This document shows, in pieces, positions 1-64,000 of a stretch of 64,000 nucleotides of DNA. Source of the stretch: Fibrobacter sp. UWB16. GTDB lineage: Bacteria > Fibrobacterota > Fibrobacteria > Fibrobacterales > Fibrobacteraceae. The stretch lies in the NCBI RefSeq assembly GCF_900215325.1, contig NZ_OCMS01000005.1, positions 124,001 to 188,000 on the forward strand, in the 5' to 3' direction. Position 1 is the stretch's first letter, and each line of letters begins with the position of its first letter. The position numbers were made by a program, and so were the translations under genes. The notes under the pieces are model-generated. The model did not search any database. It was given only the letters and a program-made list of their open reading frames with translations, and was not told the DNA's origin.

Positions 1-955
1 CCCAAATCAAGTATGTGTCCGCATTCGGTTCTTCGAGAATGATGTCGAGGTATTGACGGAAAGTTTGTCCCTGACGTTCAAGATCGCTCTTGCTGACGTT
101 GATTCCGCTCTTGAATCCGATATCGAGCTCGGTGATTTTCAGCTTGACGTTGAGTTTTGCAAGTTCCTTGGCGAGGGAGCGGAGACTATCCGGCGAACCG
201 ATAAAGTGCTTGTCGGTGGTGGTGTCTTCCACGTGTGTTTGGGAACCCACGCAATGGATAGGAATGCCGTTTTTGACCCAGCGCTTCACCTGTTCTAGCA
301 AAAATCCTGCCTTGGCTTTCGGATTGACGCCCTGTTCGAGGTTGTAGTCGTTATAGCAGAGTTCTGCATCCGGGTCTACAGCGTGAGCCCATACGAATGC
401 GGAATCGATGAATTCCGGACCGATACCCTGGTACCACACGGAACCGGTGCGCCACTGGGGCTCGTTGTTGCTGATTGCTTCGTTCACCACGTCCCATTCG
501 GCGACCTGACCTTTCCAGTGGCTGACAACCTTTTCGATGTGGTTCTTGAGAACGGCGAGCAATTTCTTTTTATCGTTCTTGTAGTTGTTTACCCAGCCCG
601 GAACTTGGCTGTGCCAGGCGAGGGCGTGGCCACGGACGCGCATGCCGTTTTGCTGTGCGTAACGGACCATCTTGTCGCCATTGTTGTAATTGAATCTCCC
701 TTCTTGCGGTTCGGTGGCGTCGAACTTCATCTCGTTTTCGGCAACGACGATGTTGAATTGGGATTTGTGGATCTGTTCGTAATTGCCAGGAAGGCCTCCG
801 CCGAACCATTGCGAGTTCAAAATCGCGCCGATGTAGATTCCGTTTTTATCGGCAAGGGATCTAAGGGTTTCATCTGCGGCGAAGGCGTTTGTTAATCCTG
901 CACCGAATAGGGCCATGCTAAGCATAAGACCCGCGAATGCGTGAGTCTTTTTCAT
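1..955 (-). CDS. Endo-1,4-beta-xylanase, GH10 (3' end off window)
   Basis: Secreted xylanase that would hydrolyse internal beta-1,4 bonds of xylan by a retaining mechanism. Read on the minus strand from the ATG at 955, preceded by AAGGAG at a good distance. Residues 1-27 are a signal peptide ending in an AFA-A site. The GH10 barrel follows: the WDVVNEA block puts the acid/base at Glu159 and the ITELDIGF block puts the nucleophile at Glu276; a conserved HALAWHSQ strand lies near 110. The window edge cuts the gene after about 318 codons, so any CBM or sorting domain is not visible. It is monocistronic as far as can be seen and diverges from the flavodoxin lipoprotein gene. The family call is certain; xylan as substrate rests on family knowledge. 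Confidence 0.95.
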   Translation of the reverse strand, partial: MKKTHAFAGLMLSMALFGAGLTNAFAADETLRSLADKNGIYIGAILNSQWFGGGLPGNYEQIHKSQFNIVVAENEMKFDATEPQEGRFNYNNGDKMVRYAQQNGMRVRGHALAWHSQVPGWVNNYKNDKKKLLAVLKNHIEKVVSHWKGQVAEWDVVNEAISNNEPQWRTGSVWYQGIGPEFIDSAFVWAHAVDPDAELCYNDYNLEQGVNPKAKAGFLLEQVKRWVKNGIPIHCVGSQTHVEDTTTDKHFIGSPDSLRSLAKELAKLNVKLKITELDIGFKSGINVSKSDLERQGQTFRQYLDIILEEPNADTYLIW

Positions 956-1146
956 CTTTTGTACTCCTTTTAACCCTAATCCTAATGAGTACCCAATATT
1001 ATTTAAGATAAACAAAAAGTAAGCTAAAAGATGTAAAGAAAAATATGCAAAGTTCCACGATAACCAAAATAATGGTAACGCTATTGAACACCTCCCTTTT
1101 AAAATTGAATATCTTTTTATCAGTAAAGTTTAAGTTGGAGGTTCTC

Positions 1147-2043
1147 GTGTCTCGTTCCTTGAAGTTTTCGCTTGCTTTGTCGGCTGCGGTTGCCGCATCT
1201 GCAATGCTTTCGGCCTGTGAAAAACAGGACGCTCAGCAGTCTAAGACCCAACCCGCGCCTGCTGCCGAAGTGACTCCGCAACAGTCCAAGTCCGTCGTGG
1301 TTTATTTCTCTCAGACGGGTGCCACCAAAAAGTTGGCTCAGGTTTTCAAGGAAGCCCGCAATGCAGACGAATTTGAACTCCAGCTTGTAAAGCCGTTCCC
1401 TTCGACTTACGACAGCACGATTGCCGAAGTCCGTGCCGAACGCGAAAGCAAGCGGTGGCCTGCTCTTGTGAATGCAAAAGTGGAACTCGCCAAGTACGAT
1501 ACCGTGTTCCTCGGTTACCCGATTATGTTCGGAACTTTCACTCCGCCGATTTACACATTCCTTGACGCAAACGACTTGAGCGGCAAGGTCGTAGTGCCGT
1601 TCTGCACTTACGGTAGCGGCGGTCGCAAGGCGAGCGCCGATGAACTCAAGACTCTTGAACCGAAAGCCAACGTGACGATCGCTTATGGAATTTCTAACAA
1701 GCGAATTACTGCTGAAGGCGGTGTCGAAAAGGCTAAGGAAGAAGTCGCGACATTCTTTGCTAATCTTGAAACGGGCAAGACTGAAGAAATGCTTGCTGGT
1801 GGCTTCTCGGAACAGCGCCCGCTCACGGCCGAAGATTCTGCCGTGTTTGCCGCAGCTACCAAGGATTACGCCTATTTGGGCTTAAAACCACTCAGCGTCT
1901 CGACGCAGGTTGTCGCTGGAATGAACTACCTCTTCGTTTGCGAAATGAAGGCTTTCGGTGGACCGGCAACGCAGACGAATGTCAAGATTTTCAAGCCGCT
2001 TCCGGGCCGTGGTGAACCGGAAATGATTGTCGTCGAAAAGTAA
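1147..2043 (+). CDS. Flavodoxin-domain lipoprotein with C-terminal stefin/cystatin-like domain
   Basis: I chose the GTG at 1147 over the upstream ATG at 1045 because a GGAGG lies 5 nt before it and the protein then starts with a classic lipoprotein signal (lipobox LSAC near residue 24). Residues about 45-200 are a flavodoxin fold: VVYFSQTGATKKLA is the FMN phosphate loop, followed by FLGYPIMFGTFTPP and FCTYGSGG. After a short linker, residues 217-298 look like a type 1 cystatin (stefin): a Gly-Gly start (218-219), an exact QVVAG loop (254-258) and a KPLPG turn (284-287). The role could be FMN-dependent redox chemistry outside the inner membrane plus cysteine-protease inhibition, but both functions are inferred from fold only. 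It is followed after 9 bp by the FISUMP gene. Confidence 0.85.
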   Translation: MSRSLKFSLALSAAVAASAMLSACEKQDAQQSKTQPAPAAEVTPQQSKSVVVYFSQTGATKKLAQVFKEARNADEFELQLVKPFPSTYDSTIAEVRAERESKRWPALVNAKVELAKYDTVFLGYPIMFGTFTPPIYTFLDANDLSGKVVVPFCTYGSGGRKASADELKTLEPKANVTIAYGISNKRITAEGGVEKAKEEVATFFANLETGKTEEMLAGGFSEQRPLTAEDSAVFAAATKDYAYLGLKPLSVSTQVVAGMNYLFVCEMKAFGGPATQTNVKIFKPLPGRGEPEMIVVEK

Positions 2044-2052
2044 ATTTGGAAT

Positions 2053-2640
2053 ATGAATTATATATCATCTGCTCTTGTAATAGCTCTCGTTGCGTCCAGC
2101 GCATCTCTTGCTGCCCCCAAAGCAAAAAAACAAGAACTCAAGGACCCGCGTGATAAGCAAAAGTACCGCCTTGTCAAAATTGATGACCGCACATGGATGG
2201 CGGACAACTTGAACTACAAAATGCCGGGCAGCACTTGCTATAGGGAAGATGACGATAATTGCATGGTCTATGGTCGCCTCTACACTTGGGATGCGGCAAA
2301 GTCTGCATGCCCTGCCGGTTTCCGCTTGCCGACAAACGAAGATTTCGAGAGCTTGTGGAAAGCCGCCGGTGGCGACTTCAATGCCGGCTATTTGATCAAG
2401 GCAAATTATGGATGGTCCGGCGAAACGAACGGAAACGATACGCTCAAGTTCAGCGCAATGCCATCCGGAAACATGTTTGATGATGGCACATACGGCAACG
2501 AAAGCAAGTTCGCGTTCTTCTGGAGCGCAAACACCGAAGCTAATGAAGCATCGGTGTGGTATCTTTCGTCAAAGTCGATGGGCTTTAGCTACATGATGAA
2601 GCCGAAAGCGTTCGGATTCTCAGTCCGCTGCGTGCAGTAA
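2053..2640 (+). CDS. FISUMP-domain secreted protein (Fibrobacter major paralogous domain)
   Basis: A 195-residue protein with an N-terminal signal peptide (hydrophobic 4-20, AxA-like site near 20). The rest matches the FISUMP/TIGR02145 domain pattern: DRTWMADNLNY, then YGRLYTWDAAKSACPAGFRLPTNEDFESLW, and a C-terminal block ending in FSVRCVQ. Paired cysteines (CYREDDDNC, SAC, RCV) suggest disulfides outside the cytoplasm. The family is greatly expanded in Fibrobacter and has no proven biochemical role. It lies 9 bp after the flavodoxin lipoprotein gene, so the two are probably co-transcribed. A strong terminator follows. Confidence 0.85.
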   Translation: MNYISSALVIALVASSASLAAPKAKKQELKDPRDKQKYRLVKIDDRTWMADNLNYKMPGSTCYREDDDNCMVYGRLYTWDAAKSACPAGFRLPTNEDFESLWKAAGGDFNAGYLIKANYGWSGETNGNDTLKFSAMPSGNMFDDGTYGNESKFAFFWSANTEANEASVWYLSSKSMGFSYMMKPKAFGFSVRCVQ

Positions 2641-2669
2641 ACGGATAGCTTCAGATTCTATCTTGCATA

Positions 2670-2699
2670 ATCCTCGTCGTTAGGCGAGGATCTGTTTTT
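2670..2699 (+). terminator. Rho-independent terminator after the FISUMP gene
   Basis: A 7-bp perfect stem (ATCCTCG/CGAGGAT) with an 8-nt loop is followed by CTGTTTTTA. It separates the lipoprotein/FISUMP pair from the restriction island. Confidence 0.75.
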
Positions 2700-2719
2700 A
2701 ATGTCATCCCCGCTTTTTT

Positions 2720-2746
2720 GTCATGCCCGCGCAGGCGGGCTTCTCC
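2720..2746. repeat. Dispersed palindromic repeat (GTCATGCCCGC type)
   Basis: GTCATGCCCGC-GCAG-GCGGGCTTCTCC is a member of a short repeat class seen throughout the window: a GTCAT start, a GC-rich hairpin and a TCTCC or ATCCCC end. Relatives occur near 18025, 18074, 20682, 52461, 54007, 54086 and 54168. It sits just upstream of hsdR. Confidence 0.65.
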
Positions 2747-2785
2747 TATTTTTAGAAAATAAGTTATTTTAGGGTTTAGAAATTC

Positions 2786-5608
2786 ATGGATGAATTAAAG
2801 CCCGAAGAACAAGCTCGTGTTTTGATAGATGAAATGCTCGCCGCAGCCGGCTGGGCAGTTGTTCCGCGTACTGAGTATTTGGATGTTCCGCATGCACAGG
2901 CGGTTACCGAGGCCTTAACTAAAGGAAATAACGAAGCTGATTATCTGCTTTTCTTAGATGGAAAGGCTATTGGTGTTTTAGAGGCTAAACGTGCTGAAAA
3001 TTCTCTAGGTGGAAAAGTTGCAGAACAAACGGCGAAGTATTCCGCAGGGGCGCTTCCTTGGTACCAAACATGGACAAAACCTTTGCCATTCCTTTTCATG
3101 TGTAATGGCGACAAGTTGCTGTTCTGCGACCGAAGGGATTTCGCTGCTGGAGAGCCTCTGGAGTTCCTTGAACTTAAAAAGATGTTCACGCCGAAAGAAG
3201 TCGCAATTCGTGCGGAACTTAAATCTGAATTTGCAAAAATGCCTGCGGTTCCCGCAGTGCAGACGAAGGCCAAAGCAGGTTTGCGCCAATGCCAGTACGA
3301 TGCAATTTGCAACTTGGAACTGAGCTTTAAGCATGGCAAGAAAAAGGCTTTGATTGTCCTTGCAACGGGTGCTGGTAAAACATTTACTGCATGCACAGCG
3401 GCGTATCGTTTGCTCAATTATACCCCGGCTAAAAAAGTCTTGTTCCTGGTGGACCGCAACAACCTTGGCAAACAAGCCGAAGGCGAGTTCGGGACGTACA
3501 AGCTTACGGAAACAGGAATTCCGTTTAGTGATGAGTATGTCGTTCAGCGTCTCCACAACGTGAAGGATATCGAAAAGTCCCATGTGGTGATATCCACCAT
3601 TCAGCGTCTTTATGCTGTTTTGACCGGGCAAACCTTTGTTGATACCGATGATGACGAATCAGAACTTGATGGCGACTCAACAAACGATCAGTCCTCCGTA
3701 AGCATTGAACTTCCGCAAGATTTGAAGGTTGCAAGAGATACCTTCGATTTGATTATTGTGGATGAATGCCACCGTTCCATTTATGGCAAATGGAAACAGG
3801 TGCTCGATTATTTCAATACGGCCCGTGTCGTTGGATTGACTGCGACTCCGACCGAAGAGGCTTACGCGTTCTTCAACAAGAATACGGTGGTAGAATACAC
3901 CCTCGAAGATTCTATCCGCGATGGCGTGAACGTACCCCCGCGCGTATTCCGCATCAAGACTTTAGTCAGTTCGCAGGGAGGGACAATCGGTCAGGGCGAA
4001 CACGTAGAGCGCATTACGCTCTTGGATGGTTCCAAGCAAAAGAAAATTCAGAAAGAGGACCAAAAGTACGAAAGTACCGAACTAGACCGCAGTGTCGTGA
4101 ACCCGGCACAGATTAGGCTCGTAGTTGACTCCTTTAAGCAAGCCATTTATTCGTCGCTTTACCCAGAACGTTTGGGCGATGACCCTGTCCGCAATTGGAA
4201 ATATATTCCCAAGACGCTTTTCTTTGCAAAGACCGACAGCCACGCCGACAACATCGTTGATGCCATCAAACAGTCCTTTGCTGTTGAATTTGAAAAGGTG
4301 GGGCTCAAACTCCCCGAAAAGTTCGTGCAGAAGATTACTTGTAAAGCAGGAAATTCCAATCAGCTGATTTCCGATTTCAGGAACGAGAAGGAATTTCGCA
4401 TTGCGGTGACGGTGACGCTTGTGGCGACCGGTACGGATGTGAAACCTTTGGAAGTCCTAGTGTTCATGCGCGATATCAATTCTGCCGTACTTTACACGCA
4501 GATGAAAGGTCGCGGTTGCCGAACGATGGACGACGACAAATTCCAGCTTGCAACTCCGAACGGAACGAGTAAGGACTGTTTCTACTTAGTCGATGCGGTT
4601 GGTGTTACCGAACACGAAATGAAACTTCCGGGTGCGGCTAGCGATGCGGAATTTCACAAGACCTTGGGACTCGAAAGGTTGATGGAACGCCTGGCCCATG
4701 GCGAAGTTCCTGATGAGCACTTGAATTTGTTTGCGGGCTATCTCTCGAAAATAAACAACAAGGCCGAACAAGAAGATTTGAGCGAAGTAAACAAGTTGCT
4801 AGCTCCGACATCCCTGTATTTCTTTGTAAGTCGAATTTATGACGCCCTCACAGGTAAGAACGAATTCTCGACGCATCCTTTACCGGAATACAAGGATATC
4901 AACGACGCTAACATTGAACGCAGGGAATTGATTTCTGCAGTCATCAACAATGTCAAGGTTCGCAAGGTTCTCCTTGAAATCAATCGTGGCTTTATCAAGA
5001 TTCAGCATGAAGGCACTGATAGTCTAGTTTACTCCGGTTTCAGCATTGATGAATCTAAAAAGTATGCGGAAATTTTTAAGGATTTTATTGAGCAGAATCG
5101 TGATGAAGTGGAAGCTCTGCGCATTATCTACAACAGCGAAGATGTTGCCATTACCTACGAAATGCTCTCGGATTTGAAGCGCAAACTCGAAAAGTTCAAT
5201 CCGATGCTGAACGAAAAGAATCTTTGGACTTGCTACAAGACATTGTCCGTGAATAAAGTGGGGAAGGCCGGAAAAGTAAAGGACCTGGAAAAGGACGAAG
5301 TTGGCCTTTTGACGAACCTTATACAGTTAGTACGTTATGCTTTGGGGCAAAAAGAGTCGCTTTATTCATTGCAAAGCACTTCTGCCAGCCTTTTTGAATT
5401 ATACTGCGGTCAAAATCAACGCGTGTTAAACGAAGATCAAAAGCAGGTGCTTAAGAGGATTGCTCAATATGTTGTGCAGAACGGTTGTGTCTCGGCGCCA
5501 ATCCTGATGCAGTATGAAAAACCTCTATTCTTGCAAGCGGCAAAATTCTTCGGCCCGCAAAATGTTAATACCGAAATCCAGAACCTGACAAAGTTCATGT
5601 TCCAGTAA
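2786..5608 (+). CDS. hsdR: Type I restriction endonuclease, R subunit
   Basis: Motor and nuclease subunit of a type I restriction-modification complex: it translocates DNA and cuts far from the recognition site when the site is unmethylated. The N-terminal nuclease domain shows the PD-(D/E)XK remnant D-x(n)-LEAK (Glu66, Lys68). The helicase core follows: Walker A ATGAGKT near 193-199, DECH near 325-328, SAT-equivalent GLTATPT, and motif VI QMKGRGCR. The C-terminal third is the helical region that docks on the methylase. At 940 residues it is near the usual family length. It starts a tight operon with hsdM (6-bp gap) and hsdS. The ATG at 2786 has no clear Shine-Dalgarno. Confidence 0.95.
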   Translation: MDELKPEEQARVLIDEMLAAAGWAVVPRTEYLDVPHAQAVTEALTKGNNEADYLLFLDGKAIGVLEAKRAENSLGGKVAEQTAKYSAGALPWYQTWTKPLPFLFMCNGDKLLFCDRRDFAAGEPLEFLELKKMFTPKEVAIRAELKSEFAKMPAVPAVQTKAKAGLRQCQYDAICNLELSFKHGKKKALIVLATGAGKTFTACTAAYRLLNYTPAKKVLFLVDRNNLGKQAEGEFGTYKLTETGIPFSDEYVVQRLHNVKDIEKSHVVISTIQRLYAVLTGQTFVDTDDDESELDGDSTNDQSSVSIELPQDLKVARDTFDLIIVDECHRSIYGKWKQVLDYFNTARVVGLTATPTEEAYAFFNKNTVVEYTLEDSIRDGVNVPPRVFRIKTLVSSQGGTIGQGEHVERITLLDGSKQKKIQKEDQKYESTELDRSVVNPAQIRLVVDSFKQAIYSSLYPERLGDDPVRNWKYIPKTLFFAKTDSHADNIVDAIKQSFAVEFEKVGLKLPEKFVQKITCKAGNSNQLISDFRNEKEFRIAVTVTLVATGTDVKPLEVLVFMRDINSAVLYTQMKGRGCRTMDDDKFQLATPNGTSKDCFYLVDAVGVTEHEMKLPGAASDAEFHKTLGLERLMERLAHGEVPDEHLNLFAGYLSKINNKAEQEDLSEVNKLLAPTSLYFFVSRIYDALTGKNEFSTHPLPEYKDINDANIERRELISAVINNVKVRKVLLEINRGFIKIQHEGTDSLVYSGFSIDESKKYAEIFKDFIEQNRDEVEALRIIYNSEDVAITYEMLSDLKRKLEKFNPMLNEKNLWTCYKTLSVNKVGKAGKVKDLEKDEVGLLTNLIQLVRYALGQKESLYSLQSTSASLFELYCGQNQRVLNEDQKQVLKRIAQYVVQNGCVSAPILMQYEKPLFLQAAKFFGPQNVNTEIQNLTKFMFQ

Positions 5609-8475
<2,867 letters not shown>

Positions 8476-8505
<30 letters not shown>

Positions 8506-9069
8506 CGTAGAAAACAGTTCTTCAATCTTTGCAACAATCCGAGATTGCTCATTAAGTGGAGGAATCGCAATAAACGATTTTCTCATTTGCTCTAAATAGA
8601 AACCCAATTGAGCTGTTCCTGTTGCATTCTCCACTATGTATTTTTGATAGTAATTAGAATCGAAGAAATATTTCAAGTACTTATTATAAATATTGGTATG
8701 TATGACGGATACACTTCTCTGAAAACAATATTTGCCATCACCCGAAAAAACACAACTTCGCCCCAAACTTCCAACGGATGTAAAAAGAATATCGCCTTTT
8801 TCTAATTTCGTTCGAAGGTTTTCTTCTTCAAACATATCTTTCGACAAATAACGTACATTTTCAAGATCAACGATATCATTGTCGTTGATGTTTCGAGAAG
8901 AAAGCATAATGTATTCTGTTGTGCGATTGAGTCCTTTAGGTGGATTATGGTCTCCATCTATTAGCTTATCGCAAATATTCCCTAGCCTGCACCACACCCA
9001 ATTTTGGGGTATTTCAAAAGGTTCGTCCTCTATCTTCTCATAATGGGGGTTATGTTTTTTTTGATACAC
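8476..9069 (-). CDS. Silent inverted hsdS half-gene (alternative TRD2 cassette)
   Basis: A 197-residue reading frame for one specificity half: NPHYEK at residue 7, PFEIPQNWVWCRLGNI, a TRD with IDGDHNPPKG, and the terminal IPPLNEQSRIVAKIEELF block ending NLV. It lacks TRD1 and the central conserved helices, and I see no ribosome-binding site or promoter before its nominal start at 9069, so it should be silent in this orientation. It converges on the expressed hsdS, with a 30-bp overlap of tails. Most likely it is a storage cassette exchanged by inversion; it could instead be a decayed duplicate, but the reading frame is fully open. Confidence 0.85.
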
Positions 9070-9142
9070 CCTTTTTAACTAATGAAAAATATTGTATTTT
9101 ATATGCAATTATTTGAACTAGCTCCTTAAATGATGGCGTATA

Positions 9143-10036
9143 ATGAAAAATAAAAATAGATGTGACAATGTAAAAGTTATTTGTGTTGCAAGAAACAACC
9201 TTATCTTATTGTTTGTTGCAGTTCTTTTATTTATTCTAGCATCCTTTTGCAAACCTGTTTTTTTATTAGATCAAAATCAAATTTTATACCTTTTTTCTGC
9301 ATCAGCGCAGGTTTTAGCTGCTGTTTATGGATTGGTATTAACAGCGTTCTCATTTGTTCAGGGTTCGATTGAAAAAAGGGGTGCTAAAGACCCTGATTTG
9401 GAAGGTATTTGGGATCGCATGAATCAAAAGTGTTTCAAAATGCTGATTTATATCAGTATAATGACATTTCTTTCAATTGTTCTTTGCATGATAACGATGT
9501 CGTCGTATGATGAGAGAAATATCTGCAAATTCTTTGCAAATGTTTCCATAGTATTTACTGTGAACGATTTGTATTTAATAATAAAATTTGTTATTAGATT
9601 TGCGAATCCGAAGTGGGAAGATACTATAAGAGGGGAGGTTATAAAAGAGTTTGGTGGTAATGACGTAAAAAGTGTTGGCTCAGGAAATGATAACTCAGTT
9701 CAACTTTTTTTGGCATATTTTCAAAAAATAGAACGAGCATTAGGAAAGGCTTCTGCTCCTTTCATCAATTATAATAGGTATTCTAGATCGAGATTTGTAT
9801 CAAAAAAAGAAATGCTGATGATTCTTTTGAAAAATGGTTATTTTAAAAATGATAATATAGTCCCCAAAATTTTAGATTTAATTCCCTTTAGAAATAGCCT
9901 TGTTCATAGTTCTATAGAACAGGGTGTTCCTGATGAAATGATGCGGTTGGTTAAAGAAGTGCTAGAGAATTTAAAAGAAGCATTGAAGGAAACAAAAGAG
10001 CTTAGAGGTTTTGATTGGGATGTGAAATTGGGCTGA
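9143..10036 (+). CDS. Membrane protein with C-terminal HEPN-like RX4H motif
   Basis: I do not recognise a named family for the whole protein. Hydrophobic segments at about 20-38, 47-72, 97-117 and 127-147 predict four membrane helices. The remaining cytosolic part (150-297) is helical and contains IPFRNSLVHSS, where Arg250-Asn-Ser-Leu-Val-His255 fits the RX4-6H signature of HEPN ribonuclease or nucleotidyltransferase-partner domains, typically an RNxxxH with a helix after it. A charged helix (268-290) ends the protein. Base composition is AT-rich compared with the flanks, as for the rest of the island. It lies between the hsdS inversion locus and an ATPase-nuclease gene. A membrane-anchored HEPN effector of defence is my inference; a structural HEPN without RNase activity is equally possible. 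Confidence 0.6.
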   Translation: MKNKNRCDNVKVICVARNNLILLFVAVLLFILASFCKPVFLLDQNQILYLFSASAQVLAAVYGLVLTAFSFVQGSIEKRGAKDPDLEGIWDRMNQKCFKMLIYISIMTFLSIVLCMITMSSYDERNICKFFANVSIVFTVNDLYLIIKFVIRFANPKWEDTIRGEVIKEFGGNDVKSVGSGNDNSVQLFLAYFQKIERALGKASAPFINYNRYSRSRFVSKKEMLMILLKNGYFKNDNIVPKILDLIPFRNSLVHSSIEQGVPDEMMRLVKEVLENLKEALKETKELRGFDWDVKLG

Positions 10037-10148
10037 TAAAGGCCGATTCGTTGTTGAATTTGTCGCCTAAAAAAACAATGAATCATTCATTTGAGTAAAA
10101 ATTGTTTTTATATAAACCGAGATTTTTTCAAGAAAATCTCCAAACCTC

Positions 10149-10176
10149 TTGACAATTTTTTAAAATAGTGTATATT
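10149..10176 (+). promoter_or_regulatory. Promoter TTGACA-N16-TATATT
   Basis: A consensus -35 (TTGACA, 10149-10154) and TATATT (10171-10176), which also reads TATATTTG (TAnnTTTG, the Bacteroidota-like -7 element). The start codon of the ATPase gene is at 10225, leaving a leader of about 40 nt. Confidence 0.65.
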
Positions 10177-10224
10177 TGTGCAGTAGTCCGTTTTTTATAG
10201 CATGTAAACGGAGTGAGGTAGTAT

Positions 10225-11817
10225 ATGAGCAAGCAGAATGTGTCGACTTTTACCGCATCAAAATCAGCCGGCAAACTCTATTTTTCCCTAATTTCTGGTG
10301 TCAAAATGCCGCAAATTTGCTCAATTTGCGAAAAAAGTGCTTATTACATGGCGGAAAGTGGGGTGAAAAGTACACTTTCCGCAGTGCAATCGGGCATTTT
10401 TGGCGAAATTCGCTCAATTATCGGACGTCATGAGGAGAAAAAAGTTCTCCAAAGGTGTGTGGATAGTGAAAGAGCTGAGTTTGTCGCGATATATGGTCGC
10501 AGGAGAATCGGCAAGACTTTTCTGGTAAAGCAGTTCTTTGAAAGCTCGTTTGATTTTTATACGACTGGAGTCTATCAGGTCTCTCGTTCTGAACAATTGA
10601 AAAATTGGCAAAAGCAATTACTGAAATACAGTAAACAGAGAAGGAACACGCCTAAAGATTGGTTTGAGGCTTTTGATCAGCTTCAAGAGTATCTGCAATC
10701 CTTAAAAAAGGAACGGTTTGTCGTTTTTATTGATGAATTGCCTTGGCTCGATACTCCCAAATCGAATTTCCTAAAGGCTCTTGAAATGTTTTGGAACAGC
10801 TGGGGTTCTGATTGCAATCGACTAAAGCTGATTGTTTGTGGCAGCGCCACAACCTGGATGATTAATAAACTGCTAGGTGATAAGGGCGGTTTGCACAATC
10901 GTGTGACAATGCCGATTTGCCTTTCTCCGTTCACCTTGCACGAAACAAGTCAATACTTGACTTATATGGGCTTTGACTGGTCCGATATGGAAGTTATCGA
11001 GACTTACATGGTATTGGGTGGAGTTCCTTATTATTTGTCTCTGTTGAGCCCCTCTTTAAGTTTGCGGCAAAATATAGACAACCTGTTTTTTAAGCGTAAC
11101 GCGGTGTTAAAAACGGAATATGACTTCCTTTTTAACTCGCTTTATAGCGAGGCGCAAGCATACAAGAAAGTTGTGGAACTTTTATCGTCAAAAATGATTG
11201 GCATGACTCGTAGCGAGATGATGTCGAATCTTAAACTTTTGGACAATGGTTTTTTCTCGATAGTTCTTGATAACTTGGAAAAATGCGATTTTATTCGGCA
11301 TTATCAATCTTTCGGAAAAAGAAAAAACGAAGCGTTATACCAGCTGACGGACATGTTCACACTGTTCTTTGTGCGGTTTGTCAAGAATTATAACGGCATG
11401 GATGAAAATGCCTGGAGTCATTTGCCCGATGGCAAACGCAATGCTTGGCAAGGTTACGCTTATGAACAGGTTTGCATACACCATATAAACCAAATAAAAA
11501 AAGCTTTGGGCATATCAGGGATTGCAAGTGATGTTTGCTCATGGACTAAAAAAGGAGAGAACGGCGCACAGATAGATTTGGTTATTGATCGGAGCGATAG
11601 GGTGATTGACTTATGCGAAATCAAGTATTGCGATCGACCGTTTGAAATCAAAAAAGATTATGCAGATTGGCTTAAAGAACGACGTGATATTTTTAGAGAG
11701 AATGTGCGAACGAACAAGACTTTGCACCTGACCATGATTACCCCCTTTGGATTGGCTAAAGGGAAATATGAATCCTGTGTTCAAGGATGTGTGACTGCAG
11801 CAGACCTTTTTCAATAA
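10225..11817 (+). CDS. DUF234-type AAA ATPase with PD-(D/E)XK-like C-terminal domain
   Basis: P-loop ATPase of the archaeal-type/DUF234 group. The ATPase core begins at IIGRHEEKKVLQ near residue 65; Walker A is YGRRRIGKTF near 89-98 and Walker B is VVFIDELPWLD near 166-176. The C-terminal domain has the nuclease-like pattern Asp451-x13-Glu465-Ile-Lys467 (QIDLVID...CEIKY). An extra 60 residues precede the usual family start. They include a CSICEK motif and are encoded by DNA with two perfect inverted repeats (10310-10330 and 10351-10382). The ATG at 10225 follows GTGAGG and a good promoter, but no better in-frame ATG sits near residue 65, so the start remains uncertain. The cellular role of this family is unknown; accessory or defence settings are common. 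Confidence 0.8.
   Translation: MSKQNVSTFTASKSAGKLYFSLISGVKMPQICSICEKSAYYMAESGVKSTLSAVQSGIFGEIRSIIGRHEEKKVLQRCVDSERAEFVAIYGRRRIGKTFLVKQFFESSFDFYTTGVYQVSRSEQLKNWQKQLLKYSKQRRNTPKDWFEAFDQLQEYLQSLKKERFVVFIDELPWLDTPKSNFLKALEMFWNSWGSDCNRLKLIVCGSATTWMINKLLGDKGGLHNRVTMPICLSPFTLHETSQYLTYMGFDWSDMEVIETYMVLGGVPYYLSLLSPSLSLRQNIDNLFFKRNAVLKTEYDFLFNSLYSEAQAYKKVVELLSSKMIGMTRSEMMSNLKLLDNGFFSIVLDNLEKCDFIRHYQSFGKRKNEALYQLTDMFTLFFVRFVKNYNGMDENAWSHLPDGKRNAWQGYAYEQVCIHHINQIKKALGISGIASDVCSWTKKGENGAQIDLVIDRSDRVIDLCEIKYCDRPFEIKKDYADWLKERRDIFRENVRTNKTLHLTMITPFGLAKGKYESCVQGCVTAADLFQ
10310..10382. repeat. Two perfect inverted repeats inside the 5' part of the ATPase gene
   Basis: CGCAAATT (10310-10317) pairs with AATTTGCG (10323-10330) over a 5-nt loop, and GCGGAAAGTG (10351-10360) pairs with CACTTTCCGC (10373-10382) over a 12-nt loop. 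In RNA they form two hairpins between the start codon and the conserved ATPase core. Confidence 0.7.
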
Positions 11818-11835
11818 GGAGAGGAGATACTTGCG

Positions 11836-12666
11836 ATGGATTGTTTCGTTTTCTACCTTGCAGAAAGACCTTCGTTTTACCAGTATCTGGAAGGGCAGAA
11901 CCTTGCTGTCAATACGATGGATTCGTATTGCTGGACAGCGGACTTCTTCAAGTCGCATTTCGGACGGTTCGGTCGTAAGTCGCTGGCTGATTATAAGAGT
12001 TTTCTTTTAGAAAATTACAAACCCAAAACTGTTAATTTGCGAATTCAGGGCATCAACAAGTATTTGGATTTTGCAGGCAAATCGAAGTTACGGATCAAGA
12101 ATGTCAAGGTTCAGCAAAAAAGTTTTCTGGAAAATGTCATTAGCGATGCCGATTACAAATTTTTGAAAACTAGTCTATTGCAAGATGGTCAGACTAAGTG
12201 GTATTTTGTCGTGTGGTTTCTATCGGCGACGGGAGCCCGTGTAGGGGAACTTGTGAAACTCAAGGTGGAACATGTGGAATGCGGATATTTCGACATCTAC
12301 GGAAAGGGCGGAAAGTTGCGTCGGCTCTACATTCCTGAGACATTGCAAAAAGAATCTTTGCGCTGGTTGGAAAGTGAAGGCCGCTCCAGCGGATACCTGT
12401 TCTTGAATCGTTTTGGCAAGGAGATTACCCCGCGGGGGATTGCATCGCAACTGAAAGCGTTCGCAATGAAGTATGGCCTAGATGAAGCCGTCGTTTATCC
12501 CCATTCGTTCCGTCACCGGTTTGCCAAGAATTTCTTGGAAAAGCGAAACGACATCGCTTTGCTTGCTGACCTTATGGGGCACGAACATATCGAAACGACT
12601 CGTATTTATTTGCGCCAGACAGCAAGTGAACAACGTGAAGTTGTGAATAAGGTGGTGACGTGGTAA
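11836..12666 (+). CDS. Tyrosine recombinase (phage integrase family)
   Basis: Site-specific recombinase of 276 residues. An N-terminal SAM-like core-binding domain (1-100, with MDSYCWTADFFKSHFG) precedes the catalytic domain. All catalytic residues are visible: Arg135 in TGARVGEL, Lys157 or Lys160 in the GKGGKL hairpin, His223-x-x-Arg226 (HSFRHRF), His249 (GHEHIETT) and nucleophile Tyr258 (RIYLR). The ATG at 11836 follows GGAGAGGAG. It begins 18 bp after the ATPase stop, in the same orientation. Small solo recombinases of this kind often invert hsdS cassettes in other bacteria, so it is the best local candidate for the inversion at 7913-9053. It could instead be the integrase of a decayed island. 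Confidence 0.9.
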   Translation: MDCFVFYLAERPSFYQYLEGQNLAVNTMDSYCWTADFFKSHFGRFGRKSLADYKSFLLENYKPKTVNLRIQGINKYLDFAGKSKLRIKNVKVQQKSFLENVISDADYKFLKTSLLQDGQTKWYFVVWFLSATGARVGELVKLKVEHVECGYFDIYGKGGKLRRLYIPETLQKESLRWLESEGRSSGYLFLNRFGKEITPRGIASQLKAFAMKYGLDEAVVYPHSFRHRFAKNFLEKRNDIALLADLMGHEHIETTRIYLRQTASEQREVVNKVVTW

Positions 12667-12672
12667 ACTTAA

Positions 12673-12700
12673 AAAAGTCCGCATTTTATTGCGAACTTTT
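12673..12700. terminator. Terminator after the recombinase gene
   Basis: AAAAGT-C-CGCA / TGCG-A-ACTTTT stem with a single mismatch and a TTTTAT loop, flanked by A and T runs, so it can work in both directions. It marks the right end of the island's plus-strand genes. Confidence 0.65.
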
Positions 12701-12805
12701 ATACAAAGTAAATTTATGTAAAACGCCTAACAGAGGTGTGTTTAACGGCAGGTCTTCGTCCGAGATTTTCCTAACCCCTAAAACTAAACCCTTAATACCT
12801 ATAAA

Positions 12806-14023
12806 CTAGAATGCCTGGTAAATCTTGAAGATCGCGAGAATCTTTCCGATGATTGCCGGAATGCCTGGGCACAAGAAGCAGAGGATAACGCGTGTGACGC
12901 GGTTCTTCCACCAGCGCTTGACTTGCCAAATGTCGTCGGTGAGTGTTTCCATTTCTTGCACGCGAGGCGGTCGCATATAGACCTGCGTGAGTGCCGTAAA
13001 GAACCCGACTCCGATAAGCGGTGTAAGCCCAGTGAACGGAGCCATGATCAGCGCTACAAGTATGGTGACCGGATGGCCGCCTGCGATGATTGTTCCGAGC
13101 ATGGCGCCACCGCCGGTAAGCATGGCCCACTGGAGGCTCAACTGCCCAGCCTTTTCAATTCCAGCAACGTAACCGATGAGGGCGATGCTTGCAATAATCA
13201 GGAATGTAATTGTCCAGCCGATAATCTTCCAGAGCGAAGCACCCTTCGGGATGACAGAGATGGATTCTTCGCTTGGCAGTTCCTTGTCTTCTTCGATGAT
13301 GCTTGCGATACCGCGTAGGTGACCTGCGCCAATGACGGCGACAATCTTGTTGCCTGGAGCGTTCTTGATCTTGCTTGCGAGGAACTGGTCGCGTTCGTCG
13401 ATAAGCACCTGCTTCACTTCGGGGAACGTCTTTCCGAATTCCTGCATCATGGAATTGAGGGCGTCCTTTTCCTTGATTTTTTGCAGTTCTTCTTCGCTGA
13501 TTTCAGTCTTGTCGAAGATGCTTGCAAAAAGCCCTCCGAGGAGGCTGAACTTGCGGTACCACGGGGTGCAGGCCCAAGTGCGTCGGAGCGTTATCTTGAT
13601 GTCTCGGTCGGCGAGAACCAGTGGAATATTTTTGCTGTTGGCAACGTCAACCGCCTCCTTCAGTTCGGAACCGGGCTTGACGCCTGTCTGTGCGCCCATA
13701 CGTTTTTGATACGAGCCCAGAACGAGGTTTGCGATGAGGGTTGCCAGTTGCTTTTTCTTGATGACATCTCTCAGGTCTGTATTTTTCCAACGGTCGGGGT
13801 CCTGGATGGACTTGAGGCGCCCGTCGTCGAGTTCTACGCAGACCGTGTCCGGAGATTCGGCTTCGATGGTCTCATGGACCAGGTCCTTGGAAACTTGCGA
13901 AATATGGGCGGTACCTACGAGGACAATTTCCCTGTTGTCCTTGGTATGGATACGGTAGACGTCGGACTTTCCTCCCGACACAGGTTCCTTGATTTCTTCA
14001 GACTGAGAATTGGTTTCATTCAT
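12806..14023 (-). CDS. TraB/PrgY family membrane protein
   Basis: A 405-residue member of the TraB/PrgY/GumN superfamily. The N-terminal enzyme-like domain (20-245) has the family blocks VLVGTAHIS, VCVELD-x-GR and AVIGAGHLRGI, whose Glu and GxxH residues are thought to form a metal site. Four to five hydrophobic helices follow (about 265-385) and place the C-terminal third in the membrane. PrgY of Enterococcus restrains peptide pheromone, but the activity of chromosomal relatives is not known, so no substrate is proposed. The gene is single, on the minus strand, and faces away from the lipoprotein at 14174. Confidence 0.88.
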   Translation of the reverse strand: MNETNSQSEEIKEPVSGGKSDVYRIHTKDNREIVLVGTAHISQVSKDLVHETIEAESPDTVCVELDDGRLKSIQDPDRWKNTDLRDVIKKKQLATLIANLVLGSYQKRMGAQTGVKPGSELKEAVDVANSKNIPLVLADRDIKITLRRTWACTPWYRKFSLLGGLFASIFDKTEISEEELQKIKEKDALNSMMQEFGKTFPEVKQVLIDERDQFLASKIKNAPGNKIVAVIGAGHLRGIASIIEEDKELPSEESISVIPKGASLWKIIGWTITFLIIASIALIGYVAGIEKAGQLSLQWAMLTGGGAMLGTIIAGGHPVTILVALIMAPFTGLTPLIGVGFFTALTQVYMRPPRVQEMETLTDDIWQVKRWWKNRVTRVILCFLCPGIPAIIGKILAIFKIYQAF

Positions 14024-14114
14024 ACGGTAGACGTAATGTAGAAAAAGATGGGCCTTTTTTTCAAAAAGTGGTTAATTTGGGCACTTTTTATGGTGAAAAC
14101 GGAAAAAAATTAGA

Positions 14115-14143
14115 ATGACATATTTAATAAATAAGTGTATATT
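14115..14143 (+). promoter_or_regulatory. Promoter ATGACA-N17-TATATT
   Basis: ATGACA (14115-14120) and TATATT (14138-14143) with 17-nt spacing, about 30 nt before the start codon at 14174. The -10 continues as TATATTTTG, again like TAnnTTTG. Confidence 0.5.
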
Positions 14144-14173
14144 TTGGTAGGATTTTTTTCGGAGGAGTACCCC

Positions 14174-14770
14174 ATGAAAAAATTATTAGTTCTTTTGTCT
14201 GCAATGAGTTTGTTCTTCCTGGGCTGCGCTGGCACGCCGCAGGATAACGGTGAAGCGTTGGATAACGCTCTTGTCACCTTCACGTCTAATGTCCAGAGCT
14301 CCCGTTGGCAAGAAGCCCTTTCCAATGTGACACCGGACGAAGCTCGCCAGATTGGTACGTCTGATGGCTACGAATTTTTGCCGGAATACCAGACTGCTGC
14401 AAGCCGTCTTCCGCTCTCTACCCTCCGCAAGGCCGGTCTTAGCGTCGATAGCGATGGTCGCCTCGTCGGTATCAAGGCCGTCATGGACGAAACCAACGAA
14501 CGCTACAAGGTTTCCGAAGACCAGGCTAAGGTCGGTACGAACCTGAAGCAGATGGAAGACGACCGCATCAAGCGCCGCCTCGAAGAAGGCCAGAAGATTC
14601 TCCAGGAAGAAGAAGCTACGGCTCACCAGGAACAGCAGGTCGAAGTGCTCACCAACCGCCTTACTGACGATGAAAAGCGCAAGTATGGCAGCACCGGTGA
14701 ACTCCTCGCTCCGGAATCCACTCGCGAAGACGGTACTGTTGAAGAATCCTATAATGGTGACTACAGGTAA
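14174..14770 (+). CDS. Lipoprotein with charged helical body, function unknown
   Basis: The ATG at 14174 is preceded by GGAGGAG and gives a proper lipoprotein signal MKKLLVLLSAMSLFFLGC (lipobox LGC, Cys18). The upstream in-frame ATG at 14135 lies inside the promoter. The mature part (180 residues) has no motif I recognise. Its middle (105-165) is rich in Glu, Lys, Arg and Gln and is probably a long helix or coiled coil (QMEDDRIKRRLEEGQKILQEE). Codon use is that of a highly expressed gene, which suggests an abundant envelope lipoprotein. A strong terminator follows. Confidence 0.75.
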   Translation: MKKLLVLLSAMSLFFLGCAGTPQDNGEALDNALVTFTSNVQSSRWQEALSNVTPDEARQIGTSDGYEFLPEYQTAASRLPLSTLRKAGLSVDSDGRLVGIKAVMDETNERYKVSEDQAKVGTNLKQMEDDRIKRRLEEGQKILQEEEATAHQEQQVEVLTNRLTDDEKRKYGSTGELLAPESTREDGTVEESYNGDYR

Positions 14771-14808
14771 GCAAGTCATTTTGGGTGAATCTTTTTTGTA
14801 GATTTAAT

Positions 14809-14837
14809 TCCCTCGACGGTTCGTCGGGGGATTTTTT
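14809..14837 (+). terminator. Terminator after the lipoprotein gene
   Basis: A 9-bp stem (TCCCTCGAC / GTCGGGGGA, one G-T pair) with a 5-nt loop, then ATTTTTTG. Confidence 0.8.
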
Positions 14838-14850
14838 GTAGGAGTGTCCT

Positions 14851-15288
14851 ATGTATCGAGTTTTTGCATCATTTGCCATGCTTATGACCTTGGGCCTAGC
14901 TGCTTGTGGTACGGACTGGAGTGCAGGCCCGGATGATGGGGGCGCCTCTTTCAGCAGGCGTTTCCATTACTATTATGAAGTGGACTGCCGCTACGACGCC
15001 TTTGATCAGCCCTACGATTGCTCGGATACTTATACCATGTCTCCATCCATGAGTGTTGATTTGCGGATCACCCACGATGGTTATGCCACCCTTTGCGTCG
15101 ATGATGAATGCTCCTATTACGATCCGGGTGAATACGATGCCGGTTATGACCACGGGGATCGCTATTATGACTTTTCGGGGGATGATACCCGCATGGTCGT
15201 CTATGCGGACGGCTCCGAACTCATCTATATCGACTCCTATAAGGGATATGCAAGCTATTATTATCACGATTACTATGACGCATATTGA
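14851..15288 (+). CDS. Small Tyr/Asp-rich lipoprotein, function unknown
   Basis: A 145-residue lipoprotein: signal peptide MYRVFASFAMLMTLGLAAC with lipobox LAAC (Cys19), and start ATG after GGAGTG. The mature chain is acidic and very rich in tyrosine (HYYYEVD, YYHDYYDAY at the end). Four cysteines in two pairs (DCRYD...DCSD, LCVDDEC) could form disulfides. I recognise no family. It sits between a terminator and cmk and has the reading-frame quality of a real gene. Confidence 0.7.
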   Translation: MYRVFASFAMLMTLGLAACGTDWSAGPDDGGASFSRRFHYYYEVDCRYDAFDQPYDCSDTYTMSPSMSVDLRITHDGYATLCVDDECSYYDPGEYDAGYDHGDRYYDFSGDDTRMVVYADGSELIYIDSYKGYASYYYHDYYDAY

Positions 15289-15307
15289 TTTCTCTGGGGA
15301 GATTTTC

Positions 15308-15313
15308 TATCTT
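15308..15313 (+). promoter_or_regulatory. TATCTT box 11 nt before the cmk start
   Basis: TTTTCTATCTTTAG lies directly before cmk with no Shine-Dalgarno. If it is a -10 element, transcription would begin about 5 nt before the ATG. It follows a small TCTC/GAGA hairpin. Confidence 0.4.
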
Positions 15314-15324
15314 TAGCCCCACTC

Positions 15325-15993
15325 ATGAGTAATTCGGAAAATTTTGTTATCGCCCTTGATGGGGGCTCTGGCACAGGCAAGAGTACTACCGCAAAGATTA
15401 TTGCAAAAAAATTGGGCATTACCTACCTCGACACTGGTGCGATGTACCGCGCCGTGACGCTTGCCGCTCTCGATGCCGGTCTTTCCGCTGAAGAAGGCAA
15501 GGCTATGGACGAATTGCTCTCTAACCTCACACTCGGGTTCGACTCCGAAAACCACATCCTCATTAACGGTGTCTGCCGCGAATCTGAAATCCGTGGCATG
15601 CGCGTTTCGAGCAACGTGAGCATCTACTGTGCCCTCCCGTCGGTCCGCGCTGCCATGACCAAGCAGCAGCGCGAAATTGGCAAGAAGCAGAGTTGCATCC
15701 TGGATGGCCGCGATATCGGAACCGTCGTTTTCCCCGATGCGAAGTACAAGTTTTTCATGGTCACAGACGTGAAGGTCCGTGCCGAACGCCGCTACAAGGA
15801 ACTCCTTGAAAAAGGCGAAAAAGTTACCCTCGAAGAAGTCCTCAACAACTTGGTCGAACGCGACCGCCTGGACTCCTCTCGTGCAACCGCCCCGTTGAAG
15901 AAGGCGGACGATGCTATTGAAATTGACACTACACACATCTCAATCGAACAACAGGTTCAAAAGATTCTCGACTACGTAGGTGTAGTGGCGTAG
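15325..15993 (+). CDS. cmk: Cytidylate kinase
   Basis: Phosphorylates CMP and dCMP to the diphosphates with ATP. The P-loop is GGSGTGKST at 12-20; the CMP-binding block LDTGAMYRAVT follows near 36-46, and DGRDIGTVVFPDA near 130-142 is the family signature. Length (222) is typical. It precedes rpsA by 36 bp, the common cmk-rpsA arrangement. Confidence 0.96.
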   Translation: MSNSENFVIALDGGSGTGKSTTAKIIAKKLGITYLDTGAMYRAVTLAALDAGLSAEEGKAMDELLSNLTLGFDSENHILINGVCRESEIRGMRVSSNVSIYCALPSVRAAMTKQQREIGKKQSCILDGRDIGTVVFPDAKYKFFMVTDVKVRAERRYKELLEKGEKVTLEEVLNNLVERDRLDSSRATAPLKKADDAIEIDTTHISIEQQVQKILDYVGVVA

Positions 15994-16029
15994 CCTGAAT
16001 CCTTTGTTACCACAACCCAATTAACTAAT

Positions 16030-17799
16030 ATGTCTCAAAATCTCAAATTCGGAACTCAAGAAGATCTCGAAGAAATTCTCGCCGCTCAGGGTGAATGCTC
16101 CCCGGACTTCCGCAAGGCTAACGCTGACGTCTATGCCGGCATGGGCTGCCTCGAACAGGGCAAGCTCGTCACGGGTAAGATCAGCCAGGTGAACGACCAG
16201 GAAGTTCTCGTCGACGTGAACTACAAGTCCGAAGGCGTTATTGATCGCGCTGAATTCAAGGATACTGATTCTCTCGAACTCGGTTCCGAAATCGAAGTGT
16301 TCGTCGAAAAGCTCGAAGACGAAGACGGTCGCCTCATCCTCTCCAAGCAGAAGGCTGACTTCGTTCGCGTGTGGGATCGCATCCACGCTGCATTCGAAAA
16401 CAACGAAGTCGTACGCGGCACTCTCACGAAGCGCATCAAGGGCGGCGTTGTCGTCGACCTCTTTGGTATCGATGCCTTCCTCCCGGGCTCTCAGATCGAC
16501 CTCCGTCAGATTCCGGACATCAACGCTCTTATCGGCCAGGAATTCGACCTCAAGGTTATCAAGGTCAACAAGGCTCGTCGCAACATCGTCGTTTCTCGCC
16601 GTGTTGTTCTCGAAGAAGAACGCAACAAGCAGCGTGGCGACGTTCTCGAAACTCTCGAGAAGAACCAGGTCCGCAAGGGTATCGTCAAGAACATCACCGA
16701 CTTCGGTGCATTCATCGACCTTGGCGGCGTAGATGGCCTCCTCCACATCACCGACATGAGCTACAAGCGCATCAACCACCCGTCCGAAATGCTCCAGCTC
16801 GGTCAGGAAGTCGAAGTCATGGTCCTCGACTTCAACGACAAGAAGGAACGCATCTCTCTCGGCATGAAGCAGCTTAAGCCGCATCCGTGGAAGGATATCG
16901 CCGAACGTTATCCGGAAGGCGCTATCGTTAAGGGTAAGGTTGTTTCCATCACTGATTACGGTGCATTCGTCGAACTCGACAGCGGTGTTGAAGGTCTCAT
17001 CCACGTTTCTGAAATGTCCTGGACCCAGCACGTCAAGCACCCGTCCAAAATCCTCACCGTCGGTCAGGAAGTCGAAGCTGTTGTTCTCAAGGTTGAAGAA
17101 GATGCAGAACGTATCTCTCTCGGCATGAAGCAGCTCGAATCTGATCCGTGGGATTCTATCGAAACCGAACTTCCGCCGGGCGCACGCGTCGTCGGTGAAA
17201 TCCGCAACATCGCTTCCTTCGGCGCATTCGTCGAAATCAAGGAAGGTGTTGATGGCCTCATCCACGTCTCTGACATGTCCTGGACCAAGAAGATCACCCA
17301 CCCGAACGAAATGGTCAAGAAGGGTGACAAGGTTGAATGCGTCGTTCTCGCCGTCGATAAGGAAAAGCGCCGCATTTCTCTCTCCATGAAGCACCTCACC
17401 GAAGATCCGTGGGATTCTATCGATTCCACCTACCCGGTTGACTCCGAAGTCAAGGGCAAGATCGTTCGCATGCTCGACCGCGGCGTCGTGGTTGAACTCG
17501 CTGACGGTATCGAAGGCTTCATCCCGGTCTCCAAGCTCACCGCTGAATACATCAAGGTTCCGGCCGATGCATTCAAGGTTGGCGACGAAGTTCCGGCTGT
17601 CGTGACCGAAATCGATCAGAACAACCGCAAGATCTACCTCTCCGTTGTTGACTACTTCAAGAACCGTGAATCCGCTGAACTCAAGGCTTGGATGGACTCC
17701 CACAAGCCGGGCGAAAACGGCACCACGATTGGCGAAGCTGTTGCTCCGAAGAAGAAGGCTTCCAAGAAGAAGGCTGAAAAGTCCGAAGAAGAAGCTTAA
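16030..17799 (+). CDS. rpsA: 30S ribosomal protein S1
   Basis: Binds mRNA on the small subunit and helps initiation, especially on messages with weak or no Shine-Dalgarno, which fits this genome. Six S1 (OB-fold) repeats are visible at about 38-105, 120-190, 205-275, 290-362, 377-449 and 464-535, each with the G-x-V-x(4)-YGAFVEL or FGAFVEI pattern and most with a LIHVSDMSW block. The C-terminal 30 residues are a Lys/Glu tail. At 589 residues it is slightly longer than in E. coli. Codon use is strongly biased (ATC, CTC, AAG, CGC), as expected for a ribosomal protein. Confidence 0.97.
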   Translation: MSQNLKFGTQEDLEEILAAQGECSPDFRKANADVYAGMGCLEQGKLVTGKISQVNDQEVLVDVNYKSEGVIDRAEFKDTDSLELGSEIEVFVEKLEDEDGRLILSKQKADFVRVWDRIHAAFENNEVVRGTLTKRIKGGVVVDLFGIDAFLPGSQIDLRQIPDINALIGQEFDLKVIKVNKARRNIVVSRRVVLEEERNKQRGDVLETLEKNQVRKGIVKNITDFGAFIDLGGVDGLLHITDMSYKRINHPSEMLQLGQEVEVMVLDFNDKKERISLGMKQLKPHPWKDIAERYPEGAIVKGKVVSITDYGAFVELDSGVEGLIHVSEMSWTQHVKHPSKILTVGQEVEAVVLKVEEDAERISLGMKQLESDPWDSIETELPPGARVVGEIRNIASFGAFVEIKEGVDGLIHVSDMSWTKKITHPNEMVKKGDKVECVVLAVDKEKRRISLSMKHLTEDPWDSIDSTYPVDSEVKGKIVRMLDRGVVVELADGIEGFIPVSKLTAEYIKVPADAFKVGDEVPAVVTEIDQNNRKIYLSVVDYFKNRESAELKAWMDSHKPGENGTTIGEAVAPKKKASKKKAEKSEEEA

Positions 17800-17823
17800 T
17801 TTAGTTTCTGACTAAAGCTTAAA

Positions 17824-17859
17824 GGAATCCCGCGGGTAACCGTGGGATTTCTTTTTTTG
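17824..17859 (+). terminator. Terminator after rpsA
   Basis: GGAATCCCGCGG-GTAA-CCGTGGGATTTC, a stem of about 11 bp followed by TTTTTTTG. Confidence 0.85.
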
Positions 17860-17863
17860 TAAC

Positions 17864-17931
17864 GTCACCCCGGTTGCATCGTCACCCCGGTTGCATCGTC
17901 ACCCCGGTTGCGTCGTCACCCCGGTTGCATC
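17864..17931 (+). repeat. Four tandem copies of a 17-bp unit (GTCACCCCGGTTGCATC)
   Basis: Units at 17864-17880, 17881-17897, 17898-17914 and 17915-17931 are identical except for one A-to-G in the third. The next bases, GTCATCCTGAGCGTAGCGAAGG, are another dispersed repeat that shares the GTCA start, so the array looks grown from the 5' end of that element. Confidence 0.9.
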
Positions 17932-18100
17932 GTCATCCTGAGCGTAGCGAAGGATCCAGTCACGTCTCGCCATGTGTCACCCTGAACGGAGTCGAATGGC
18001 TCTAGTAACTGTGACTTTCCACTCTTGTCATTCCGGCCTCCGAGCCGGAATCCCCTTACGTATTTACGAATGGAGATGCCCGCCTTCGCGGGCATGACAA
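17932..18100. repeat. Cluster of dispersed repeats between rpsA and coaBC
   Basis: This gene-free stretch holds, in order: GTCATCCTGAGCGTAGCGAAGG-ATCCAG (17932-17959), a GTCACCCTGAACGGAGTCGAATGG variant (17976-17999), GTCATTCCGGCCTCC-GAGCCGGAATCCCC (18029-18057), and GAGATGCCCGCC-TTCGCGGGCATGAC (18072-18097, inverse orientation). I see no gene or RNA in 17860-18200. Confidence 0.75.
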
Positions 18101-18214
18101 CGCCTGCATTGTCTTCTCTCGCCTTGCTCACTTTTGACGCCTACGGCGTCCGCTGCTTCGGCTCGGAAATGCAAAAACAAGTTTTTGCGCTTCTCTCGCC
18201 TTGTGTGCTTTTTC

Positions 18215-18220
18215 TATCTT
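18215..18220 (+). promoter_or_regulatory. TATCTT box 7 nt before the coaBC start
   Basis: TTTCTATCTTGCAGTTC precedes the ATG at 18228. As a -10 box it would put the transcript start at or next to the A of ATG. No Shine-Dalgarno is present. Confidence 0.45.
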
Positions 18221-18227
18221 GCAGTTC

Positions 18228-19688
18228 ATGAATCTCGCTGGAAAGAAAATCCTTCTTGGAGTCTCGGGCGGAATTGCCGCCTACAAGTCTTGTGAACTCT
18301 TGCGCCTGTTGCAAAAGAAAGGCGCCGAAGTGCGCGTCTGCATGACCGAAGCCGCCACACAGTTCGTGGCCCCACTTACATTTGCAAGCCTCTCCAAATG
18401 CCCTGTTTACCTGAAAAACGGCGCCGTCGAAGCACGCCCTTTCCAGCACATCGATTTCCCGCGTTGGGCGGACCTTTATCTCGTTGTTCCGGCGACCGCA
18501 AACGTTATCGGCAAGTTTGTCTATGGCATTGCCGATGACCCTGTGAGCCTCTGCTTTATGAGTTGCACGGGTCCGCGTTTTATCGCTCCCGCGATGAATG
18601 TCGCGATGTTCAATTCTCCGGCGGTCAAGCGCAATCTCGAAACGCTCCGCAGTTTTGAAAATACGTTCGTGATGGACAGCCCGGCGGGCGAGCTCGCCTG
18701 TGGCGAAGTCGGCAAAGGCCGCCTCCTCGACCCTGCAGAAATCGTGGAATATCTGGAAGGTGCAAATGTCATGCCGGACTCCATGTCATCCCGGATTTAT
18801 TCCGGGACGGCATCGCCTATTTCATCTGCGTCAAATTCGTCATCGCAACCCGTTGTCCTGAACAACGTGAAGGACTGTTCGCAACCCGTCACCCTGAGTG
18901 AAACGAAGGGTCCAGTCAAATCTTGCCCAACGCAATCTCCTGCTGCGCAATTCCTTCAAGAAACCGCCTTGCAGGACCTTCCCGCATCCGGTGAACGTGT
19001 TCCTCGAGTCCTCATCACGGCTGGCCGCACCGAAGAAGCGATTGACCCCGTGCGTTACATTAGCAACCGCAGCAGCGGAAAGACTGCTGTTGCCATTGCC
19101 GCGACGTTCCTGGCGAACGGCTTTGATGTGAGCGTTGTCGCTGGCCCGATGGAAGCTGAATTTCCGGGTGCCGTCCACGTGACAAAAATCAAGAGCGCTT
19201 GCGACATGCACAAAGCCGTTCTCGAACAGATGAAAAACGCTGATGTGCTCGTGCATTGCGCTGCCGTGGCCGATTACCGCCCGAAGGTGGCCGCCACCGA
19301 AAAAATCAAGGATAGCCGTAGCCAACTCATTTTGGAACTGGAACCGAATCCGAACATCTTGCGTGACAGTGTTGCTCAAAAGCGTGCAAATCAGGTCATT
19401 GTCGGTTTTGCGCTTGAAACGGATCATTTCAAGGAACATGCTGCTGAAAAGCTCAAGAAGAGCGGTGCTGATGCGCTTTTGCTCAATGCTCCTGTGGCCT
19501 TGAACAGCGGTTTCGGTTTTGACGAAGTCCGTTACACATTGATCCGCGCGAACTCTCGCAATGCACAAGAATCCGGCGACTCTCGAAACGCCGCAGAGGT
19601 TGAAATTCCCGAGATGAAGATGGGCTCCAAAATCGATCTCGCGCAAGAAATTGTAGATTTTAGCCTTGATCAGTTAAAGAACGCTTAG
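18228..19688 (+). CDS. coaBC: Bifunctional phosphopantothenoylcysteine decarboxylase / phosphopantothenate-cysteine ligase
   Basis: Two steps of coenzyme A synthesis: addition of cysteine to 4'-phosphopantothenate (CoaB) and decarboxylation of the product (CoaC). The flavin-dependent CoaC domain (1-184) has GVSGGIAAYKS, the catalytic His in PFQHIDFPRWAD, PATANVIGK and APAMNVAMF. The CoaB domain starts near 256 with VLITAGRTEEAIDPVRYISNRSSGK. The linker (about 186-250) is unusually long because dispersed repeats have been added in frame. I chose the ATG at 18228, where homology begins, over an upstream ATG at 18201. Nine bases separate it from the UDG-like gene. Confidence 0.95.
   Translation: MNLAGKKILLGVSGGIAAYKSCELLRLLQKKGAEVRVCMTEAATQFVAPLTFASLSKCPVYLKNGAVEARPFQHIDFPRWADLYLVVPATANVIGKFVYGIADDPVSLCFMSCTGPRFIAPAMNVAMFNSPAVKRNLETLRSFENTFVMDSPAGELACGEVGKGRLLDPAEIVEYLEGANVMPDSMSSRIYSGTASPISSASNSSSQPVVLNNVKDCSQPVTLSETKGPVKSCPTQSPAAQFLQETALQDLPASGERVPRVLITAGRTEEAIDPVRYISNRSSGKTAVAIAATFLANGFDVSVVAGPMEAEFPGAVHVTKIKSACDMHKAVLEQMKNADVLVHCAAVADYRPKVAATEKIKDSRSQLILELEPNPNILRDSVAQKRANQVIVGFALETDHFKEHAAEKLKKSGADALLLNAPVALNSGFGFDEVRYTLIRANSRNAQESGDSRNAAEVEIPEMKMGSKIDLAQEIVDFSLDQLKNA
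18783..18915 (+). repeat. Dispersed repeats inside the coaBC linker
   Basis: GTCATCCCGGATTTATTCCG-GGACG starts near 18784, a degenerate GTTGTCCTGAACAACGTGAAGG near 18854, and GTCACCCTGAGTGAAACGAAGG-GTCCAGT near 18888. All three are recognisable members of the intergenic repeat classes, read in frame as MSSRIYSGT, VVLNNVKD and VTLSETKGPVK. Confidence 0.8.
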
Positions 19689-19697
19689 AGGAACGGT

Positions 19698-20642
19698 ATG
19701 CCCGAAGAATTTGATTTTAGCGAACTTCGCAAATATCTGCAAGGCCAAATGGACATGGGCGAGGAGGACTTGCTCCTCGATGAACCGTGGACATTGACCC
19801 GTAAAAAGTCCGCCGTTCCTGCTGGGGCTCCGCGCCCGGCAAATCCGATGCCGCAAATGCAGCGCCCGGCGAACCCGGCGCCATTCCCGCAGCATTCGGC
19901 TCCCGCGAATCCTGCTCCGATTCCGCAGCAATCGCCGTTCCAGTCTCCTGCGCAGTCTGCATTCCAGCAGTCCGCTTTTCAGCAACCTTCATTCGGCGCT
20001 CCCACGCAACCTGCGCCTTCTCCGCGTCCGGCCCCGGCGCCAAAGCTCGATGCAGGCCTCACCATTGCCCCGCGCGCCGTCAAGAAAACGACTGCCGCGT
20101 ACGAACTCGCCGATTCCATCGGCGCCTTCTACGATGCTCTCAAGACCGACGCACTTTACGCGCGTGCCGCGAACGTTGTTCGCTACGAAGGCCCGGAACA
20201 TCCGCGCCTTCTGATTCTCCTTGCGGCCCCGAAGCCCGGCGAAACCGGCAGCAATTTCTTCCAGTCTCCGACTGGCGAGATGCTTGTGCGTTTGTTCGGA
20301 AGCCTCGGTTACGCCCCGGAATCCCTTGGCGTCACGTATTTCTACAAAGATGCTCCGCGAGCACTATCTCCGATCCTGCTCGCTTCGCTCCGTCGAATGC
20401 TAACAAAGGAACTTTCCTTTATTGCACCTGAAATCATGATTACCTTTAGCGAACCGCTTTTCTACGATGTGTTCAGCAAGGGCAAGAACTTCAACGAACT
20501 CGCAGGAACAGCGCTTGATTTCAATGGCACAAAGACTGTATCGCTTGTCGATGCCTACGCGATGACGACGGACAAGCAACTTAAATGGCTTACGTGGAAG
20601 GTCCATATTCCGCGTAGCGGCCTTTTCACCGCCGCCAAGTAG
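19698..20642 (+). CDS. Uracil-DNA-glycosylase-superfamily-like protein with Pro-rich N terminus
   Basis: Residues 1-30 are acidic, 35-115 are a low-complexity Pro/Ala/Gln/Phe linker, and 125-314 resemble a type 4/5 UDG fold: LLILLAAPKPGETGSNFFQSPTGEMLVRLFGSLGY matches the family GEAPG...GRPF.G..G..L block, and KDAPRALSPILLASLRRML...PEIMITFSEP matches the later strand-helix part. The cysteines of the iron-sulfur cluster are absent and the catalytic motif is altered, so uracil excision is doubtful. It follows coaBC by 9 bp with a GAGGA ribosome-binding site. DNA binding or a structural role is possible; the call is moderate. Confidence 0.55.
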   Translation: MPEEFDFSELRKYLQGQMDMGEEDLLLDEPWTLTRKKSAVPAGAPRPANPMPQMQRPANPAPFPQHSAPANPAPIPQQSPFQSPAQSAFQQSAFQQPSFGAPTQPAPSPRPAPAPKLDAGLTIAPRAVKKTTAAYELADSIGAFYDALKTDALYARAANVVRYEGPEHPRLLILLAAPKPGETGSNFFQSPTGEMLVRLFGSLGYAPESLGVTYFYKDAPRALSPILLASLRRMLTKELSFIAPEIMITFSEPLFYDVFSKGKNFNELAGTALDFNGTKTVSLVDAYAMTTDKQLKWLTWKVHIPRSGLFTAAK

Positions 20643-20681
20643 CCGCGCATTACCCCGCGCACTCTCGCAATCACATTGTCA

Positions 20682-20711
20682 TGCCCCACTCGATGGGGCA
20701 TCTCCTTTTTA
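20682..20711. repeat. Dispersed palindromic repeat
   Basis: GTCATGCCCCACTCGATGGGGCATCTCC: stem TGCCCCA/TGGGGCA, in the gap before dnaB. It may also end transcription of the coaBC operon because it is followed by TTTTTA. Confidence 0.6.
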
Positions 20712-20789
20712 TGGTCCATTTCACCCCGATTTCGTGCCATCCCCAAAATCCTATGTAAATTTTTATTGTATATTTAAATCGGTATAGTT

Positions 20790-22217
20790 ATGTCTGAAGA
20801 AAATAATTCCAAGTCGTTTGATGGTCGCCAAATGCCCGCCGATGTTGAGGCGGAGCGCTGCCTGTTGGGCGGTATTTTGCGTGATCCCGAAGTGATGGGC
20901 ACCGCAGTTATGGCCATCAGTGACGATGACTTTTTCTACATGGAACGTCATCAGTTGATTTGGAACGCACTTTGCAGTTTGAACAAGGCGGTGACCCCCA
21001 TCGATCCCGTGACACTTTCGGCGGAACTCACGAAGATGGGTAAGCTCGACATTGTCGGTGGTCGCGAATACATCTTTGAATTGATGGAATCCGTCGCATC
21101 GTCGGCGAATGTCCCGTGGCAGTTGGAACACCTCCGCAGTAAGGCGGTGCTCCGCAAGCTCATCCGCACGTCATCCGATATTATCCGCCAGGCAATGGAC
21201 CCTGCTTCGACTCCGGACAATGTGCTTCAAGATGCCGAACGCGATATCTTTGCGATTGCCGATAACCAGGTGCGCAACACCTTAAAGTCTATCGACAACT
21301 TCGTGGCGCCTCTTCTGGAGCGCATCAACAATCGCAGGGAAGGCGGCATTACAGGCGTGCCTACGGGCATTACGGAATTGGATGAACTTACGAACGGTCT
21401 CCAGAATTCCGACTTGATTATTCTCGCTGCCCGTCCGGGTGTGGGCAAGACATCTTTCGCTATGACGGTTGCTGCAAACGCCGCTATTCGTTACGGCAAG
21501 AACGTCGCGTTCTTCAGCTTGGAAATGGACGGCATCCAGCTTGCTCAACGTCTGCTCTGCTCGCAGGCGCAAGTGGACCAGAGTAGGCTCCGCAACGGTA
21601 AGCTCAATTCTGACGAAATCAAGAAGATTATTGCCGCCGTGACTCCGATTAACCAGGCTCCGCTGTTTGTCGATGACAACGCCGACCTCGGTATCATGGA
21701 ACTCATGAGTAAGGCGCGTCAGCTCAAACACAAGGGCCACCTCGACCTCCTCATCATCGACTACTTGCAGTTGATGAAGACCGGCAAGGAAGAAAACCGT
21801 GCTGTTGCAATCGGTGCGATTTCCCGTGGCCTCAAGATCTTGGCAAAGGAACTGAGCATTCCGGTTATTGCACTCGCTCAGCTCAGCCGTAAAGTCGAAG
21901 AAAAGGGCCGTGAACGCCCGCAGCTTTCGGACTTGCGTGAATCCGGTTCTATCGAACAGGACGCCGACATGGTGTGGTTCGTGGAACGCCCGTTCGTGCA
22001 GACGCATAAGGACGAAGACCGCTACAAGGCAACGCTCATTGTGGCGAAGCACCGTAACGGTTCTGTGAAGGATATCGATATGAGCTTCGTGCCGGAATAC
22101 ACGACGTTCTACGATGCAACCGACCAGCAAGGTATGGAAGGTGGCGACGAAGATTATCAGTATGGTTCAGATGACGATGGCGGTGGACCGCAGGTTGCCG
22201 ACTTTGGCAGTTTTTAA
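20790..22217 (+). CDS. dnaB: Replicative DNA helicase
   Basis: Hexameric 5'-3' helicase of the replication fork. The N-terminal helical domain (12-115, AERCLLGGILRDPEVM) is followed by the RecA-like motor: Walker A ARPGVGKTSF near 213-222, Walker B LLIIDYLQLM near 320-329, and DLRESGSIEQDADMVWFV, with the usual LRESG signature. Length (475) is normal, with no intein. A TATATT box lies 15 nt before the ATG. It heads a run dnaB-mlaE-mlaF-lipoprotein with gaps of 9, 10 and 16 bp. Confidence 0.96.
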   Translation: MSEENNSKSFDGRQMPADVEAERCLLGGILRDPEVMGTAVMAISDDDFFYMERHQLIWNALCSLNKAVTPIDPVTLSAELTKMGKLDIVGGREYIFELMESVASSANVPWQLEHLRSKAVLRKLIRTSSDIIRQAMDPASTPDNVLQDAERDIFAIADNQVRNTLKSIDNFVAPLLERINNRREGGITGVPTGITELDELTNGLQNSDLIILAARPGVGKTSFAMTVAANAAIRYGKNVAFFSLEMDGIQLAQRLLCSQAQVDQSRLRNGKLNSDEIKKIIAAVTPINQAPLFVDDNADLGIMELMSKARQLKHKGHLDLLIIDYLQLMKTGKEENRAVAIGAISRGLKILAKELSIPVIALAQLSRKVEEKGRERPQLSDLRESGSIEQDADMVWFVERPFVQTHKDEDRYKATLIVAKHRNGSVKDIDMSFVPEYTTFYDATDQQGMEGGDEDYQYGSDDDGGGPQVADFGSF

Positions 22218-22226
22218 GGAAGTGCT

Positions 22227-23009
22227 ATGACGTTGATTCTGAAACCGATAACATGGATAGGGCAAAAGATTGTCGATGCAATCGCCGCTGTTGGCGAGTG
22301 CATTTGCATCCTGTTCATTACGCTCAAGCAGTTCCGCTTCGTGCACAAGAATCCGTCGCTGATTGTGAAGGAGATGATTTCTGTTGGAGTCTCCTCGCTC
22401 CCGCTCCTGTTCGTGACGTCCATCTTTACGGGCATGGTCGCAACCATCATGGCGGAATTCGAATTCCACAATCTCGTGTCCGACAAGTTTGTGGGGACGG
22501 CCGCCTGCAAAATGGTGCTTATCGAACTTGGACCGCTCCTTACGGCCATCGTGCTCTCGGGGCGCGTGGGCAGTGCTGTCGCTGCTGAAATCGGTTCCAT
22601 GAAAGAGAAAGAAGAGCTTTCTGCATACGTGGTGCTCGGGCTTGACCCGTACCGCTACCTCGCGATGCCGAGGCTGTTTGCGTTCTTGACGATGATCCCG
22701 TGCCTGACGGCCATCTCTAATGCGCTTGCGCTGATTGGCGGCTGGATTGTCTGTGTGCTTGCTCTGGATATCACGACCTACACCTATTCGACCGGTATGC
22801 AGTACCTGTTCGAAAATTTGGACTTGTGGGCGGGGATTATCAAGTCTATTGTATTTGGAACGATCATCTTTGTGCTTGCCTACTACCACGGGACGCATTC
22901 CAAGCCGGGTGCGCACGGTGTGGGTCTTGCGACGATGAGCGTTGTGGTTTCCAGTTGTCTTATGATTTTGGTTTCTGACTTTATTCTTGATGCGTTCTTG
23001 TTCTTCTAG
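22227..23009 (+). CDS. mlaE: MlaE-family ABC transporter permease
   Basis: Permease of a lipid-transport (Mla-type) ABC system that maintains outer-membrane asymmetry. About five membrane helices and the family blocks TSIFTGMVATI, ELGPLLTAIVLSGRVGSAVAAEIGSMKEKEEL and HGVGLATMSVV are seen. At 260 residues it is complete. It is followed directly by its ATPase; the substrate-binding MlaD-type MCE gene is not in this window. Confidence 0.92.
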   Translation: MTLILKPITWIGQKIVDAIAAVGECICILFITLKQFRFVHKNPSLIVKEMISVGVSSLPLLFVTSIFTGMVATIMAEFEFHNLVSDKFVGTAACKMVLIELGPLLTAIVLSGRVGSAVAAEIGSMKEKEELSAYVVLGLDPYRYLAMPRLFAFLTMIPCLTAISNALALIGGWIVCVLALDITTYTYSTGMQYLFENLDLWAGIIKSIVFGTIIFVLAYYHGTHSKPGAHGVGLATMSVVVSSCLMILVSDFILDAFLFF

Positions 23010-23019
23010 AGGTTGAGCT

Positions 23020-23814
23020 ATGCCGAATGTAAAAATCGATCCGAATGACATTGCAATTCGACTCAAAGGGCTTAAGAAGTCCTTTGGCCCTCAGACGGTT
23101 CTTGAAGACGTGAACCTCGACATCCGCCGTGGCGAGACGATGGTCATCATCGGTAAGTCTGGCGGTGGCAAGTCCGTGATTCTTAAGCACATGATTGGAC
23201 TTTTGCAGCCGGATGGCGGTGAAGTGACTGTCGATGGCGTGACGATCAGTACGCCGCAGTTCTTCGATACGCGTACCATCCGCCGCAAGATGGGTATGTT
23301 GTTCCAAATGGGCGCCTTGTTCGATTCTATGGATACAGGCGAAAATATTGCCTTTGCTCTCCGTGAACATCATCCCGAACTCTCTGAAGCCGAGATCCAG
23401 AACGTGGTGACCGAAAAGCTCCAGATGATCAACCTCGTACCGTCTTTCCGTACAAAGATGCCTTCCGAACTTTCGGGTGGTATGCGTAAGCGTGTGGCGC
23501 TTGCAAGAGCTATTGCTCTGAATCCGGAAATTCTTTTGTACGATGAACCAACAACGGGCTTGGACCCGATTACGAGTGACGTGATTAACGACCTTATTCT
23601 CGATATGCAGAGCAAGCTCGGGGTTACGTCTGTCGTGGTGACGCACGACATGGTCAGTGCATTCAAGGTGGCGGACCGAATTGCCATGCTCTTGAATGGT
23701 CGAATCATCGAGGTGGGGACCGTCGATGAAATCAAGAATACAAGCAACCCGTATGTGCACCAGTTCATTACGGGCCAGCGCAAAATTTCGGTGGATGGGG
23801 AATCGCAAGAATAA
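23020..23814 (+). CDS. mlaF: MlaF-family ABC transporter ATPase
   Basis: ATP-binding partner of the MlaE permease. Walker A is IGKSGGGKSVI near 44-54, the signature LSGGMRKRVALARA near 151-164, Walker B ILLYDEPTTGLDP near 172-184, and the switch His in VVTHDM near 209. Length is 264. The KSGGGKS P-loop and MRKR signature variants are typical of the MlaF branch. Confidence 0.93.
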   Translation: MPNVKIDPNDIAIRLKGLKKSFGPQTVLEDVNLDIRRGETMVIIGKSGGGKSVILKHMIGLLQPDGGEVTVDGVTISTPQFFDTRTIRRKMGMLFQMGALFDSMDTGENIAFALREHHPELSEAEIQNVVTEKLQMINLVPSFRTKMPSELSGGMRKRVALARAIALNPEILLYDEPTTGLDPITSDVINDLILDMQSKLGVTSVVVTHDMVSAFKVADRIAMLLNGRIIEVGTVDEIKNTSNPYVHQFITGQRKISVDGESQE

Positions 23815-23830
23815 AAGAGTGGGGAAAATT

Positions 23831-25033
23831 ATGGATAGGAAAAAATTATTATCAGTACTGTTAACGTCCGCCATGACAGCTTTCTGGGCGTGTGGCGAAG
23901 GCGATATCGTCAAAGTCACTGATGAAGATGAAATGGTGGCTTCGAAGAGCGATCCTAAATCGAAGAATGTAATAAGTGATGAAGAATTTTTGCAATACTA
24001 TATCGACTATTGCAATAGCAAGGAAGGCCGCAAGAAAGGTTGCAAGGCTGAACTTGCCAGCAGTAGCTCTGAGAAATCTTCGTCGTCTGGAAAGTCTTCT
24101 AGTTCTGCCAAGAGCAGCAGTTCTGCAAAGTCTTCGTCGTCCGGAAAATCTTCTAGCTCTGCCAAGAGCAGCAGCTCCAAGGGCTCTTCTAGCTCGTCTA
24201 AGGGCGGCTCGAGCAGTTCTTCTAGTCCGAAGGTTTCTGGCAAATGCCAATTGCTCAAGGCCGATGTCGTTCATGTCGGTGAAGAGGTTATCTGGCGCTA
24301 CCTTCCGGATGATAACACTTTGGAAGAAGCCCGATTTGAATGGAATTTGGGTGACGAAACCAATATTGAAATCGGTGATGGCGACATTAGTGGAACCGGC
24401 TTGCCGGAAATCAGCGTGTCGTATAAGGCTCCAGGCGATGTCACTGGCCCGTCTTTAACCTTTGCCGATGTGGAGTTTAAGTGCAAGGATTCCTTTAAGG
24501 TTTATGCAGAGGGCGTTGATCCTACGTCTTCTTCCAGTGTGTCGTCTTCTTCTAAGGCGGAATCCTCTTCATCTGCCAAATCTTCGTCTAGCTCAACTCC
24601 TAAGGGCTATTGCGCTGTAAGTAAACACGAAATTGAAATTGGCGAATCCGTCGATTGGTATATCGTGGATGCCGATAGCGTAGAACTTGAAGGTCCGTAC
24701 AATTGGTTTGACCTGGGCACTCCTGATGAAAACATTGTTGAAGGTGTGAAAAAAGGCAATGGATCGACTAGAGTCACTGTTACATATACCGAATCTGGAA
24801 CGGTTGTTCCTATGGGATTCTGGGGTAGCAAGAATCAGTCTATCGATTGCTCTCGTAACGAACTGGACGAAGATGATTTCAATCCGTTGCTTGTCGTTAA
24901 GGATAAGGCCGAAAGTTCTTCGTCTTCTGAAGAGGTTCCCGACGAAAGCTCCTCATCGAAGGAACAGAAGTCTAGCTCATCTAAGGCGAAATCCTCTTCT
25001 TCTTCCTTTGACCCAGGCATAATTGATATTTAG
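23831..25033 (+). CDS. Lipoprotein with Ser-rich linkers and Ig-like modules
   Basis: The ATG at 23831 gives a lipoprotein signal with lipobox FWAC (Cys22); the in-frame extension to 23696 only reads through mlaF. After a charged stretch come blocks of SSSS separated by Gly/Ala/Glu-Lys (about 85-135), a beta-rich module (about 137-230), a second Ser linker, a second module of the same kind (CAVSKHEIEIGESVDW...), and a Ser-rich end. Ser linkers of this kind join domains in Fibrobacter surface proteins. The modules look like repeated immunoglobulin-like or polysaccharide-binding folds; ligand unknown. A paralogue follows at 25205. Confidence 0.8.
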   Translation: MDRKKLLSVLLTSAMTAFWACGEGDIVKVTDEDEMVASKSDPKSKNVISDEEFLQYYIDYCNSKEGRKKGCKAELASSSSEKSSSSGKSSSSAKSSSSAKSSSSGKSSSSAKSSSSKGSSSSSKGGSSSSSSPKVSGKCQLLKADVVHVGEEVIWRYLPDDNTLEEARFEWNLGDETNIEIGDGDISGTGLPEISVSYKAPGDVTGPSLTFADVEFKCKDSFKVYAEGVDPTSSSSVSSSSKAESSSSAKSSSSSTPKGYCAVSKHEIEIGESVDWYIVDADSVELEGPYNWFDLGTPDENIVEGVKKGNGSTRVTVTYTESGTVVPMGFWGSKNQSIDCSRNELDEDDFNPLLVVKDKAESSSSSEEVPDESSSSKEQKSSSSKAKSSSSSFDPGIIDI

Positions 25034-25090
25034 GGTTTATAGTGATTTGAATCGCTATAGAATACACTAACCTGTATAATTAAATTTACA

Positions 25091-25124
25091 AACGTCCTAG
25101 AAGCTTGAACTAGGGCGTTTTTTT
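25091..25124 (+). terminator. Terminator after the first Ser-rich lipoprotein gene
   Basis: AACGTCCTAG / CTAGGGCGTT stem with one G-T pair and a 9-nt loop, then TTTTTTG. Confidence 0.85.
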
Positions 25125-25204
25125 GTGCGCTTCGTCATTAAAAAACTCTTACACTATTTGCATATTGGATCGATTTAATTTATTTTTCGCCTAAGAGGTT
25201 ATTT

Positions 25205-26503
25205 ATGAATAAAAAGATTTATATCGGAATGGCTGCTTTTGGTGTTGCGGCAAGTTTCTGGGCTTGTGGTAGTGGTGACATTTTGGAACCCAATGCAGGC
25301 GATGACGTGATGGGAATTGTGGTGTCCAACGAAGGTGGTGATACTAGCGAAGTTGGTGATCCGAGTATTATTTGGGACGTGATGACTAAGGAAAACTGCC
25401 CTCGTTGCTTCGAAGGTAGCGTCTCTAGTTCTTCTCGTAAGACGCAACCGGTTAGATCCTCTAGCTCCAGTGGTGGACCGAATCCTCAGTCGGCTACATC
25501 TTCTTCTGATGATGGTGGCTCGATTGTTATTAAGTCTTCTTCTTCCTCTGCAACTCCGGGATCAAGTCCTTCTGTGTCTTCTTCTTCCAAGACTGTCAAT
25601 CCGGGCGTTTCGTCGAGTTCGGGTGGCGGTGCTAATCCGGGTCCGTCTTCTGACTTTGGAACATGCTCTCCGGCAAGAACTGTTATTTCCAAGGGCGATA
25701 CCGTCTCTTGGATCTTGAAACTCAAGGATCCGACTCAGATGATTAGCGCCACTACGACGTGGAAGGCTCTGGGTGGCGATCCTGAAACGAACAAGGCTAC
25801 CGGCATGAATGGTCGTACCCAGAATGTGAAGTACATCGCTTCTGGTCAGTATACGGCAAGTGCAACGGTCAGTGTTGGTCCGGCCAACTACAACATTAGC
25901 TGCCCTGCAATTCAGGTGAACGGCGAACCGATCACGGGTTGTGTATGCGCTCCTGAAGGTGTGACTGGTGCCGTTAATTACCTGAAGACTCCAGATGTTA
26001 AATGGACTGTAACGGGTTGTAAGACTGGTGCTACTGTTATGACTTACTCTTGGGATGGTGGTGCTGCAGGTGCAGAAATATCCTTTACCAAGACATTTAG
26101 TGCTGCAACAGCATCTGCTGCTCCGACTTTGTTTGTTGCTAATAATGACAATACCTTGCAAGAAGTTGCTTGCACTCCTGTTAAGGTTACCGAAGGCGAA
26201 GAATTCAAGATTGAGACAACTCAGGATAAGGCTGTATTTAAGGAAAGCGGTAGTTATGCTATTTCTGCTAATTTGCCAAGCGGATGGCATAATACTGATA
26301 CCGAATGCAATGTCTATTGTAATGCAAGTACGTCTAATTTCACTGTCACTATTGATGAAATCGAATTGTCAGGTAAGGTTTCTGGCCAAACTTATGTAGC
26401 CAAGGGTGGTATGCCTGTTGCTCACACGGTTGATGGCTATTCCATTCCTGTTAAGGTTGAAATCCCTGCCGGTGATTCCGTTTCTTGCGGTGTGAACTGG
26501 TAA
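25205..26503 (+). CDS. Lipoprotein with Ser-rich linkers, paralogue of the upstream gene
   Basis: A 432-residue lipoprotein, start ATG after AGAGG, signal MNKKIYIGMAAFGVAASFWAC (lipobox FWAC, Cys21) as in its neighbour. Residues 75-150 are Ser/Gly/Pro-rich linker. From about 157 come modules beginning with CSPARTVISKGDTVSW, like the CAVSKHEIEIGESVDW module of the upstream gene, and a later CVCAPEGVTG-type module. Cysteines recur at module starts. I infer a surface-exposed binding or scaffold protein; no enzyme motif is seen. It has its own terminator. Confidence 0.8.
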   Translation: MNKKIYIGMAAFGVAASFWACGSGDILEPNAGDDVMGIVVSNEGGDTSEVGDPSIIWDVMTKENCPRCFEGSVSSSSRKTQPVRSSSSSGGPNPQSATSSSDDGGSIVIKSSSSSATPGSSPSVSSSSKTVNPGVSSSSGGGANPGPSSDFGTCSPARTVISKGDTVSWILKLKDPTQMISATTTWKALGGDPETNKATGMNGRTQNVKYIASGQYTASATVSVGPANYNISCPAIQVNGEPITGCVCAPEGVTGAVNYLKTPDVKWTVTGCKTGATVMTYSWDGGAAGAEISFTKTFSAATASAAPTLFVANNDNTLQEVACTPVKVTEGEEFKIETTQDKAVFKESGSYAISANLPSGWHNTDTECNVYCNASTSNFTVTIDEIELSGKVSGQTYVAKGGMPVAHTVDGYSIPVKVEIPAGDSVSCGVNW

Positions 26504-26527
26504 TAGTTTCATTATAGAGTATAACAT

Positions 26528-26557
26528 AAAAAGACCTCCCGCATGGGAGGTCTTTTT
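26528..26557 (+). terminator. Terminator after the second Ser-rich lipoprotein gene
   Basis: AAAAAGACCTCCC-GCAT-GGGAGGTCTTTTT, a perfect stem of about 13 bp. Confidence 0.9.
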
Positions 26558-26757
26558 GTATGCATCGTCATCCTAAAATGCAATTACCGCGTCGTCCAGA
26601 GCGAAGCGAAGACAACTCAGAAGGCGGGCGTTGCGACCATGCTTGCATGGGCATAACCGAGCCAAAGAGTTGGGGCTTTGCCCCACCCAGTTAAGTCTAG
26701 TATTTGCAATACAAGAAATAACTGGATGTTTCGTGGCTATGTCTTATTTATAAAATG
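26558..26757. repeat. Gene-free convergent region with degenerate dispersed repeats
   Basis: I see no gene here. It contains a broken GTCATCCT copy (26568), GTCGTCCAGAGCGAAGCGAAG (26592), and small palindromes CCATGC-TTGCATGG (26637-26650) and GGGGC-TTT-GCCCC (26674-26686). Confidence 0.5.
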
Positions 26758-26776
26758 AAAGCCCGCTTTCGCGGGC
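26758..26776 (-). terminator. Terminator of the AGCS symporter gene
   Basis: On the minus strand GCCCGC-GAAA-GCGGGC is followed by TTTCATTTTA, 57 bp after the stop codon. Confidence 0.75.
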
Positions 26777-26832
26777 CATCATATTAGCGTCTAATAATCA
26801 ATAACTATTGACTAAAGACCAAAGACCAATGA

Positions 26833-28269
26833 CTACTCTTTATCTCCCTTGAACTTGGCAAGGAACGTCTTTGTTTCGTTTGCCACAATTCCAGAGAGAA
26901 GGATAAGCGCTATGAGGTTCGGGAATGCCATCAGGCCGTTGAAAATATCTGCGCTTGTCCAGACCGCGCTTACCGTGAGGTACGGTCCAATGAAAATCGC
27001 GAAGATGTAGAGCCAGCGGTAGGTGAGTATTGCCTTCTTGTCCCTGCGCCCGAGCAGGTATTGCAAGCACTTTTCAGAGTAGTATGCCCAACCGAGAATC
27101 GTCGTGAAAGCGAAGAACACGAGAGCCGTGGCAAGGAAGTACGGAGCAATTACTGCGCCGCCCGGGATAATGGCAAGGCCGCGGGAGAATGCTTCCATCG
27201 TGATGTTCACGCCTTCGAGTCCGAGCTTCGGATCCCAGGCGCCCGAGACCACAATGGCAAGGCCGGTCATTGTACAAATGATAATTGTGTCGAAGAACGT
27301 GCCTGTCATGCAGACAAGGCCCTGACGCACAGGTTCCTTTGTCTTTGCTGCGGCCGCTGCAATAGGTGCAGAACCGAGGCCTGCTTCGTTACTGAAAATG
27401 CCGCGTGCGATACCTTTCTGCATTGCAATAAAGATGGAACCGACAACGCCGCCAGTGACTGCAGACGGATTAAACGCTGCCTTCACAATCGTTTCGATGG
27501 CAGAAGAAATGTGCGAGAAGTTGAGGAGCAAAAGGAGAATGCAGGCAATGATGTAGATGATTGCCATGATGGGAACAATGTACATCGAGACTTTTGCAAT
27601 GCGCTTGAGACCGCCGATGATGACGGTTGCTGCAAAGATTGTGACGAGGAGGCCTGCGATAGCGGTCGTGACGCTCACGGAGTTTCCACCGATGTTGACA
27701 AATTCAGCGGCGTTCGGGGTGAGGCGAGCCATAGCGCTCGTGATGCCGTTGACCTGCGTGATGGTGCCAATGCCGAGGAGGCCTGCGCACATGCCGAAGA
27801 TGGCAAAGATCACGGCGAGCCATTTCATGTTCCAGCCGAAGCGTTCCTTGATACCCGTTTCAATGTAATAGAACGGACCACCGAGAACCTTGCCTTCTTT
27901 ATCGACTGTGCGGTACTTGACGGCGAGCAAGCCTTCGGCATACTTTGTTGCCATGCCGAGGAATGCGGCGACTTCCATCCAGAAAAGGGCGCCAGGGCCA
28001 CCGGTGCCGATTGCGGTTGCCACACCGACGATGTTACCCGTACCGATTGTGGCGGCGAGAGCCGTGCAGAGAGCTCCGAAGCTGGATACTTCGCCTGCGC
28101 CGTCTTTTTCGCTGTGCGCCATGAAGCGGAGTGCGTTGTGCAAGTTCATGACCTGCAGACAGCCGAGTCGGATGGTGAGGAGGATGCCTACAAAGAGGAT
28201 GATGACAATGAGGGGAACGCCCCAGACGTATCCATCGATAGCATCGAGAATGGAATTGAGAGTTTCCAT
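26833..28269 (-). CDS. Sodium:alanine/glycine symporter (AGCS family)
   Basis: Imports alanine or glycine (D or L) with Na+. The protein has about 11 membrane helices and the family signature IGTGNIVGVATAIGTGGPGALFWM near 76-99, as well as GIARGIFSNEAGLGSAPIAAAAAK near 288-311. Length is 478. The start ATG at 28269 has AAGGATT upstream, and a TAACTTTAG box lies about 35 nt before it. The exact amino acid cannot be read from sequence. Confidence 0.92.
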   Translation of the reverse strand: METLNSILDAIDGYVWGVPLIVIILFVGILLTIRLGCLQVMNLHNALRFMAHSEKDGAGEVSSFGALCTALAATIGTGNIVGVATAIGTGGPGALFWMEVAAFLGMATKYAEGLLAVKYRTVDKEGKVLGGPFYYIETGIKERFGWNMKWLAVIFAIFGMCAGLLGIGTITQVNGITSAMARLTPNAAEFVNIGGNSVSVTTAIAGLLVTIFAATVIIGGLKRIAKVSMYIVPIMAIIYIIACILLLLLNFSHISSAIETIVKAAFNPSAVTGGVVGSIFIAMQKGIARGIFSNEAGLGSAPIAAAAAKTKEPVRQGLVCMTGTFFDTIIICTMTGLAIVVSGAWDPKLGLEGVNITMEAFSRGLAIIPGGAVIAPYFLATALVFFAFTTILGWAYYSEKCLQYLLGRRDKKAILTYRWLYIFAIFIGPYLTVSAVWTSADIFNGLMAFPNLIALILLSGIVANETKTFLAKFKGDKE

Positions 28270-28338
28270 AAATAATCCTTGATGTTAAGGGGTTTTGCCC
28301 TAAAGTTAGAAATTATGGAACGCAATGTCGATTGCTTT

Positions 28339-28370
28339 TGTCACCCCGGATTTATTCCGGGGGCGCCATA
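28339..28370. repeat. Dispersed repeat (GTCACCCCGGATTTATTCCGG)
   Basis: A palindromic copy between fabV and the symporter, same class as those at 18784 and 40107. Confidence 0.65.
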
Positions 28371-28380
28371 TACGTTTAAA

Positions 28381-29598
28381 TTAGATACTGGTTAGCGTTT
28401 TGACATCCGCCTCGTAGTCCACTCCATCAATATCGAAACCGTTTGTCGCGAGAAAATCGTGGCGGTATCCTTCGAGGTCACCCACTTCGGCGAGGTTCTC
28501 TTGCGTGACTGTTGCCATGCGCTTGTCCACTTCTGCCTGGACTTTCGGATCCAATTCATAGTCGTCGATGCGGATGAGGTGATTCTCGTCCGTCGGGACT
28601 TTGGAACCCGTATAAAGTCTTTCGGTCATCAAGCGTTCCATCTGTTCGATGCAGCCCTCGTGATTTCCCATTTCCTTCATGACCTTGAAGAGCACGGAAA
28701 TGTACATCGGGATGATGGGGATGACGGCACTGGATCGCGTGACAAGTCCTTTGTTCACAGAGACATAGGCTTCGCCGTGGAGGTCGTTTTGCAATTCCTT
28801 GTGGAGTTCAAGAGCGGTAGCTTCGAGGTGCTTCTTGGCGCCACCGATTGTACCGTCGCGGTAGATGGCGTGCGAAAGTTTTGGGCCGATGTACGAATAA
28901 GCGACGGTCTTCACGCCTTCGGCGAGAACGCCTGCCTCCTTGAGCTTGCGTATCCAAAGCGCCCAGTCTTCACCGCCCATGACTTTAACTGTATTGGCGG
29001 CTTCTTCGGCGGTGGCGGGTTCTGCGCTGATGGTACTGATTTTTCCGCTGAGGCAGTCAATCGTGGCGCCTGTGAATACTTGACCGATAGGCTTCAAGAC
29101 GCTGCGGTAGATTGTTCCGTTGTCTGGATCGACACGCACGGAGCTTGCGACACTGTAAACGAGTAAATCGACTTTCTTGCCCATCTTCTTGAGCGTGTCG
29201 ATAACGTTTTGGCGCATTTCGTGCGAGAACGCGTCACCGTTGAACGTCACGGCGTCGAGGCCCGCTTCTTTTGCGAACTTGTCAAAAGCCATGTTGTTGT
29301 ACCAGCCCGGCGTACCCGTCTTTTCACGGGATTCACCGACTCCGCCGTCTGAGCCTTCCTTTTCAAAAGAAACTCCAATCGTTGCCGCCTTGTAGCCAAA
29401 TGCGGCTGTGATGCGGCTTGCAAGCCCGTATCCGGTCGAGCAACCGAGGACGAGAACCGTCTTTGGTGCGTCGGCTGGAATGCTGCGTGTGGTGAACTTC
29501 TTTTCGATAAATTCAATCTGGTGCTTGACATCTTGAGCGCAACCCTTTGGGTGGGCGTTAATGCACATGTTGCTACGGATGAGCGGTTTGATAATCAT
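28381..29598 (-). CDS. fabV: Trans-2-enoyl-ACP/CoA reductase, FabV type
   Basis: NADH-dependent reductase for the last step of fatty-acid elongation; related TER enzymes reduce crotonyl-CoA. I take the ATG at 29598 because AGGAG lies before it and the chain then starts MIIKPLIRSNMCINAHPKGC, the family N terminus. The NAD motif GCSTGYGLASR is at 52-62, and the catalytic Tyr-x8-Lys is Tyr246 and Lys255. Length (405) is normal. It diverges from gltX over a 247-bp gap with direct repeats and a palindrome. Substrate preference (ACP or CoA) is not readable. Confidence 0.93.
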   Translation of the reverse strand: MIIKPLIRSNMCINAHPKGCAQDVKHQIEFIEKKFTTRSIPADAPKTVLVLGCSTGYGLASRITAAFGYKAATIGVSFEKEGSDGGVGESREKTGTPGWYNNMAFDKFAKEAGLDAVTFNGDAFSHEMRQNVIDTLKKMGKKVDLLVYSVASSVRVDPDNGTIYRSVLKPIGQVFTGATIDCLSGKISTISAEPATAEEAANTVKVMGGEDWALWIRKLKEAGVLAEGVKTVAYSYIGPKLSHAIYRDGTIGGAKKHLEATALELHKELQNDLHGEAYVSVNKGLVTRSSAVIPIIPMYISVLFKVMKEMGNHEGCIEQMERLMTERLYTGSKVPTDENHLIRIDDYELDPKVQAEVDKRMATVTQENLAEVGDLEGYRHDFLATNGFDIDGVDYEADVKTLTSI

Positions 29599-29653
29599 AA
29601 TGACTCCTATTTTTGACGCCCGCAACTTAGCAATTAAAAGGCTCTAGCTTTGG

Positions 29654-29716
29654 CCTGTATACAGGAATCGCATCTCCAAAAACGTATTTCTGTAGTATTT
29701 CTGAAGTATATTTGAA
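29654..29716. promoter_or_regulatory. 12-bp palindrome and three phased 11-bp direct repeats between fabV and gltX
   Basis: CCTGTATACAGG (29654-29665) is a perfect palindrome. Then GTATTTCTGTA, GTATTTCTGAA and GTATATTTGAA follow head to tail at 29684, 29695 and 29706, one helical turn apart. They lie upstream of both divergent genes and look like protein-binding sites; the protein is unknown. Confidence 0.45.
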
Positions 29717-29845
29717 AGTTTTGTACGGAATTGCTTGTAGAAGGTGTTCCAATATGTACCTTGAAGTCGGTTCCCTATTAAGTTTTGTACAATGGAATTT
29801 GCTAATTTTTGTCATAAAATAAAATATGGATTTAAAGAGGAATCT

Positions 29846-31306
29846 ATGACTGAAAAAAGTCCTGTCCGTGTACGCTTTGCTCCGAGCCCCACGGGTTATT
29901 TGCATGTCGGTGGCGCACGTACGGCAATCTACAACTACTTCTTTGCAAAACACATGGGTGGCACGTTCTACCTGCGCATTGAAGATACTGACCGTAAGCG
30001 CTATAACGAAACCGCTCTCCACGACTTGATGCGCGACCTCAAGTGGCTTGGCCTCCAGTGGGATGAAGGTCCGGGTTGCGAAGGCGACTGCGGTCCGTAT
30101 TTCCAGAGCGAACGTTTGGACATCTACCATCGTGAAATCAAGAAGCTTTTGGATGCCGGTTGCGCTTACTATTGCTTCTGCACCGAAGAACGTCTGCAGG
30201 AAGTCCGCGCTGAACAAGAAAAGTCTCACGTGCCGGTCACTGGTTACGACCGCCACTGCCGCAACATCAGCCGCGAGGAAGCCGAAGCACGCATTGCCGC
30301 TGGCGAAAAGGCTGTCATCCGCTTCAAGGTTCCGGAAACGGGCGTCACGGAATTCGATGACATGATCCGTGGCCATATCAGTTACCAGAACGAACTTCTG
30401 GATGACCTCGTGCTCATCAAGCGCGACGGTTATCCGACTTACCACTTTGCAAGCGTTGTCGATGACCACTACATGGGTACGACGCATGTGCTCCGCGGTG
30501 ACGAATGGATCAGCTCCACGCCGAAGCACGAACTCTTGTACAAGGCCTTTGGCTGGCAGCCGCCTGTCTGGTGCCACCTGCCGGTGATTCTCGACAAGAA
30601 CGGCGGTAAGCTTTCCAAGCGCAAGGGTGCTGCTTCTGTCGGTGACTTCCGCGACCTCGGCTACTTGCCGGAAACGCTCGTGAACTACCTCGCTCTCCTC
30701 GGCTGGAACCCGGGCGACGATCGCGAAGTGATGAGCGTCAAGGAAATGATCGATTGCTTCACGCTCGAACGCATCAACCCGAAGTCCGCAAGCTTCGACG
30801 AAAAGAAGCTCCAGTGGATGAACGGCCAGCACATCCACATGTGCGATGACGAATTCCTCAAGGACATCATGGTCGATGGACTCAAGGCTATGGGCGTTGA
30901 TACGAGTGCCGAACCGAACGAACGCTTGCTCGAAATTGTGAAGCAACTCAAGCCGCGTGCTCATTTTGTGCAGGACCTCGCAACGATGGCAAAGTATTTC
31001 TTTGTCGCACCAACGGAATACGACGAAAAGGGTGCCAAGAAACATTTCGGTGAAGGCTCCAAGGAAGTCGCAACGCTCGTGCGCGACATGCTCGCTTCCA
31101 TCGAAGACTTCAAGACTCCGGTGATCGAGAAGGGCTTCTACGAACTTGCTGAACGTTGCGGTCACAAGGTCGGTGAACTGGTGGGCGCTCCGCGCCTTGC
31201 CGTGTCCGGTGTGACTGCAGGCCCGGGTCTCTGGGAAATGTTCGAAATTATCGGTAAGGAAGAAGTGCTCCGCCGCATGGACGTGGCGCTCCCGCTGATG
31301 AAATAA
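29846..31306 (+). CDS. gltX: Glutamyl-tRNA synthetase
   Basis: Charges tRNA-Glu, and perhaps tRNA-Gln in organisms with an amidotransferase. The ATG at 29846 follows AAGAGG; the in-frame extension to 29792 adds no conserved sequence. The HIGH-type motif is PSPTGYLHVG near 13-22 and the KMSKS-type motif is KLSKRKG from Lys255. Zinc-like cysteines occur at CEGDC near 81-85 and CYYCFC near 108-113. Length 486. It heads an operon with the BON protein, WYL regulator and queA genes. Confidence 0.95.
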   Translation: MTEKSPVRVRFAPSPTGYLHVGGARTAIYNYFFAKHMGGTFYLRIEDTDRKRYNETALHDLMRDLKWLGLQWDEGPGCEGDCGPYFQSERLDIYHREIKKLLDAGCAYYCFCTEERLQEVRAEQEKSHVPVTGYDRHCRNISREEAEARIAAGEKAVIRFKVPETGVTEFDDMIRGHISYQNELLDDLVLIKRDGYPTYHFASVVDDHYMGTTHVLRGDEWISSTPKHELLYKAFGWQPPVWCHLPVILDKNGGKLSKRKGAASVGDFRDLGYLPETLVNYLALLGWNPGDDREVMSVKEMIDCFTLERINPKSASFDEKKLQWMNGQHIHMCDDEFLKDIMVDGLKAMGVDTSAEPNERLLEIVKQLKPRAHFVQDLATMAKYFFVAPTEYDEKGAKKHFGEGSKEVATLVRDMLASIEDFKTPVIEKGFYELAERCGHKVGELVGAPRLAVSGVTAGPGLWEMFEIIGKEEVLRRMDVALPLMK

Positions 31307-31319
31307 ACTTGAAAAGAAA

Positions 31320-32567
31320 ATGCGTCAGTATTTCCCTTACAGATTGTACTCGCAGCAGCTGTACTGCCGGCAATGCCAGCAGGCAGTTCGCCATGACGTC
31401 TGCGCCATGGAAGAGTACACGACGTATGGGGGTATGGAACGCGGTATTCCGCTACTTTGTGTCTGTACTCATTGCGGAACGTATCATGTGGCTTTCTCGC
31501 AGGAATTTGCGTTTTGCCATAAGGATGATCCGCAATCCGAGTATGCAAAGGTCTATGGGCACAACCGAATTTTTCCAGGCGATTGGCTCTACTTTGATGG
31601 GGCAACCCGTCCTTGTATCGTCAAGAGTTTTTTCCAGTCTAGGGATAAGGAAGTTGTCGTCTATAAAAATGGACCTGCGGATGCAAAGTTCGAGGGTCCA
31701 AAAATTCCGATAGACCATGAGGTATCGCCCAATGGCTATCGGCTATTGCCTGCCCAGTGTGTGAACACCTTGTTGGGAGACCATGTCTACCATGTCATCC
31801 GCAAGCAGTTTGGTATTGCCATTGGAGTCGTCAAAGACGAAACCAAGGACAAGCTTGTGGTGAAGATGAATGATGGATTAATCGTTTTTATGAGCTATCC
31901 GCGTTATGCGGAAAATCCGCCGAATCAAGAAGTTGTTTCTGTTGTGCGTAAGCACCTGGAACTTTTGTCGGATGGGCTTAGTGAAGAGGTTTCCGTTGAA
32001 GCGGGGCAGGGAATTGTCTATTTGCGTGGCTTTGTAGAAAGCCTTGCGACAAAGCGAAAAATACAGACCAAAATTGGTGAAATTGCGGGACTGCGCGGTT
32101 GTGTGAACATGGTTCGCGTCCGCAAGAATTCCAAGGTTTCCGACGAGGACTTGGAACGACAAATTTGGGATGTTTTGGATGATATTGCTCATCCGATTTT
32201 CAAGTACAGTGTCAAGGTGAAATCTGGCGCTGCAAAGGTGACGTTCTATTACGAAGATGAAGTTTATCCTGATGAACTGAAGTCGCGTATTGAATGTATT
32301 CCCGGCATAGTTTCGTTGAATATGCATGGGACTGCGATTCTAAAAAAGAATCTCGGCAAAAAAGACCTTTGCCAGAAAATTATGGATAAGCTTGCGTCAT
32401 ACAGTTTCTTGAAAAATTCGTTTGTTCATGTCACGTATGTGGGCAAGCGTTTCTTGGTCGAGGGGCGTGTGGCAAATATTGTTCAGAGAGAGTTTGCGCT
32501 ATTGGCTGTTGCTGGTTTTGCTCGGTCGGTAGCGGTGGGGAACCGTCTAAGAATTTTAAAAACTTAG
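31320..32567 (+). CDS. Zinc-ribbon and BON-domain protein, function unknown
   Basis: A 415-residue protein with no signal peptide. The N terminus has a zinc-ribbon pattern, CRQC (17-20) and CVCTHC (47-52). A middle beta-rich domain (75-200, including WLYFDGATRPCIVKSFF) resembles a small barrel. From about 212 onward come three BON-like units; the clearest is VSVEAGQGIVYLRGFVESLATKRKIQ...VNMVRVR. BON domains normally bind phospholipid or sit at membranes, so a cytosolic one with a zinc ribbon is uncommon. It lies 13 bp after gltX and 18 bp before the WYL gene, so co-transcription is likely. No function is proposed. Confidence 0.7.
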   Translation: MRQYFPYRLYSQQLYCRQCQQAVRHDVCAMEEYTTYGGMERGIPLLCVCTHCGTYHVAFSQEFAFCHKDDPQSEYAKVYGHNRIFPGDWLYFDGATRPCIVKSFFQSRDKEVVVYKNGPADAKFEGPKIPIDHEVSPNGYRLLPAQCVNTLLGDHVYHVIRKQFGIAIGVVKDETKDKLVVKMNDGLIVFMSYPRYAENPPNQEVVSVVRKHLELLSDGLSEEVSVEAGQGIVYLRGFVESLATKRKIQTKIGEIAGLRGCVNMVRVRKNSKVSDEDLERQIWDVLDDIAHPIFKYSVKVKSGAAKVTFYYEDEVYPDELKSRIECIPGIVSLNMHGTAILKKNLGKKDLCQKIMDKLASYSFLKNSFVHVTYVGKRFLVEGRVANIVQREFALLAVAGFARSVAVGNRLRILKT

Positions 32568-32585
32568 GAAAAAGAGGAGTGAAAA

Positions 32586-33569
32586 ATGGCTACAGGATAT
32601 GAAAAGATAAATAAGATTAAATGCAAACTTCGTGTGCCGATGACGGTCTCGATGCTTGCTCAGGCGATGGATTGCGGACCGAGAACTATTTTCCGCCATT
32701 TAAATGCACTAGAACAGGAAAATTGTGGTCTCCATAAGTTCAAAAAGGATGGCGAAACTTTTTACGTTATTCAAACCGAACAGAAGGTGGACTTTAACCA
32801 GAAAATCGTCAAGCAGCTCGAAAAGTTGAAAAAGACGATGAACGACACGACTCCTTTGGACTTGAAAAACCGCAAGCTCATCGATAGCGTTATTTCGTCC
32901 ATGCAGACAACGGACCCGGATGGATTCAAGGCTGAAGCGATTACACTTGACCCGAACTACATTATGGATTATGGCCCGTTCTGTGACCATAAGGCTCAAG
33001 ACTCTATGGTCTCGAAGCTTTTGTCTGCAATTCGTGAAGGCTTTAGAATCCGTATTGTGTACAGAAGTACGAACGAAGAAACGGAAAAGAAGACGATTGA
33101 AGTTTGCCCAATCAAGCTTGTGATGCGCATTGATACGCTTTACTTGATTGCTGCTGATGAAACGTATGCCGAAACGCATATCTTTAAAAATTATCTTGTC
33201 GAAAATATCATGAGCGTTGTCCAGACGAATAACTGCGCCATGACGCTTCGTGAACCGTTCTGCGTCTATGAACATTACAAGTATGCTTTTGGCAAGTATG
33301 TTTCTACCGAAGACCCGCAAACGGTGACGCTTCTTATCAAGACCGGTTGGCTCAAGACGCAGTTCTTAAAGTCTAGATTTTCTCCGTGTGCAGAAATCAC
33401 GGAGGATAAGGACAAGAACATGATTGTGACGCTCAAGCTCCGCTTGACTCCGGACTTTAAGACATGGCTGTTTGGCGTGCTTCCGGATGTGAAAATTTTG
33501 AAGCCGGAATCCTTGAAAACGGAAATGCTTGAACGCTTGAAAAATACATTGAAGGATATGAAGGCGTAG
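32586..33569 (+). CDS. HTH-WYL transcriptional regulator
   Basis: The N-terminal winged helix-turn-helix (1-60: PMTVSMLAQAMDCGPRTIFRHLNAL) resembles DeoR/HTH_11 domains. The C-terminal half contains a WYL-type domain (about 145-235: SAIREGFRIRIVYRS...KTIEVCPIKLVMRIDTLYLIAAD) and a WCX-like tail. WYL domains often bind nucleotides or ssDNA and control stress or defence genes; the ligand here is unknown. The GAGGAG before the ATG is a strong ribosome-binding site. It lies in the gltX-queA operon, 2 bp before queA. Confidence 0.88.
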   Translation: MATGYEKINKIKCKLRVPMTVSMLAQAMDCGPRTIFRHLNALEQENCGLHKFKKDGETFYVIQTEQKVDFNQKIVKQLEKLKKTMNDTTPLDLKNRKLIDSVISSMQTTDPDGFKAEAITLDPNYIMDYGPFCDHKAQDSMVSKLLSAIREGFRIRIVYRSTNEETEKKTIEVCPIKLVMRIDTLYLIAADETYAETHIFKNYLVENIMSVVQTNNCAMTLREPFCVYEHYKYAFGKYVSTEDPQTVTLLIKTGWLKTQFLKSRFSPCAEITEDKDKNMIVTLKLRLTPDFKTWLFGVLPDVKILKPESLKTEMLERLKNTLKDMKA

Positions 33570-33571
33570 TA

Positions 33572-34618
33572 ATGGAATACCGTCTTTCTGATTATAACTT
33601 TGAATTCCCGAAAGAATTGATTGCCTCCCGTACGGCGGGCAAGGGCAAGACGCATATTTTGTATTGCCCCAAAAATGGCGGCGAACGCCGCATTATGAAG
33701 GCTCCTGAAATTGTCGACCTGTTCCGCCCAGGCGATTGCCTCGTGGTGAACAATACGAAGGTGATTCCTGCTCGTCTGTATGGCGAAACGCAATTTGGCG
33801 GTCAGGTCGAAGTCCTCTTGGTGCAGGCGTTGAACCCCTCCGAAGCAGGCGAGGCCCGCTTTGAAGCCAAGGTGCATCCGGGCAAGGCTTTCCAGGTCGG
33901 GCGTGAACTCAAGCTCGCTGGTGTGCGCACGTTCGTGGAAGAAGTTCATGAAGAAGACGGCAACCGCGTTCTTCGTTTTGAAAAGACTCCTGCCGAGATG
34001 GAAGAGGTCATGAACAAGGAAGGGCACGTTCCGCTGCCGCCCTACATTGACCGCCCCGATGACGAAGACGACAAGAAGGCATACCAGACGATTTTCGCAA
34101 AGTATGCTGGCGCTGTGGCCGCACCGACCGCAAGTCTCCACTTTAGCGAACAAATGCTCGAAGACTTGAAGGCGAAGGGTGTGTACGTTGCTGAAGTCAC
34201 GCTCCATGTGGGCCCGGGAACGTTCCAGAACATCTCTGTCGAAGATTTCACGCAGCATAAGATGCACGGCGAGTATTACGAACTCACCAAGGAAAATGCC
34301 GACATCATCAACAAGGCGAAGCGCGAAGGTGGCCGCATTGTGACGGTCGGTACGACGAGTACGCGCGTGATTGAAACGGTCGCCGATGCCAACGGATTTT
34401 TGAAACCGCAAAAGGGCGTGACCTATGCGTTCTTCTACCCAGGATACAAGTACAAGATTGTGGATGGTCTCTTAACCAATTTCCATTGGCCCAAGAGCTC
34501 TCTCATTTTGCTTGTGTCGGCATTCTATGGTCGTGAAAACACGCTCGACGCATACAAAATGGCCGTAGAGAACAAGCTTAAATTGTTCAGCTACGGCGAC
34601 GGAATGCTGATATTGTAA
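33572..34618 (+). CDS. queA: S-adenosylmethionine:tRNA ribosyltransferase-isomerase
   Basis: Transfers the ribosyl part of SAM to preQ1 in tRNA to make epoxyqueuosine. The start LSDYNFEFPKELIA, DLFRPGDCLVVNNTKVIPARLYG near 48-70, LHVGPGTFQ near 210-218, and the C-terminal YKYKIVDGLLTNFHWPKSSL block are all family signatures. Length 348 is normal. It converges on the small membrane-protein gene, with 4 bp between stop codons. Confidence 0.95.
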   Translation: MEYRLSDYNFEFPKELIASRTAGKGKTHILYCPKNGGERRIMKAPEIVDLFRPGDCLVVNNTKVIPARLYGETQFGGQVEVLLVQALNPSEAGEARFEAKVHPGKAFQVGRELKLAGVRTFVEEVHEEDGNRVLRFEKTPAEMEEVMNKEGHVPLPPYIDRPDDEDDKKAYQTIFAKYAGAVAAPTASLHFSEQMLEDLKAKGVYVAEVTLHVGPGTFQNISVEDFTQHKMHGEYYELTKENADIINKAKREGGRIVTVGTTSTRVIETVADANGFLKPQKGVTYAFFYPGYKYKIVDGLLTNFHWPKSSLILLVSAFYGRENTLDAYKMAVENKLKLFSYGDGMLIL

Positions 34619-34622
34619 GGGA

Positions 34623-35150
34623 TTATTTTGCAGGCGTTTCGGATTCCATTTCGAGCGCTTGCGGAATCTTTTCGTCCTTGCAAAGGATTTCTTCGCGAAT
34701 CTTAAATGTGAAGTCCTCCAGGTTGTTTTCAAACATCTTCTGGAAGGGCTTCTTTTTTTGTACGCGTTCCAAGGCGCAAGAGCAGTAGTTGATGCGCTGG
34801 ATCAGCTTCACGTCGTCTGTCGGCGTGTCGTGCGAGAAAACGCATTCGTGCATGATGGCGTATTCCATGGAACGGTCATAACGGAATTTGCACTTGTTCG
34901 GAAGGTCCGGCTGGGCTGCAATTTTTTCAATGATTTTTTCAGTCGGAATCTTGCTGCTAAACCAGTTGTTGGCCTGGTAGCCTAAGAAAAAGAACAGCAA
35001 GCAGACGATGATGCGGATGGTGTTTCTTCTGCGGTAAGCCATTCTGTTGAAACTGCGTTCCAGAGCGGCGAACGTCATGGTCGCGTGTTTCTTGACTTCG
35101 TTCAAATCATCGTTATCGCTGTTGTTTACGTTATTGTTGTTTTCAATCAT
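34623..35150 (-). CDS. Small single-pass membrane protein, function unknown
   Basis: 175 residues: an Asn/Asp-rich cytosolic N terminus (1-20), one membrane helix (46-63, IRIIVCLLFFFLGYQA), and an extracytoplasmic domain with five cysteines (CKFRY, HECVF, YCSCALE, LCKDE). No family recognised. The start overlaps the hpt stop as ATGA, so it is translationally coupled to hpt and GH57. Confidence 0.7.
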   Translation of the reverse strand: MIENNNNVNNSDNDDLNEVKKHATMTFAALERSFNRMAYRRRNTIRIIVCLLFFFLGYQANNWFSSKIPTEKIIEKIAAQPDLPNKCKFRYDRSMEYAIMHECVFSHDTPTDDVKLIQRINYCSCALERVQKKKPFQKMFENNLEDFTFKIREEILCKDEKIPQALEMESETPAK

Positions 35151-35668
35151 GCTTCTTCAAGTGCCCATACTTCTGGATAGGTGCGGTACGTATTTGCATA
35201 GTCGAGACCGTAACCTACCACAAATTTATCTTCAATTTCAAAACCAACGAAGTCGGCATGGTAATTCACCGTTCGTCTTGATTCCTTGTTCAACAGTACG
35301 CAAGTCGTGATGGAGGCGGGGGAGTAATCCGCGAGGGCTTTCACGAGGGAATACATCGTGTTGCCAGTGTCTAGAATGTCGTCAATCAGCAAAACGCGTT
35401 TGCCCTTGATGTCGAGACCTTCAAGGCCCGAAATATGGACATTTGCATTTGGCTTGTCGGATTCGCCGTAGCTTGACGCCTTGATAAATGCGATGCGCAA
35501 TTTCGGAGTCGCGATACGGCGAGACAAGTCGGCGGTAAACATGTAGCTGCCGGTAAGTGCAGATAAAATCACGTCGAAATCAAACGCCTTCAGTTCAGAG
35601 GCGAGTGAGTCCAGACGCGCATTTATCTCTTGCGCTGTAATGAGTGGAGCGCTTGGCAGCTTGTACAT
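35147..35668 (-). CDS. hpt: Hypoxanthine phosphoribosyltransferase
   Basis: Purine salvage: hypoxanthine or guanine plus PRPP gives IMP or GMP. The PRPP loop is KRVLLIDDILDTGNTM, followed by the C-terminal VGYGLDYANTYRTYPEV block typical of the family. I choose the ATG at 35668, where GAGGTGAT lies just upstream and the A of ATG is shared with the TAA of the GH57 gene; a longer frame to 35692 is less likely. Length 173. Confidence 0.92.
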   Translation of the reverse strand: MYKLPSAPLITAQEINARLDSLASELKAFDFDVILSALTGSYMFTADLSRRIATPKLRIAFIKASSYGESDKPNANVHISGLEGLDIKGKRVLLIDDILDTGNTMYSLVKALADYSPASITTCVLLNKESRRTVNYHADFVGFEIEDKFVVGYGLDYANTYRTYPEVWALEEA

Positions 35669-38088
35669 TAAATCACCTCGAAGTTCAGCCATTGGAACAT
35701 CGGCTTGAGGGCCGCAAACTTTCCGTCAGGTTCTGCCTTGTATTGCTTGTAGATGCCAAAGACGTGGTTTTCGAGAGAAGTCTTGTTGATGAAAATCTTC
35801 AGCCAATCGGCGACCGTGATGAGATCGGTGATGTAGTTGAGGGTTTCTTCGTTGAACTTCTTTGCTACTTCGTCGATGAGGAGTGTGAGCTTATGGAAGA
35901 ACATGTGGCCAAGCCCGCCAAAGCTAAAGTGCGTGTTGAGCGCTGTTGCTTCGGTGATGAGCTCGTGAATTTCTTCGATGTTCGCCTTGTTGTGCTCGTT
36001 CAGCAACTGCAAAGCGGCATGGTGAATGCGTGCGTTGATTTCCACCGTGAGAATTTTCCTCATGGTGTCCGGCAAGGTGTGGTCCGGGTCGGCAAGGCTG
36101 TCGATGGAAATGCCATGGTTCAGCGCAAAGCCGGAGAACGACTTTGTGATGTTTTCGAGGTGCATCTGCGTCGAAAGCTGGTTGATGCGCTTCAGGGAAT
36201 CGCTCGCGAGATTGCTCATGCGGACAACGTATGCTGTCGGATAGAGCTCGTGGAGTTGTTCCGTTGTCATGTTCGTATTTTCAACAAACGTGAGTCCGCT
36301 TTCCTTTTCTTCGCCCATGGCAACGACGATGTTTACGCGGCTGAGCTGGTCCGTGACGACCAAGTTCGTGGTCACGCAAGATTCACCGAGATCGTTGTCT
36401 TCGTAAGACGTGCGCACGAGCGTCTGGCGACGGCGGGACGCAATCTTTGTTGCCGTGATGCGGGAATCCTTGTTGAGGTAGTCTTCTTCAAGTTCGAGGT
36501 GGTAAATCGCGGCACGTTCTGCCATCTGCTTGATGACGGACGGGACGTTTTCTTCGGCGTACTTCGTGAAGACTTCGGCGCCGTTCCACTTGTGTTCGTT
36601 ACTTGTGGCGCGGGCGAGGATGTACAGAATTTCGCTCTTGAGATTGTCTCCCATCGGGAGGAACGGCTTTAAAAGCTGCATCGCGCGGAGGGCATAACGC
36701 ATGTTCTGCACCGGTTCGAGCCCTTCGATATCGTTGAAGAACCAGCCGCAGCTCGTGAAGCTGAACAGGCAGAACTTCTGGATTTCGAGAAGTCGGATGG
36801 CCTTGGCGCGGTCTTCTTGCTTTTCGTAATCCTTGAGCGTATCCTTGAGGTACTGTTCCTTGCGGGATTCGTCTTCGGGCGCGACAATCACCTGGATGTA
36901 GTTGTTGCGAGCTTCCCACGGATCAATCTTTGAAATCTTTTCGAATTCGCGAACGAAAATGTTGTCGGCGACTTCCTTGAGGTGGTTGAATGCATCGCGG
37001 AGCGGACCACGCCATTTCTGGTTCCAGTCGGCGCCACCGCCGGTGGAGCAACCGCAGTCTCTATACCAGCGACCAACACCATGAGCGCAGCTCCAAGCGC
37101 AACCTTCGCCGTAGAAATTCTTGAGTTCAACTTCGTATTTGGGCGGGAACTTTTCAAGGTACCAGCCGTAGTTCACCGGAACCATGTGGTTCTGCGGAGC
37201 GAACTTGTTGTAGAGCCATGCGGCGCACATGTCGCCAAACGGTTCATGGTGGCCGTAAGATTCACCGTCGGTGCCGATGCTTACGAGTTGTGGTTCGCTG
37301 CGGTTTGCGTCCCAGGCGCTTTCAATGCGGTGACCAAAAGTCCCTGCATCGCGGAGTAAATGTTCAAAGCCGACGGCACTCGAAAGCCACGGGTTGTAGA
37401 AGAACACGTCGAGGTAACCGTCACAGACGAGGTTGCCTTCCTTGTCGCGCGGGTAAATGCGGTACGGGCGCGTGGTATCGATATTCGTGTTGCTGCAATC
37501 GGTCCACTTCTTGTCGCCAAACTTGCGGAACTTGTCAGCCTGCGTGGGCGAGAGAATCGTGTACTTGATGCCTGCCTTGATGAGCTCGACAACGGTTTCA
37601 AAGTTGATGGCTGTTTCGGCAAGCCACATGGCTTCGGGCATGCGACCGAAATGGAACTTGAAATCTTCAATGCCCCAGCGAATTTGTGTACGCTTGTCTT
37701 GCGTGCTTGCGAGCGGCATGATGATGTGGTTGTAAACTTGTGCAATCGCATTGCCGTGCCCGTTCATGCGTTCCTGGCTGCGCTTGTCGGCGTCCTGAAT
37801 GCGTTTGTAGGTGTCGGGCGTGTTGGTACGGATCCAGCCCATGAGAGTCGGGCCGATGTTGAAGCTCATGAAATCGTAGTTGTTTACGATGTCGACAATT
37901 TTGCCTTTAGAATTTAAAATACGGCTTGCGGAGTTCGGGCTATAGCACTCGCTGGCAATGCGTTCGTTCCAGTCGTGGAACGGACGTGCGCTTGGCTGGT
38001 TCTCGATAACACCAGTCCAAGGGTTTTCGCGAGGGGGCTGATAAAAATGTCCGTGAATAGTAAAGTAAAGGGGGTTCTTTTCGGTCAT
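35668..38088 (-). CDS. GH57/DUF3536-type glycoside hydrolase
   Basis: A 806-residue cytosolic enzyme without signal peptide. The N-terminal catalytic region of GH57 type begins YFTIHGHFYQPPRENPW; WLAETAINFETVVELIKAGIKYTILSPTQA is the conserved strand that carries a catalytic Glu in this family, and SIGTDGESYGHHEPFGD resembles the Asp-bearing loop. DUF3536-type sequence fills the C-terminal half. GH57 enzymes act on alpha-glucans (amylase, branching or 4-alpha-glucanotransferase), so glycogen metabolism is likely, but the reaction is not settled. It is coupled to hpt by a TAATG junction. A TATTTT box lies 6 nt before the ATG. Confidence 0.88.
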   Translation of the reverse strand: MTEKNPLYFTIHGHFYQPPRENPWTGVIENQPSARPFHDWNERIASECYSPNSASRILNSKGKIVDIVNNYDFMSFNIGPTLMGWIRTNTPDTYKRIQDADKRSQERMNGHGNAIAQVYNHIIMPLASTQDKRTQIRWGIEDFKFHFGRMPEAMWLAETAINFETVVELIKAGIKYTILSPTQADKFRKFGDKKWTDCSNTNIDTTRPYRIYPRDKEGNLVCDGYLDVFFYNPWLSSAVGFEHLLRDAGTFGHRIESAWDANRSEPQLVSIGTDGESYGHHEPFGDMCAAWLYNKFAPQNHMVPVNYGWYLEKFPPKYEVELKNFYGEGCAWSCAHGVGRWYRDCGCSTGGGADWNQKWRGPLRDAFNHLKEVADNIFVREFEKISKIDPWEARNNYIQVIVAPEDESRKEQYLKDTLKDYEKQEDRAKAIRLLEIQKFCLFSFTSCGWFFNDIEGLEPVQNMRYALRAMQLLKPFLPMGDNLKSEILYILARATSNEHKWNGAEVFTKYAEENVPSVIKQMAERAAIYHLELEEDYLNKDSRITATKIASRRRQTLVRTSYEDNDLGESCVTTNLVVTDQLSRVNIVVAMGEEKESGLTFVENTNMTTEQLHELYPTAYVVRMSNLASDSLKRINQLSTQMHLENITKSFSGFALNHGISIDSLADPDHTLPDTMRKILTVEINARIHHAALQLLNEHNKANIEEIHELITEATALNTHFSFGGLGHMFFHKLTLLIDEVAKKFNEETLNYITDLITVADWLKIFINKTSLENHVFGIYKQYKAEPDGKFAALKPMFQWLNFEVI

Positions 38089-38094
38089 GGTTTA

Positions 38095-38100
38095 AAAATA
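38095..38100 (-). promoter_or_regulatory. TATTTT box 6 nt before the GH57 start
   Basis: Read on the minus strand, AACCTTTTTTC-TATTTT-TAAACC-ATG: the T-tract of the preceding terminator runs into a -10-like box directly before the start codon. No Shine-Dalgarno is visible. Confidence 0.45.
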
Positions 38101-38132
38101 GAAAAAAGGTTCAAAAGTGAACCTTTTTTTTA
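38101..38132 (-). terminator. Terminator of the first GH26 gene
   Basis: AAAAAAGGTTC-AAAAGT-GAACCTTTTTT: an 11-bp symmetric stem with T runs on both strands. Confidence 0.8.
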
Positions 38133-38153
38133 AAATACATGTTGCGACGCGCA

Positions 38154-40040
38154 CTATTTTAAGCGTAAAACCTGCATGGTATTGTGATGTCCGACACTAG
38201 CCTTGACAATGTAGTTGCCGGCGGCGAGCGATTGGAGGCTTAAGCTATGCGTTCCTGCCGAAATTTGACCCTGCAAAAGTGTGGCGACGCGGTGTCCTGT
38301 CAGGTCGAAAATAGTGACGGTGGCGTTACCATTTTGATTTGTGGACAACGAAAGCGACTTGCTATTTATAGCAAGATTTACGTTGTTTGCTATAATGCGT
38401 TTTGCAATAGGATTGCGAATGGTGACCTTGTCCCAACCGGGCATGTCATCGAGCGCGATGATGCGCTTGTCATCGAGATTCCTCTTCCACATTTCTGCGG
38501 TTGTCTTTTCCAAGAAGTTTCCGCTCCAGGTCTGGCTCCACGTCATCCAATAGCTCCAATTGGCCTTGTCTTCGGCAATGCTATCGATGTCTGGGATGGC
38601 GCCGTTTTCGCTCAATGCAATCATCTTGTTCGTGCCCACATCGCTCACGATTTTGTTGTAGTAGTTTGCACCGGAATTGTGGTCGTTGAGCGGGTCGTAA
38701 ATGTCAACAGCAACGATGTCCACGTATTCATCGCCCGGATACCAGCTAGCATTGAGTGCTGAGTAATCGTAACCAAATTGCGGGTCGGTATTGATGTTCC
38801 AGACCCAAAGCAAATTCTTGAGGCCATTTGTTTTTACCATGCGGTCAAAGACGAGTCGGTAAAGTTGTTTGTAGCAATCGCCACTGCCCACACCCCACCA
38901 GAACCAGCCACCGCTTGCTTCATGAAGCGGGCGCCAGATGACGGCAACGTCTTTTTCCTGCAATTGCTTGAATAGTGCAGAAACTTTATCGATGTCATTT
39001 ACGATGTCCTTGTATTCTTGAGAGGCTTCGTTGATTTCCTTGCAGGTGGAATCCTTGAAAGCCTTAGTGTAGTTGAAGCACGTGTTGCTTTCGCTAGAAC
39101 CCTTTGCTCCATTGGCGCATCCGCTGCTGCGGTAACCGTTCATGGGGTAGGTGTCTTTGGTGTAGAATACAGTGTCTTCGCCGACTTTCCAATGCCATGT
39201 GAATGTCGGAATGCCGCCCAACTTCCAGAGTTCTTCTGCCATCAGGAGGTTGTTTTCAGAGTAACCTCTGAACCAGCCTTCATCGGAATGTCCGCCGGCG
39301 GCAAAGAGCATGTCAAAACCGCCAATGGCGGGGTAGTGCCCTGTGCGTTTGTAGAATTCGGCAATATCCGTCTGACCTTTCCATGAAACTTCTGCGTCGG
39401 TGTACTTGCAGGAATCGGCAGGAGTGCAGCCGCCCGGCGGGATGAGTTTCATGTTGCCATAATCGTAGTTGAAATTCTGGTCGCTGATCATCATGCCACT
39501 AAGCGTTGTTTTCGTAAAGTTCTCGCGCAAGAAAGAGAATACTTTGCGTGCGGATTCTGACGCATTGGGCGTGACAGGAGCGGTACCGATTTTGTATTCC
39601 GGATCGGGATGGCGTTCGACGGTGATGTAGTCCACGCCGATGGCTTGGTTCCCGACCGTAATCTTATTTTCGCCAACCTTCATTTTTGCCGATGCGGACA
39701 CGACATAGCTCGAATCGCAATTACGTGGAGTCGTGAGCATGGAACCTACATCGACACCGTTGACTGTGATTTTAGAGGTAGTCCAGTCGTATTGCTTGAT
39801 GAGAACTTTTGTGGTAATATCGTAAACGGCGGTCTCTTCGACTTTGACCGTAAACGTGATACCGCTAGCGTCGGCGGGCTTAGCGTATTTGCCGCCCGAA
39901 AAGTCTGCGCCTTCGGCAACGGTTGCGCCGCTCAAATCTTCGGCTTCGTAAGTTGTCGGTGCGGCATAAATTGATGTTGCCGCGATTGCTGTGGCAAAAG
40001 CCATTGCGGAGCATGCGCCCGCGATTGATTTACATCCCAT
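38154..40040 (-). CDS. Secreted beta-mannanase, CBM35-like + GH26 + C-terminal sorting-like domain
   Basis: Hydrolyses beta-1,4-mannan with retention. The ATG at 40040 follows GGAG and starts a signal peptide ending near residue 27; the longer frame to 40070 begins inside a dispersed repeat. A CBM35-like module (30-143: YEAEDLSG...VDYITVERHP) comes first, then GH26 with acid/base Glu374 in RPLHEASGGWFWWG and nucleophile Glu478 in IALSENG. The last 70 residues (TVTIFDLTGHRVATLLQG...GNYIVKA...VLRLK) are a sorting-like beta domain of the FCB type. It is the last gene of a four-mannanase tandem array. Mannan specificity follows the family. Confidence 0.92.
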   Translation of the reverse strand: MGCKSIAGACSAMAFATAIAATSIYAAPTTYEAEDLSGATVAEGADFSGGKYAKPADASGITFTVKVEETAVYDITTKVLIKQYDWTTSKITVNGVDVGSMLTTPRNCDSSYVVSASAKMKVGENKITVGNQAIGVDYITVERHPDPEYKIGTAPVTPNASESARKVFSFLRENFTKTTLSGMMISDQNFNYDYGNMKLIPPGGCTPADSCKYTDAEVSWKGQTDIAEFYKRTGHYPAIGGFDMLFAAGGHSDEGWFRGYSENNLLMAEELWKLGGIPTFTWHWKVGEDTVFYTKDTYPMNGYRSSGCANGAKGSSESNTCFNYTKAFKDSTCKEINEASQEYKDIVNDIDKVSALFKQLQEKDVAVIWRPLHEASGGWFWWGVGSGDCYKQLYRLVFDRMVKTNGLKNLLWVWNINTDPQFGYDYSALNASWYPGDEYVDIVAVDIYDPLNDHNSGANYYNKIVSDVGTNKMIALSENGAIPDIDSIAEDKANWSYWMTWSQTWSGNFLEKTTAEMWKRNLDDKRIIALDDMPGWDKVTIRNPIAKRIIANNVNLAINSKSLSLSTNQNGNATVTIFDLTGHRVATLLQGQISAGTHSLSLQSLAAGNYIVKASVGHHNTMQVLRLK

Positions 40041-40069
40041 ATCTACACTCCATTTTTTTTGCATTGTCA

Positions 40070-40133
40070 TCCCAGCTTTATGCCGGAAACGTTTTTTTTT
40101 GCAATGTCATCCCGGATTTATTCCGGGATCGGT
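40070..40133. repeat. Two dispersed repeats upstream of the first GH26 gene
   Basis: GTCATCCCAGCTTTATGCCGG (40067-40087) and GTCATCCCGGATTTATTCCG-GGATCGG (40106-40132) lie in the 100-bp gap between two GH26 genes. Confidence 0.7.
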
Positions 40134-40141
40134 ATTCTCAA

Positions 40142-41944
40142 TTACTTTACTAGAATCTTTCCGTTTTGGTTAAATCCATTGCCTTGCACTTTCACGAGGT
40201 ACTGTCCAACCGCAATTCCGCTCAAGTTAATGCTTGCTGTGCCATTGATAGTGCGGCTCATTACCTGATTGCCCTGCATGTCGAAAATTGCAACTCTTGC
40301 GTTGGCGTATGCTGCGACACTCGGAATAATCACTTGCAAATTCTTTCCGATAACAGACAAACTTGTGGCAATCTTCTGTGCGTTTAACGTGTTCTTGAAA
40401 CCCGTTGTCGGTGGCGTGACGATTTCGTACTTGTCCCAGCCCGGCATATCTTCGAGCGTCAAGGTGTATTCGTTGTTCATCACGATTTTCCAGCTTTCGG
40501 CATTGTTGTCGTTTGCCCAGCCTTCCATTGCGTAGTCGCCATACCACGGCATAAACCAGCTCCAGTTGGCGCCATCGGCCTTCATCTCGTCAGGGTAGGG
40601 CACAGAACCATTTTCGCTGAGCGCGACAATCTTTTTGCCGCCGAAGATTTCCTTGACCGTCTCAAAGCTGCCGATGAGGCTGGAGTGGTTTGATTCACGC
40701 GGGTAGTAATAGTAGTCGCGGCCCACAACGTCCACGTATTCATCGCCCGGATACCAGTCGAGAGCGTCGCTCGCTTCGTCGGTGGTCCACACCCAAATCA
40801 AGTTGTGCAATCCTTTCTGATTCACGAAAATATCGAACATGAGCTTGTACAGTGCAACGCACGATTTTGCACCATCTGTACCCCACCAGAACCACTTGCC
40901 GCTAGCTTCGTGGAGCGGTCGCCAAAGAACGGCGACGCCTTCTTTTTGCAATGTCAAAAGTGAGTCGGCGATCATTTCCATGTCGCGGACAATGGCCTTG
41001 TATTCATCGCTACTTGTTTTCCATTTGCCGGTGGATTCGTCGTAAGCCTTGTTGATACTGAATTCGGTGTAGGGATCGTTTCCGCTCGATTGCGTGTAGA
41101 ACGCTTCGACTTCGTGCATCGGGTCTTTCCAATGCCAGTTGAATTGCGGAATGCCACCTGCTTTCCAGACCGTCTTTGCCATTTCGAGCGAAGCGTGCGT
41201 GTACCCCTGATACCATTGCTGGTCAGAATTCTTGCCCGAGGCATGCAAAAAGTCAAAGCCTACGAGAACCACGTTCTTGCCGCTAGCCTTGTTGATGTAA
41301 CTGAGTTCGGTTTGTGTTTCGTAGTTTTGCGGGGTGTACTGGCCGTTATTTTCGAACGGGCGTTCCGTCATGACGCCGCTAATCACGTGCTTGCCGAAAT
41401 TGTTGAGCAAGAAGTTGTAGAGCTTCTGTGCACTTTCGGTTGGCTCTGGCGTGACAGGATTCGGTGAAATGCTCCACGGGCTGGCTTCGTATTCCGTGAG
41501 TTCGATGTAGTCGAGGTTGACGTAACCCCAGCTGTGGACGATGCCTATTTTGTTTTCGCCTGCGGTGAGCTTGATTTTGCCCGCGCCTTTGATGGTCGTG
41601 AATTCGTCAGAAATTCCAAAAGAAATCTGCCCTGCAGAAACGCCGTTGACGGTCAAGTTCTGGATTTTGTTGGTCGATGTTGATGGTATTTGGTATGTGG
41701 CCCAAAGAGTGTAATAGCCCGTTACGGGGACTGCCACTTTGAACTCCAAATTGCCGTCTTTCATATCGACGGATTTTCCGCCCGAAGCTTTAGCATCTTC
41801 GATTACGACGACTTTGTGGTCATCGGCGAGGACGGCGTCTTCGGCTTCTAAACGGATGGGGGTGGCGGCAAAAGCGGTGCTTGCGAGTGCTGCGACAGTT
41901 GCCGTAGCGACAAAATTTGTGTAGTTAAAGTGTTTCATAAACAT
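40142..41944 (-). CDS. Secreted beta-mannanase, CBM35-like + GH26 + C-terminal sorting-like domain
   Basis: Paralogue of the neighbours. The ATG at 41944 is 6 nt after GTGGAG; another ATG two codons on (41938) is possible. Signal peptide to about residue 26. CBM35-like module about 30-150 (RLEAEDAVLADD...VNLDYIELTEYEA). GH26: acid/base Glu346 in RPLHEASGKWFWWG, nucleophile Glu444 in VALSENG. The C-terminal domain (VAIFDMQGNQVMSRTINGT...GQYLVKV...KILVK) ends in a basic strand. The three GH26 proteins share the same domain order but differ in active-site loops, so they probably differ in chain-length or substitution preference. Confidence 0.92.
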   Translation of the reverse strand: MFMKHFNYTNFVATATVAALASTAFAATPIRLEAEDAVLADDHKVVVIEDAKASGGKSVDMKDGNLEFKVAVPVTGYYTLWATYQIPSTSTNKIQNLTVNGVSAGQISFGISDEFTTIKGAGKIKLTAGENKIGIVHSWGYVNLDYIELTEYEASPWSISPNPVTPEPTESAQKLYNFLLNNFGKHVISGVMTERPFENNGQYTPQNYETQTELSYINKASGKNVVLVGFDFLHASGKNSDQQWYQGYTHASLEMAKTVWKAGGIPQFNWHWKDPMHEVEAFYTQSSGNDPYTEFSINKAYDESTGKWKTSSDEYKAIVRDMEMIADSLLTLQKEGVAVLWRPLHEASGKWFWWGTDGAKSCVALYKLMFDIFVNQKGLHNLIWVWTTDEASDALDWYPGDEYVDVVGRDYYYYPRESNHSSLIGSFETVKEIFGGKKIVALSENGSVPYPDEMKADGANWSWFMPWYGDYAMEGWANDNNAESWKIVMNNEYTLTLEDMPGWDKYEIVTPPTTGFKNTLNAQKIATSLSVIGKNLQVIIPSVAAYANARVAIFDMQGNQVMSRTINGTASINLSGIAVGQYLVKVQGNGFNQNGKILVK

Positions 41945-42059
41945 CCATATCTCCACCCCTAAATCTATATTCTTGCGCCCCAAATTCAAAGGATTTTCGT
42001 CACTGCTTTTGTCCAAAAAACAGCATTGTCATGCCCCACGTCATCCTGAGCAACGCAAT

Positions 42060-42090
42060 TCGTCATCCTGAGCGAAGCGAAGGATCCAGT
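42060..42090. repeat. Dispersed repeat (GTCATCCTGAGCGAAGCGAAGG)
   Basis: The best-conserved copy of this class in the window, ending ATCCAGT, followed by the GH5 terminator. The mnmE copy at 48922 differs by one base over its core. Confidence 0.75.
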
Positions 42091-42100
42091 TCCATTTAAA

Positions 42101-42126
42101 GAAAAAGTCCCGCGAAAAGCGGGACT
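42101..42126 (-). terminator. Terminator of the GH5 mannanase gene
   Basis: Minus strand: AGTCCCGC-TTTTC-GCGGGACT followed by TTTTCTTT. Confidence 0.85.
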
Positions 42127-42194
42127 CATTTGCATTGTCATCTCGGCGCTTGTCCTCGCTTGACGGGGATGACCGGAAATCTCCTTTCAAAGGA

Positions 42195-44081
42195 TTACTT
42201 CACAATCACGGGCTGAGTCGTGGTGATTCCAGCACCCTTCATGCGTATGATGTACTGACCCTTCGGCATATCGGCAAGGCTGAACACGTAGTTGCCTGCG
42301 CCAAGAACTCCGTTAAAGAGCGTGGCAACGATTCTTCCGTTCATGCCGAACACGTCAACGCTGACCTGACCTTTTGCCTTTGTGTTGAGCATAATCTTGT
42401 CACCGTTGATAGTGAACTTCGAAGTTGCGATTTTGCTCTTTGTCAAAGTTGTGGATTTGCCGTAAACGTAGTTTTCATCGAAAACGATTTTGATTTCCGG
42501 AATCATTTCTTCGGTGTTTTCGTAACCGCGCTTGAAGGCGTCGTACTTGTCGGTGTTGAAGTCAAAGAGCGTCAAATCGCCAGCCTTGATATCGTCGTAA
42601 ATCAACGTGCCAGTGTAACCAGCGGCGTAGTTGGCAAGCGTGATGCTGAGCGTCTTGTTGCGGTCGGCAAAGCTAGAGATATCGATAGAGCATGTGACCT
42701 TTTCGCCTGCCGGAACCTTGCAGCTGCCTTCCGTTTCCGTCCAGGTCCAAGAATCCGTGAGCTTGAAAATCAAGTAGATGTCTGCGTCGGTCTTGCCGTT
42801 GTTCTTGGCGGTCCAAGTGAACGTCGTTGCGCCGGAGAGGTCCCAGCCGCCCTTGTTCTGGTATTCCACCTGGCCATTGTCGGCACCGTAGGTCACAGCC
42901 ATCATGCCGTTTCCGCCATTGCCGCCTTCAATGTTCACATCCTTAATCTTGATGCTTGCTTCTTCCGTTGCGGCGAGCTTCTTCATGGCGTCGAGAGCCG
43001 GGTCAATCGTGTAGCTGTAACCGCCAAAGTTTGCTTCGGTCTTGTCGCCGATGTACTGCCAGGCGAGAGCGCCTGCGTAACCGCCGTCAAAAGCCTTGCG
43101 GTAGCATTCTTCCGTTGTAATTTCTGTCTTTGCGGCGAAATTGGAGCGGTAAGTATCGCCTGCCCAACCGCTTGCCGGGAATTCACCAATAATCATCGGT
43201 TTGGAATCGTAGCTGTACTTGGTCGCCATCTGGGCCGCAGTGTTTACGAACGGGCTTACGGAATTGTCTTGCCAGTACGGGTAATAGTGCGTCTGGAAAA
43301 AGTCGAGCGTACCGTTGGCTTCGCCACCCGCTTCGATGAGGGCTGCGTCATTCCAATGCTTCTGATACTTGATGTTCACGCTACCGGTCGAAACGAGAAG
43401 ATCCGGGTTTGTCGTGTGGATGGCTGCTGCAACCTTGTTCGTAAACTTCTGGATTTTGGCAAGTGCCATCTTCTTTGTAGTCCAGCCGCTGCATTCGCTA
43501 GTCATACCCTCGGGTTCGTTAAAGACTTCCCAAGTCATGAGCGCTTTGTGGTTGCCGATTGCTTTTACGACAGGAATAAGGACGTTGTCAATAAAAGCCT
43601 TGGTGCCTGCATCTTCGAAAAGCAATTCGTTAGCGGTAATGTCGAGCTTTTCGTTGTAAAGTCCCCACTGGTTCGGTTCCATCAAGTTGTGGCTGAAAAG
43701 GCACATCGAAACCATCACGCCATATTCTTCAGCGATGTCCAAAGCCTTCTTCATGTTCGCGATGGTGTTTTCCTTTGGGCCCGTGACCAAGTGCGTCGTT
43801 TCGTCAATTGTTGGGCTCTGGCTCATGTTGTTAAAGAGCCACCAACGAATAGCGTTACCGCCTGCGGCACGCGTGCCTTCCACAGCCTTACGCCATGCGT
43901 TTTCGTCCAGCGGGGAAGCACCCACGTCGGAATTGTAGTCGCTCCAGGCGAGGTTTGTACCCGAGAAGAAAATCTTCTTGCCGTTGTATTGCAAATCGGT
44001 TCCGCTTACCGTGAGACCCGGGGCTGCAAATGCGGCCGTTCCGAGGAGCGATGCGGCGATTAAAGTCTTGAAGCTATTCAT
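42195..44081 (-). CDS. Secreted GH5 glycosidase (mannanase-like) with CBM-like and sorting-like domains
   Basis: Signal peptide 1-19 (AFAAP), then a GH5 barrel resembling beta-mannanases: GTNLAWSDYN, acid/base Glu189 in WEVFNEPEG, and nucleophile Glu300 in MIIGEFPASGW. A jelly-roll module (about 335-505, with DLSGATTFTWTAKNNG and SIDISSFADRN) looks like a family 11/30-type CBM. The last 75 residues are the sorting-like domain (VDVFGMNGRIVATLFNG...GQYIIRMKGAG...PVIVK). ATG at 44081 with AAGGAT upstream. Mannan as substrate is suggested by the GH5 subtype and by its place between GH26 mannanases. Confidence 0.9.
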   Translation of the reverse strand: MNSFKTLIAASLLGTAAFAAPGLTVSGTDLQYNGKKIFFSGTNLAWSDYNSDVGASPLDENAWRKAVEGTRAAGGNAIRWWLFNNMSQSPTIDETTHLVTGPKENTIANMKKALDIAEEYGVMVSMCLFSHNLMEPNQWGLYNEKLDITANELLFEDAGTKAFIDNVLIPVVKAIGNHKALMTWEVFNEPEGMTSECSGWTTKKMALAKIQKFTNKVAAAIHTTNPDLLVSTGSVNIKYQKHWNDAALIEAGGEANGTLDFFQTHYYPYWQDNSVSPFVNTAAQMATKYSYDSKPMIIGEFPASGWAGDTYRSNFAAKTEITTEECYRKAFDGGYAGALAWQYIGDKTEANFGGYSYTIDPALDAMKKLAATEEASIKIKDVNIEGGNGGNGMMAVTYGADNGQVEYQNKGGWDLSGATTFTWTAKNNGKTDADIYLIFKLTDSWTWTETEGSCKVPAGEKVTCSIDISSFADRNKTLSITLANYAAGYTGTLIYDDIKAGDLTLFDFNTDKYDAFKRGYENTEEMIPEIKIVFDENYVYGKSTTLTKSKIATSKFTINGDKIMLNTKAKGQVSVDVFGMNGRIVATLFNGVLGAGNYVFSLADMPKGQYIIRMKGAGITTTQPVIVK

Positions 44082-44207
44082 GAAATATCCTTGTTTTTCT
44101 TGAAACTAGATTTTTAACGATGAAATAGGGCAATCCCGACTTTTGAGTGTTGACAAAACTTGTGGAAAATGTCCACACCCCCAAACATCCTAAATATCGT
44201 CTATTGA

Positions 44208-44235
44208 AAAATAGATTTGTGAAATTTGAAGTCAA
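44208..44235 (-). promoter_or_regulatory. Candidate promoter of the GH5 gene (TTGACT-N16-TATTTT)
   Basis: On the minus strand TTGACT (44235-44230) and TATTTT (44213-44208) are 16 nt apart, about 125 nt before the GH5 start. The 310-bp gap 44082-44392 has no gene and otherwise holds only the terminator at 44338-44366. Confidence 0.4.
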
Positions 44236-44337
44236 GACGCGCTGTGATAAAGTGCAATATTTTCACGGAAATGTAAGATAAATAAACGTTTTATTTGGGC
44301 CGTTCGGGGCGAAAAGTGACGAAATGCACATTGTAAG

Positions 44338-44366
44338 AAAAGGCGACCGCTTGTGCGGCCGCCTTT
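44338..44366 (-). terminator. Terminator of the third GH26 gene
   Basis: Minus strand: AAAGGCGGCCGC-ACAA-GCGGTCGCCTTTTC, long GC-rich stem with a T run. Confidence 0.85.
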
Positions 44367-44392
44367 AGGTATTTGGCTTTTTGTGTTATAGT

Positions 44393-46714
44393 CTACTTGA
44401 TGAGAACCTTCTGGGTGGCATTGAGTCCGGCGCCCTTGACGCGGATGATGTACTGACCCTTGTTGAGGTTCTGGAGGCTGAACGTGTGGCTGCCTGCGCT
44501 GAGGTTTCCGCGGTGGAGTGTAGCGATGCGCTTGCCGATCATGTTGAACACGTCGATGCTTGCGAAACCGGAAACGTTTGCGGTGAGCGAGAGGTTGCCG
44601 TTCTTGACGCTCATGCCTGCCTTCTTTGCGGCGGCAATCGGCTTGATGGCGGATGTGCCTGCCGGCGTGCCGTCCTTGTTATAGAGCTCGATACTTGCGA
44701 TGTGGCCCTTGCTCTGGTCTGCGGCGGTGAAGAGTTCAGTCTTCTTATTGAATCCGTTGATGATGATACCGTTGTCCGTGACCATGTTGTCGAAAAGCAC
44801 GGTGCCTTCGAATCCGTTAGCGCCAGCCAAGATGAAGGTGACAGAGAAGAGGTTGTCGAGGTCCATCGGGTGTTCGACGCCTGCGTCATCGGTGTAAGTT
44901 TCGATGGCAAATTCACAAGTGGATTTTGCACCGTCGTTGAGCCAGCAGCCGTCAGACGGAGACTGTTCCCAAGTCCATGCCTTATCGGCGGAGCCATCGC
45001 GGACAAATGCCATGCCGATCCAGATGCCGTTCATTTCGCCACCGGAACCCTTGTTTTCGATTGTGACGGCGATGCTCTTTGCACCGGTCAGTTTCGGAAC
45101 CTTCTTGAATTCGATGTTTGCACCGCTATCGTTGATAGCCTTGTAGGTCACGCCCATGACGAGGTCAACATTTTCCGGATTGGCCTTGGCCGTGTCTGCA
45201 CCGAACTTGGCATTCTGTGTAGAAGTCGGGCAAACGTTTGTTGCTGCGGCAGCTTCGCTATAGTTGTCCCAACCCGGCATTTTGTCGAGGGTGATGATGC
45301 GTTCGTCAGCGAGGTTCTTCTGCCATACGCTTGCTGCAGTCTGGCTCACATAGCCGCCGTTCCAGCTCGGGGATTCGTACCACGGCATCCACCAGCTCCA
45401 AGTAGCACCGTCTTCGTACATCTTGTCAACGTCAGGAATCGGGCCGTTTTCGCTGAGGGAGATAATCTTGTTGGTGCCAGCCTTGTTCGTAAGGTCGATA
45501 AATGCGGAGCTGTTGCTCTGGTGATCGTTGGCTGCATTGTAAATGTCTACGCTCAACACGTCATAGTAGGTTTCGCCCGGAGTCCAGGACATCGTAGCGG
45601 CGTCCTTCGGATTGAAGTCCCAAATGAGGTTGTTGACGCCATTCGTGAACACCATGCGTTCGTAGAGCAACTGGTAGAGGGCTGCGAACTGCTTGCCTGT
45701 GTGGGTGCTCCACCAGAACCAGTTGCCACCGGATTCATGGAGCGGACGGAAGATGGCGGCAACGCCTTCTTTCTGGAGGTCAAGGAAAATCTTAGAAACG
45801 AGATCGATGTCAGCGACGAGAGCCTTGTAAGCGGTCGAAACGGTATCCCAGTTGGTCGTGCCGGTCACGAAAGCTTCGGTGAAGTCGAATTCGGTGTAAT
45901 TGTCGTTTGCGCCTTTCACGTAGAAGTTTTCTTCGTCACCCGGACGCCAGTGCCATGTGAATGCCGGAATGCCGCCCTTCTTCCAAGTGCTCTTGGCGAT
46001 ATCGATGGCCTTTTCGGTGTATTCCTGGAACCAGCTGTTGTCCTTGCTGCCGCCAGTGGCGTTCATCAGGTCAACTCCAACAAGTGCGGGGTACTTGCCG
46101 CCAGCCTTGAATACGGCCTGAACGTCTTCGTGCAGGGTGGCGTCACCCTTGGTGTAGGCGTCCATATTACCGGTCATCACGCCAGAAATGGTCTTTTTGC
46201 CAAAGTTATTGACGAGGAAGTTGTAAAGCTTGACTGCGGACGGGGTGGCTGTCTTTGTCACCGGGGCGTTGCAGAGGTTGAACGCTTTAGCTTCGTAACC
46301 CTTGACTTCGATGTAGTCGAGGTCAATCCAGCCCCAGCTATTGGTGATGGCGATGGTGTTCTCACCGGCGGCGAGGTTCATGACCGTTTCGACGTCGGCA
46401 AATTTGCCCTTATCGGTCACGTCGAACGTCACGGCAGAGGAGGCTCCGCCAGCTTCGACGTTGTTAATCTTGGATCCACCGTAATTGTTCATGTAGTGGA
46501 GAACGATGGTGTATTTGCCTGCTTTTTCGACCGTCACCTTGGAAAAAGTGATGTCGCCGCCGTTCATCTTGACGTATTTACCGCCGGAAGCTTCGGTGTT
46601 AGAGGCGACGGCTGCGTCTTTGGTGATGGCTGCGTCTTCGGCTTCATACGGGGCCGCGAAGGCGGTGCAGGCGACTGAAAGGCCACATGCGAGGAAAACT
46701 TTCTTAAAATCCAT
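44393..46714 (-). CDS. Secreted beta-mannanase, CBM35-like + GH26 + second CBM-like + sorting-like domain
   Basis: The largest of the GH26 trio (773 residues). Signal peptide 1-21, CBM35-like 23-140 (YEAEDAAITKD...IDLDYIEVKG), GH26 with acid/base Glu327 in RPLHESGGNWFWWS and nucleophile Glu422 in SLSENGPIPD. Residues about 475-660 form an extra beta-sandwich (KLTGAKSIAVTIENKG...) like the CBM in the GH5 neighbour. The sorting-like domain closes the chain (IDVFNMIGKRIATLHRG...GQYIIRVKGAG...KVLIK), nearly the same as in the GH5 protein. Ribosome-binding GGAGAG before the ATG at 46714. Confidence 0.92.
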   Translation of the reverse strand: MDFKKVFLACGLSVACTAFAAPYEAEDAAITKDAAVASNTEASGGKYVKMNGGDITFSKVTVEKAGKYTIVLHYMNNYGGSKINNVEAGGASSAVTFDVTDKGKFADVETVMNLAAGENTIAITNSWGWIDLDYIEVKGYEAKAFNLCNAPVTKTATPSAVKLYNFLVNNFGKKTISGVMTGNMDAYTKGDATLHEDVQAVFKAGGKYPALVGVDLMNATGGSKDNSWFQEYTEKAIDIAKSTWKKGGIPAFTWHWRPGDEENFYVKGANDNYTEFDFTEAFVTGTTNWDTVSTAYKALVADIDLVSKIFLDLQKEGVAAIFRPLHESGGNWFWWSTHTGKQFAALYQLLYERMVFTNGVNNLIWDFNPKDAATMSWTPGETYYDVLSVDIYNAANDHQSNSSAFIDLTNKAGTNKIISLSENGPIPDVDKMYEDGATWSWWMPWYESPSWNGGYVSQTAASVWQKNLADERIITLDKMPGWDNYSEAAAATNVCPTSTQNAKFGADTAKANPENVDLVMGVTYKAINDSGANIEFKKVPKLTGAKSIAVTIENKGSGGEMNGIWIGMAFVRDGSADKAWTWEQSPSDGCWLNDGAKSTCEFAIETYTDDAGVEHPMDLDNLFSVTFILAGANGFEGTVLFDNMVTDNGIIINGFNKKTELFTAADQSKGHIASIELYNKDGTPAGTSAIKPIAAAKKAGMSVKNGNLSLTANVSGFASIDVFNMIGKRIATLHRGNLSAGSHTFSLQNLNKGQYIIRVKGAGLNATQKVLIK

Positions 46715-46750
46715 GTTCTCTCCTTAAGATACGTGTTCTCAAAATATATT

Positions 46751-46782
46751 GAAAAAAGCAAAAATGCAATAGCATTTTTGCT
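46751..46782 (-). terminator. Terminator of the mutarotase gene
   Basis: AGCAAAAATGC-AATA-GCATTTTTGCT, an 11-bp perfect stem; on the minus strand it is followed by TTTTTTCA. Confidence 0.85.
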
Positions 46783-46835
46783 TGAAAGGAAAAAATATGT
46801 TTACGGGCATTTTTGGATGCCTTTTTAGCCCGTTT

Positions 46836-47834
46836 TTAGCGTTTTTGGAACTTTGCTCCGAAAACGAACGTGCGGCTTTCGCTTGGCTTGATGACGATTA
46901 AATCGCGGTGATGGTTTAAAGTATCGGGTTCCGCGGTCATCGGCTCGATAGCGATGCTCATACGGTCAGGCGGAGTGTAAATCTGGATGGCGTTATATTG
47001 TTCTTTGCCGGCCTTTTGCCAAATTTGGAGGGATTTGGTATCGCTTTTGAGTTCTACGGAGGCTAAAATGTTCTCAAAATTTTTCTTGTTTTTGAGAACG
47101 TAGGGGGCTTCGCCCTGGTTTAAGCAGAAACAATCGTTGATGAACTCGTCATTGATGAGCCTACCGCCCACGAAACGGGTATCCGGCTTGAATTCGCCCG
47201 TCGGGATGTCTGCCTTGTCGAGAATCGCGAGGTTCGATTCCGGGAGCGTCATTTGGAGACCGTTGATCTTTTCTCCGAGCGTGTAATAGGGGTGCCAGCC
47301 TTCGGAATAGGGGAGGTCGCCCTTGCCGATATTCGTGACGGTCGATTCGACGGTGTAGCTTTCTCCGGTGAACGTGATCTTGTTCACGGCACGGAAGGGG
47401 AACGGGAATCCTGTAAATGCACCTGGCCAGTCGATACCGAATGTTGCGACGCATTTTTCGCTATCGCTTTCGAAACTCAGGAGGTTCCATTCCTTGTTCT
47501 GCAAAAAGCCGTGGAGAGCGTGCGGTGCCCAGCTCACATTGTTGACGAGCTGGTAGTCGTTGCCGTTCCAGTTGAATTTGGCGTAGGCTACGCGTCCTGG
47601 GAAGGGGGCGAGTCTGCAACCTGCGTTTGTGTCGGGGCCCATTTTGAAAATGTCGTCGCCTTCGCGGTAGCCGAAAAGGAGGTCTTGAAGCTTGCCGTTA
47701 TTGTCGGGGATGCGCCAGGCGTTGAGGCCTGCGCCGTAACCGCTCAAAATTTCAAATTCAGCGCCGTCGTCACGCTGCAAAACAAAGCACTGCACAGTGC
47801 CCAAAGGACGGGAAATAAGTTTGAAGTTGCTCAT
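46836..47834 (-). CDS. Aldose 1-epimerase (galactose mutarotase) family protein
   Basis: Interconverts alpha and beta anomers of hexoses. The protein (332 residues, cytosolic) has the family beta-supersandwich signs: FEILSGYGAGLNAWRI, CRLAPFPGRVAYAKFNWNG (binding Arg), HALHGFLQNKEW (His pair), SEGWHPYYTLG (His) and SIAIEPMTAEPDTLNH (catalytic Glu region). A TAAATT box lies 6 nt before the ATG, and only 33 bp separate it from the divergent mnmE start. It may process galactose or mannose released by the neighbouring mannanases, but the exact sugar cannot be read. Confidence 0.88.
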   Translation of the reverse strand: MSNFKLISRPLGTVQCFVLQRDDGAEFEILSGYGAGLNAWRIPDNNGKLQDLLFGYREGDDIFKMGPDTNAGCRLAPFPGRVAYAKFNWNGNDYQLVNNVSWAPHALHGFLQNKEWNLLSFESDSEKCVATFGIDWPGAFTGFPFPFRAVNKITFTGESYTVESTVTNIGKGDLPYSEGWHPYYTLGEKINGLQMTLPESNLAILDKADIPTGEFKPDTRFVGGRLINDEFINDCFCLNQGEAPYVLKNKKNFENILASVELKSDTKSLQIWQKAGKEQYNAIQIYTPPDRMSIAIEPMTAEPDTLNHHRDLIVIKPSESRTFVFGAKFQKR

Positions 47835-47867
47835 GTTTTTAATTTAGCAATTACTATCTTTGCTATT
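47835..47867. promoter_or_regulatory. 33-bp divergent gap between the mutarotase gene and mnmE with two start-proximal -10-like boxes
   Basis: Minus strand: TAAATT (47846-47841) ends 6 nt before the mutarotase ATG. Plus strand: TATCTTTG, with TATCTT at 47855-47860, ends 7 nt before the mnmE ATG. There is no room for leaders and no Shine-Dalgarno on either side. Confidence 0.5.
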
Positions 47868-49265
47868 ATGGATTCTCAGACGATTGTTGCTCCGATGACG
47901 CCTGCGGGCGTGAGTGCCGTTGCCGCCATCCGCGTGAGTGGCTCGAAGGTGCGCGAAGTGGTGCGCCTTCTGTTCGGTGAATCGGCAATCAAGAATTTGA
48001 AGCCTCGCGAAGCAAAGCTTGCGACGGCTCGCGACTATCGTACAATGGTCGGCGATGACCGCGCGACAGCACTCGTTATCGATAGCCTCCTCTACATTTT
48101 TTTTGAAGGTCCGAATTCCTATACCGGCGAAGACGTGCTGGAACTTTACCCGCACGGAAACCCGATTATCGTCCGTGAACTGATTCAGGTCATCAAGAGC
48201 GTCGATGGCGTGCGCTTGGCAGAACCGGGCGAATACACGCGTCGTGCATTCTTGAACGGTCGCATGGACTTGGTGCAGGCGGAATCCGTTGCCGATGTGA
48301 TCCACAGTGCTAACCGTGATGAACTTAAGAACGCCCATCGCTTGCTCGGCGGTGCGCTCTCGAAAAAAGTCAAGACGCTCACGGAACAGGTCATGGATAT
48401 CTCGGCCCGCCTCGAATTGGATGTCGATTTCTCCGAAGAAGAAGCTGATCCGGATTATGCAACTTGGGGCGTGAAAATCTCTGCGATTCGCGAAAGCGTA
48501 GAATCCATTTTGAAAAGTTTTAAGGGCAAGGCGGCGGTCAGCCGTTTGCCGCTTGCTGTTTTGTACGGCGCTCCGAATGCGGGCAAGTCGAGCCTCGTGA
48601 ATGCGCTCCTCGGTGAAGACCGAATCCTCGTGAGTAACATCCCCGGCACGACCCGTGACTTTGTCGAAGTCCGCTTGTTCCTGGACGGGGGTGAGATCCG
48701 CCTTGTCGATACCGCTGGCATTGCCGAAAAGGCGACCGACGCGCTCGATGCCCTCAGCATGGAAAAAAGCCGTGAAATCCTCGCCGAAGCCGACATGAAG
48801 ATTCTGGTTCTCGATGGATCAGATGAGCGCGGCGCATCTTGTTATTCTGAGAATATAAAACCGGATTTTGTCGTCGTTTCGAAGAGCGACTTGGGCGCAT
48901 CTCGGCAGGGCGGCGCCTCTCGTCATCCTGAGCAAAGCGAAGGATCCAGTGAATCTCGCCTTCGCATTTCCTCCAAGACGGGTGAGGGGCTCGCGGATCT
49001 CAAGCGCGCCATGAACGCCGCTCTTTTTAAGAAAACTGAAAATTCCGAAGACCTCTGGATTACGAGCGAGCGCGAAAAGACCTGCCTCGAAGAAGCTCTT
49101 GCTGGCATCGACCGCGCACTTAACCTTATCCGCACAAATCCGGCGGTGGAACTTTTGGCTTTCGAAATGCAACTGGTGCGCCGTTCACTCCAGAGCATAA
49201 CGGGCGAAATCTCGTCCGAAGACGTTTTACAACAAATATTTGCGGGGTTCTGCATTGGAAAATAG
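47868..49265 (+). CDS. mnmE: tRNA modification GTPase MnmE
   Basis: With MnmG makes the 5-carboxymethylaminomethyl group on wobble uridine. The N-terminal tetrahydrofolate-binding domain (1-120, SRxx-like AIRVSG and GPNSYTGEDVLELYPHG) is followed by the helical domain and the inserted G domain: G1 GAPNAGKSSL near 226-235, G3 DTAGIAEK near 282-289, G4 SKSDL, and G5-like SSKTGEG. The C terminus is FCIGK, with the conserved Cys of the CIGK box. The ATG at 47868 is where homology starts; the open frame extends upstream to 47253 but is antisense to the mutarotase gene. A dispersed repeat lies in frame between G4 and G5. Length 465. Confidence 0.95.
   Translation: MDSQTIVAPMTPAGVSAVAAIRVSGSKVREVVRLLFGESAIKNLKPREAKLATARDYRTMVGDDRATALVIDSLLYIFFEGPNSYTGEDVLELYPHGNPIIVRELIQVIKSVDGVRLAEPGEYTRRAFLNGRMDLVQAESVADVIHSANRDELKNAHRLLGGALSKKVKTLTEQVMDISARLELDVDFSEEEADPDYATWGVKISAIRESVESILKSFKGKAAVSRLPLAVLYGAPNAGKSSLVNALLGEDRILVSNIPGTTRDFVEVRLFLDGGEIRLVDTAGIAEKATDALDALSMEKSREILAEADMKILVLDGSDERGASCYSENIKPDFVVVSKSDLGASRQGGASRHPEQSEGSSESRLRISSKTGEGLADLKRAMNAALFKKTENSEDLWITSEREKTCLEEALAGIDRALNLIRTNPAVELLAFEMQLVRRSLQSITGEISSEDVLQQIFAGFCIGK
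48922..48950 (+). repeat. Dispersed repeat inside mnmE (GTCATCCTGAGCAAAGCGAAGG)
   Basis: Encodes RHPEQSEGSS (residues 352-361) in the loop between G4 and G5 of the GTPase domain. Same class as 42062 and 17932, with ATCCAGT at the end. Confidence 0.85.
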
Positions 49266-50109
49266 TTACGTTGGTCTCGTCCTTGCCGTCTTTGCGTTCG
49301 GCACTTACATGGTCCCTCTCAAGGCTTGGTCCAAGTTCTCGTCGTGGGCGTACCTCTCTTGCATGGCCTTGGGCATGTTCATCGGCCAACTTTGCATTTC
49401 GTTTGCGACGGACTCGTTCCGCCTTTTGCCGGTGGGTCTCCTTTGTGGATTCCTTTGGGTTTGCGCAGGCGCATTCTGCTTCTGGGCGGTCAAGGCTGAA
49501 CAGGACTTGACGGGTGCCGGTGTGCGCTCGATGGGCGTGAGTATCCTGGCTTCGTTTGTAAGTGGCGTGCTCATTTTCTCGGAATCCACGCTGCTTTATT
49601 TTTCGATCCCGGCAATCCTTTTGTTGCTTTTCGGTTTGAGCAGGCTTGCCCCTCCGCAGGGGAACATCTTTAGGAATTGGCGCTCGCTTTTGGGCGGTCT
49701 CATCTTTGGGCTGTTCCTCATTCCGTATAAGTTTGCCAATGTCCCTATACTTGAATTTATGGGTTCGTTTGCCTTGGGCATTTTTGTATCCGCTGAACTT
49801 TTGGTTGCAATTTTGAGTATAAAGCGCCGTGCTCTTTTTGAATATGGCCTTGCTCCGTCTGTGACGTCCATGCTTATGGGTGTCTTGTGGGTCATCGGGC
49901 AGCATGGCTGTTTCTGGGCAATCGATTCGAATGGCGCTTTGGGCTATGCCGTTGGTTACCCGCTCACGCAATTGAACTTGCTGGTGAACTTGCTTTGGGG
50001 TGTGATGGTTTTCCACGAGTACCCGACAAAACCGGAGCGAATTAAGCTTGCCATTGCAGTTTCTGTCATTCTTTGTGGTGGTGCCTTGCTTGCATTGTCA
50101 AAAATGTAG
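49255..50109 (+). CDS. Ten-helix membrane permease, GRP/DMT-like
   Basis: About ten hydrophobic helices in 284 residues, arranged as two similar halves (VGLVLAVFAFGTYMVPLK, then GGLIFGLFLIPYKF), as in drug/metabolite or glucose-ribose (TMEM144-like) transporters. The paired FGTYMVP and FLIPYKF motifs and the late GQHGCFWAIDSNGALGYAVGYPLTQ favour the sugar-permease branch. No ATG is near the start: I take the TTG at 49255 (GGGG 7 nt before), overlapping mnmE by 11 bp; a TTG at 49240 is an alternative. Substrate unknown, sugar by inference. Confidence 0.75.
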   Translation: MENSYVGLVLAVFAFGTYMVPLKAWSKFSSWAYLSCMALGMFIGQLCISFATDSFRLLPVGLLCGFLWVCAGAFCFWAVKAEQDLTGAGVRSMGVSILASFVSGVLIFSESTLLYFSIPAILLLLFGLSRLAPPQGNIFRNWRSLLGGLIFGLFLIPYKFANVPILEFMGSFALGIFVSAELLVAILSIKRRALFEYGLAPSVTSMLMGVLWVIGQHGCFWAIDSNGALGYAVGYPLTQLNLLVNLLWGVMVFHEYPTKPERIKLAIAVSVILCGGALLALSKM

Positions 50110-50225
50110 GGTACTGTAACTTTTTGTCGCGGTTATTGCGGCCTGTTGGCGTTCTGTCAACGGAAAACATGTAAAAAACATATTGTTTTTTTGCTCATCC
50201 CCAATTCTGAATATATGTTTATAGT

Positions 50226-52409
50226 ATGAGTTGGTGGAAGTGCATATTGATTGGGTCTTTAGTCGGCTCCGCATCCGTGTGGGCCGTTAAAGCTGCACCG
50301 TTTTTAATCAATTCAACGCAGCCCGATGGCTCTGTTGTGCAGATTAGAAAGGTTGGAAACGAGCATTTTAACTATACGCTGACAGGCGAAGATAGTGTGC
50401 TCGTTGTCCGTGATTCCGCTGGTTATTGGAATTATGCCGACGAACATGGCAAAAAGACGGGCATGAGGGTTCATGCCAAGTCCAAACGTGGTGCAAAAGA
50501 GAAAAACTTCCTCAAAAAACGCGATTCTCGCCAAATTTTGGAAAAATTCCGCGAAAAGCGGTTGAAACAGCTCCAAGAACAGCAGGTGGACTCTTCTTTG
50601 GGTCCCATGATGCTTCAGTCTTCTACAGATGATCCGCAAATGGCTAATGAATGGGGCGGCTGGGGTTGGGGTGGTTGGACTCAGCCCGAAGACCCTGTGC
50701 AAAATACCAACTGGCCAAAGCAGCCTACTTTGAATACCGTTCAAAAGGAAGGTGATGTTCGCGGGCTTGTCATTCTGGTGCAGTTTAGCGATGTCAAGTT
50801 CAATCGCAGTAATGCCCAGGAAGAATACCTGAATTTTCTTAATCAGGAAGGCTATTCCAACTACAACATGAGCGGAAGCGTCAGGGATTTCTTCATTGGA
50901 AATTCAAACGGCAAGTATAGGCCGACTTTTGATGTTGCTGGACCGATTACGCTGAAGGGAACTCGCGATTCTTATGGTGCTCTAGTTGATTCTAGGAATA
51001 TGGCTACGGGTGCTGTCAAGGCTGTTAGCGAGGCGATGGATTCGCTTGTCGCTAGGAATGTTGATTTTACCCCTTATGATAGCGATGGCGACCGTGTTGT
51101 TGACTTTGTCTATATGATTTATGCCGGTGTCGGCTCGGCCGATACGGATGTCCAGTCGGCAATCTGGCCGCACTCGTATAACGTTTCAAAACGACTTACG
51201 CGTAATATGTCCATGAATCGCTATGCTTGTTCTCCGGAAATCGACGGACAGGCTTATATGTACCGTAAAAGTACAGATGCGCTGAATGGTATTGGAACTT
51301 TTTGCCATGAGTTTAGCCATGTGCTTGGCCTTATGGATCATTATGATGTGAACGTTAATAATTCAAAGACTCGAACTCGCTACACTCCAGGGCCGTGGGA
51401 TTTGATGGATGCCGGTTCGTACAACTGCCCGCAGAACAGATACTATACAACGTCTTGTTCTCCTGCAAATATGTCTGCGTTTGAAAAGTTTAGCTTGGGC
51501 TGGCTTGAGCCGCGTCGGCTAGAAGTATCGGACACGACTGTTGTCTTGAAGGCTGTTCAGGAAAATGATGGACTTGTGCTGACATCCGACAATGACAATG
51601 AATATTACTTTGTTGAATTCCGTCAGAATACTGGTTTTGATAAAGGTCTGCCGAATAAGGGTATGCTCGTTTGGCATATAAATTATGACCGGTATTCTTG
51701 GATGTATAATGAAATCAATGTGTCTGACCCGATGCACGTTGATCTGATTGAAGCCGATGGCAGAGCCGATGCCTACACGGTAGCGGCAGATGCTTTCCCG
51801 ACGAGCCGAGTCAATAGCTTTAACGGATTTAAAACATGGGCAGGCGATAGCCTTGGACTTGAAATCTATGATATCAAAATTGTAGATGACCATGCGGAAT
51901 TTAAGACCCGTGGAAACCGAGTCTCGCCGGTGCCTGAAAGCTCCTCGAGCTCTGCTAAAGTTTCGTCGTCGAGTGTGGCTGAATCCTCTTCAAGTAAGGA
52001 AAGCTCTTCGAGTGTTGAAGTATCATCGTCTAGCGTGCGTTCTGCAGTGAAGGAGTCTAGTAGCTCTGCGAATCGCTCTAGTTCTTCTGTAGTGGCAAGC
52101 TCGTCAAGCCGAATGGAAATTTCTGCAATCAGTTCGTCTTCTGAGAATACGATGATTGCCCATAAGATGCGCGTCGCTTCTATGGTTAAATTCTCTGTGT
52201 CGGAAAATGTTTTGCTTGTTAACGCAAAGATGGCTGGGCTTAAGACTGTCAATCTCTTTGATGCCAACGGTACGCTCTTGAAGTCGCAATCGTTTAACGG
52301 AGAATCCTGTGAAATCCACATGGAGGCCTTGCGAGGAAAGACGTTTATCGTTGCAACGCTCGAGTCTGACGGGCGGTTGATAAAATCGTATAAGGTTCGA
52401 ATGAACTAG
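50226..52409 (+). CDS. Secreted M6-family metalloprotease with Ser-rich linker and sorting-like domain
   Basis: Zinc endopeptidase of the immune inhibitor A type. Signal peptide to about residue 20, a propeptide-like region (25-130), then the catalytic domain with HEFSH at 361-365 (HExxH) followed by GLMDHYDV. The sequence SYGALVDSRNMATGAVKAVSEAMDS and YDSDGDRVVDFVYMIYAG blocks are M6 features. Residues about 570-645 are Ser-rich linker, and the final 80 residues (TVNLFDANGTLLKSQSFNG...KVRMN) resemble the sorting-like domains of the mannanases. Likely exported; the protein substrate is unknown. Confidence 0.9.
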   Translation: MSWWKCILIGSLVGSASVWAVKAAPFLINSTQPDGSVVQIRKVGNEHFNYTLTGEDSVLVVRDSAGYWNYADEHGKKTGMRVHAKSKRGAKEKNFLKKRDSRQILEKFREKRLKQLQEQQVDSSLGPMMLQSSTDDPQMANEWGGWGWGGWTQPEDPVQNTNWPKQPTLNTVQKEGDVRGLVILVQFSDVKFNRSNAQEEYLNFLNQEGYSNYNMSGSVRDFFIGNSNGKYRPTFDVAGPITLKGTRDSYGALVDSRNMATGAVKAVSEAMDSLVARNVDFTPYDSDGDRVVDFVYMIYAGVGSADTDVQSAIWPHSYNVSKRLTRNMSMNRYACSPEIDGQAYMYRKSTDALNGIGTFCHEFSHVLGLMDHYDVNVNNSKTRTRYTPGPWDLMDAGSYNCPQNRYYTTSCSPANMSAFEKFSLGWLEPRRLEVSDTTVVLKAVQENDGLVLTSDNDNEYYFVEFRQNTGFDKGLPNKGMLVWHINYDRYSWMYNEINVSDPMHVDLIEADGRADAYTVAADAFPTSRVNSFNGFKTWAGDSLGLEIYDIKIVDDHAEFKTRGNRVSPVPESSSSSAKVSSSSVAESSSSKESSSSVEVSSSSVRSAVKESSSSANRSSSSVVASSSSRMEISAISSSSENTMIAHKMRVASMVKFSVSENVLLVNAKMAGLKTVNLFDANGTLLKSQSFNGESCEIHMEALRGKTFIVATLESDGRLIKSYKVRMN

Positions 52410-52414
52410 AAACT

Positions 52415-52434
52415 GGGGCGAATGCCCCTTTTTT
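52415..52434 (+). terminator. Terminator after the M6 protease gene
   Basis: GGGGC-GAAT-GCCCC followed by TTTTTT. Confidence 0.8.
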
Positions 52435-52460
52435 GCAATATGTCATCTCCGCTATGGCAA

Positions 52461-52493
52461 AATGTCATCCCCGCCTCGAGCGGGGATCTCCTT
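52461..52493. repeat. Dispersed palindromic repeat before the M16 gene
   Basis: GTCATCCCCGCC-TCGA-GCGGGGATCTCC, a member of the GTCAT hairpin class. Confidence 0.6.
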
Positions 52494-52521
52494 TTTATAG
52501 AAAATATCTAAATTGTTCAAC

Positions 52522-53991
52522 ATGAGAAAACTTTTCGCTAAAATTGCTATGAGCTGCGCTCTGGTGCCTGCGCTGTTGGCTGGAACGTCCGAGGCTGCAG
52601 TAAATTTGCCAGTGCACAAGGAAGTCCTTGATAACGGGCTGACCGTTCTTCTGTACCCGAACAAGCAAGCTCCGACAGTGAGCTTCCGTTTGTTTTACGT
52701 GACTGGCTCTGTCCACGAAGTTCCCGGCAAATCGGGGCTTGCTCACATCTTGGAACACGAACTTTTCAAGGGCACAAAGAAGGTCGGCATCTCCGATAGC
52801 ATTGCTGATGTCAAGTTCATGGCAACCCAGGATTCTTTGCAGGCTTTGATCCGCTCGGCAAGACTTGCTGACGATACCGCTCTCGTGAAAAAGCTTTCCG
52901 CAGAACACGATTCTGTGCTGAACGAACACCGCAAAATCTTTGTCAAGGATGAATTGTGGGGCGCCTACCAGGCTGCTGGCGGAACAGGTCTTAACGCCTT
53001 TACGAGCGATTTGGTTACCGCTTATACCGTAACGCTTCCCAAGAATAAAACGGAACTCTTTATGTGGCTTGAATCCGACCGTATGCAAAATGCGGTGCTC
53101 CGCGAGTTCTATTCTGAACGCTCTGTGGTGCGTGAAGAACGCCGCATGCGCTATGACGACCGCCCGACAGGCCGATTCTACGAAACGCTCAATTCCATGA
53201 TTTACGAAGCGTTCCCGTACCGAGTGCCGACCATTGGCTGGCCAAGCGATATCGAAAATTTGACTCGCGAACAAGCCGAAGAACATTACCGCAAGTATTA
53301 CAAGCCGCGCAATGCAATCCTTGTGATGGCTGGTGATTTGGATACGCTTGAAACGATGAAAATCGTCAAGAAGTATTTTGCGCCAATTCCGGCTGGCGAA
53401 GCTTTCCCTCCGCTTACCGTGCGTGACCCCGAACAGGCCGGCGAAAAGCGTTTGACCGTCAAGCGTAAGGACGCTCCGAATCTTTATACGCTTGTGTTTA
53501 AGACCCCCGCAGTGGGCGATAGCACTCTCTACGCACTTGATATTGCTGAAGGCGTTTTGAATGGACGTTCTGGCCGCCTTTACAAGCGCCTAGTCGAAGA
53601 AGAAAAACTCGCTGTCGGCGTGAGCGCAAGCAATAGCCCGAACAAGTACATTTCCGAGTTCTCCGTCCGTGTGAACCTCCGCCCTGACGCAAACCGCGAA
53701 AAGGTCGAAAAAATCGTCTGGGAAGAACTTGAAAAGCTGAAGAAGGAACAAGTCAGTGAACGCGAATTCCAGAAAGTCAAGAACCGCGCTTACGCAGGAC
53801 TCGTCCGCAGCTTGACCGACATGGAAAACGTCGCGACGATGCTCGGATGGTACGAAGTCTACGGTGACTACCGCATCTTCCTCAACTGGGCCGATAATTT
53901 GGACAAGGTAAATGTTGCCGACGTGCAGAGCGTCGCGAAGAAAACATTTGTCCGAGAAAAGTCCACCGCGGGCTTCCTCGTGAAAGAATAA
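52522..53991 (+). CDS. M16-family zinc peptidase, exported
   Basis: Pitrilysin-type protease. I use the ATG at 52522; a TTG three codons upstream is unlikely. Signal peptide 1-25 (LLAGTSEA). The inverted zinc motif HILEH is at 75-79, with the third ligand expected in the following helix; SDLVTAYTVTLPKNKTELFMWLESDRM and RSVVREERRMRYDDRP are family blocks. The C-terminal half (about 240-489) is the inactive M16C-like domain. 489 residues is one M16 pair, as in bacterial periplasmic or envelope members. A TATCTA box lies 11 nt before the ATG. Confidence 0.92.
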   Translation: MRKLFAKIAMSCALVPALLAGTSEAAVNLPVHKEVLDNGLTVLLYPNKQAPTVSFRLFYVTGSVHEVPGKSGLAHILEHELFKGTKKVGISDSIADVKFMATQDSLQALIRSARLADDTALVKKLSAEHDSVLNEHRKIFVKDELWGAYQAAGGTGLNAFTSDLVTAYTVTLPKNKTELFMWLESDRMQNAVLREFYSERSVVREERRMRYDDRPTGRFYETLNSMIYEAFPYRVPTIGWPSDIENLTREQAEEHYRKYYKPRNAILVMAGDLDTLETMKIVKKYFAPIPAGEAFPPLTVRDPEQAGEKRLTVKRKDAPNLYTLVFKTPAVGDSTLYALDIAEGVLNGRSGRLYKRLVEEEKLAVGVSASNSPNKYISEFSVRVNLRPDANREKVEKIVWEELEKLKKEQVSEREFQKVKNRAYAGLVRSLTDMENVATMLGWYEVYGDYRIFLNWADNLDKVNVADVQSVAKKTFVREKSTAGFLVKE

Positions 53992-54185
53992 AACGAGCTG
54001 ATACTGTCATTCCCCTAACGGGGCTTGACTTGTTCGCCTCGGATATAGAAACATGCAAGCATGTTTCTGCATCGCTCGGCTCCATTGTCATTCCCCTAAC
54101 GGGGCTTGACTGCTGCGGGTATCAAATGCGAGTTCACAAGTGACCTCTCGCTTGATACCCTTGCGTGTCATTCCCGCCTTGAGCG
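53992..54185. repeat. Convergent intergenic region packed with repeats and hairpins
   Basis: Two copies of GTCATTCCCCTAACGGGGC-TTGACT (54006 and 54087), a perfect AGAAACATGC-AA-GCATGTTTCT palindrome (54047-54068), a long hairpin GGGTATCAA...TTGATACCC (54117-54160) and a GTCATTCCCGCC-TTGAGCGG repeat (54168). No gene is seen. Confidence 0.75.
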
Positions 54186-54195
54186 GAAATCCCCC

Positions 54196-55107
54196 TTACA
54201 CCCCTTCGATAGCTTCAATCTGCTTGCCGAGTTCGCTTGCTTGCTGTGAATCTTCGTTGTAAATGGCGTTGATTCGCTTGCAGCTGAGTTCGAGCAGATT
54301 GCGGGCCTCGATGGAATCGCTTTGCTTGCGGAGTTCGCGCAGAGCTTTGTCGATTCTCTCGATGTCCTTCTGGTCGGGATAGCCCTTCATGAAGGCGTAG
54401 AAAAGCTGAATTTGTGTGTTGTATTCGCTGTCGGATTCGCAGGCGAGCAAGAACGGGATGACGCGTACGTTGAGGAGCTTCGAAAGGTCTCCCATGAACG
54501 TGTTGAGCGTGAGACCCTTTGGGAAGAGTTCTTCCGTATCCTTCTGGATGTCTTCGGTGTTCACGAAATCGCCCTCTTCAAACTGCAGGAGCATTTCGTT
54601 GAGCATGTCCATTTCGTTTCGCTTAGCTTGTTCGCGATACTTTGCCTGGTAATAAATCGGGAGCGTCGTGAGGCAGTAATGCGCCTGGTTTGCACCGATA
54701 AATTCACCGATGTAGTAGATGTCGGCGTCTTCCTTGAGAATATCTTCTTCGTTGTTGAAGTTCCCGATGCGGGCGGGTATGGGGATCACTTCCATGTTCG
54801 AAAGCTCATGGAGGCGTTCGCGCATGGCGTCAACGTCCAAATTCTCGGGGAGTTCCACGCCGTTTTCTTCCATCGTTTTGAGAAAGTTGTTGAACTTTGC
54901 ATCGACGGCGCGGTTGACTTCTCTTCTGCTAGGCTTGTGTTCGAACTGACGAAAATCGCCTTCCAACGTCAAAAGTCCGTTTTTGATCATGTCGTCAAAC
55001 GGCGTTTCGTTGGGTTCGGCGTCGGGGGAGGGCAAAATGCGCGCATAGGCAATCATTCTGCCGCACAGTTTTTCGTCATTTCCTTTTTTCTGTTCGATTC
55101 CAAGCAT
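54196..55107 (-). CDS. Cytosolic protein of unknown function
   Basis: 303 residues, acidic, without signal peptide or membrane helix. Mostly predicted helical: 190-215 (REQAKRNEMDMLNEMLLQFEEGDF) and the C-terminal 255-300 look like long helices. I recognise no domain. A TAATTT box (55119-55114 on the minus strand) ends 6 nt before the ATG, with no Shine-Dalgarno, as for several housekeeping genes here. It converges on the M16 gene and lies downstream of the pectinase pair, but its promoter-like box suggests separate transcription. Confidence 0.7.
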   Translation of the reverse strand: MLGIEQKKGNDEKLCGRMIAYARILPSPDAEPNETPFDDMIKNGLLTLEGDFRQFEHKPSRREVNRAVDAKFNNFLKTMEENGVELPENLDVDAMRERLHELSNMEVIPIPARIGNFNNEEDILKEDADIYYIGEFIGANQAHYCLTTLPIYYQAKYREQAKRNEMDMLNEMLLQFEEGDFVNTEDIQKDTEELFPKGLTLNTFMGDLSKLLNVRVIPFLLACESDSEYNTQIQLFYAFMKGYPDQKDIERIDKALRELRKQSDSIEARNLLELSCKRINAIYNEDSQQASELGKQIEAIEGV

Positions 55108-55126
55108 GGACTAAAATTAACAAAAT

Positions 55127-57226
55127 CTAGCGGACTTGGACCATTTTTTGTTTGCTGTAACCTTGCGCAGAGGTCTTTACGACGTAGATTCCTGGGGCAA
55201 GGACGGTCAAATTAGCGTTCCCTTTCGTATAGCGCACAAGTTTTCCGTTCGTATCGTAGATGCGGCTTTCGCTAACAGTTGCGTTTGTGCGATTAATTTG
55301 GGCGATGCTTGTTGTGCCTTTGTCGACGTTCTTTTCTGTGAGCTTGATTTGGTCGAGGTTCGGGCCGTCATTGCCGTCAACGATGGAAAATGTGATGTAG
55401 CTTGCGCCTTTGGGGAGCGTAATGGTCGCTTCTTTTGTCTGGTATGTGGTCCACTTGTCGGTGGCTTCGAACGAAATGACTTCGGCGCCTTTGCATCCGT
55501 CAACGCCTGCGGAGCATGTGCCGGGGGGAGCGAAGGCGAGGTTGCGTGTTTTGCCGCTGCCATTTGCGTATGTCATTTCCATCGTGTATTCGCCGGGGTA
55601 TTCTACATAAACGGGGACTTGGACGGTTGATTTCCCGGTGCCGAAGTTAATGTAGCCGGTGCCTGCAAAGCCTGCGTTTGTACTTTCGTTGATGGCGTTA
55701 TCGATGATGCCGTCTTCGGCCTGGAACGTTGTTGTTCCCTTGGCTTCGAAGATGGCACCGAGTTCGATGTCCTTGGTCATCGTTGTTTTCCAAGTGCTTT
55801 CGCTGCCGGCGTCGCTTGCGCTTTTGCCTGTCCAACCTGCGAATTTCCAGCCGCTAGCGGGTTCTGCGATGAACGAGACTGCTGTGCCTTCGGCGATTTT
55901 TTCGCGATTCGGGGAGGCGATAACGGAGCCGCCAATAGAAGAGTTGATTGTTAAGTTGTAGTAGGTGACATTTGCTTCGAGAACGGTGATTTCGTTGGAG
56001 CTTGCGCCGAGACCGCCCATGGAATTTGCGGCGCGGACGGTGACTTTGGAACCTGCGGCAATACCTCCGATATCAATGGAATTTGTCGTGGTATTGCTGT
56101 GGTATTTGCCGTTCACAAAGACCGCCCAGCATATAGCGTTGTCGTCATCGTTCCAAATGATGTTGGCGCCTTCCTGAGAAATCTTAGGAGCGGAGACTTG
56201 CGCTGTGAGTTTGTTCGGTTCCCAGTTATCGCTACCGCCTAAGACGTTTTTCAATGTATATTTCGCGGCATCGTTTGCATTCCACACGGTCTTGAGTGTT
56301 GTTGCTGTCGATGCGTCTTTGCCTCCGTTAAAATACGTTTTACGTTGACTTGTGTTGATTGCGCCGCCGCTCCCGTTCTTGCTGTTGTATTCGCCGAAAA
56401 TTACGGGGGCAGAATTCATGTCGGGACCCCAGCCTTCGGCTTTGGGCTCTGCACGCATGATGGTATTTAAGAAGACGACTTTTGCACGGCCCCAGGAGCG
56501 TCCGAGATAGAATGTCTTGTTGAATCCTGAATTGCTGACTTCGATGATCGCGTTGTTGAAAACGTAACCCCAGGTGTCTGGGTTTTGCGATGCCGTAATG
56601 TAGCCGCCGTTGCGCGTCATCACGAGCTTGGTGCCTTCGAAAAATACATCGCCGCCACCACAGATAAAGTCTACAGTTCCGTCAATTTCGCCACCTTCCC
56701 AATACGTGCGGCCTTTCTTGGTGTAGTATGTGTCTTGACCGCTCAAAAGACGCACGTTCTTGTAGATGAACTTGTCGCCTGCATTTTGCTGCAGAGCAAC
56801 CTGGCGTGCAGCGCTGCCAGAGTTATAGGTGCCTCTGTTTTGCAGGGTGATGTCCTGCATGTACATGTTCTTGTTGCTGGGGAAGTACAGCGTTGCCGTT
56901 GTGCTGATGCCTTCGGTGTCGGTCGTGTTCCAGATAATCGTCTTGTCGACAGACTCCCCGATAATGGATATGTTCGAGCCGCTGAATGTCGATTTGCCGT
57001 GTTCGTCACCGGTGACCTTGGTGATGTTGTATTCACCATTTGGTACAAAGAGAATGAATCGCTTGGATTCGGTGGCGCCCGAAGAAGATGCCTTGGCGAT
57101 AGCCGCCTTGAAATCACCATCGACGCCCAGGACAAAGTCAAAACCGTGCTTCGCGATTGCGGAAGCGTTCACCGCCATTGCAAGCGGCATACAAACTGCA
57201 AACCTGTAAACCCAACTATTCAACAT
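55127..57226 (-). CDS. Secreted pectinesterase (CE8) with CBM35-like and sorting-like domains
   Basis: Removes methyl esters from homogalacturonan. Signal peptide 1-24. CE8 right-handed helix about 25-340, with the signature LQQNAGDKFIYKNVRLLSGQDTYYT, catalytic-Asp block GTVDFICGGGDVFFEGT and YLGRSWG (binding Arg). A fibronectin-like stretch and a GWKFAGWTG repeat-type module (about 345-495) follow, then a CBM35/CBM6-like domain (about 498-625, FQAEDGII...LDQIKLTEKN) and the sorting-like end (SRIYDTNGKLVRYTKGN...MVQVR). ATG at 57226 after GAGGT. It pairs with the pectate lyase upstream. Confidence 0.92.
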   Translation of the reverse strand: MLNSWVYRFAVCMPLAMAVNASAIAKHGFDFVLGVDGDFKAAIAKASSSGATESKRFILFVPNGEYNITKVTGDEHGKSTFSGSNISIIGESVDKTIIWNTTDTEGISTTATLYFPSNKNMYMQDITLQNRGTYNSGSAARQVALQQNAGDKFIYKNVRLLSGQDTYYTKKGRTYWEGGEIDGTVDFICGGGDVFFEGTKLVMTRNGGYITASQNPDTWGYVFNNAIIEVSNSGFNKTFYLGRSWGRAKVVFLNTIMRAEPKAEGWGPDMNSAPVIFGEYNSKNGSGGAINTSQRKTYFNGGKDASTATTLKTVWNANDAAKYTLKNVLGGSDNWEPNKLTAQVSAPKISQEGANIIWNDDDNAICWAVFVNGKYHSNTTTNSIDIGGIAAGSKVTVRAANSMGGLGASSNEITVLEANVTYYNLTINSSIGGSVIASPNREKIAEGTAVSFIAEPASGWKFAGWTGKSASDAGSESTWKTTMTKDIELGAIFEAKGTTTFQAEDGIIDNAINESTNAGFAGTGYINFGTGKSTVQVPVYVEYPGEYTMEMTYANGSGKTRNLAFAPPGTCSAGVDGCKGAEVISFEATDKWTTYQTKEATITLPKGASYITFSIVDGNDGPNLDQIKLTEKNVDKGTTSIAQINRTNATVSESRIYDTNGKLVRYTKGNANLTVLAPGIYVVKTSAQGYSKQKMVQVR

Positions 57227-57246
57227 ATTACCTCAATTCTAATGCA

Positions 57247-57330
57247 TGGATTGCTTCGCCTTCGGCTCGCAATGACGTTTTTTTGTTTGTCACCCCGGCT
57301 GTCACCCCGGACTTGTTCCGGGGTCGCCTA
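57247..57330. repeat. Dispersed repeats between the pectinase genes
   Basis: GGATTGCTTCGCC...GCAATGAC (57247-57275) is the inverse of the GTCATTGCGAGC class found inside hsdS; GTCACCCCGG-CT and GTCACCCCGGACTTGTTCCG-GGG follow at 57289 and 57301. Confidence 0.7.
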
Positions 57331-59058
57331 TTTTGCATTCCTTCCGTTCACTCTGTACGTTTTTCCATTACTTCTCGTAAAGTAAGCGCCTGCGCTATTA
57401 TTGTTGCGACCAAAGTCCACAAAATAGCGATTGCCTTGCTGCGCATTGTGTACCGTGCGCATTGCCTCAATGGAGGTAGGCGGAATCTCGACTTTGCCTG
57501 CTTTCAAATCATCGCTCATCCAGCCAATGTAATCGATGTTTGCCATGCCATCTTTTGAAAGGCTTGTGAACTTGAGTTCGCTATAGCCTTGTGGCAATTC
57601 AATTTCGATGGATTGCACTTTCCATGTCGTCCACGCTGCTGTGGATTCCATGCTGCCGTCGGCGAGCAAAGTCTTGTCGCCTGCAGAAACGCTGTAACCG
57701 CGCGCAGAACCGCCGCCGTTTGCAAAGCTGATGAACAAGGTGTATTTGCCGGATTTCAATGCGGTGACGCCGTAAGTCACGTAGCTTCCTGTGGAGTTGT
57801 CAACGTTTGCGTAACCTTCGCCAACGAATCCCGTGTTGGTTGTTTCCTTGACGCCTTGAATGTCGATAAAGTCTACACCGTCAATGTACGTTTTGCATGT
57901 GTCGTTTCCGCACATAGCTGGTGCTGGCGGAGGTGGAACATAGTTGTCGTCCATCTTGGCGAGTGCTTCGAGGTATGCATTTTCGGTGCCTAGAATTGCA
58001 GAGCCGTAATCGCCTGCCCACTGGTAGCCCTTGCGACGTTCTTCGCTGATTTTCATGAAGTCCTGCGTCTTGGTGCTAGCACCATCGCGGTCGCAGAAAA
58101 AGTAGTTGTCGTTGTTGACTTCGTAAAAGCGGAACCACAGCGATGAGCCCGCCTTGTCAACGACACCAGCGGTCTTGCTAAACGCCTTGTCTTTTAGTTT
58201 ATTCTTTCTGTACCATGCAATCGCCCCCTTGACCGCTTTTTGAACGGCTTCGTTCTGGTCCGGCCAGTTCATCAAAAACCACACCACGCCCATGGATTCA
58301 TTGCCGGACTTGCTGGCGAGTTCGTAAGCACGTGCGCCAACTGGGGCGAGGCTGTTGGTGTCGTGCTGGGCGCACCAAACCGTGAGTTTTCCGTCGTTCA
58401 CGATTTGGGCCTTGAGCAAGTAATCGACCGCTTTGTCGAGAGCCGATTTCATTTTGCTGCGGGTGGCGTCGTCGATGATATCCGAATCAAATGGACTCGT
58501 CTTGTTGGCGATATCCATCATCGTGACCATTGCACGGATCATGGCGTTGTCATTTAGCGTGATTTGGTCGGAATAGTTGCCGCGTTTGGGCCAAACTTGT
58601 GGGAGTCCGCCTTTGGAGCGCTGCATGGTCAAAAGAAAATTGACGGCTTTATTGAAACTTGTCTTAAATGCGGATTTGTAATTGTTGTTCGTCGTTTCTT
58701 TGTAACGCACGGCGAGCAAACGTATTTCTTGAATGGTGGCGTTATTGTCAATCGTGCCGAGGTCGGCCCCGCCCTGTGCACGCCATTCGGATTTTTGACC
58801 GCCGCCATACGCGCTTTTATACTTGTCGGCCATGGCTTTGTAAAAACCGCCGTTTGCGATTTGCCAAGTGGTCATGTTGTAGGTGTACTGGTCGATATCC
58901 ATGCCTGATGCAGCTGAAGTCAGCTCCGAATAGCCTCGATAGCTGTTGATTTTCGAAACTGCTGTTGACGGGGGAGCATAGGTTGCCGCAAACGAAAAAG
59001 ACGCGACAGACATTGCCGCTACAAAAAACTTGTAGTTACCAAACCCAAAATTCTTCAT
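57328..59058 (-). CDS. Secreted pectate lyase, PL10, with CBM35-like domain
   Basis: Cleaves polygalacturonate by beta-elimination with Ca2+. Signal peptide 1-24. The PL10 alpha-toroid (about 30-365) has family blocks TIDNNATIQEIRLLA, GGLPQVWPKRGNYSDQITLNDNAM and TVWCAQHD. A CBM35-like domain (about 385-515, YIDGVDFIDIQG...MANIDYIGWMSDD) follows. Unlike its neighbours it lacks the 70-residue sorting-like domain and ends in a short basic tail (SNGKTYRVNGRNAK), so its export or anchoring may differ. The 3' end runs into a dispersed repeat. ATG at 59058. Confidence 0.92.
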   Translation of the reverse strand: MKNFGFGNYKFFVAAMSVASFSFAATYAPPSTAVSKINSYRGYSELTSAASGMDIDQYTYNMTTWQIANGGFYKAMADKYKSAYGGGQKSEWRAQGGADLGTIDNNATIQEIRLLAVRYKETTNNNYKSAFKTSFNKAVNFLLTMQRSKGGLPQVWPKRGNYSDQITLNDNAMIRAMVTMMDIANKTSPFDSDIIDDATRSKMKSALDKAVDYLLKAQIVNDGKLTVWCAQHDTNSLAPVGARAYELASKSGNESMGVVWFLMNWPDQNEAVQKAVKGAIAWYRKNKLKDKAFSKTAGVVDKAGSSLWFRFYEVNNDNYFFCDRDGASTKTQDFMKISEERRKGYQWAGDYGSAILGTENAYLEALAKMDDNYVPPPPAPAMCGNDTCKTYIDGVDFIDIQGVKETTNTGFVGEGYANVDNSTGSYVTYGVTALKSGKYTLFISFANGGGSARGYSVSAGDKTLLADGSMESTAAWTTWKVQSIEIELPQGYSELKFTSLSKDGMANIDYIGWMSDDLKAGKVEIPPTSIEAMRTVHNAQQGNRYFVDFGRNNNSAGAYFTRSNGKTYRVNGRNAK

Positions 59059-59107
59059 AAAAGACCTATAGAAGAGTTTTTAAACCCACACCGCTTCTAT
59101 AATTTAC

Positions 59108-59135
59108 ATTATAATAGGCCGATTTTTGTTAAGAA
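59108..59135 (-). promoter_or_regulatory. Candidate promoter of the pectate lyase gene
   Basis: Minus strand: TTCTTA (59135-59130), 16-nt spacer, TATAAT (59113-59108), about 50 nt before the ATG. Confidence 0.4.
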
Positions 59136-59470
59136 TTTCTTTTAAGTGTTGTCTTTGGACAATGGGGCTGGTCGCGTTGTCACCCCGGTCTCTGCTTTTT
59201 GTCATGCCGGACTCCGTTCTCTTTGACCACTTAGAGCTTTGACGCTTTGCGTCAGCATCTTCGGCTCAATCATGACAGTCTGCAAGCAGCCTGTCGCGAC
59301 ACTCGCCTTGAATGCAACTAGCTCTTACGTGGTCATGATCCGCGTATGGGGACTGCATCGCCATCTCGAATTTATAATACACTCTGTATAATATTTTTCT
59401 AAAAATTTTTAAAAAAATTAAAAAATATCGAAATTTCTTTAAAAATCTTGATTTTGTATAGTAAAATCTA

Positions 59471-59489
59471 TTGCGGGAACGTGCCGCAA
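59471..59489. promoter_or_regulatory. Inverted repeat before the TIGR02147-type regulator gene
   Basis: TTGCGG-GAACGTG-CCGCAA lies 17 bp before the start codon and just before TAATTT (59494-59499), which is 6 nt from the ATG. It could be an operator for autoregulation. The rest of the gap 59059-59470 holds one GTCATGCCGG-type repeat remnant near 59201 and AT-rich DNA, and no gene. Confidence 0.45.
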
Positions 59490-59505
59490 AATCTAATTTA
59501 TAGGT

Positions 59506-60327
59506 ATGAAACCGATAACCGAATATCAAGACTACCGAGAATACATGCGCGACTTCTACGAAGAACGCAAACGCAGTTCTTTTTTCTCGTGGCGCGAATT
59601 CTCCAAACTGGCGGGGTTTACCTCACCAAACTACATTCAGCTCGTGTGCGAAGGCAAAAGCCGCTTGAGCAAGAATGGTGTTGAAAAAGTGGCCGAAGCC
59701 ATGGGGCTTGCTGGTGCTGACCGCGATTATTTTCTCGCGATGGAGCGTTTTGGTGATGCCAAAAACGATGCAAGCAAAATTCAGGCGTTTAACGAAATGC
59801 AAAAAATCGCAAAGGAAAACCGTTTGCGAGTCGTTGATGCCGAGGCGTTCAAGTATTTCGAATCGTGGGTGAACCCGGTGTTGCGCGAACTTGCCCCGAT
59901 TATGCCGGGCGCAAAACCGCTGGAACTTGCACACCATTGCTACCCGGTTGTGAGTGCCGCCGAAGTTCGCCATTCACTTGACTTTATGTGCCAAGCCGAA
60001 TTCCTCAAGAAAATCGGCGAAGATACCTACGTGCAGACCGAGAAAGTCGTGACGGGATCTTCCGAGGCCATCCCGTTGGCACTGCGTTCCATGAACCGCC
60101 AAATGTCAAAGTTTGCAACTGAGGCAATTGACGAAGTGCCGCCCGAAAAGCGCCACATCGCAGGCGTGACGCTTGGAATGTCCGAAGCGACGTACCAGTG
60201 GCTTGTGCAAAAGCTTGAAACGCTTAGGCTGCAGGTGGTTGCCATGGCAGCTAAAGAAAAAGAATACGATAAAGTTTATCGATTGAATTTACAGCTATTC
60301 CCGCTCGCTAGTGGGGTGGAGGCCTAA
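59506..60327 (+). CDS. TIGR02147-family (DUF4423-like) putative regulator
   Basis: 273 residues, cytosolic. The N terminus (1-75) is a phage-repressor-like HTH with the family start ITEYQDYREYMRDFYEERKR and FFSWREFSKLAGFTSPNYIQLVCEGKSRLS. The C-terminal two thirds (85-265) is the helical DUF4423-type part. The family is known as a large paralogous group in Fibrobacter; its targets are not established. It is followed by a lipoprotein gene 1 bp after the stop, so the two form a unit. TAATTT lies 6 nt before the ATG. Confidence 0.88.
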   Translation: MKPITEYQDYREYMRDFYEERKRSSFFSWREFSKLAGFTSPNYIQLVCEGKSRLSKNGVEKVAEAMGLAGADRDYFLAMERFGDAKNDASKIQAFNEMQKIAKENRLRVVDAEAFKYFESWVNPVLRELAPIMPGAKPLELAHHCYPVVSAAEVRHSLDFMCQAEFLKKIGEDTYVQTEKVVTGSSEAIPLALRSMNRQMSKFATEAIDEVPPEKRHIAGVTLGMSEATYQWLVQKLETLRLQVVAMAAKEKEYDKVYRLNLQLFPLASGVEA

Positions 60328-60328
60328 T

Positions 60329-61774
60329 ATGAAAAACCTGAATAAAGTAATACTAGTAGGCTTGACTGCCTTTTGGGCTGCTTGTTCCAACGATGCGGGT
60401 GCTGAATCGGGGGTCTCTGGGGCGACGACTGAACCGAGTACTTCGCCAATGGCAAATTTGACGGATGAACAGAAGGTGATTCTGACAAAGTCTTTCAAGA
60501 CTCTTGTTGATTCTGCAAAGTATGTTCTGTCTAATAGCGATGAGGTTGATGACGACGGAATTTGGGAACCTGATTCAAATTATTTGGAAATCCTTAGGTT
60601 GACATATCCGTTTGATTCAAAGCCAGAAGAGAATTTTGCTTATCCAAGCCAAAATGGCCGTCGAAAATGCAATGTTTCGACATATCCAGCGGATTTAGGT
60701 GTAGTGCTGAAACAGTCGTTTAACGCTAGTGCTAGTTTCAGTGGTCCGCAGAAAAAAACTTCAAGTGTTATATCCTCAAAACTTGTCGAAGTGGATGGTG
60801 TTCCTGTTATTGTAAAATCGGTCGGAACTGAGAGCTTTCAAAATGGATATTGGGGCTACGGCGTGTCCTGTTCCGAATATTTGAATCGGTTTAAACAATC
60901 TTGTAGCGAGTCTAATGGAATCTTCAAAGATTTTGGAGATGGATGCCGAAGTTTAAGGCTGACTATGGCTTGCTCGATGTTTGCTCTAGATGGATTGACT
61001 GAAGATGCCGTTATGGATTCATTTACGGAAGAATATAAGAATATGTGCCAAGATGATTCCGTAAAATATGCATCTGTTGAAAATGCAGATGACGTGATTC
61101 AAGCGTGTTCTGGTGGTGGATACGTAGACATGGAATCGTCTTTTTATAGCACTTGTCCTGAACCTGAAAATAATTATGATCCTGTGCTCGATAGTTTATC
61201 AGTTGCTTGGCGTATAGGCTTGAAACGTACATTTGATGCTTATAGGGAACAATTTAATGTATTTAAGGATACGGTTGATGGAACCTTACACACGTATCAT
61301 TATCCAGAACTTGTTTTTGGGGATGGTGTTGCATACAATTCTTTCCCGAATGGAACAGATGTGGTAAGTGCATATCGTGAAGAGGGCGTGTATCATTTGC
61401 CTGATTCTCTGGTCGAAGTTTTTTTCCCAGAGGCGGCCCAAAGTCCGCAAGTGTTCGAAGTTCTTAAACGGAGGAACGAAACTTATTATATAATTGTTTT
61501 AAAGGATATTGGTGCTAAAGGTCATATTTTGAAAAGTATTGGTGCCGATGAAATTCGTATTTTGGATATTGTGAAAAGTGGGGAATCGTGCACGGAGAAT
61601 AATGATGTTTATTATTCCGTGTATTTGATAAAAGGCTCGCCTGAATGGGATGTGAGCGGAAAGAAAATTGTGAGGGAGACTTATGTAAGCCCACTTTGGA
61701 AATGCGACGATCAAGAAAGTCTTGAACGGATTGAACCGTATGGCGAGTGGATTAATCAGTATGGATTTGTCTAA
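60329..61774 (+). CDS. Lipoprotein paired with the TIGR02147-type regulator, function unknown
   Basis: The ATG at 60329 follows GGTGGAGG at the end of the regulator gene and starts a lipoprotein signal with lipobox WAAC (Cys20). The earlier in-frame ATG at 60311 lies inside the regulator gene. The mature part (about 460 residues) has eight or more cysteines and several Tyr/Asp-rich stretches but no motif I recognise. AT content is higher than in neighbouring genes, and codon use is less biased. Location downstream of the regulator suggests a surface product under its control. Confidence 0.75.
   Translation: MKNLNKVILVGLTAFWAACSNDAGAESGVSGATTEPSTSPMANLTDEQKVILTKSFKTLVDSAKYVLSNSDEVDDDGIWEPDSNYLEILRLTYPFDSKPEENFAYPSQNGRRKCNVSTYPADLGVVLKQSFNASASFSGPQKKTSSVISSKLVEVDGVPVIVKSVGTESFQNGYWGYGVSCSEYLNRFKQSCSESNGIFKDFGDGCRSLRLTMACSMFALDGLTEDAVMDSFTEEYKNMCQDDSVKYASVENADDVIQACSGGGYVDMESSFYSTCPEPENNYDPVLDSLSVAWRIGLKRTFDAYREQFNVFKDTVDGTLHTYHYPELVFGDGVAYNSFPNGTDVVSAYREEGVYHLPDSLVEVFFPEAAQSPQVFEVLKRRNETYYIIVLKDIGAKGHILKSIGADEIRILDIVKSGESCTENNDVYYSVYLIKGSPEWDVSGKKIVRETYVSPLWKCDDQESLERIEPYGEWINQYGFV

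Positions 61775-64000
<2,226 letters not shown>

Follow-up and report, generated by a model that had tools for sequence, protein, structure and literature searches.

The window analysed here is a 64,000-nucleotide stretch of the Fibrobacter sp. UWB16 genome (contig NZ_OCMS01000005.1, positions 124,001 to 188,000), and all coordinates below are given within it unless a locus is named. A gene on the forward strand at 1147..2043, stop codon included, encodes a lipoprotein of 298 residues in which a flavodoxin domain is followed by a stefin-like domain. The open reading frame starts with GTG, and a GGAGG ribosome-binding site can be read directly 5' of it (1138..1142, forward strand). Its orthologues begin at the same place, most of them with ATG, which favours the GTG start at 1147 over the longer form in the list of open reading frames that begins with ATG at 1045. 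Nine bases downstream, also on the forward strand, lies a gene for an exported FISUMP-domain protein (2053..2640; TIGR02145, 2.8e-55). We considered this neighbour as a functional partner; the two genes adjoin only in close relatives, yet one stefin-FISUMP fusion exists elsewhere (L062), and we draw no conclusion. Further along the window, a type I restriction-modification set (2786-9069 and 11836-12666) contains HsdR-like and HsdM-like ORFs and a two-domain hsdS at 7048-8505. A second, partial hsdS, on the opposite strand at 8476-9069, resembles the first in inverted orientation (62 nt, 73%). Nearby lies a tyrosine-recombinase-like ORF; this set, with its two hsdS genes, could be an invertible specificity locus.

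The flavodoxin-stefin protein begins with a lipoprotein signal peptide recognisable in the sequence (1147..1218, forward strand), with the lipobox LSAC and a predicted lipidated Cys24 (1216-1218) that is invariant in 23 aligned orthologues. It continues into a fast-evolving linker rich in Gln, Ala and Pro (1219..1284, forward strand; median dN/dS 0.62), and residues 1-45 are disordered in the full-length model. The linker residues past Cys24 carry no clear surface-export signal; judging from the sequence, the lipoprotein might face the periplasm rather than the cell surface. The Flavodoxin_4 domain that follows (1285..1761, forward strand; residues about 47-205) matches PF12682 at 6e-20 over residues 49-177, with 71.8 bits against a cut-off of 24. 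By sequence and fold alike it resembles the Bacteroides flavoproteins 4J8P, 4ICI and 3KLB, including their phosphate loop; unlike the window protein, these structures have no stefin tail. The loop reads SQTGAT in the window protein, the pattern SQxGxT is invariant in 23 orthologues, and the domain is predicted to bind FMN. Three other proteins (L027, L029, L030) look exported and combine a sulfatase-modifying-factor-like N-terminal part with a C-terminal flavodoxin, in regions with several further flavodoxin matches.

The stefin-like (type 1 cystatin) domain occupies residues 214-298 (1786..2040, forward strand) and is supported by sequence homology, profile and fold. When the 88-residue tail alone was compared with all PDB chains by phmmer, it matched human stefin A with an E of 1e-4. 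A profile built from 25 sequences of the family matched nothing but cystatins in the PDB, the best being a Fasciola type 1 cystatin (2.7e-8) and stefin A (1.6e-7), and none of 200,000 shuffles of the domain reproduced the ordered contact motifs. Together, these three results rule out a chance motif match. The score against the Pfam Cystatin model (PF00031) is 16.3 bits, below the 22.2-bit gathering cut-off, which is a curation threshold that some relatives exceed; automatic annotation would therefore miss the stefin domain and name the protein only a flavodoxin.

Some features of the domain depart from stefin A. The segment ahead of QVVAG is about 6-8 residues shorter, and the chain ends 11 residues past the LPG turn, with the stefin A match stopping at residue 79 of 98; the usual C terminus that a preliminary description of this DNA had attributed to the protein is thus missing. 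There is one Cys in the domain (265), and hence no intradomain disulphide. A classical animal stefin is a single domain of about 98 residues with no signal peptide, and the present protein has both a lipoprotein signal and a flavodoxin partner. These data confirm that the C-terminal tail is a stefin-type member of the cystatin superfamily; its architecture is new, and it does not count as a classical stefin. The fusion of flavodoxin lipoprotein and stefin-like domain, also put forward in the preliminary description, is real and conserved across orthologues.

An AlphaFold model of the window domain, made with 24 relatives (pLDDT 89.8), has one helix (18-34) lying against a four-stranded sheet (strands 36-46, 48-57, 65-74 and 82-87); QVVAG lies at its first hairpin, and LPG occupies the other. 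A Foldseek search of the PDB ranked CsStefin-1, Dictyostelium cystatin A2, stefin B in its papain complex, Fasciola stefin and stefin A at the top, with probability 1.00 and TM of 0.6-0.7; the E of only about 2e-3 is expected for so small a domain. The cystatin wedge of sheet and helix is therefore present in the predicted fold, and its top PDB matches are all stefins or cystatins. In the full-length model (pLDDT 80, pTM 0.60), the N-terminal part matches Bacteroides flavoproteins, and the placement of the domains relative to each other is unreliable.

The three elements through which stefins contact their targets had been noted at the outset, and they hold up: an N-terminal Gly-Gly, an exact QVVAG and an LPG, in stefin order, kept in orthologues across the genus. 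The Gly-Gly (residues 218-219; 1798..1803, forward strand) includes a first Gly that is invariant in the alignment; QVVAG (residues 254-258; 1906..1920, forward strand) forms the first hairpin loop, between model strands 36-46 and 48-57; and LPG (residues 285-287; 1999..2007, forward strand) forms the second, between strands 65-74 and 82-87. Mean conservation is 0.96 at the contact positions and 0.82 over the rest of the stefin domain. Across 25 domains of several architectures, the Gly, Q-x-V-x-G, and an N, an F and a C are invariant. An orthologue in a sister genus (genome G153; L104:6091-6981) reads AS in place of GG, KDSAG in place of QVVAG (the raw reading; once aligned, this element is shorter by one residue) and LSE in place of LPG. 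The flavodoxin persists there alongside degraded contact elements, which indicates that it does not need the inhibitor. This protein retains 14 of 22 highly conserved non-contact sites compared with 3 of 10 contact residues; with a Fisher p of 0.23, we do not take this joint loss as proof of inhibitor function, and it is suggestive only.

The stefin domain is found in 68 of the 80 genomes of the genus Fibrobacter and in 71 of the 168 genomes of the phylum. In nearly all phylum carriers the architecture is the same lipoprotein-flavodoxin-stefin fusion; outside the genus, two genomes of a sister genus have it, as does one of a different family. The closest named relatives of the host genome are Fibrobacter succinogenes assemblies. 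Purifying selection acts strongly on both domains, with median dN/dS of 0.10 for the stefin and 0.12 for the flavodoxin, compared with the much higher value of the linker. A further flavodoxin-stefin fusion occurs in a rumen Bacteroidales genome, RUG470 (L154), with identity of 49 and 51 percent in the two domains. We set aside a binning error as its origin: by reading alone, the metabolic genes on either side (citrate synthase, aconitase-like, aspartate carbamoyltransferase) seem different from those read around the Fibrobacter gene and suit the assigned taxon.

Scanning 84,980 genomes with the pattern VAGxNxFxC yielded 251 relatives, of which 80 were kept. Conservation of QxVxG among them is partly by construction, given this pattern; the N-terminal Gly and a PLPG-like loop lie outside the pattern, yet nearly all of the relatives have these too. 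In Fibrobacter itself there are a lipoprotein with three stefins in tandem (genome G007, L061:2929-4242), two with double stefins (genomes G059 and G060, L063:3028-3852 and L065:3123-3698), a single stefin (L064) and a stefin fused to a FISUMP domain (L062). The tandem forms are a bacterial counterpart of the multicystatins. One more Fibrobacter protein (L066; G019:C41, ORF from about 1714) has no signal peptide and two divergent stefin-like repeats, with QVVNG and QVTKG, and is possibly a second stefin lineage in the genus. Small lone stefin lipoproteins occur in Alistipes and other Bacteroidales; in the stefin proteins of Tenacibaculum a signal peptide is not evident. Elsewhere the domain forms the C-terminal tail of Bacteroidales Asparaginase_2 enzymes (L158:1993-3219, L162:1993-3219) or is fused to META (L173) or to SLH repeats (L184). 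In Saezia sanguinis (L171:2701-3255), a chagasin domain (PF09394, 3.5e-10) precedes the stefin domain, and this protein is probably a double-headed cysteine protease inhibitor. The chagasin family (I42), likewise papain-family inhibitors used by bacteria, has an unrelated immunoglobulin-like fold and is absent from the window protein. That a single chain combines two folds known to inhibit cysteine proteases favours an inhibitor role for the stefin domain and is the best guilt-by-association evidence for it; the tandem copies and the small lone lipoproteins also speak for this role.

Taking these observations together, we consider it likely that the gene encodes an exported flavodoxin, anchored by a lipid, that bears a functional stefin inhibitor directed against foreign papain-like (C1) proteases. 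What computation shows is a lipoprotein signal, the two domains, homology to stefins with a matching fold, contact elements that are intact, purifying selection and the lack of a Peptidase_C1 match in the host; from this we infer inhibition, an exogenous target and exposure at the cell surface. According to this model, the flavodoxin would be exported to the envelope and anchored there by its lipid, bearing the stefin module at its C terminus. The wedge formed by the Gly-Gly trunk, the QVVAG loop and the LPG loop would fill the active-site cleft of C1 proteases that reach the bacterium from outside, for example from rumen ciliates that graze on bacteria, from feed plants, from the animal host or from neighbouring gut bacteria; blocking them would protect the flavodoxin lipoprotein and its envelope surroundings. 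The stefin may simply guard the flavodoxin, as it may other carriers. The shorter helix region and missing C-terminal tail may weaken protease binding.

We detected no match to the Peptidase_C1 family in the host genome in a search in which positive controls were detected, and the target is therefore probably foreign; partial matches, covering 37-40 positions only, occur in 7 of the 80 genus genomes. Cysteine peptidases are described as the predominant class in the rumen (PMC6908469). Rumen ciliates engulf bacteria and show strong expression of C01A cathepsins; among the C01A peptidases at high expression in E. caudatum are cathepsins B and F (PMC6925433). The abundance of Fibrobacter rose 2.6-fold in a treatment with iodoacetamide, a correlation with many possible causes (PMC6908469). 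The protection against papain-like proteases of protozoa, plants or host envisaged in the preliminary description is plausible, with indirect backing from the lack of a Peptidase_C1 match, the chagasin-stefin protein and the ciliate cathepsins. In the literature searched we found no bacterial stefin with measured inhibition, a 2012 review states that such data are lacking (PMC3594739), and inhibitory activity has been lost in many eukaryotic cystatins (PMC2784779). The host genome also encodes a C25 gingipain-type peptidase domain (L198; G000:C2:645055-646176) within a 1494-aa open frame, perhaps a PorU-like sortase.

That the likeness to stefins arose by convergence or chance, the tail being an unrelated domain, finds an argument in the score below the Pfam cut-off and is effectively refuted by the cystatin-only profile matches, the Foldseek probability of 1.00 to stefins and the retention of the motifs in hundreds of loci. 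A true stefin fold could instead have been turned, by co-option, to a binding or structural task, such as docking a partner or stabilising the flavodoxin, its motifs being kept for folding or for another ligand. Function has changed in other cystatins (PMC2784779), the Pfam model of SQAPI, an aspartic protease inhibitor of cystatin fold, scores some stefin relatives, and bacterial stefins share an NYxFxC stretch beyond the classical contact motif, whose Phe and Cys are invariant in the domains examined (the scan itself selected this stretch). Nevertheless, we think such co-option unlikely: the N-terminal Gly is invariant despite having no obvious folding role, it recurs with the second loop in relatives that were selected on VAGxNxFxC only, and the uneven retention of sites in L104 points suggestively in the same direction.

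The inhibitor might also work closer to home, restraining an endogenous or interbacterial envelope protease such as the cell's own clan CD peptidases (C11, C25) or an effector injected by a competitor. The lipoprotein could sit in the periplasm, and the host encodes both a C25-type peptidase (the 1494-aa open frame) and a C11-type peptidase. However, cystatins use this edge on clan CA C1 proteases and are not known to do so on clan CD, to which both C11 and C25 belong. No recognisable peptidase gene lies beside the flavodoxin-stefin gene within the window, and the host genome gave no Peptidase_C1 match. We regard this alternative as more doubtful still than co-option.

Stefins are usually regarded as animal and protist proteins. 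Compared with those of known structure (MEROPS I25A; human stefin A, stefin B-papain 1STF, Clonorchis CsStefin-1 5ZC1 and the secreted type 1 cystatin of Fasciola, 6I1M), the window domain has the same fold and likewise no disulphide, and its Gly trunk, QxVxG loop and LPG loop follow one another in the same order at corresponding places. It differs in belonging to a bacterial lipoprotein, in standing behind a flavodoxin, in its length (about 85 residues compared with about 98), in its shorter helix region and C terminus, and in that its inhibitor role is predicted. Kordis and Turk (2009) reported bacterial stefins with contact motifs, patchily distributed over eight phyla, and proposed that these counter the proteases of eukaryotic hosts; they scored Fibrobacteres negative for stefins and cystatins and did not mention flavodoxin (PMC2784779). 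The present domain is of the same kind, here fused, lipid-anchored and near-universal in its genus (68/80). The open literature searched holds no description of a flavodoxin-stefin fusion or of its presence in Fibrobacterota, and the main text of the F. succinogenes S85 cell-envelope proteomics mentions neither flavodoxin nor cystatin. The novelty therefore lies in the fusion architecture and in how much more densely the domain is distributed; the domain itself is of a known kind, and the system as a whole is not a new one in kind.

Viewed across all architectures, the stefin could be a mobile protective tail of gut bacteria, near-universal in Fibrobacter and repeatedly joined to exported proteins that are unrelated to one another (flavodoxin, asparaginase, META, SLH, FISUMP and chagasin carriers), such that carrier or cell resists papain-like proteases of bacterivorous protists, the host or neighbours; we offer this broader view tentatively, as possible rather than probable. 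The chagasin-stefin and tandem forms are ready tools and controls. In contrast to the rare, scattered bacterial stefins reported earlier, here the domain sits on an envelope protein that is near-universal in a major rumen cellulose digester. If it does inhibit papain-like proteases, it would give a simple account of how bacteria protect their surface proteins among bacterivorous ciliates and in a lumen where cysteine proteases are plentiful.

Follow-up and report, generated by a model that had tools for sequence, protein, structure and literature searches.

Leaderless genes of the TA-led kind carry, about 12 bp before the start codon, a TANNNT motif that is taken to be their -10 box, as described for 953 genomes (Zheng et al. 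2011, PMC3160421). The main text of that survey does not contain the string "Fibrobact", and the taxa with leaderless genes in its section 7 include no Fibrobacteres. In the searchable literature, subscription papers and supplements aside, we found no report of a leaderless gene class of Fibrobacter.

In Bacteroidota, the -7 element of sigma-A (sigma-ABfr) reads TAnnTTTG (PMC6847099, PMC7366714, PMC9723704), and in Flavobacterium it extends from T-12 to G-5 relative to the transcription start (PMC6847099). Promoters of this type further include a -33 TTTG or TTG element, and their primary sigma is without region 1.1. Leaderless mRNAs are described there as few, with 5′ UTRs shorter than 10 nt making up 3.7% in B. 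thetaiotaomicron and 5.5% in F. psychrophilum (PMC6847099, PMC7366714, PMC9723704). Meanwhile, compact divergent transcription is known from bidirectional promoters that share a single -10 element, with divergent starts about 10-23 bp apart (Warman et al.; PMC12825309), and from the CR/M promoters of the EcoRV restriction-modification system. A leaderless C transcript has been reported for AhdI, while the EcoRV C transcript is not leaderless (PMC5333194).

Here, we analyze the gap between mnmE and a divergent aldose-1-epimerase (mutarotase) family gene in a 64,000-nt stretch, hereafter the window, from the genome of the rumen-type bacterium Fibrobacter sp. UWB16. Like the TA-led genes described in PMC3160421, this locus presents the TANNNT box at a fixed distance from the start codon, in a genome where such genes coexist with Shine-Dalgarno (SD)-led ones, whereas the box here takes the form TATnTTT(G) after a C and is footprinted gene by gene across the genus. 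As in the shared -10 promoters of PMC12825309, divergent transcription would be compact and polymerase binding mutually exclusive, but the gap contains two -10 boxes, and the predicted starts fall on the two ATGs, at a distance of 34 bp from each other. The EcoRV CR/M promoters are likewise overlapping divergent core promoters that couple two genes (PMC5333194); in contrast to that system, no regulator or operator was identified at the mnmE/mutarotase gap. The proposed kind of start site, TA-led and leaderless, is already known, and the locus would be one instance of a type found repeatedly in the Fibrobacter family and new there as far as we could find.

Results

Organization of the mnmE/mutarotase gap

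Exactly 33 bp (47835-47867) separate the two start codons, and the gap contains two boxes, TAAATT at 6 nt from the mutarotase ATG and TATCTT at 7 nt from the mnmE ATG (5 nt when counted from the end of TATCTTTG). An SD core (GGAG, GAGG or AGGA) is absent from the gap for both genes. On these points, the coordinates, the motifs and the missing SD sites, a previous sequence-only reading of this DNA was correct (Table 1). The start codons themselves are backed by N-termini conserved in relatives, MDSQTIVAPMTPAGV in MnmE and the MSNFKLISRPLG type in the mutarotase, and the best segment of the window's mnmE is up to 97% identical to mnmE of Fibrobacter succinogenes and Fibrobacter sp.

Table 1. Features of the mnmE/mutarotase locus, in window coordinates
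Feature	Position	Strand	Basis
Gene of the aldose-1-epimerase (mutarotase) family, 332 aa, with a probably leaderless mRNA in this strain	46836..47834	-	Pfam Aldose_epim, E 4e-40
Mutarotase ATG	47834-47832	-	Sequence
Predicted mutarotase transcription start, A of ATG	47834	-	Inferred
Mutarotase discriminator AAAAAC, C at -1	47835..47840	-	Sequence
Mutarotase -10 box TAAATT	47846-47841	-	6 nt to ATG; TAnnTT at 6-8 nt in 36/46 distinct mutarotase upstreams
AT-rich 8-bp spacer GCAATTAC between the -10 boxes	47847..47854	.	Gives both promoters their upstream A/T tract
mnmE -10 box TATCTTTG	47855..47862 (hexamer TATCTT 47855-47860)	+	TAnnnT at 6-8 nt in 48/48 loci scored
mnmE discriminator TGCTATT	47861..47867	+	47867 is T, the -1 pyrimidine; low information at -6 to -2
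Predicted mnmE transcription start, A of ATG	47868	+	Inferred from box-to-ATG spacing and genus-conserved pyrimidine-A step
mnmE ATG	47868-47870	+	Sequence
mnmE coding sequence, 465 aa, predicted leaderless	47868..49265	+	TIGR00450 over cut-off, TrmE_N, MnmE_helical; conserved N-terminus
Would-be mnmE -35 hexamer CATGTT at 17-bp spacing, over mutarotase start codon	47832..47837	+	Geometry only; unlike TTGACA
Would-be mutarotase -35 hexamer at 17-bp spacing, over mnmE start codon	47864..47869	-	Geometry only; unlike TTGACA

The same reading had argued that the gap leaves no space for leaders and that both mRNAs are hence leaderless. This argument does not suffice alone because a promoter may lie within the adjoining gene, and where intergenic DNA is AT-rich, a lone -10-like box close to an ATG carries little weight. 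A sigma-70 consensus scan (TTGACA/TATAAT), a consensus that may not fit this lineage, returned no promoter in the gap, and folding the initial 40 nt of mnmE and of the mutarotase as RNA showed nothing unusual (z 0.90 and 0.15).

The mnmE box is conserved across Fibrobacter

Our search recovered 64 mnmE loci, 48 of which (L002-L047, L062 and L065) come from Fibrobacter or Fibrobacteraceae, making 49 with the window. Scoring took in 48 of these 49 and left out L028, which has an N-terminal extension and by eye presents TATCTT, 7 nt and ATG, with T at -1. TAnnnT occurs 6-8 nt before the ATG in all 48 scored loci (TAnnTT in 44), which are related sequences and hence not 48 independent tests. The -1 position is C or T in every scored locus and in all 40 distinct upstreams, and an SD core precedes mnmE in none of the 48. 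Because TAnnnT is kept at the same place in every scored locus, the mnmE box goes beyond chance; moreover, it is retained in 13 of the 48 loci without any divergent mutarotase found.

Across the 40 distinct 26-nt upstreams, information content stays between 0.02 and 0.48 bits from -60 to about -20 and amounts to 0.9-2.0 bits at most positions of -18 to -7, covering an A/T tract, a C and TATnTTT, with less at -15 and -10 and up to 2 bits per position within -13 to -7. It then falls to 0.01-0.12 bits at -6 to -2 and returns to 1.03 bits at -1 (24 C, 16 T). Within the A/T tract upstream of the box, positions -18 to -16 are conserved in mnmE relatives, and the box genes of the window's own genome are A/T-rich there as well, while a conserved -35 element was sought before mnmE in the relatives and none was found. 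Transcription starts prefer a pyrimidine-purine step, and this footprint of box, unconstrained spacer and pyrimidine before A is what a -10 box initiating at the A of the ATG should leave. The leaderless reading of mnmE is well supported by this comparison.

Near and far boxes upstream of the mutarotase

The mutarotase was matched in 76 of 80 genus genomes, and upstreams were taken from the best 30 of the 76 matching genomes plus the mnmE-search loci, yielding 46 distinct sequences. TAnnTT lies 6-8 nt before the ATG in 36 of them, invariably with a pyrimidine at -1 (36/36). The remaining 10 carry CTAAATT or CTAGATT 33-40 nt from the ATG (T at -1 in 5, A in 4, C in 1) and include most of the window's nearest relatives, with the exception of G001, which is arranged like the window. 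A short mutarotase leader, of roughly 26-34 nt, seems to be present in most of these nearest relatives.

In a tree of the 46 sequences, the window's mutarotase sequence is nested in the far-box group, and the near and far states need at least four changes; this tree was built by a quick method, leaves several forks open and does not allow the direction of change to be inferred. The tight mutarotase promoter of the window may have arisen by loss of a short leader. Since the window is nested among far-box relatives, the leaderless state of its mutarotase is less certain than that of mnmE and its support is moderate; the proposal of leaderless mRNAs from overlapping, back-to-back promoters, which is well supported for mnmE, is for the mutarotase probable in this strain.

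The compact gap is sporadic

In the 35 loci with both starts, the ATG-to-ATG gap measures 30, 33, 34, 43, 43, 43, 59, 60 and 63 bp, followed by values from 93 to 1318 bp, and the 33-bp gap was seen, among examined loci, in the window and in G001 (L088). Both boxes (mnmE TAnnnT, mutarotase TAnnTT) lie at 6-8 nt in 30 of these 35 loci. Because the gap runs from 30 to 1318 bp while the box stays in place, the compact arrangement is sporadic and no conserved design; judging from these sequences, the 33-bp spacing is lineage-specific and the conserved part is the box at the start codon.

Selection for the compact divergent layout was considered and rejected, since in our own-genome sample both boxes occur in 3 of 53 divergent ATG/ATG pairs at most 400 bp apart, and no more than chance pairing can be claimed. 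Separately, G125, a genome from another genus, contains at L168:1299-1331, away from its mnmE, two divergent genes whose ATGs are separated by 33 bp and each preceded by a box at 6 nt.

A box-at-ATG class in the window's own genome

We sampled 859,742 bp of the 3.56-Mb genome (the window plus 40 stretches), in which a custom codon-usage script called 583 gene starts, 541 of them ATG. TAnnTT precedes these 541 ATGs 27 times at 6 nt, 33 times at 7 nt and 10 times at 8 nt, vs about 7 times per position at 12-44 nt, such that 60 occurrences at 6-7 nt compare with about 14 expected, an excess of 46 of the 541 ATG genes (about 8.5%). The looser TAnnnT is found 82 times at 6-8 nt vs about 43 expected from flanking positions, and internal in-frame ATGs give scaled TAnnTT counts of 1.6, 2.0 and 0.4 at 6, 7 and 8 nt.

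None of the 70 box genes (6-8 nt) presents an SD core, compared with 17 of the 72 genes in which a different AT-rich hexamer takes that position (Fisher p 5e-6), a control included because the box fills part of the SD window, and with 210 of 471 non-box genes. The -1 position is a pyrimidine in 25 of 27 genes with the box at 6 nt, 27 of 33 at 7 nt and 3 of 10 at 8 nt vs 256 of 471 others. Given that last low count, the 8-nt class looks largely like background, and some box genes are chance; box at 6-8 nt and -1 pyrimidine coincide in 55 of the 541 genes. A first, smaller sample (459,742 bp, 288 ATG genes, 37 with the box), called with an earlier version of the gene caller, gave a similar picture, with an SD core in 0 of 37 box genes. 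Over the whole genome, TATNTT-N1-20-ATG occurs 2827 times vs 1800 for the reversed pattern, a count that does not resolve distances. The 16S 3′ end reads GGATTACCTCCTTTAAGG and keeps CCTCC, so the anti-SD is intact, and the box class appears, from these sequence counts, to serve roughly a tenth of genes beside ordinary SD-led ones.

The consensus of the first-sample boxes is A/T-rich, then C (26/37), then TATATTTG-like, and the form of the class in Fibrobacteraceae is (A/T-rich)-C-TATnTTT(G)-N4-6-ATG. TAnnTTTG at 4-6 nt precedes 21 of the 541 ATGs vs 0-3 per position at 12-44 nt; TATCTTTG in the window agrees with this -7 element, and the mutarotase box is without the terminal TTTG. Any -33/-35 element is weak at most: TTG lies 20 nt before the box in 6 of 37 box genes of the first sample. 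The genome encodes six Sigma70_r2 proteins, and the three larger ones scanned are 270-283 aa long with no region 1.1 match; a PDB search with one sigma factor returned SigA/RpoD/RpoS/RpoH-type chains and was uninformative on promoter type.

The TAnnTTTG core is common to these promoters and to Bacteroidota sigma-A as described in PMC6847099, PMC7366714 and PMC9723704, and the spacing of the Flavobacterium -7 element from the transcription start agrees with the box-to-ATG spacing in our genome (PMC6847099). The Bacteroidetes of these sources are without SD sites, in contrast to the genome studied here, which uses SD alongside its estimated excess of box-at-ATG genes.

The box beyond the genus

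In the same family outside the genus, TAnnnT lies 6-8 nt before the candidate mnmE start in 9 of 12 loci (L117-L125; TAnnTT in 8) and is missing from L127, L128 and L134. The -1 position of these nine is a pyrimidine in five (L118, L121, L122, L123 and L125) and a purine in four (L117, L119, L120 and L124, the last with its box 8 nt from the start and G at -1), so the pyrimidine rule of the genus is not general at mnmE. In L121, L122 and L123, a GTG start seems to follow right after the -10 box, and these may be leaderless GTG starts.

At class level, the five mnmE loci with a start found (L126, L129, L131, L132 and L135) include none with the box and two with an SD core, no mnmE start having been located in L130, L133 and L136, which fall outside this count. 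In the class-level relatives (L048, L050 and L052), yidC directly precedes mnmE in the same orientation (3 of 3 tested upstream genes match 60KD_IMP), its end lying no more than about 65 bp from the matched start of mnmE. Fibrobacter mnmE, with its own promoter box, may have left an older yidC operon.

Beyond the genus, the counts come from samples of one genome per taxonomic level, which only sketches how far the trait extends. In G125 (another genus of the same family; 265 ATG genes), TAnnTT at 6-7 nt occurs 33 times vs 2.9 per position, an excess of 27; the -1 base is a pyrimidine in 34 of 36 genes at 6-8 nt, and none of the 36 box genes has an SD core, compared with 4 of 20 AT-rich controls (p 0.013). 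G140 (from the same class; 256 genes) has 11 vs 1.4 per position, an excess of 8, and an SD core in 0 of 13 vs 5 of 27 (p 0.15), whereas in G104 (same phylum, another class; 169 genes) the signal was undetected (3 vs 0.55, p 0.12; SD core in 0 of 5 vs 2 of 7). The box-at-ATG class recurs in the other sampled genus of the family and is weaker in the class-level genome.

Discussion

We consider it likely, from the sequence comparisons above, that two separate divergent core promoters stand back to back in the 33-bp gap and that both mRNAs are leaderless. The -10 boxes TAAATT (minus strand) and TATCTT (plus strand) would share the AATT-containing tract in the 8 bp between them. From TATCTT, polymerase would start at 47868, and from TAAATT at 47834, in each case on the A of the ATG or no more than one base away, and the mRNAs would begin with AUG, being engaged by ribosomes via the start codon without SD pairing. 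RNA polymerase covers several tens of bp, and with the boxes 8 bp apart the two promoters should therefore exclude each other: the upstream half of each would overlie the -10 box and start codon of the other, preventing simultaneous occupancy.

An alternative that we regard as unlikely is that only mnmE is leaderless, with the mutarotase transcribed from elsewhere, for example from inside mnmE, or carrying a short leader, and TAAATT being a remnant of the relatives' box. It draws on the CTAAATT found 33-40 nt from the ATG in most nearest relatives and on the TAAATT of the window's mutarotase, which reads TATCTT in most mutarotase relatives. Yet a TAAATT 6 nt from the ATG, together with C at -1, fits the class geometry exactly, CTAAATT at 6-8 nt also precedes other genes of the same genome in the first sample, and 36 of the 46 distinct mutarotase upstreams place their box at this distance. 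The two separate promoters also have to be weighed against a single symmetric bidirectional promoter with one shared -10 element, as in E. coli, which the rough symmetry of the gap about AATT (boxes at 47841-47846 and 47855-47860) could suggest; here, however, two distinct boxes lie 8 bp apart, the predicted starts are 34 bp apart rather than the 18 (also 10 and 23) bp given in PMC12825309, and the start codons are up to 1318 bp apart in relatives, making this very unlikely.

Finally, the boxes could be -10 elements with transcription starting several bases further in and a downstream ATG in use, or chance occurrences in AT-rich DNA, given how often TAnnnT turns up in intergenic DNA (about 43 times over three positions in 541 genes). 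The place conserved in 48 of 48 scored loci between little-conserved flanks, the sharp 6-7 nt peak with its -1 pyrimidine bias, and the conserved N-termini of MnmE and mutarotase, which back the start codons, speak against this and leave it very unlikely.

Extending the reading of two back-to-back leaderless promoters to the family, we lean, by a little over even chances, to the view that Fibrobacteraceae run two parallel initiation systems, one SD-led and the other leaderless, the latter serving about a tenth of genes from a Bacteroidota-like TAnnTTTG box at the start codon. Divergent leaderless promoters could then fuse into switches of about 30-43 bp, running from one start codon to the other, in which polymerase serves one gene at a time, and small indels between box and ATG would move genes between the leaderless and leadered states, as at the mutarotase.

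Fibrobacter is a cellulose degrader, and its lineage would combine SD genes with a leaderless gene class that is apparently substantial; the -10 consensus of this class could help in gene-start correction and in making Fibrobacter expression tools. Besides, the mutarotase start region, with its repeated near/far changes, offers a natural experiment on switching between leaderless and leadered states.

Additional observations concern repeats and gene copies. Degenerate, intergenic repeats of 7-bp period were noticed by eye upstream of mnmE or the mutarotase in L006, L087, L104, L036 and L005; their units differ between species, and the CTATCTT box looks in phase with them in some loci. The own-genome sample of 860 kb holds four strong 7-bp arrays, all intergenic (L070:6633-6674, L076:2322-2363, L147:15314-15355 and L156:5352-5393), compared with none in the 400-kb samples of G125 and G140, and intergenic DNA as a whole shows a slight lag-7 signal. 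Two different mnmE-like genes, 67% and 65% identical to the window's, lie on two contigs of Fibrobacteraceae MAG72 (L042 and L043), by duplication or in a mixed bin. Elsewhere in the window, positions 17863-17935 contain a 17-bp tandem repeat, CGTCACCCCGGTTGCAT, in 4.3 copies at 96%.
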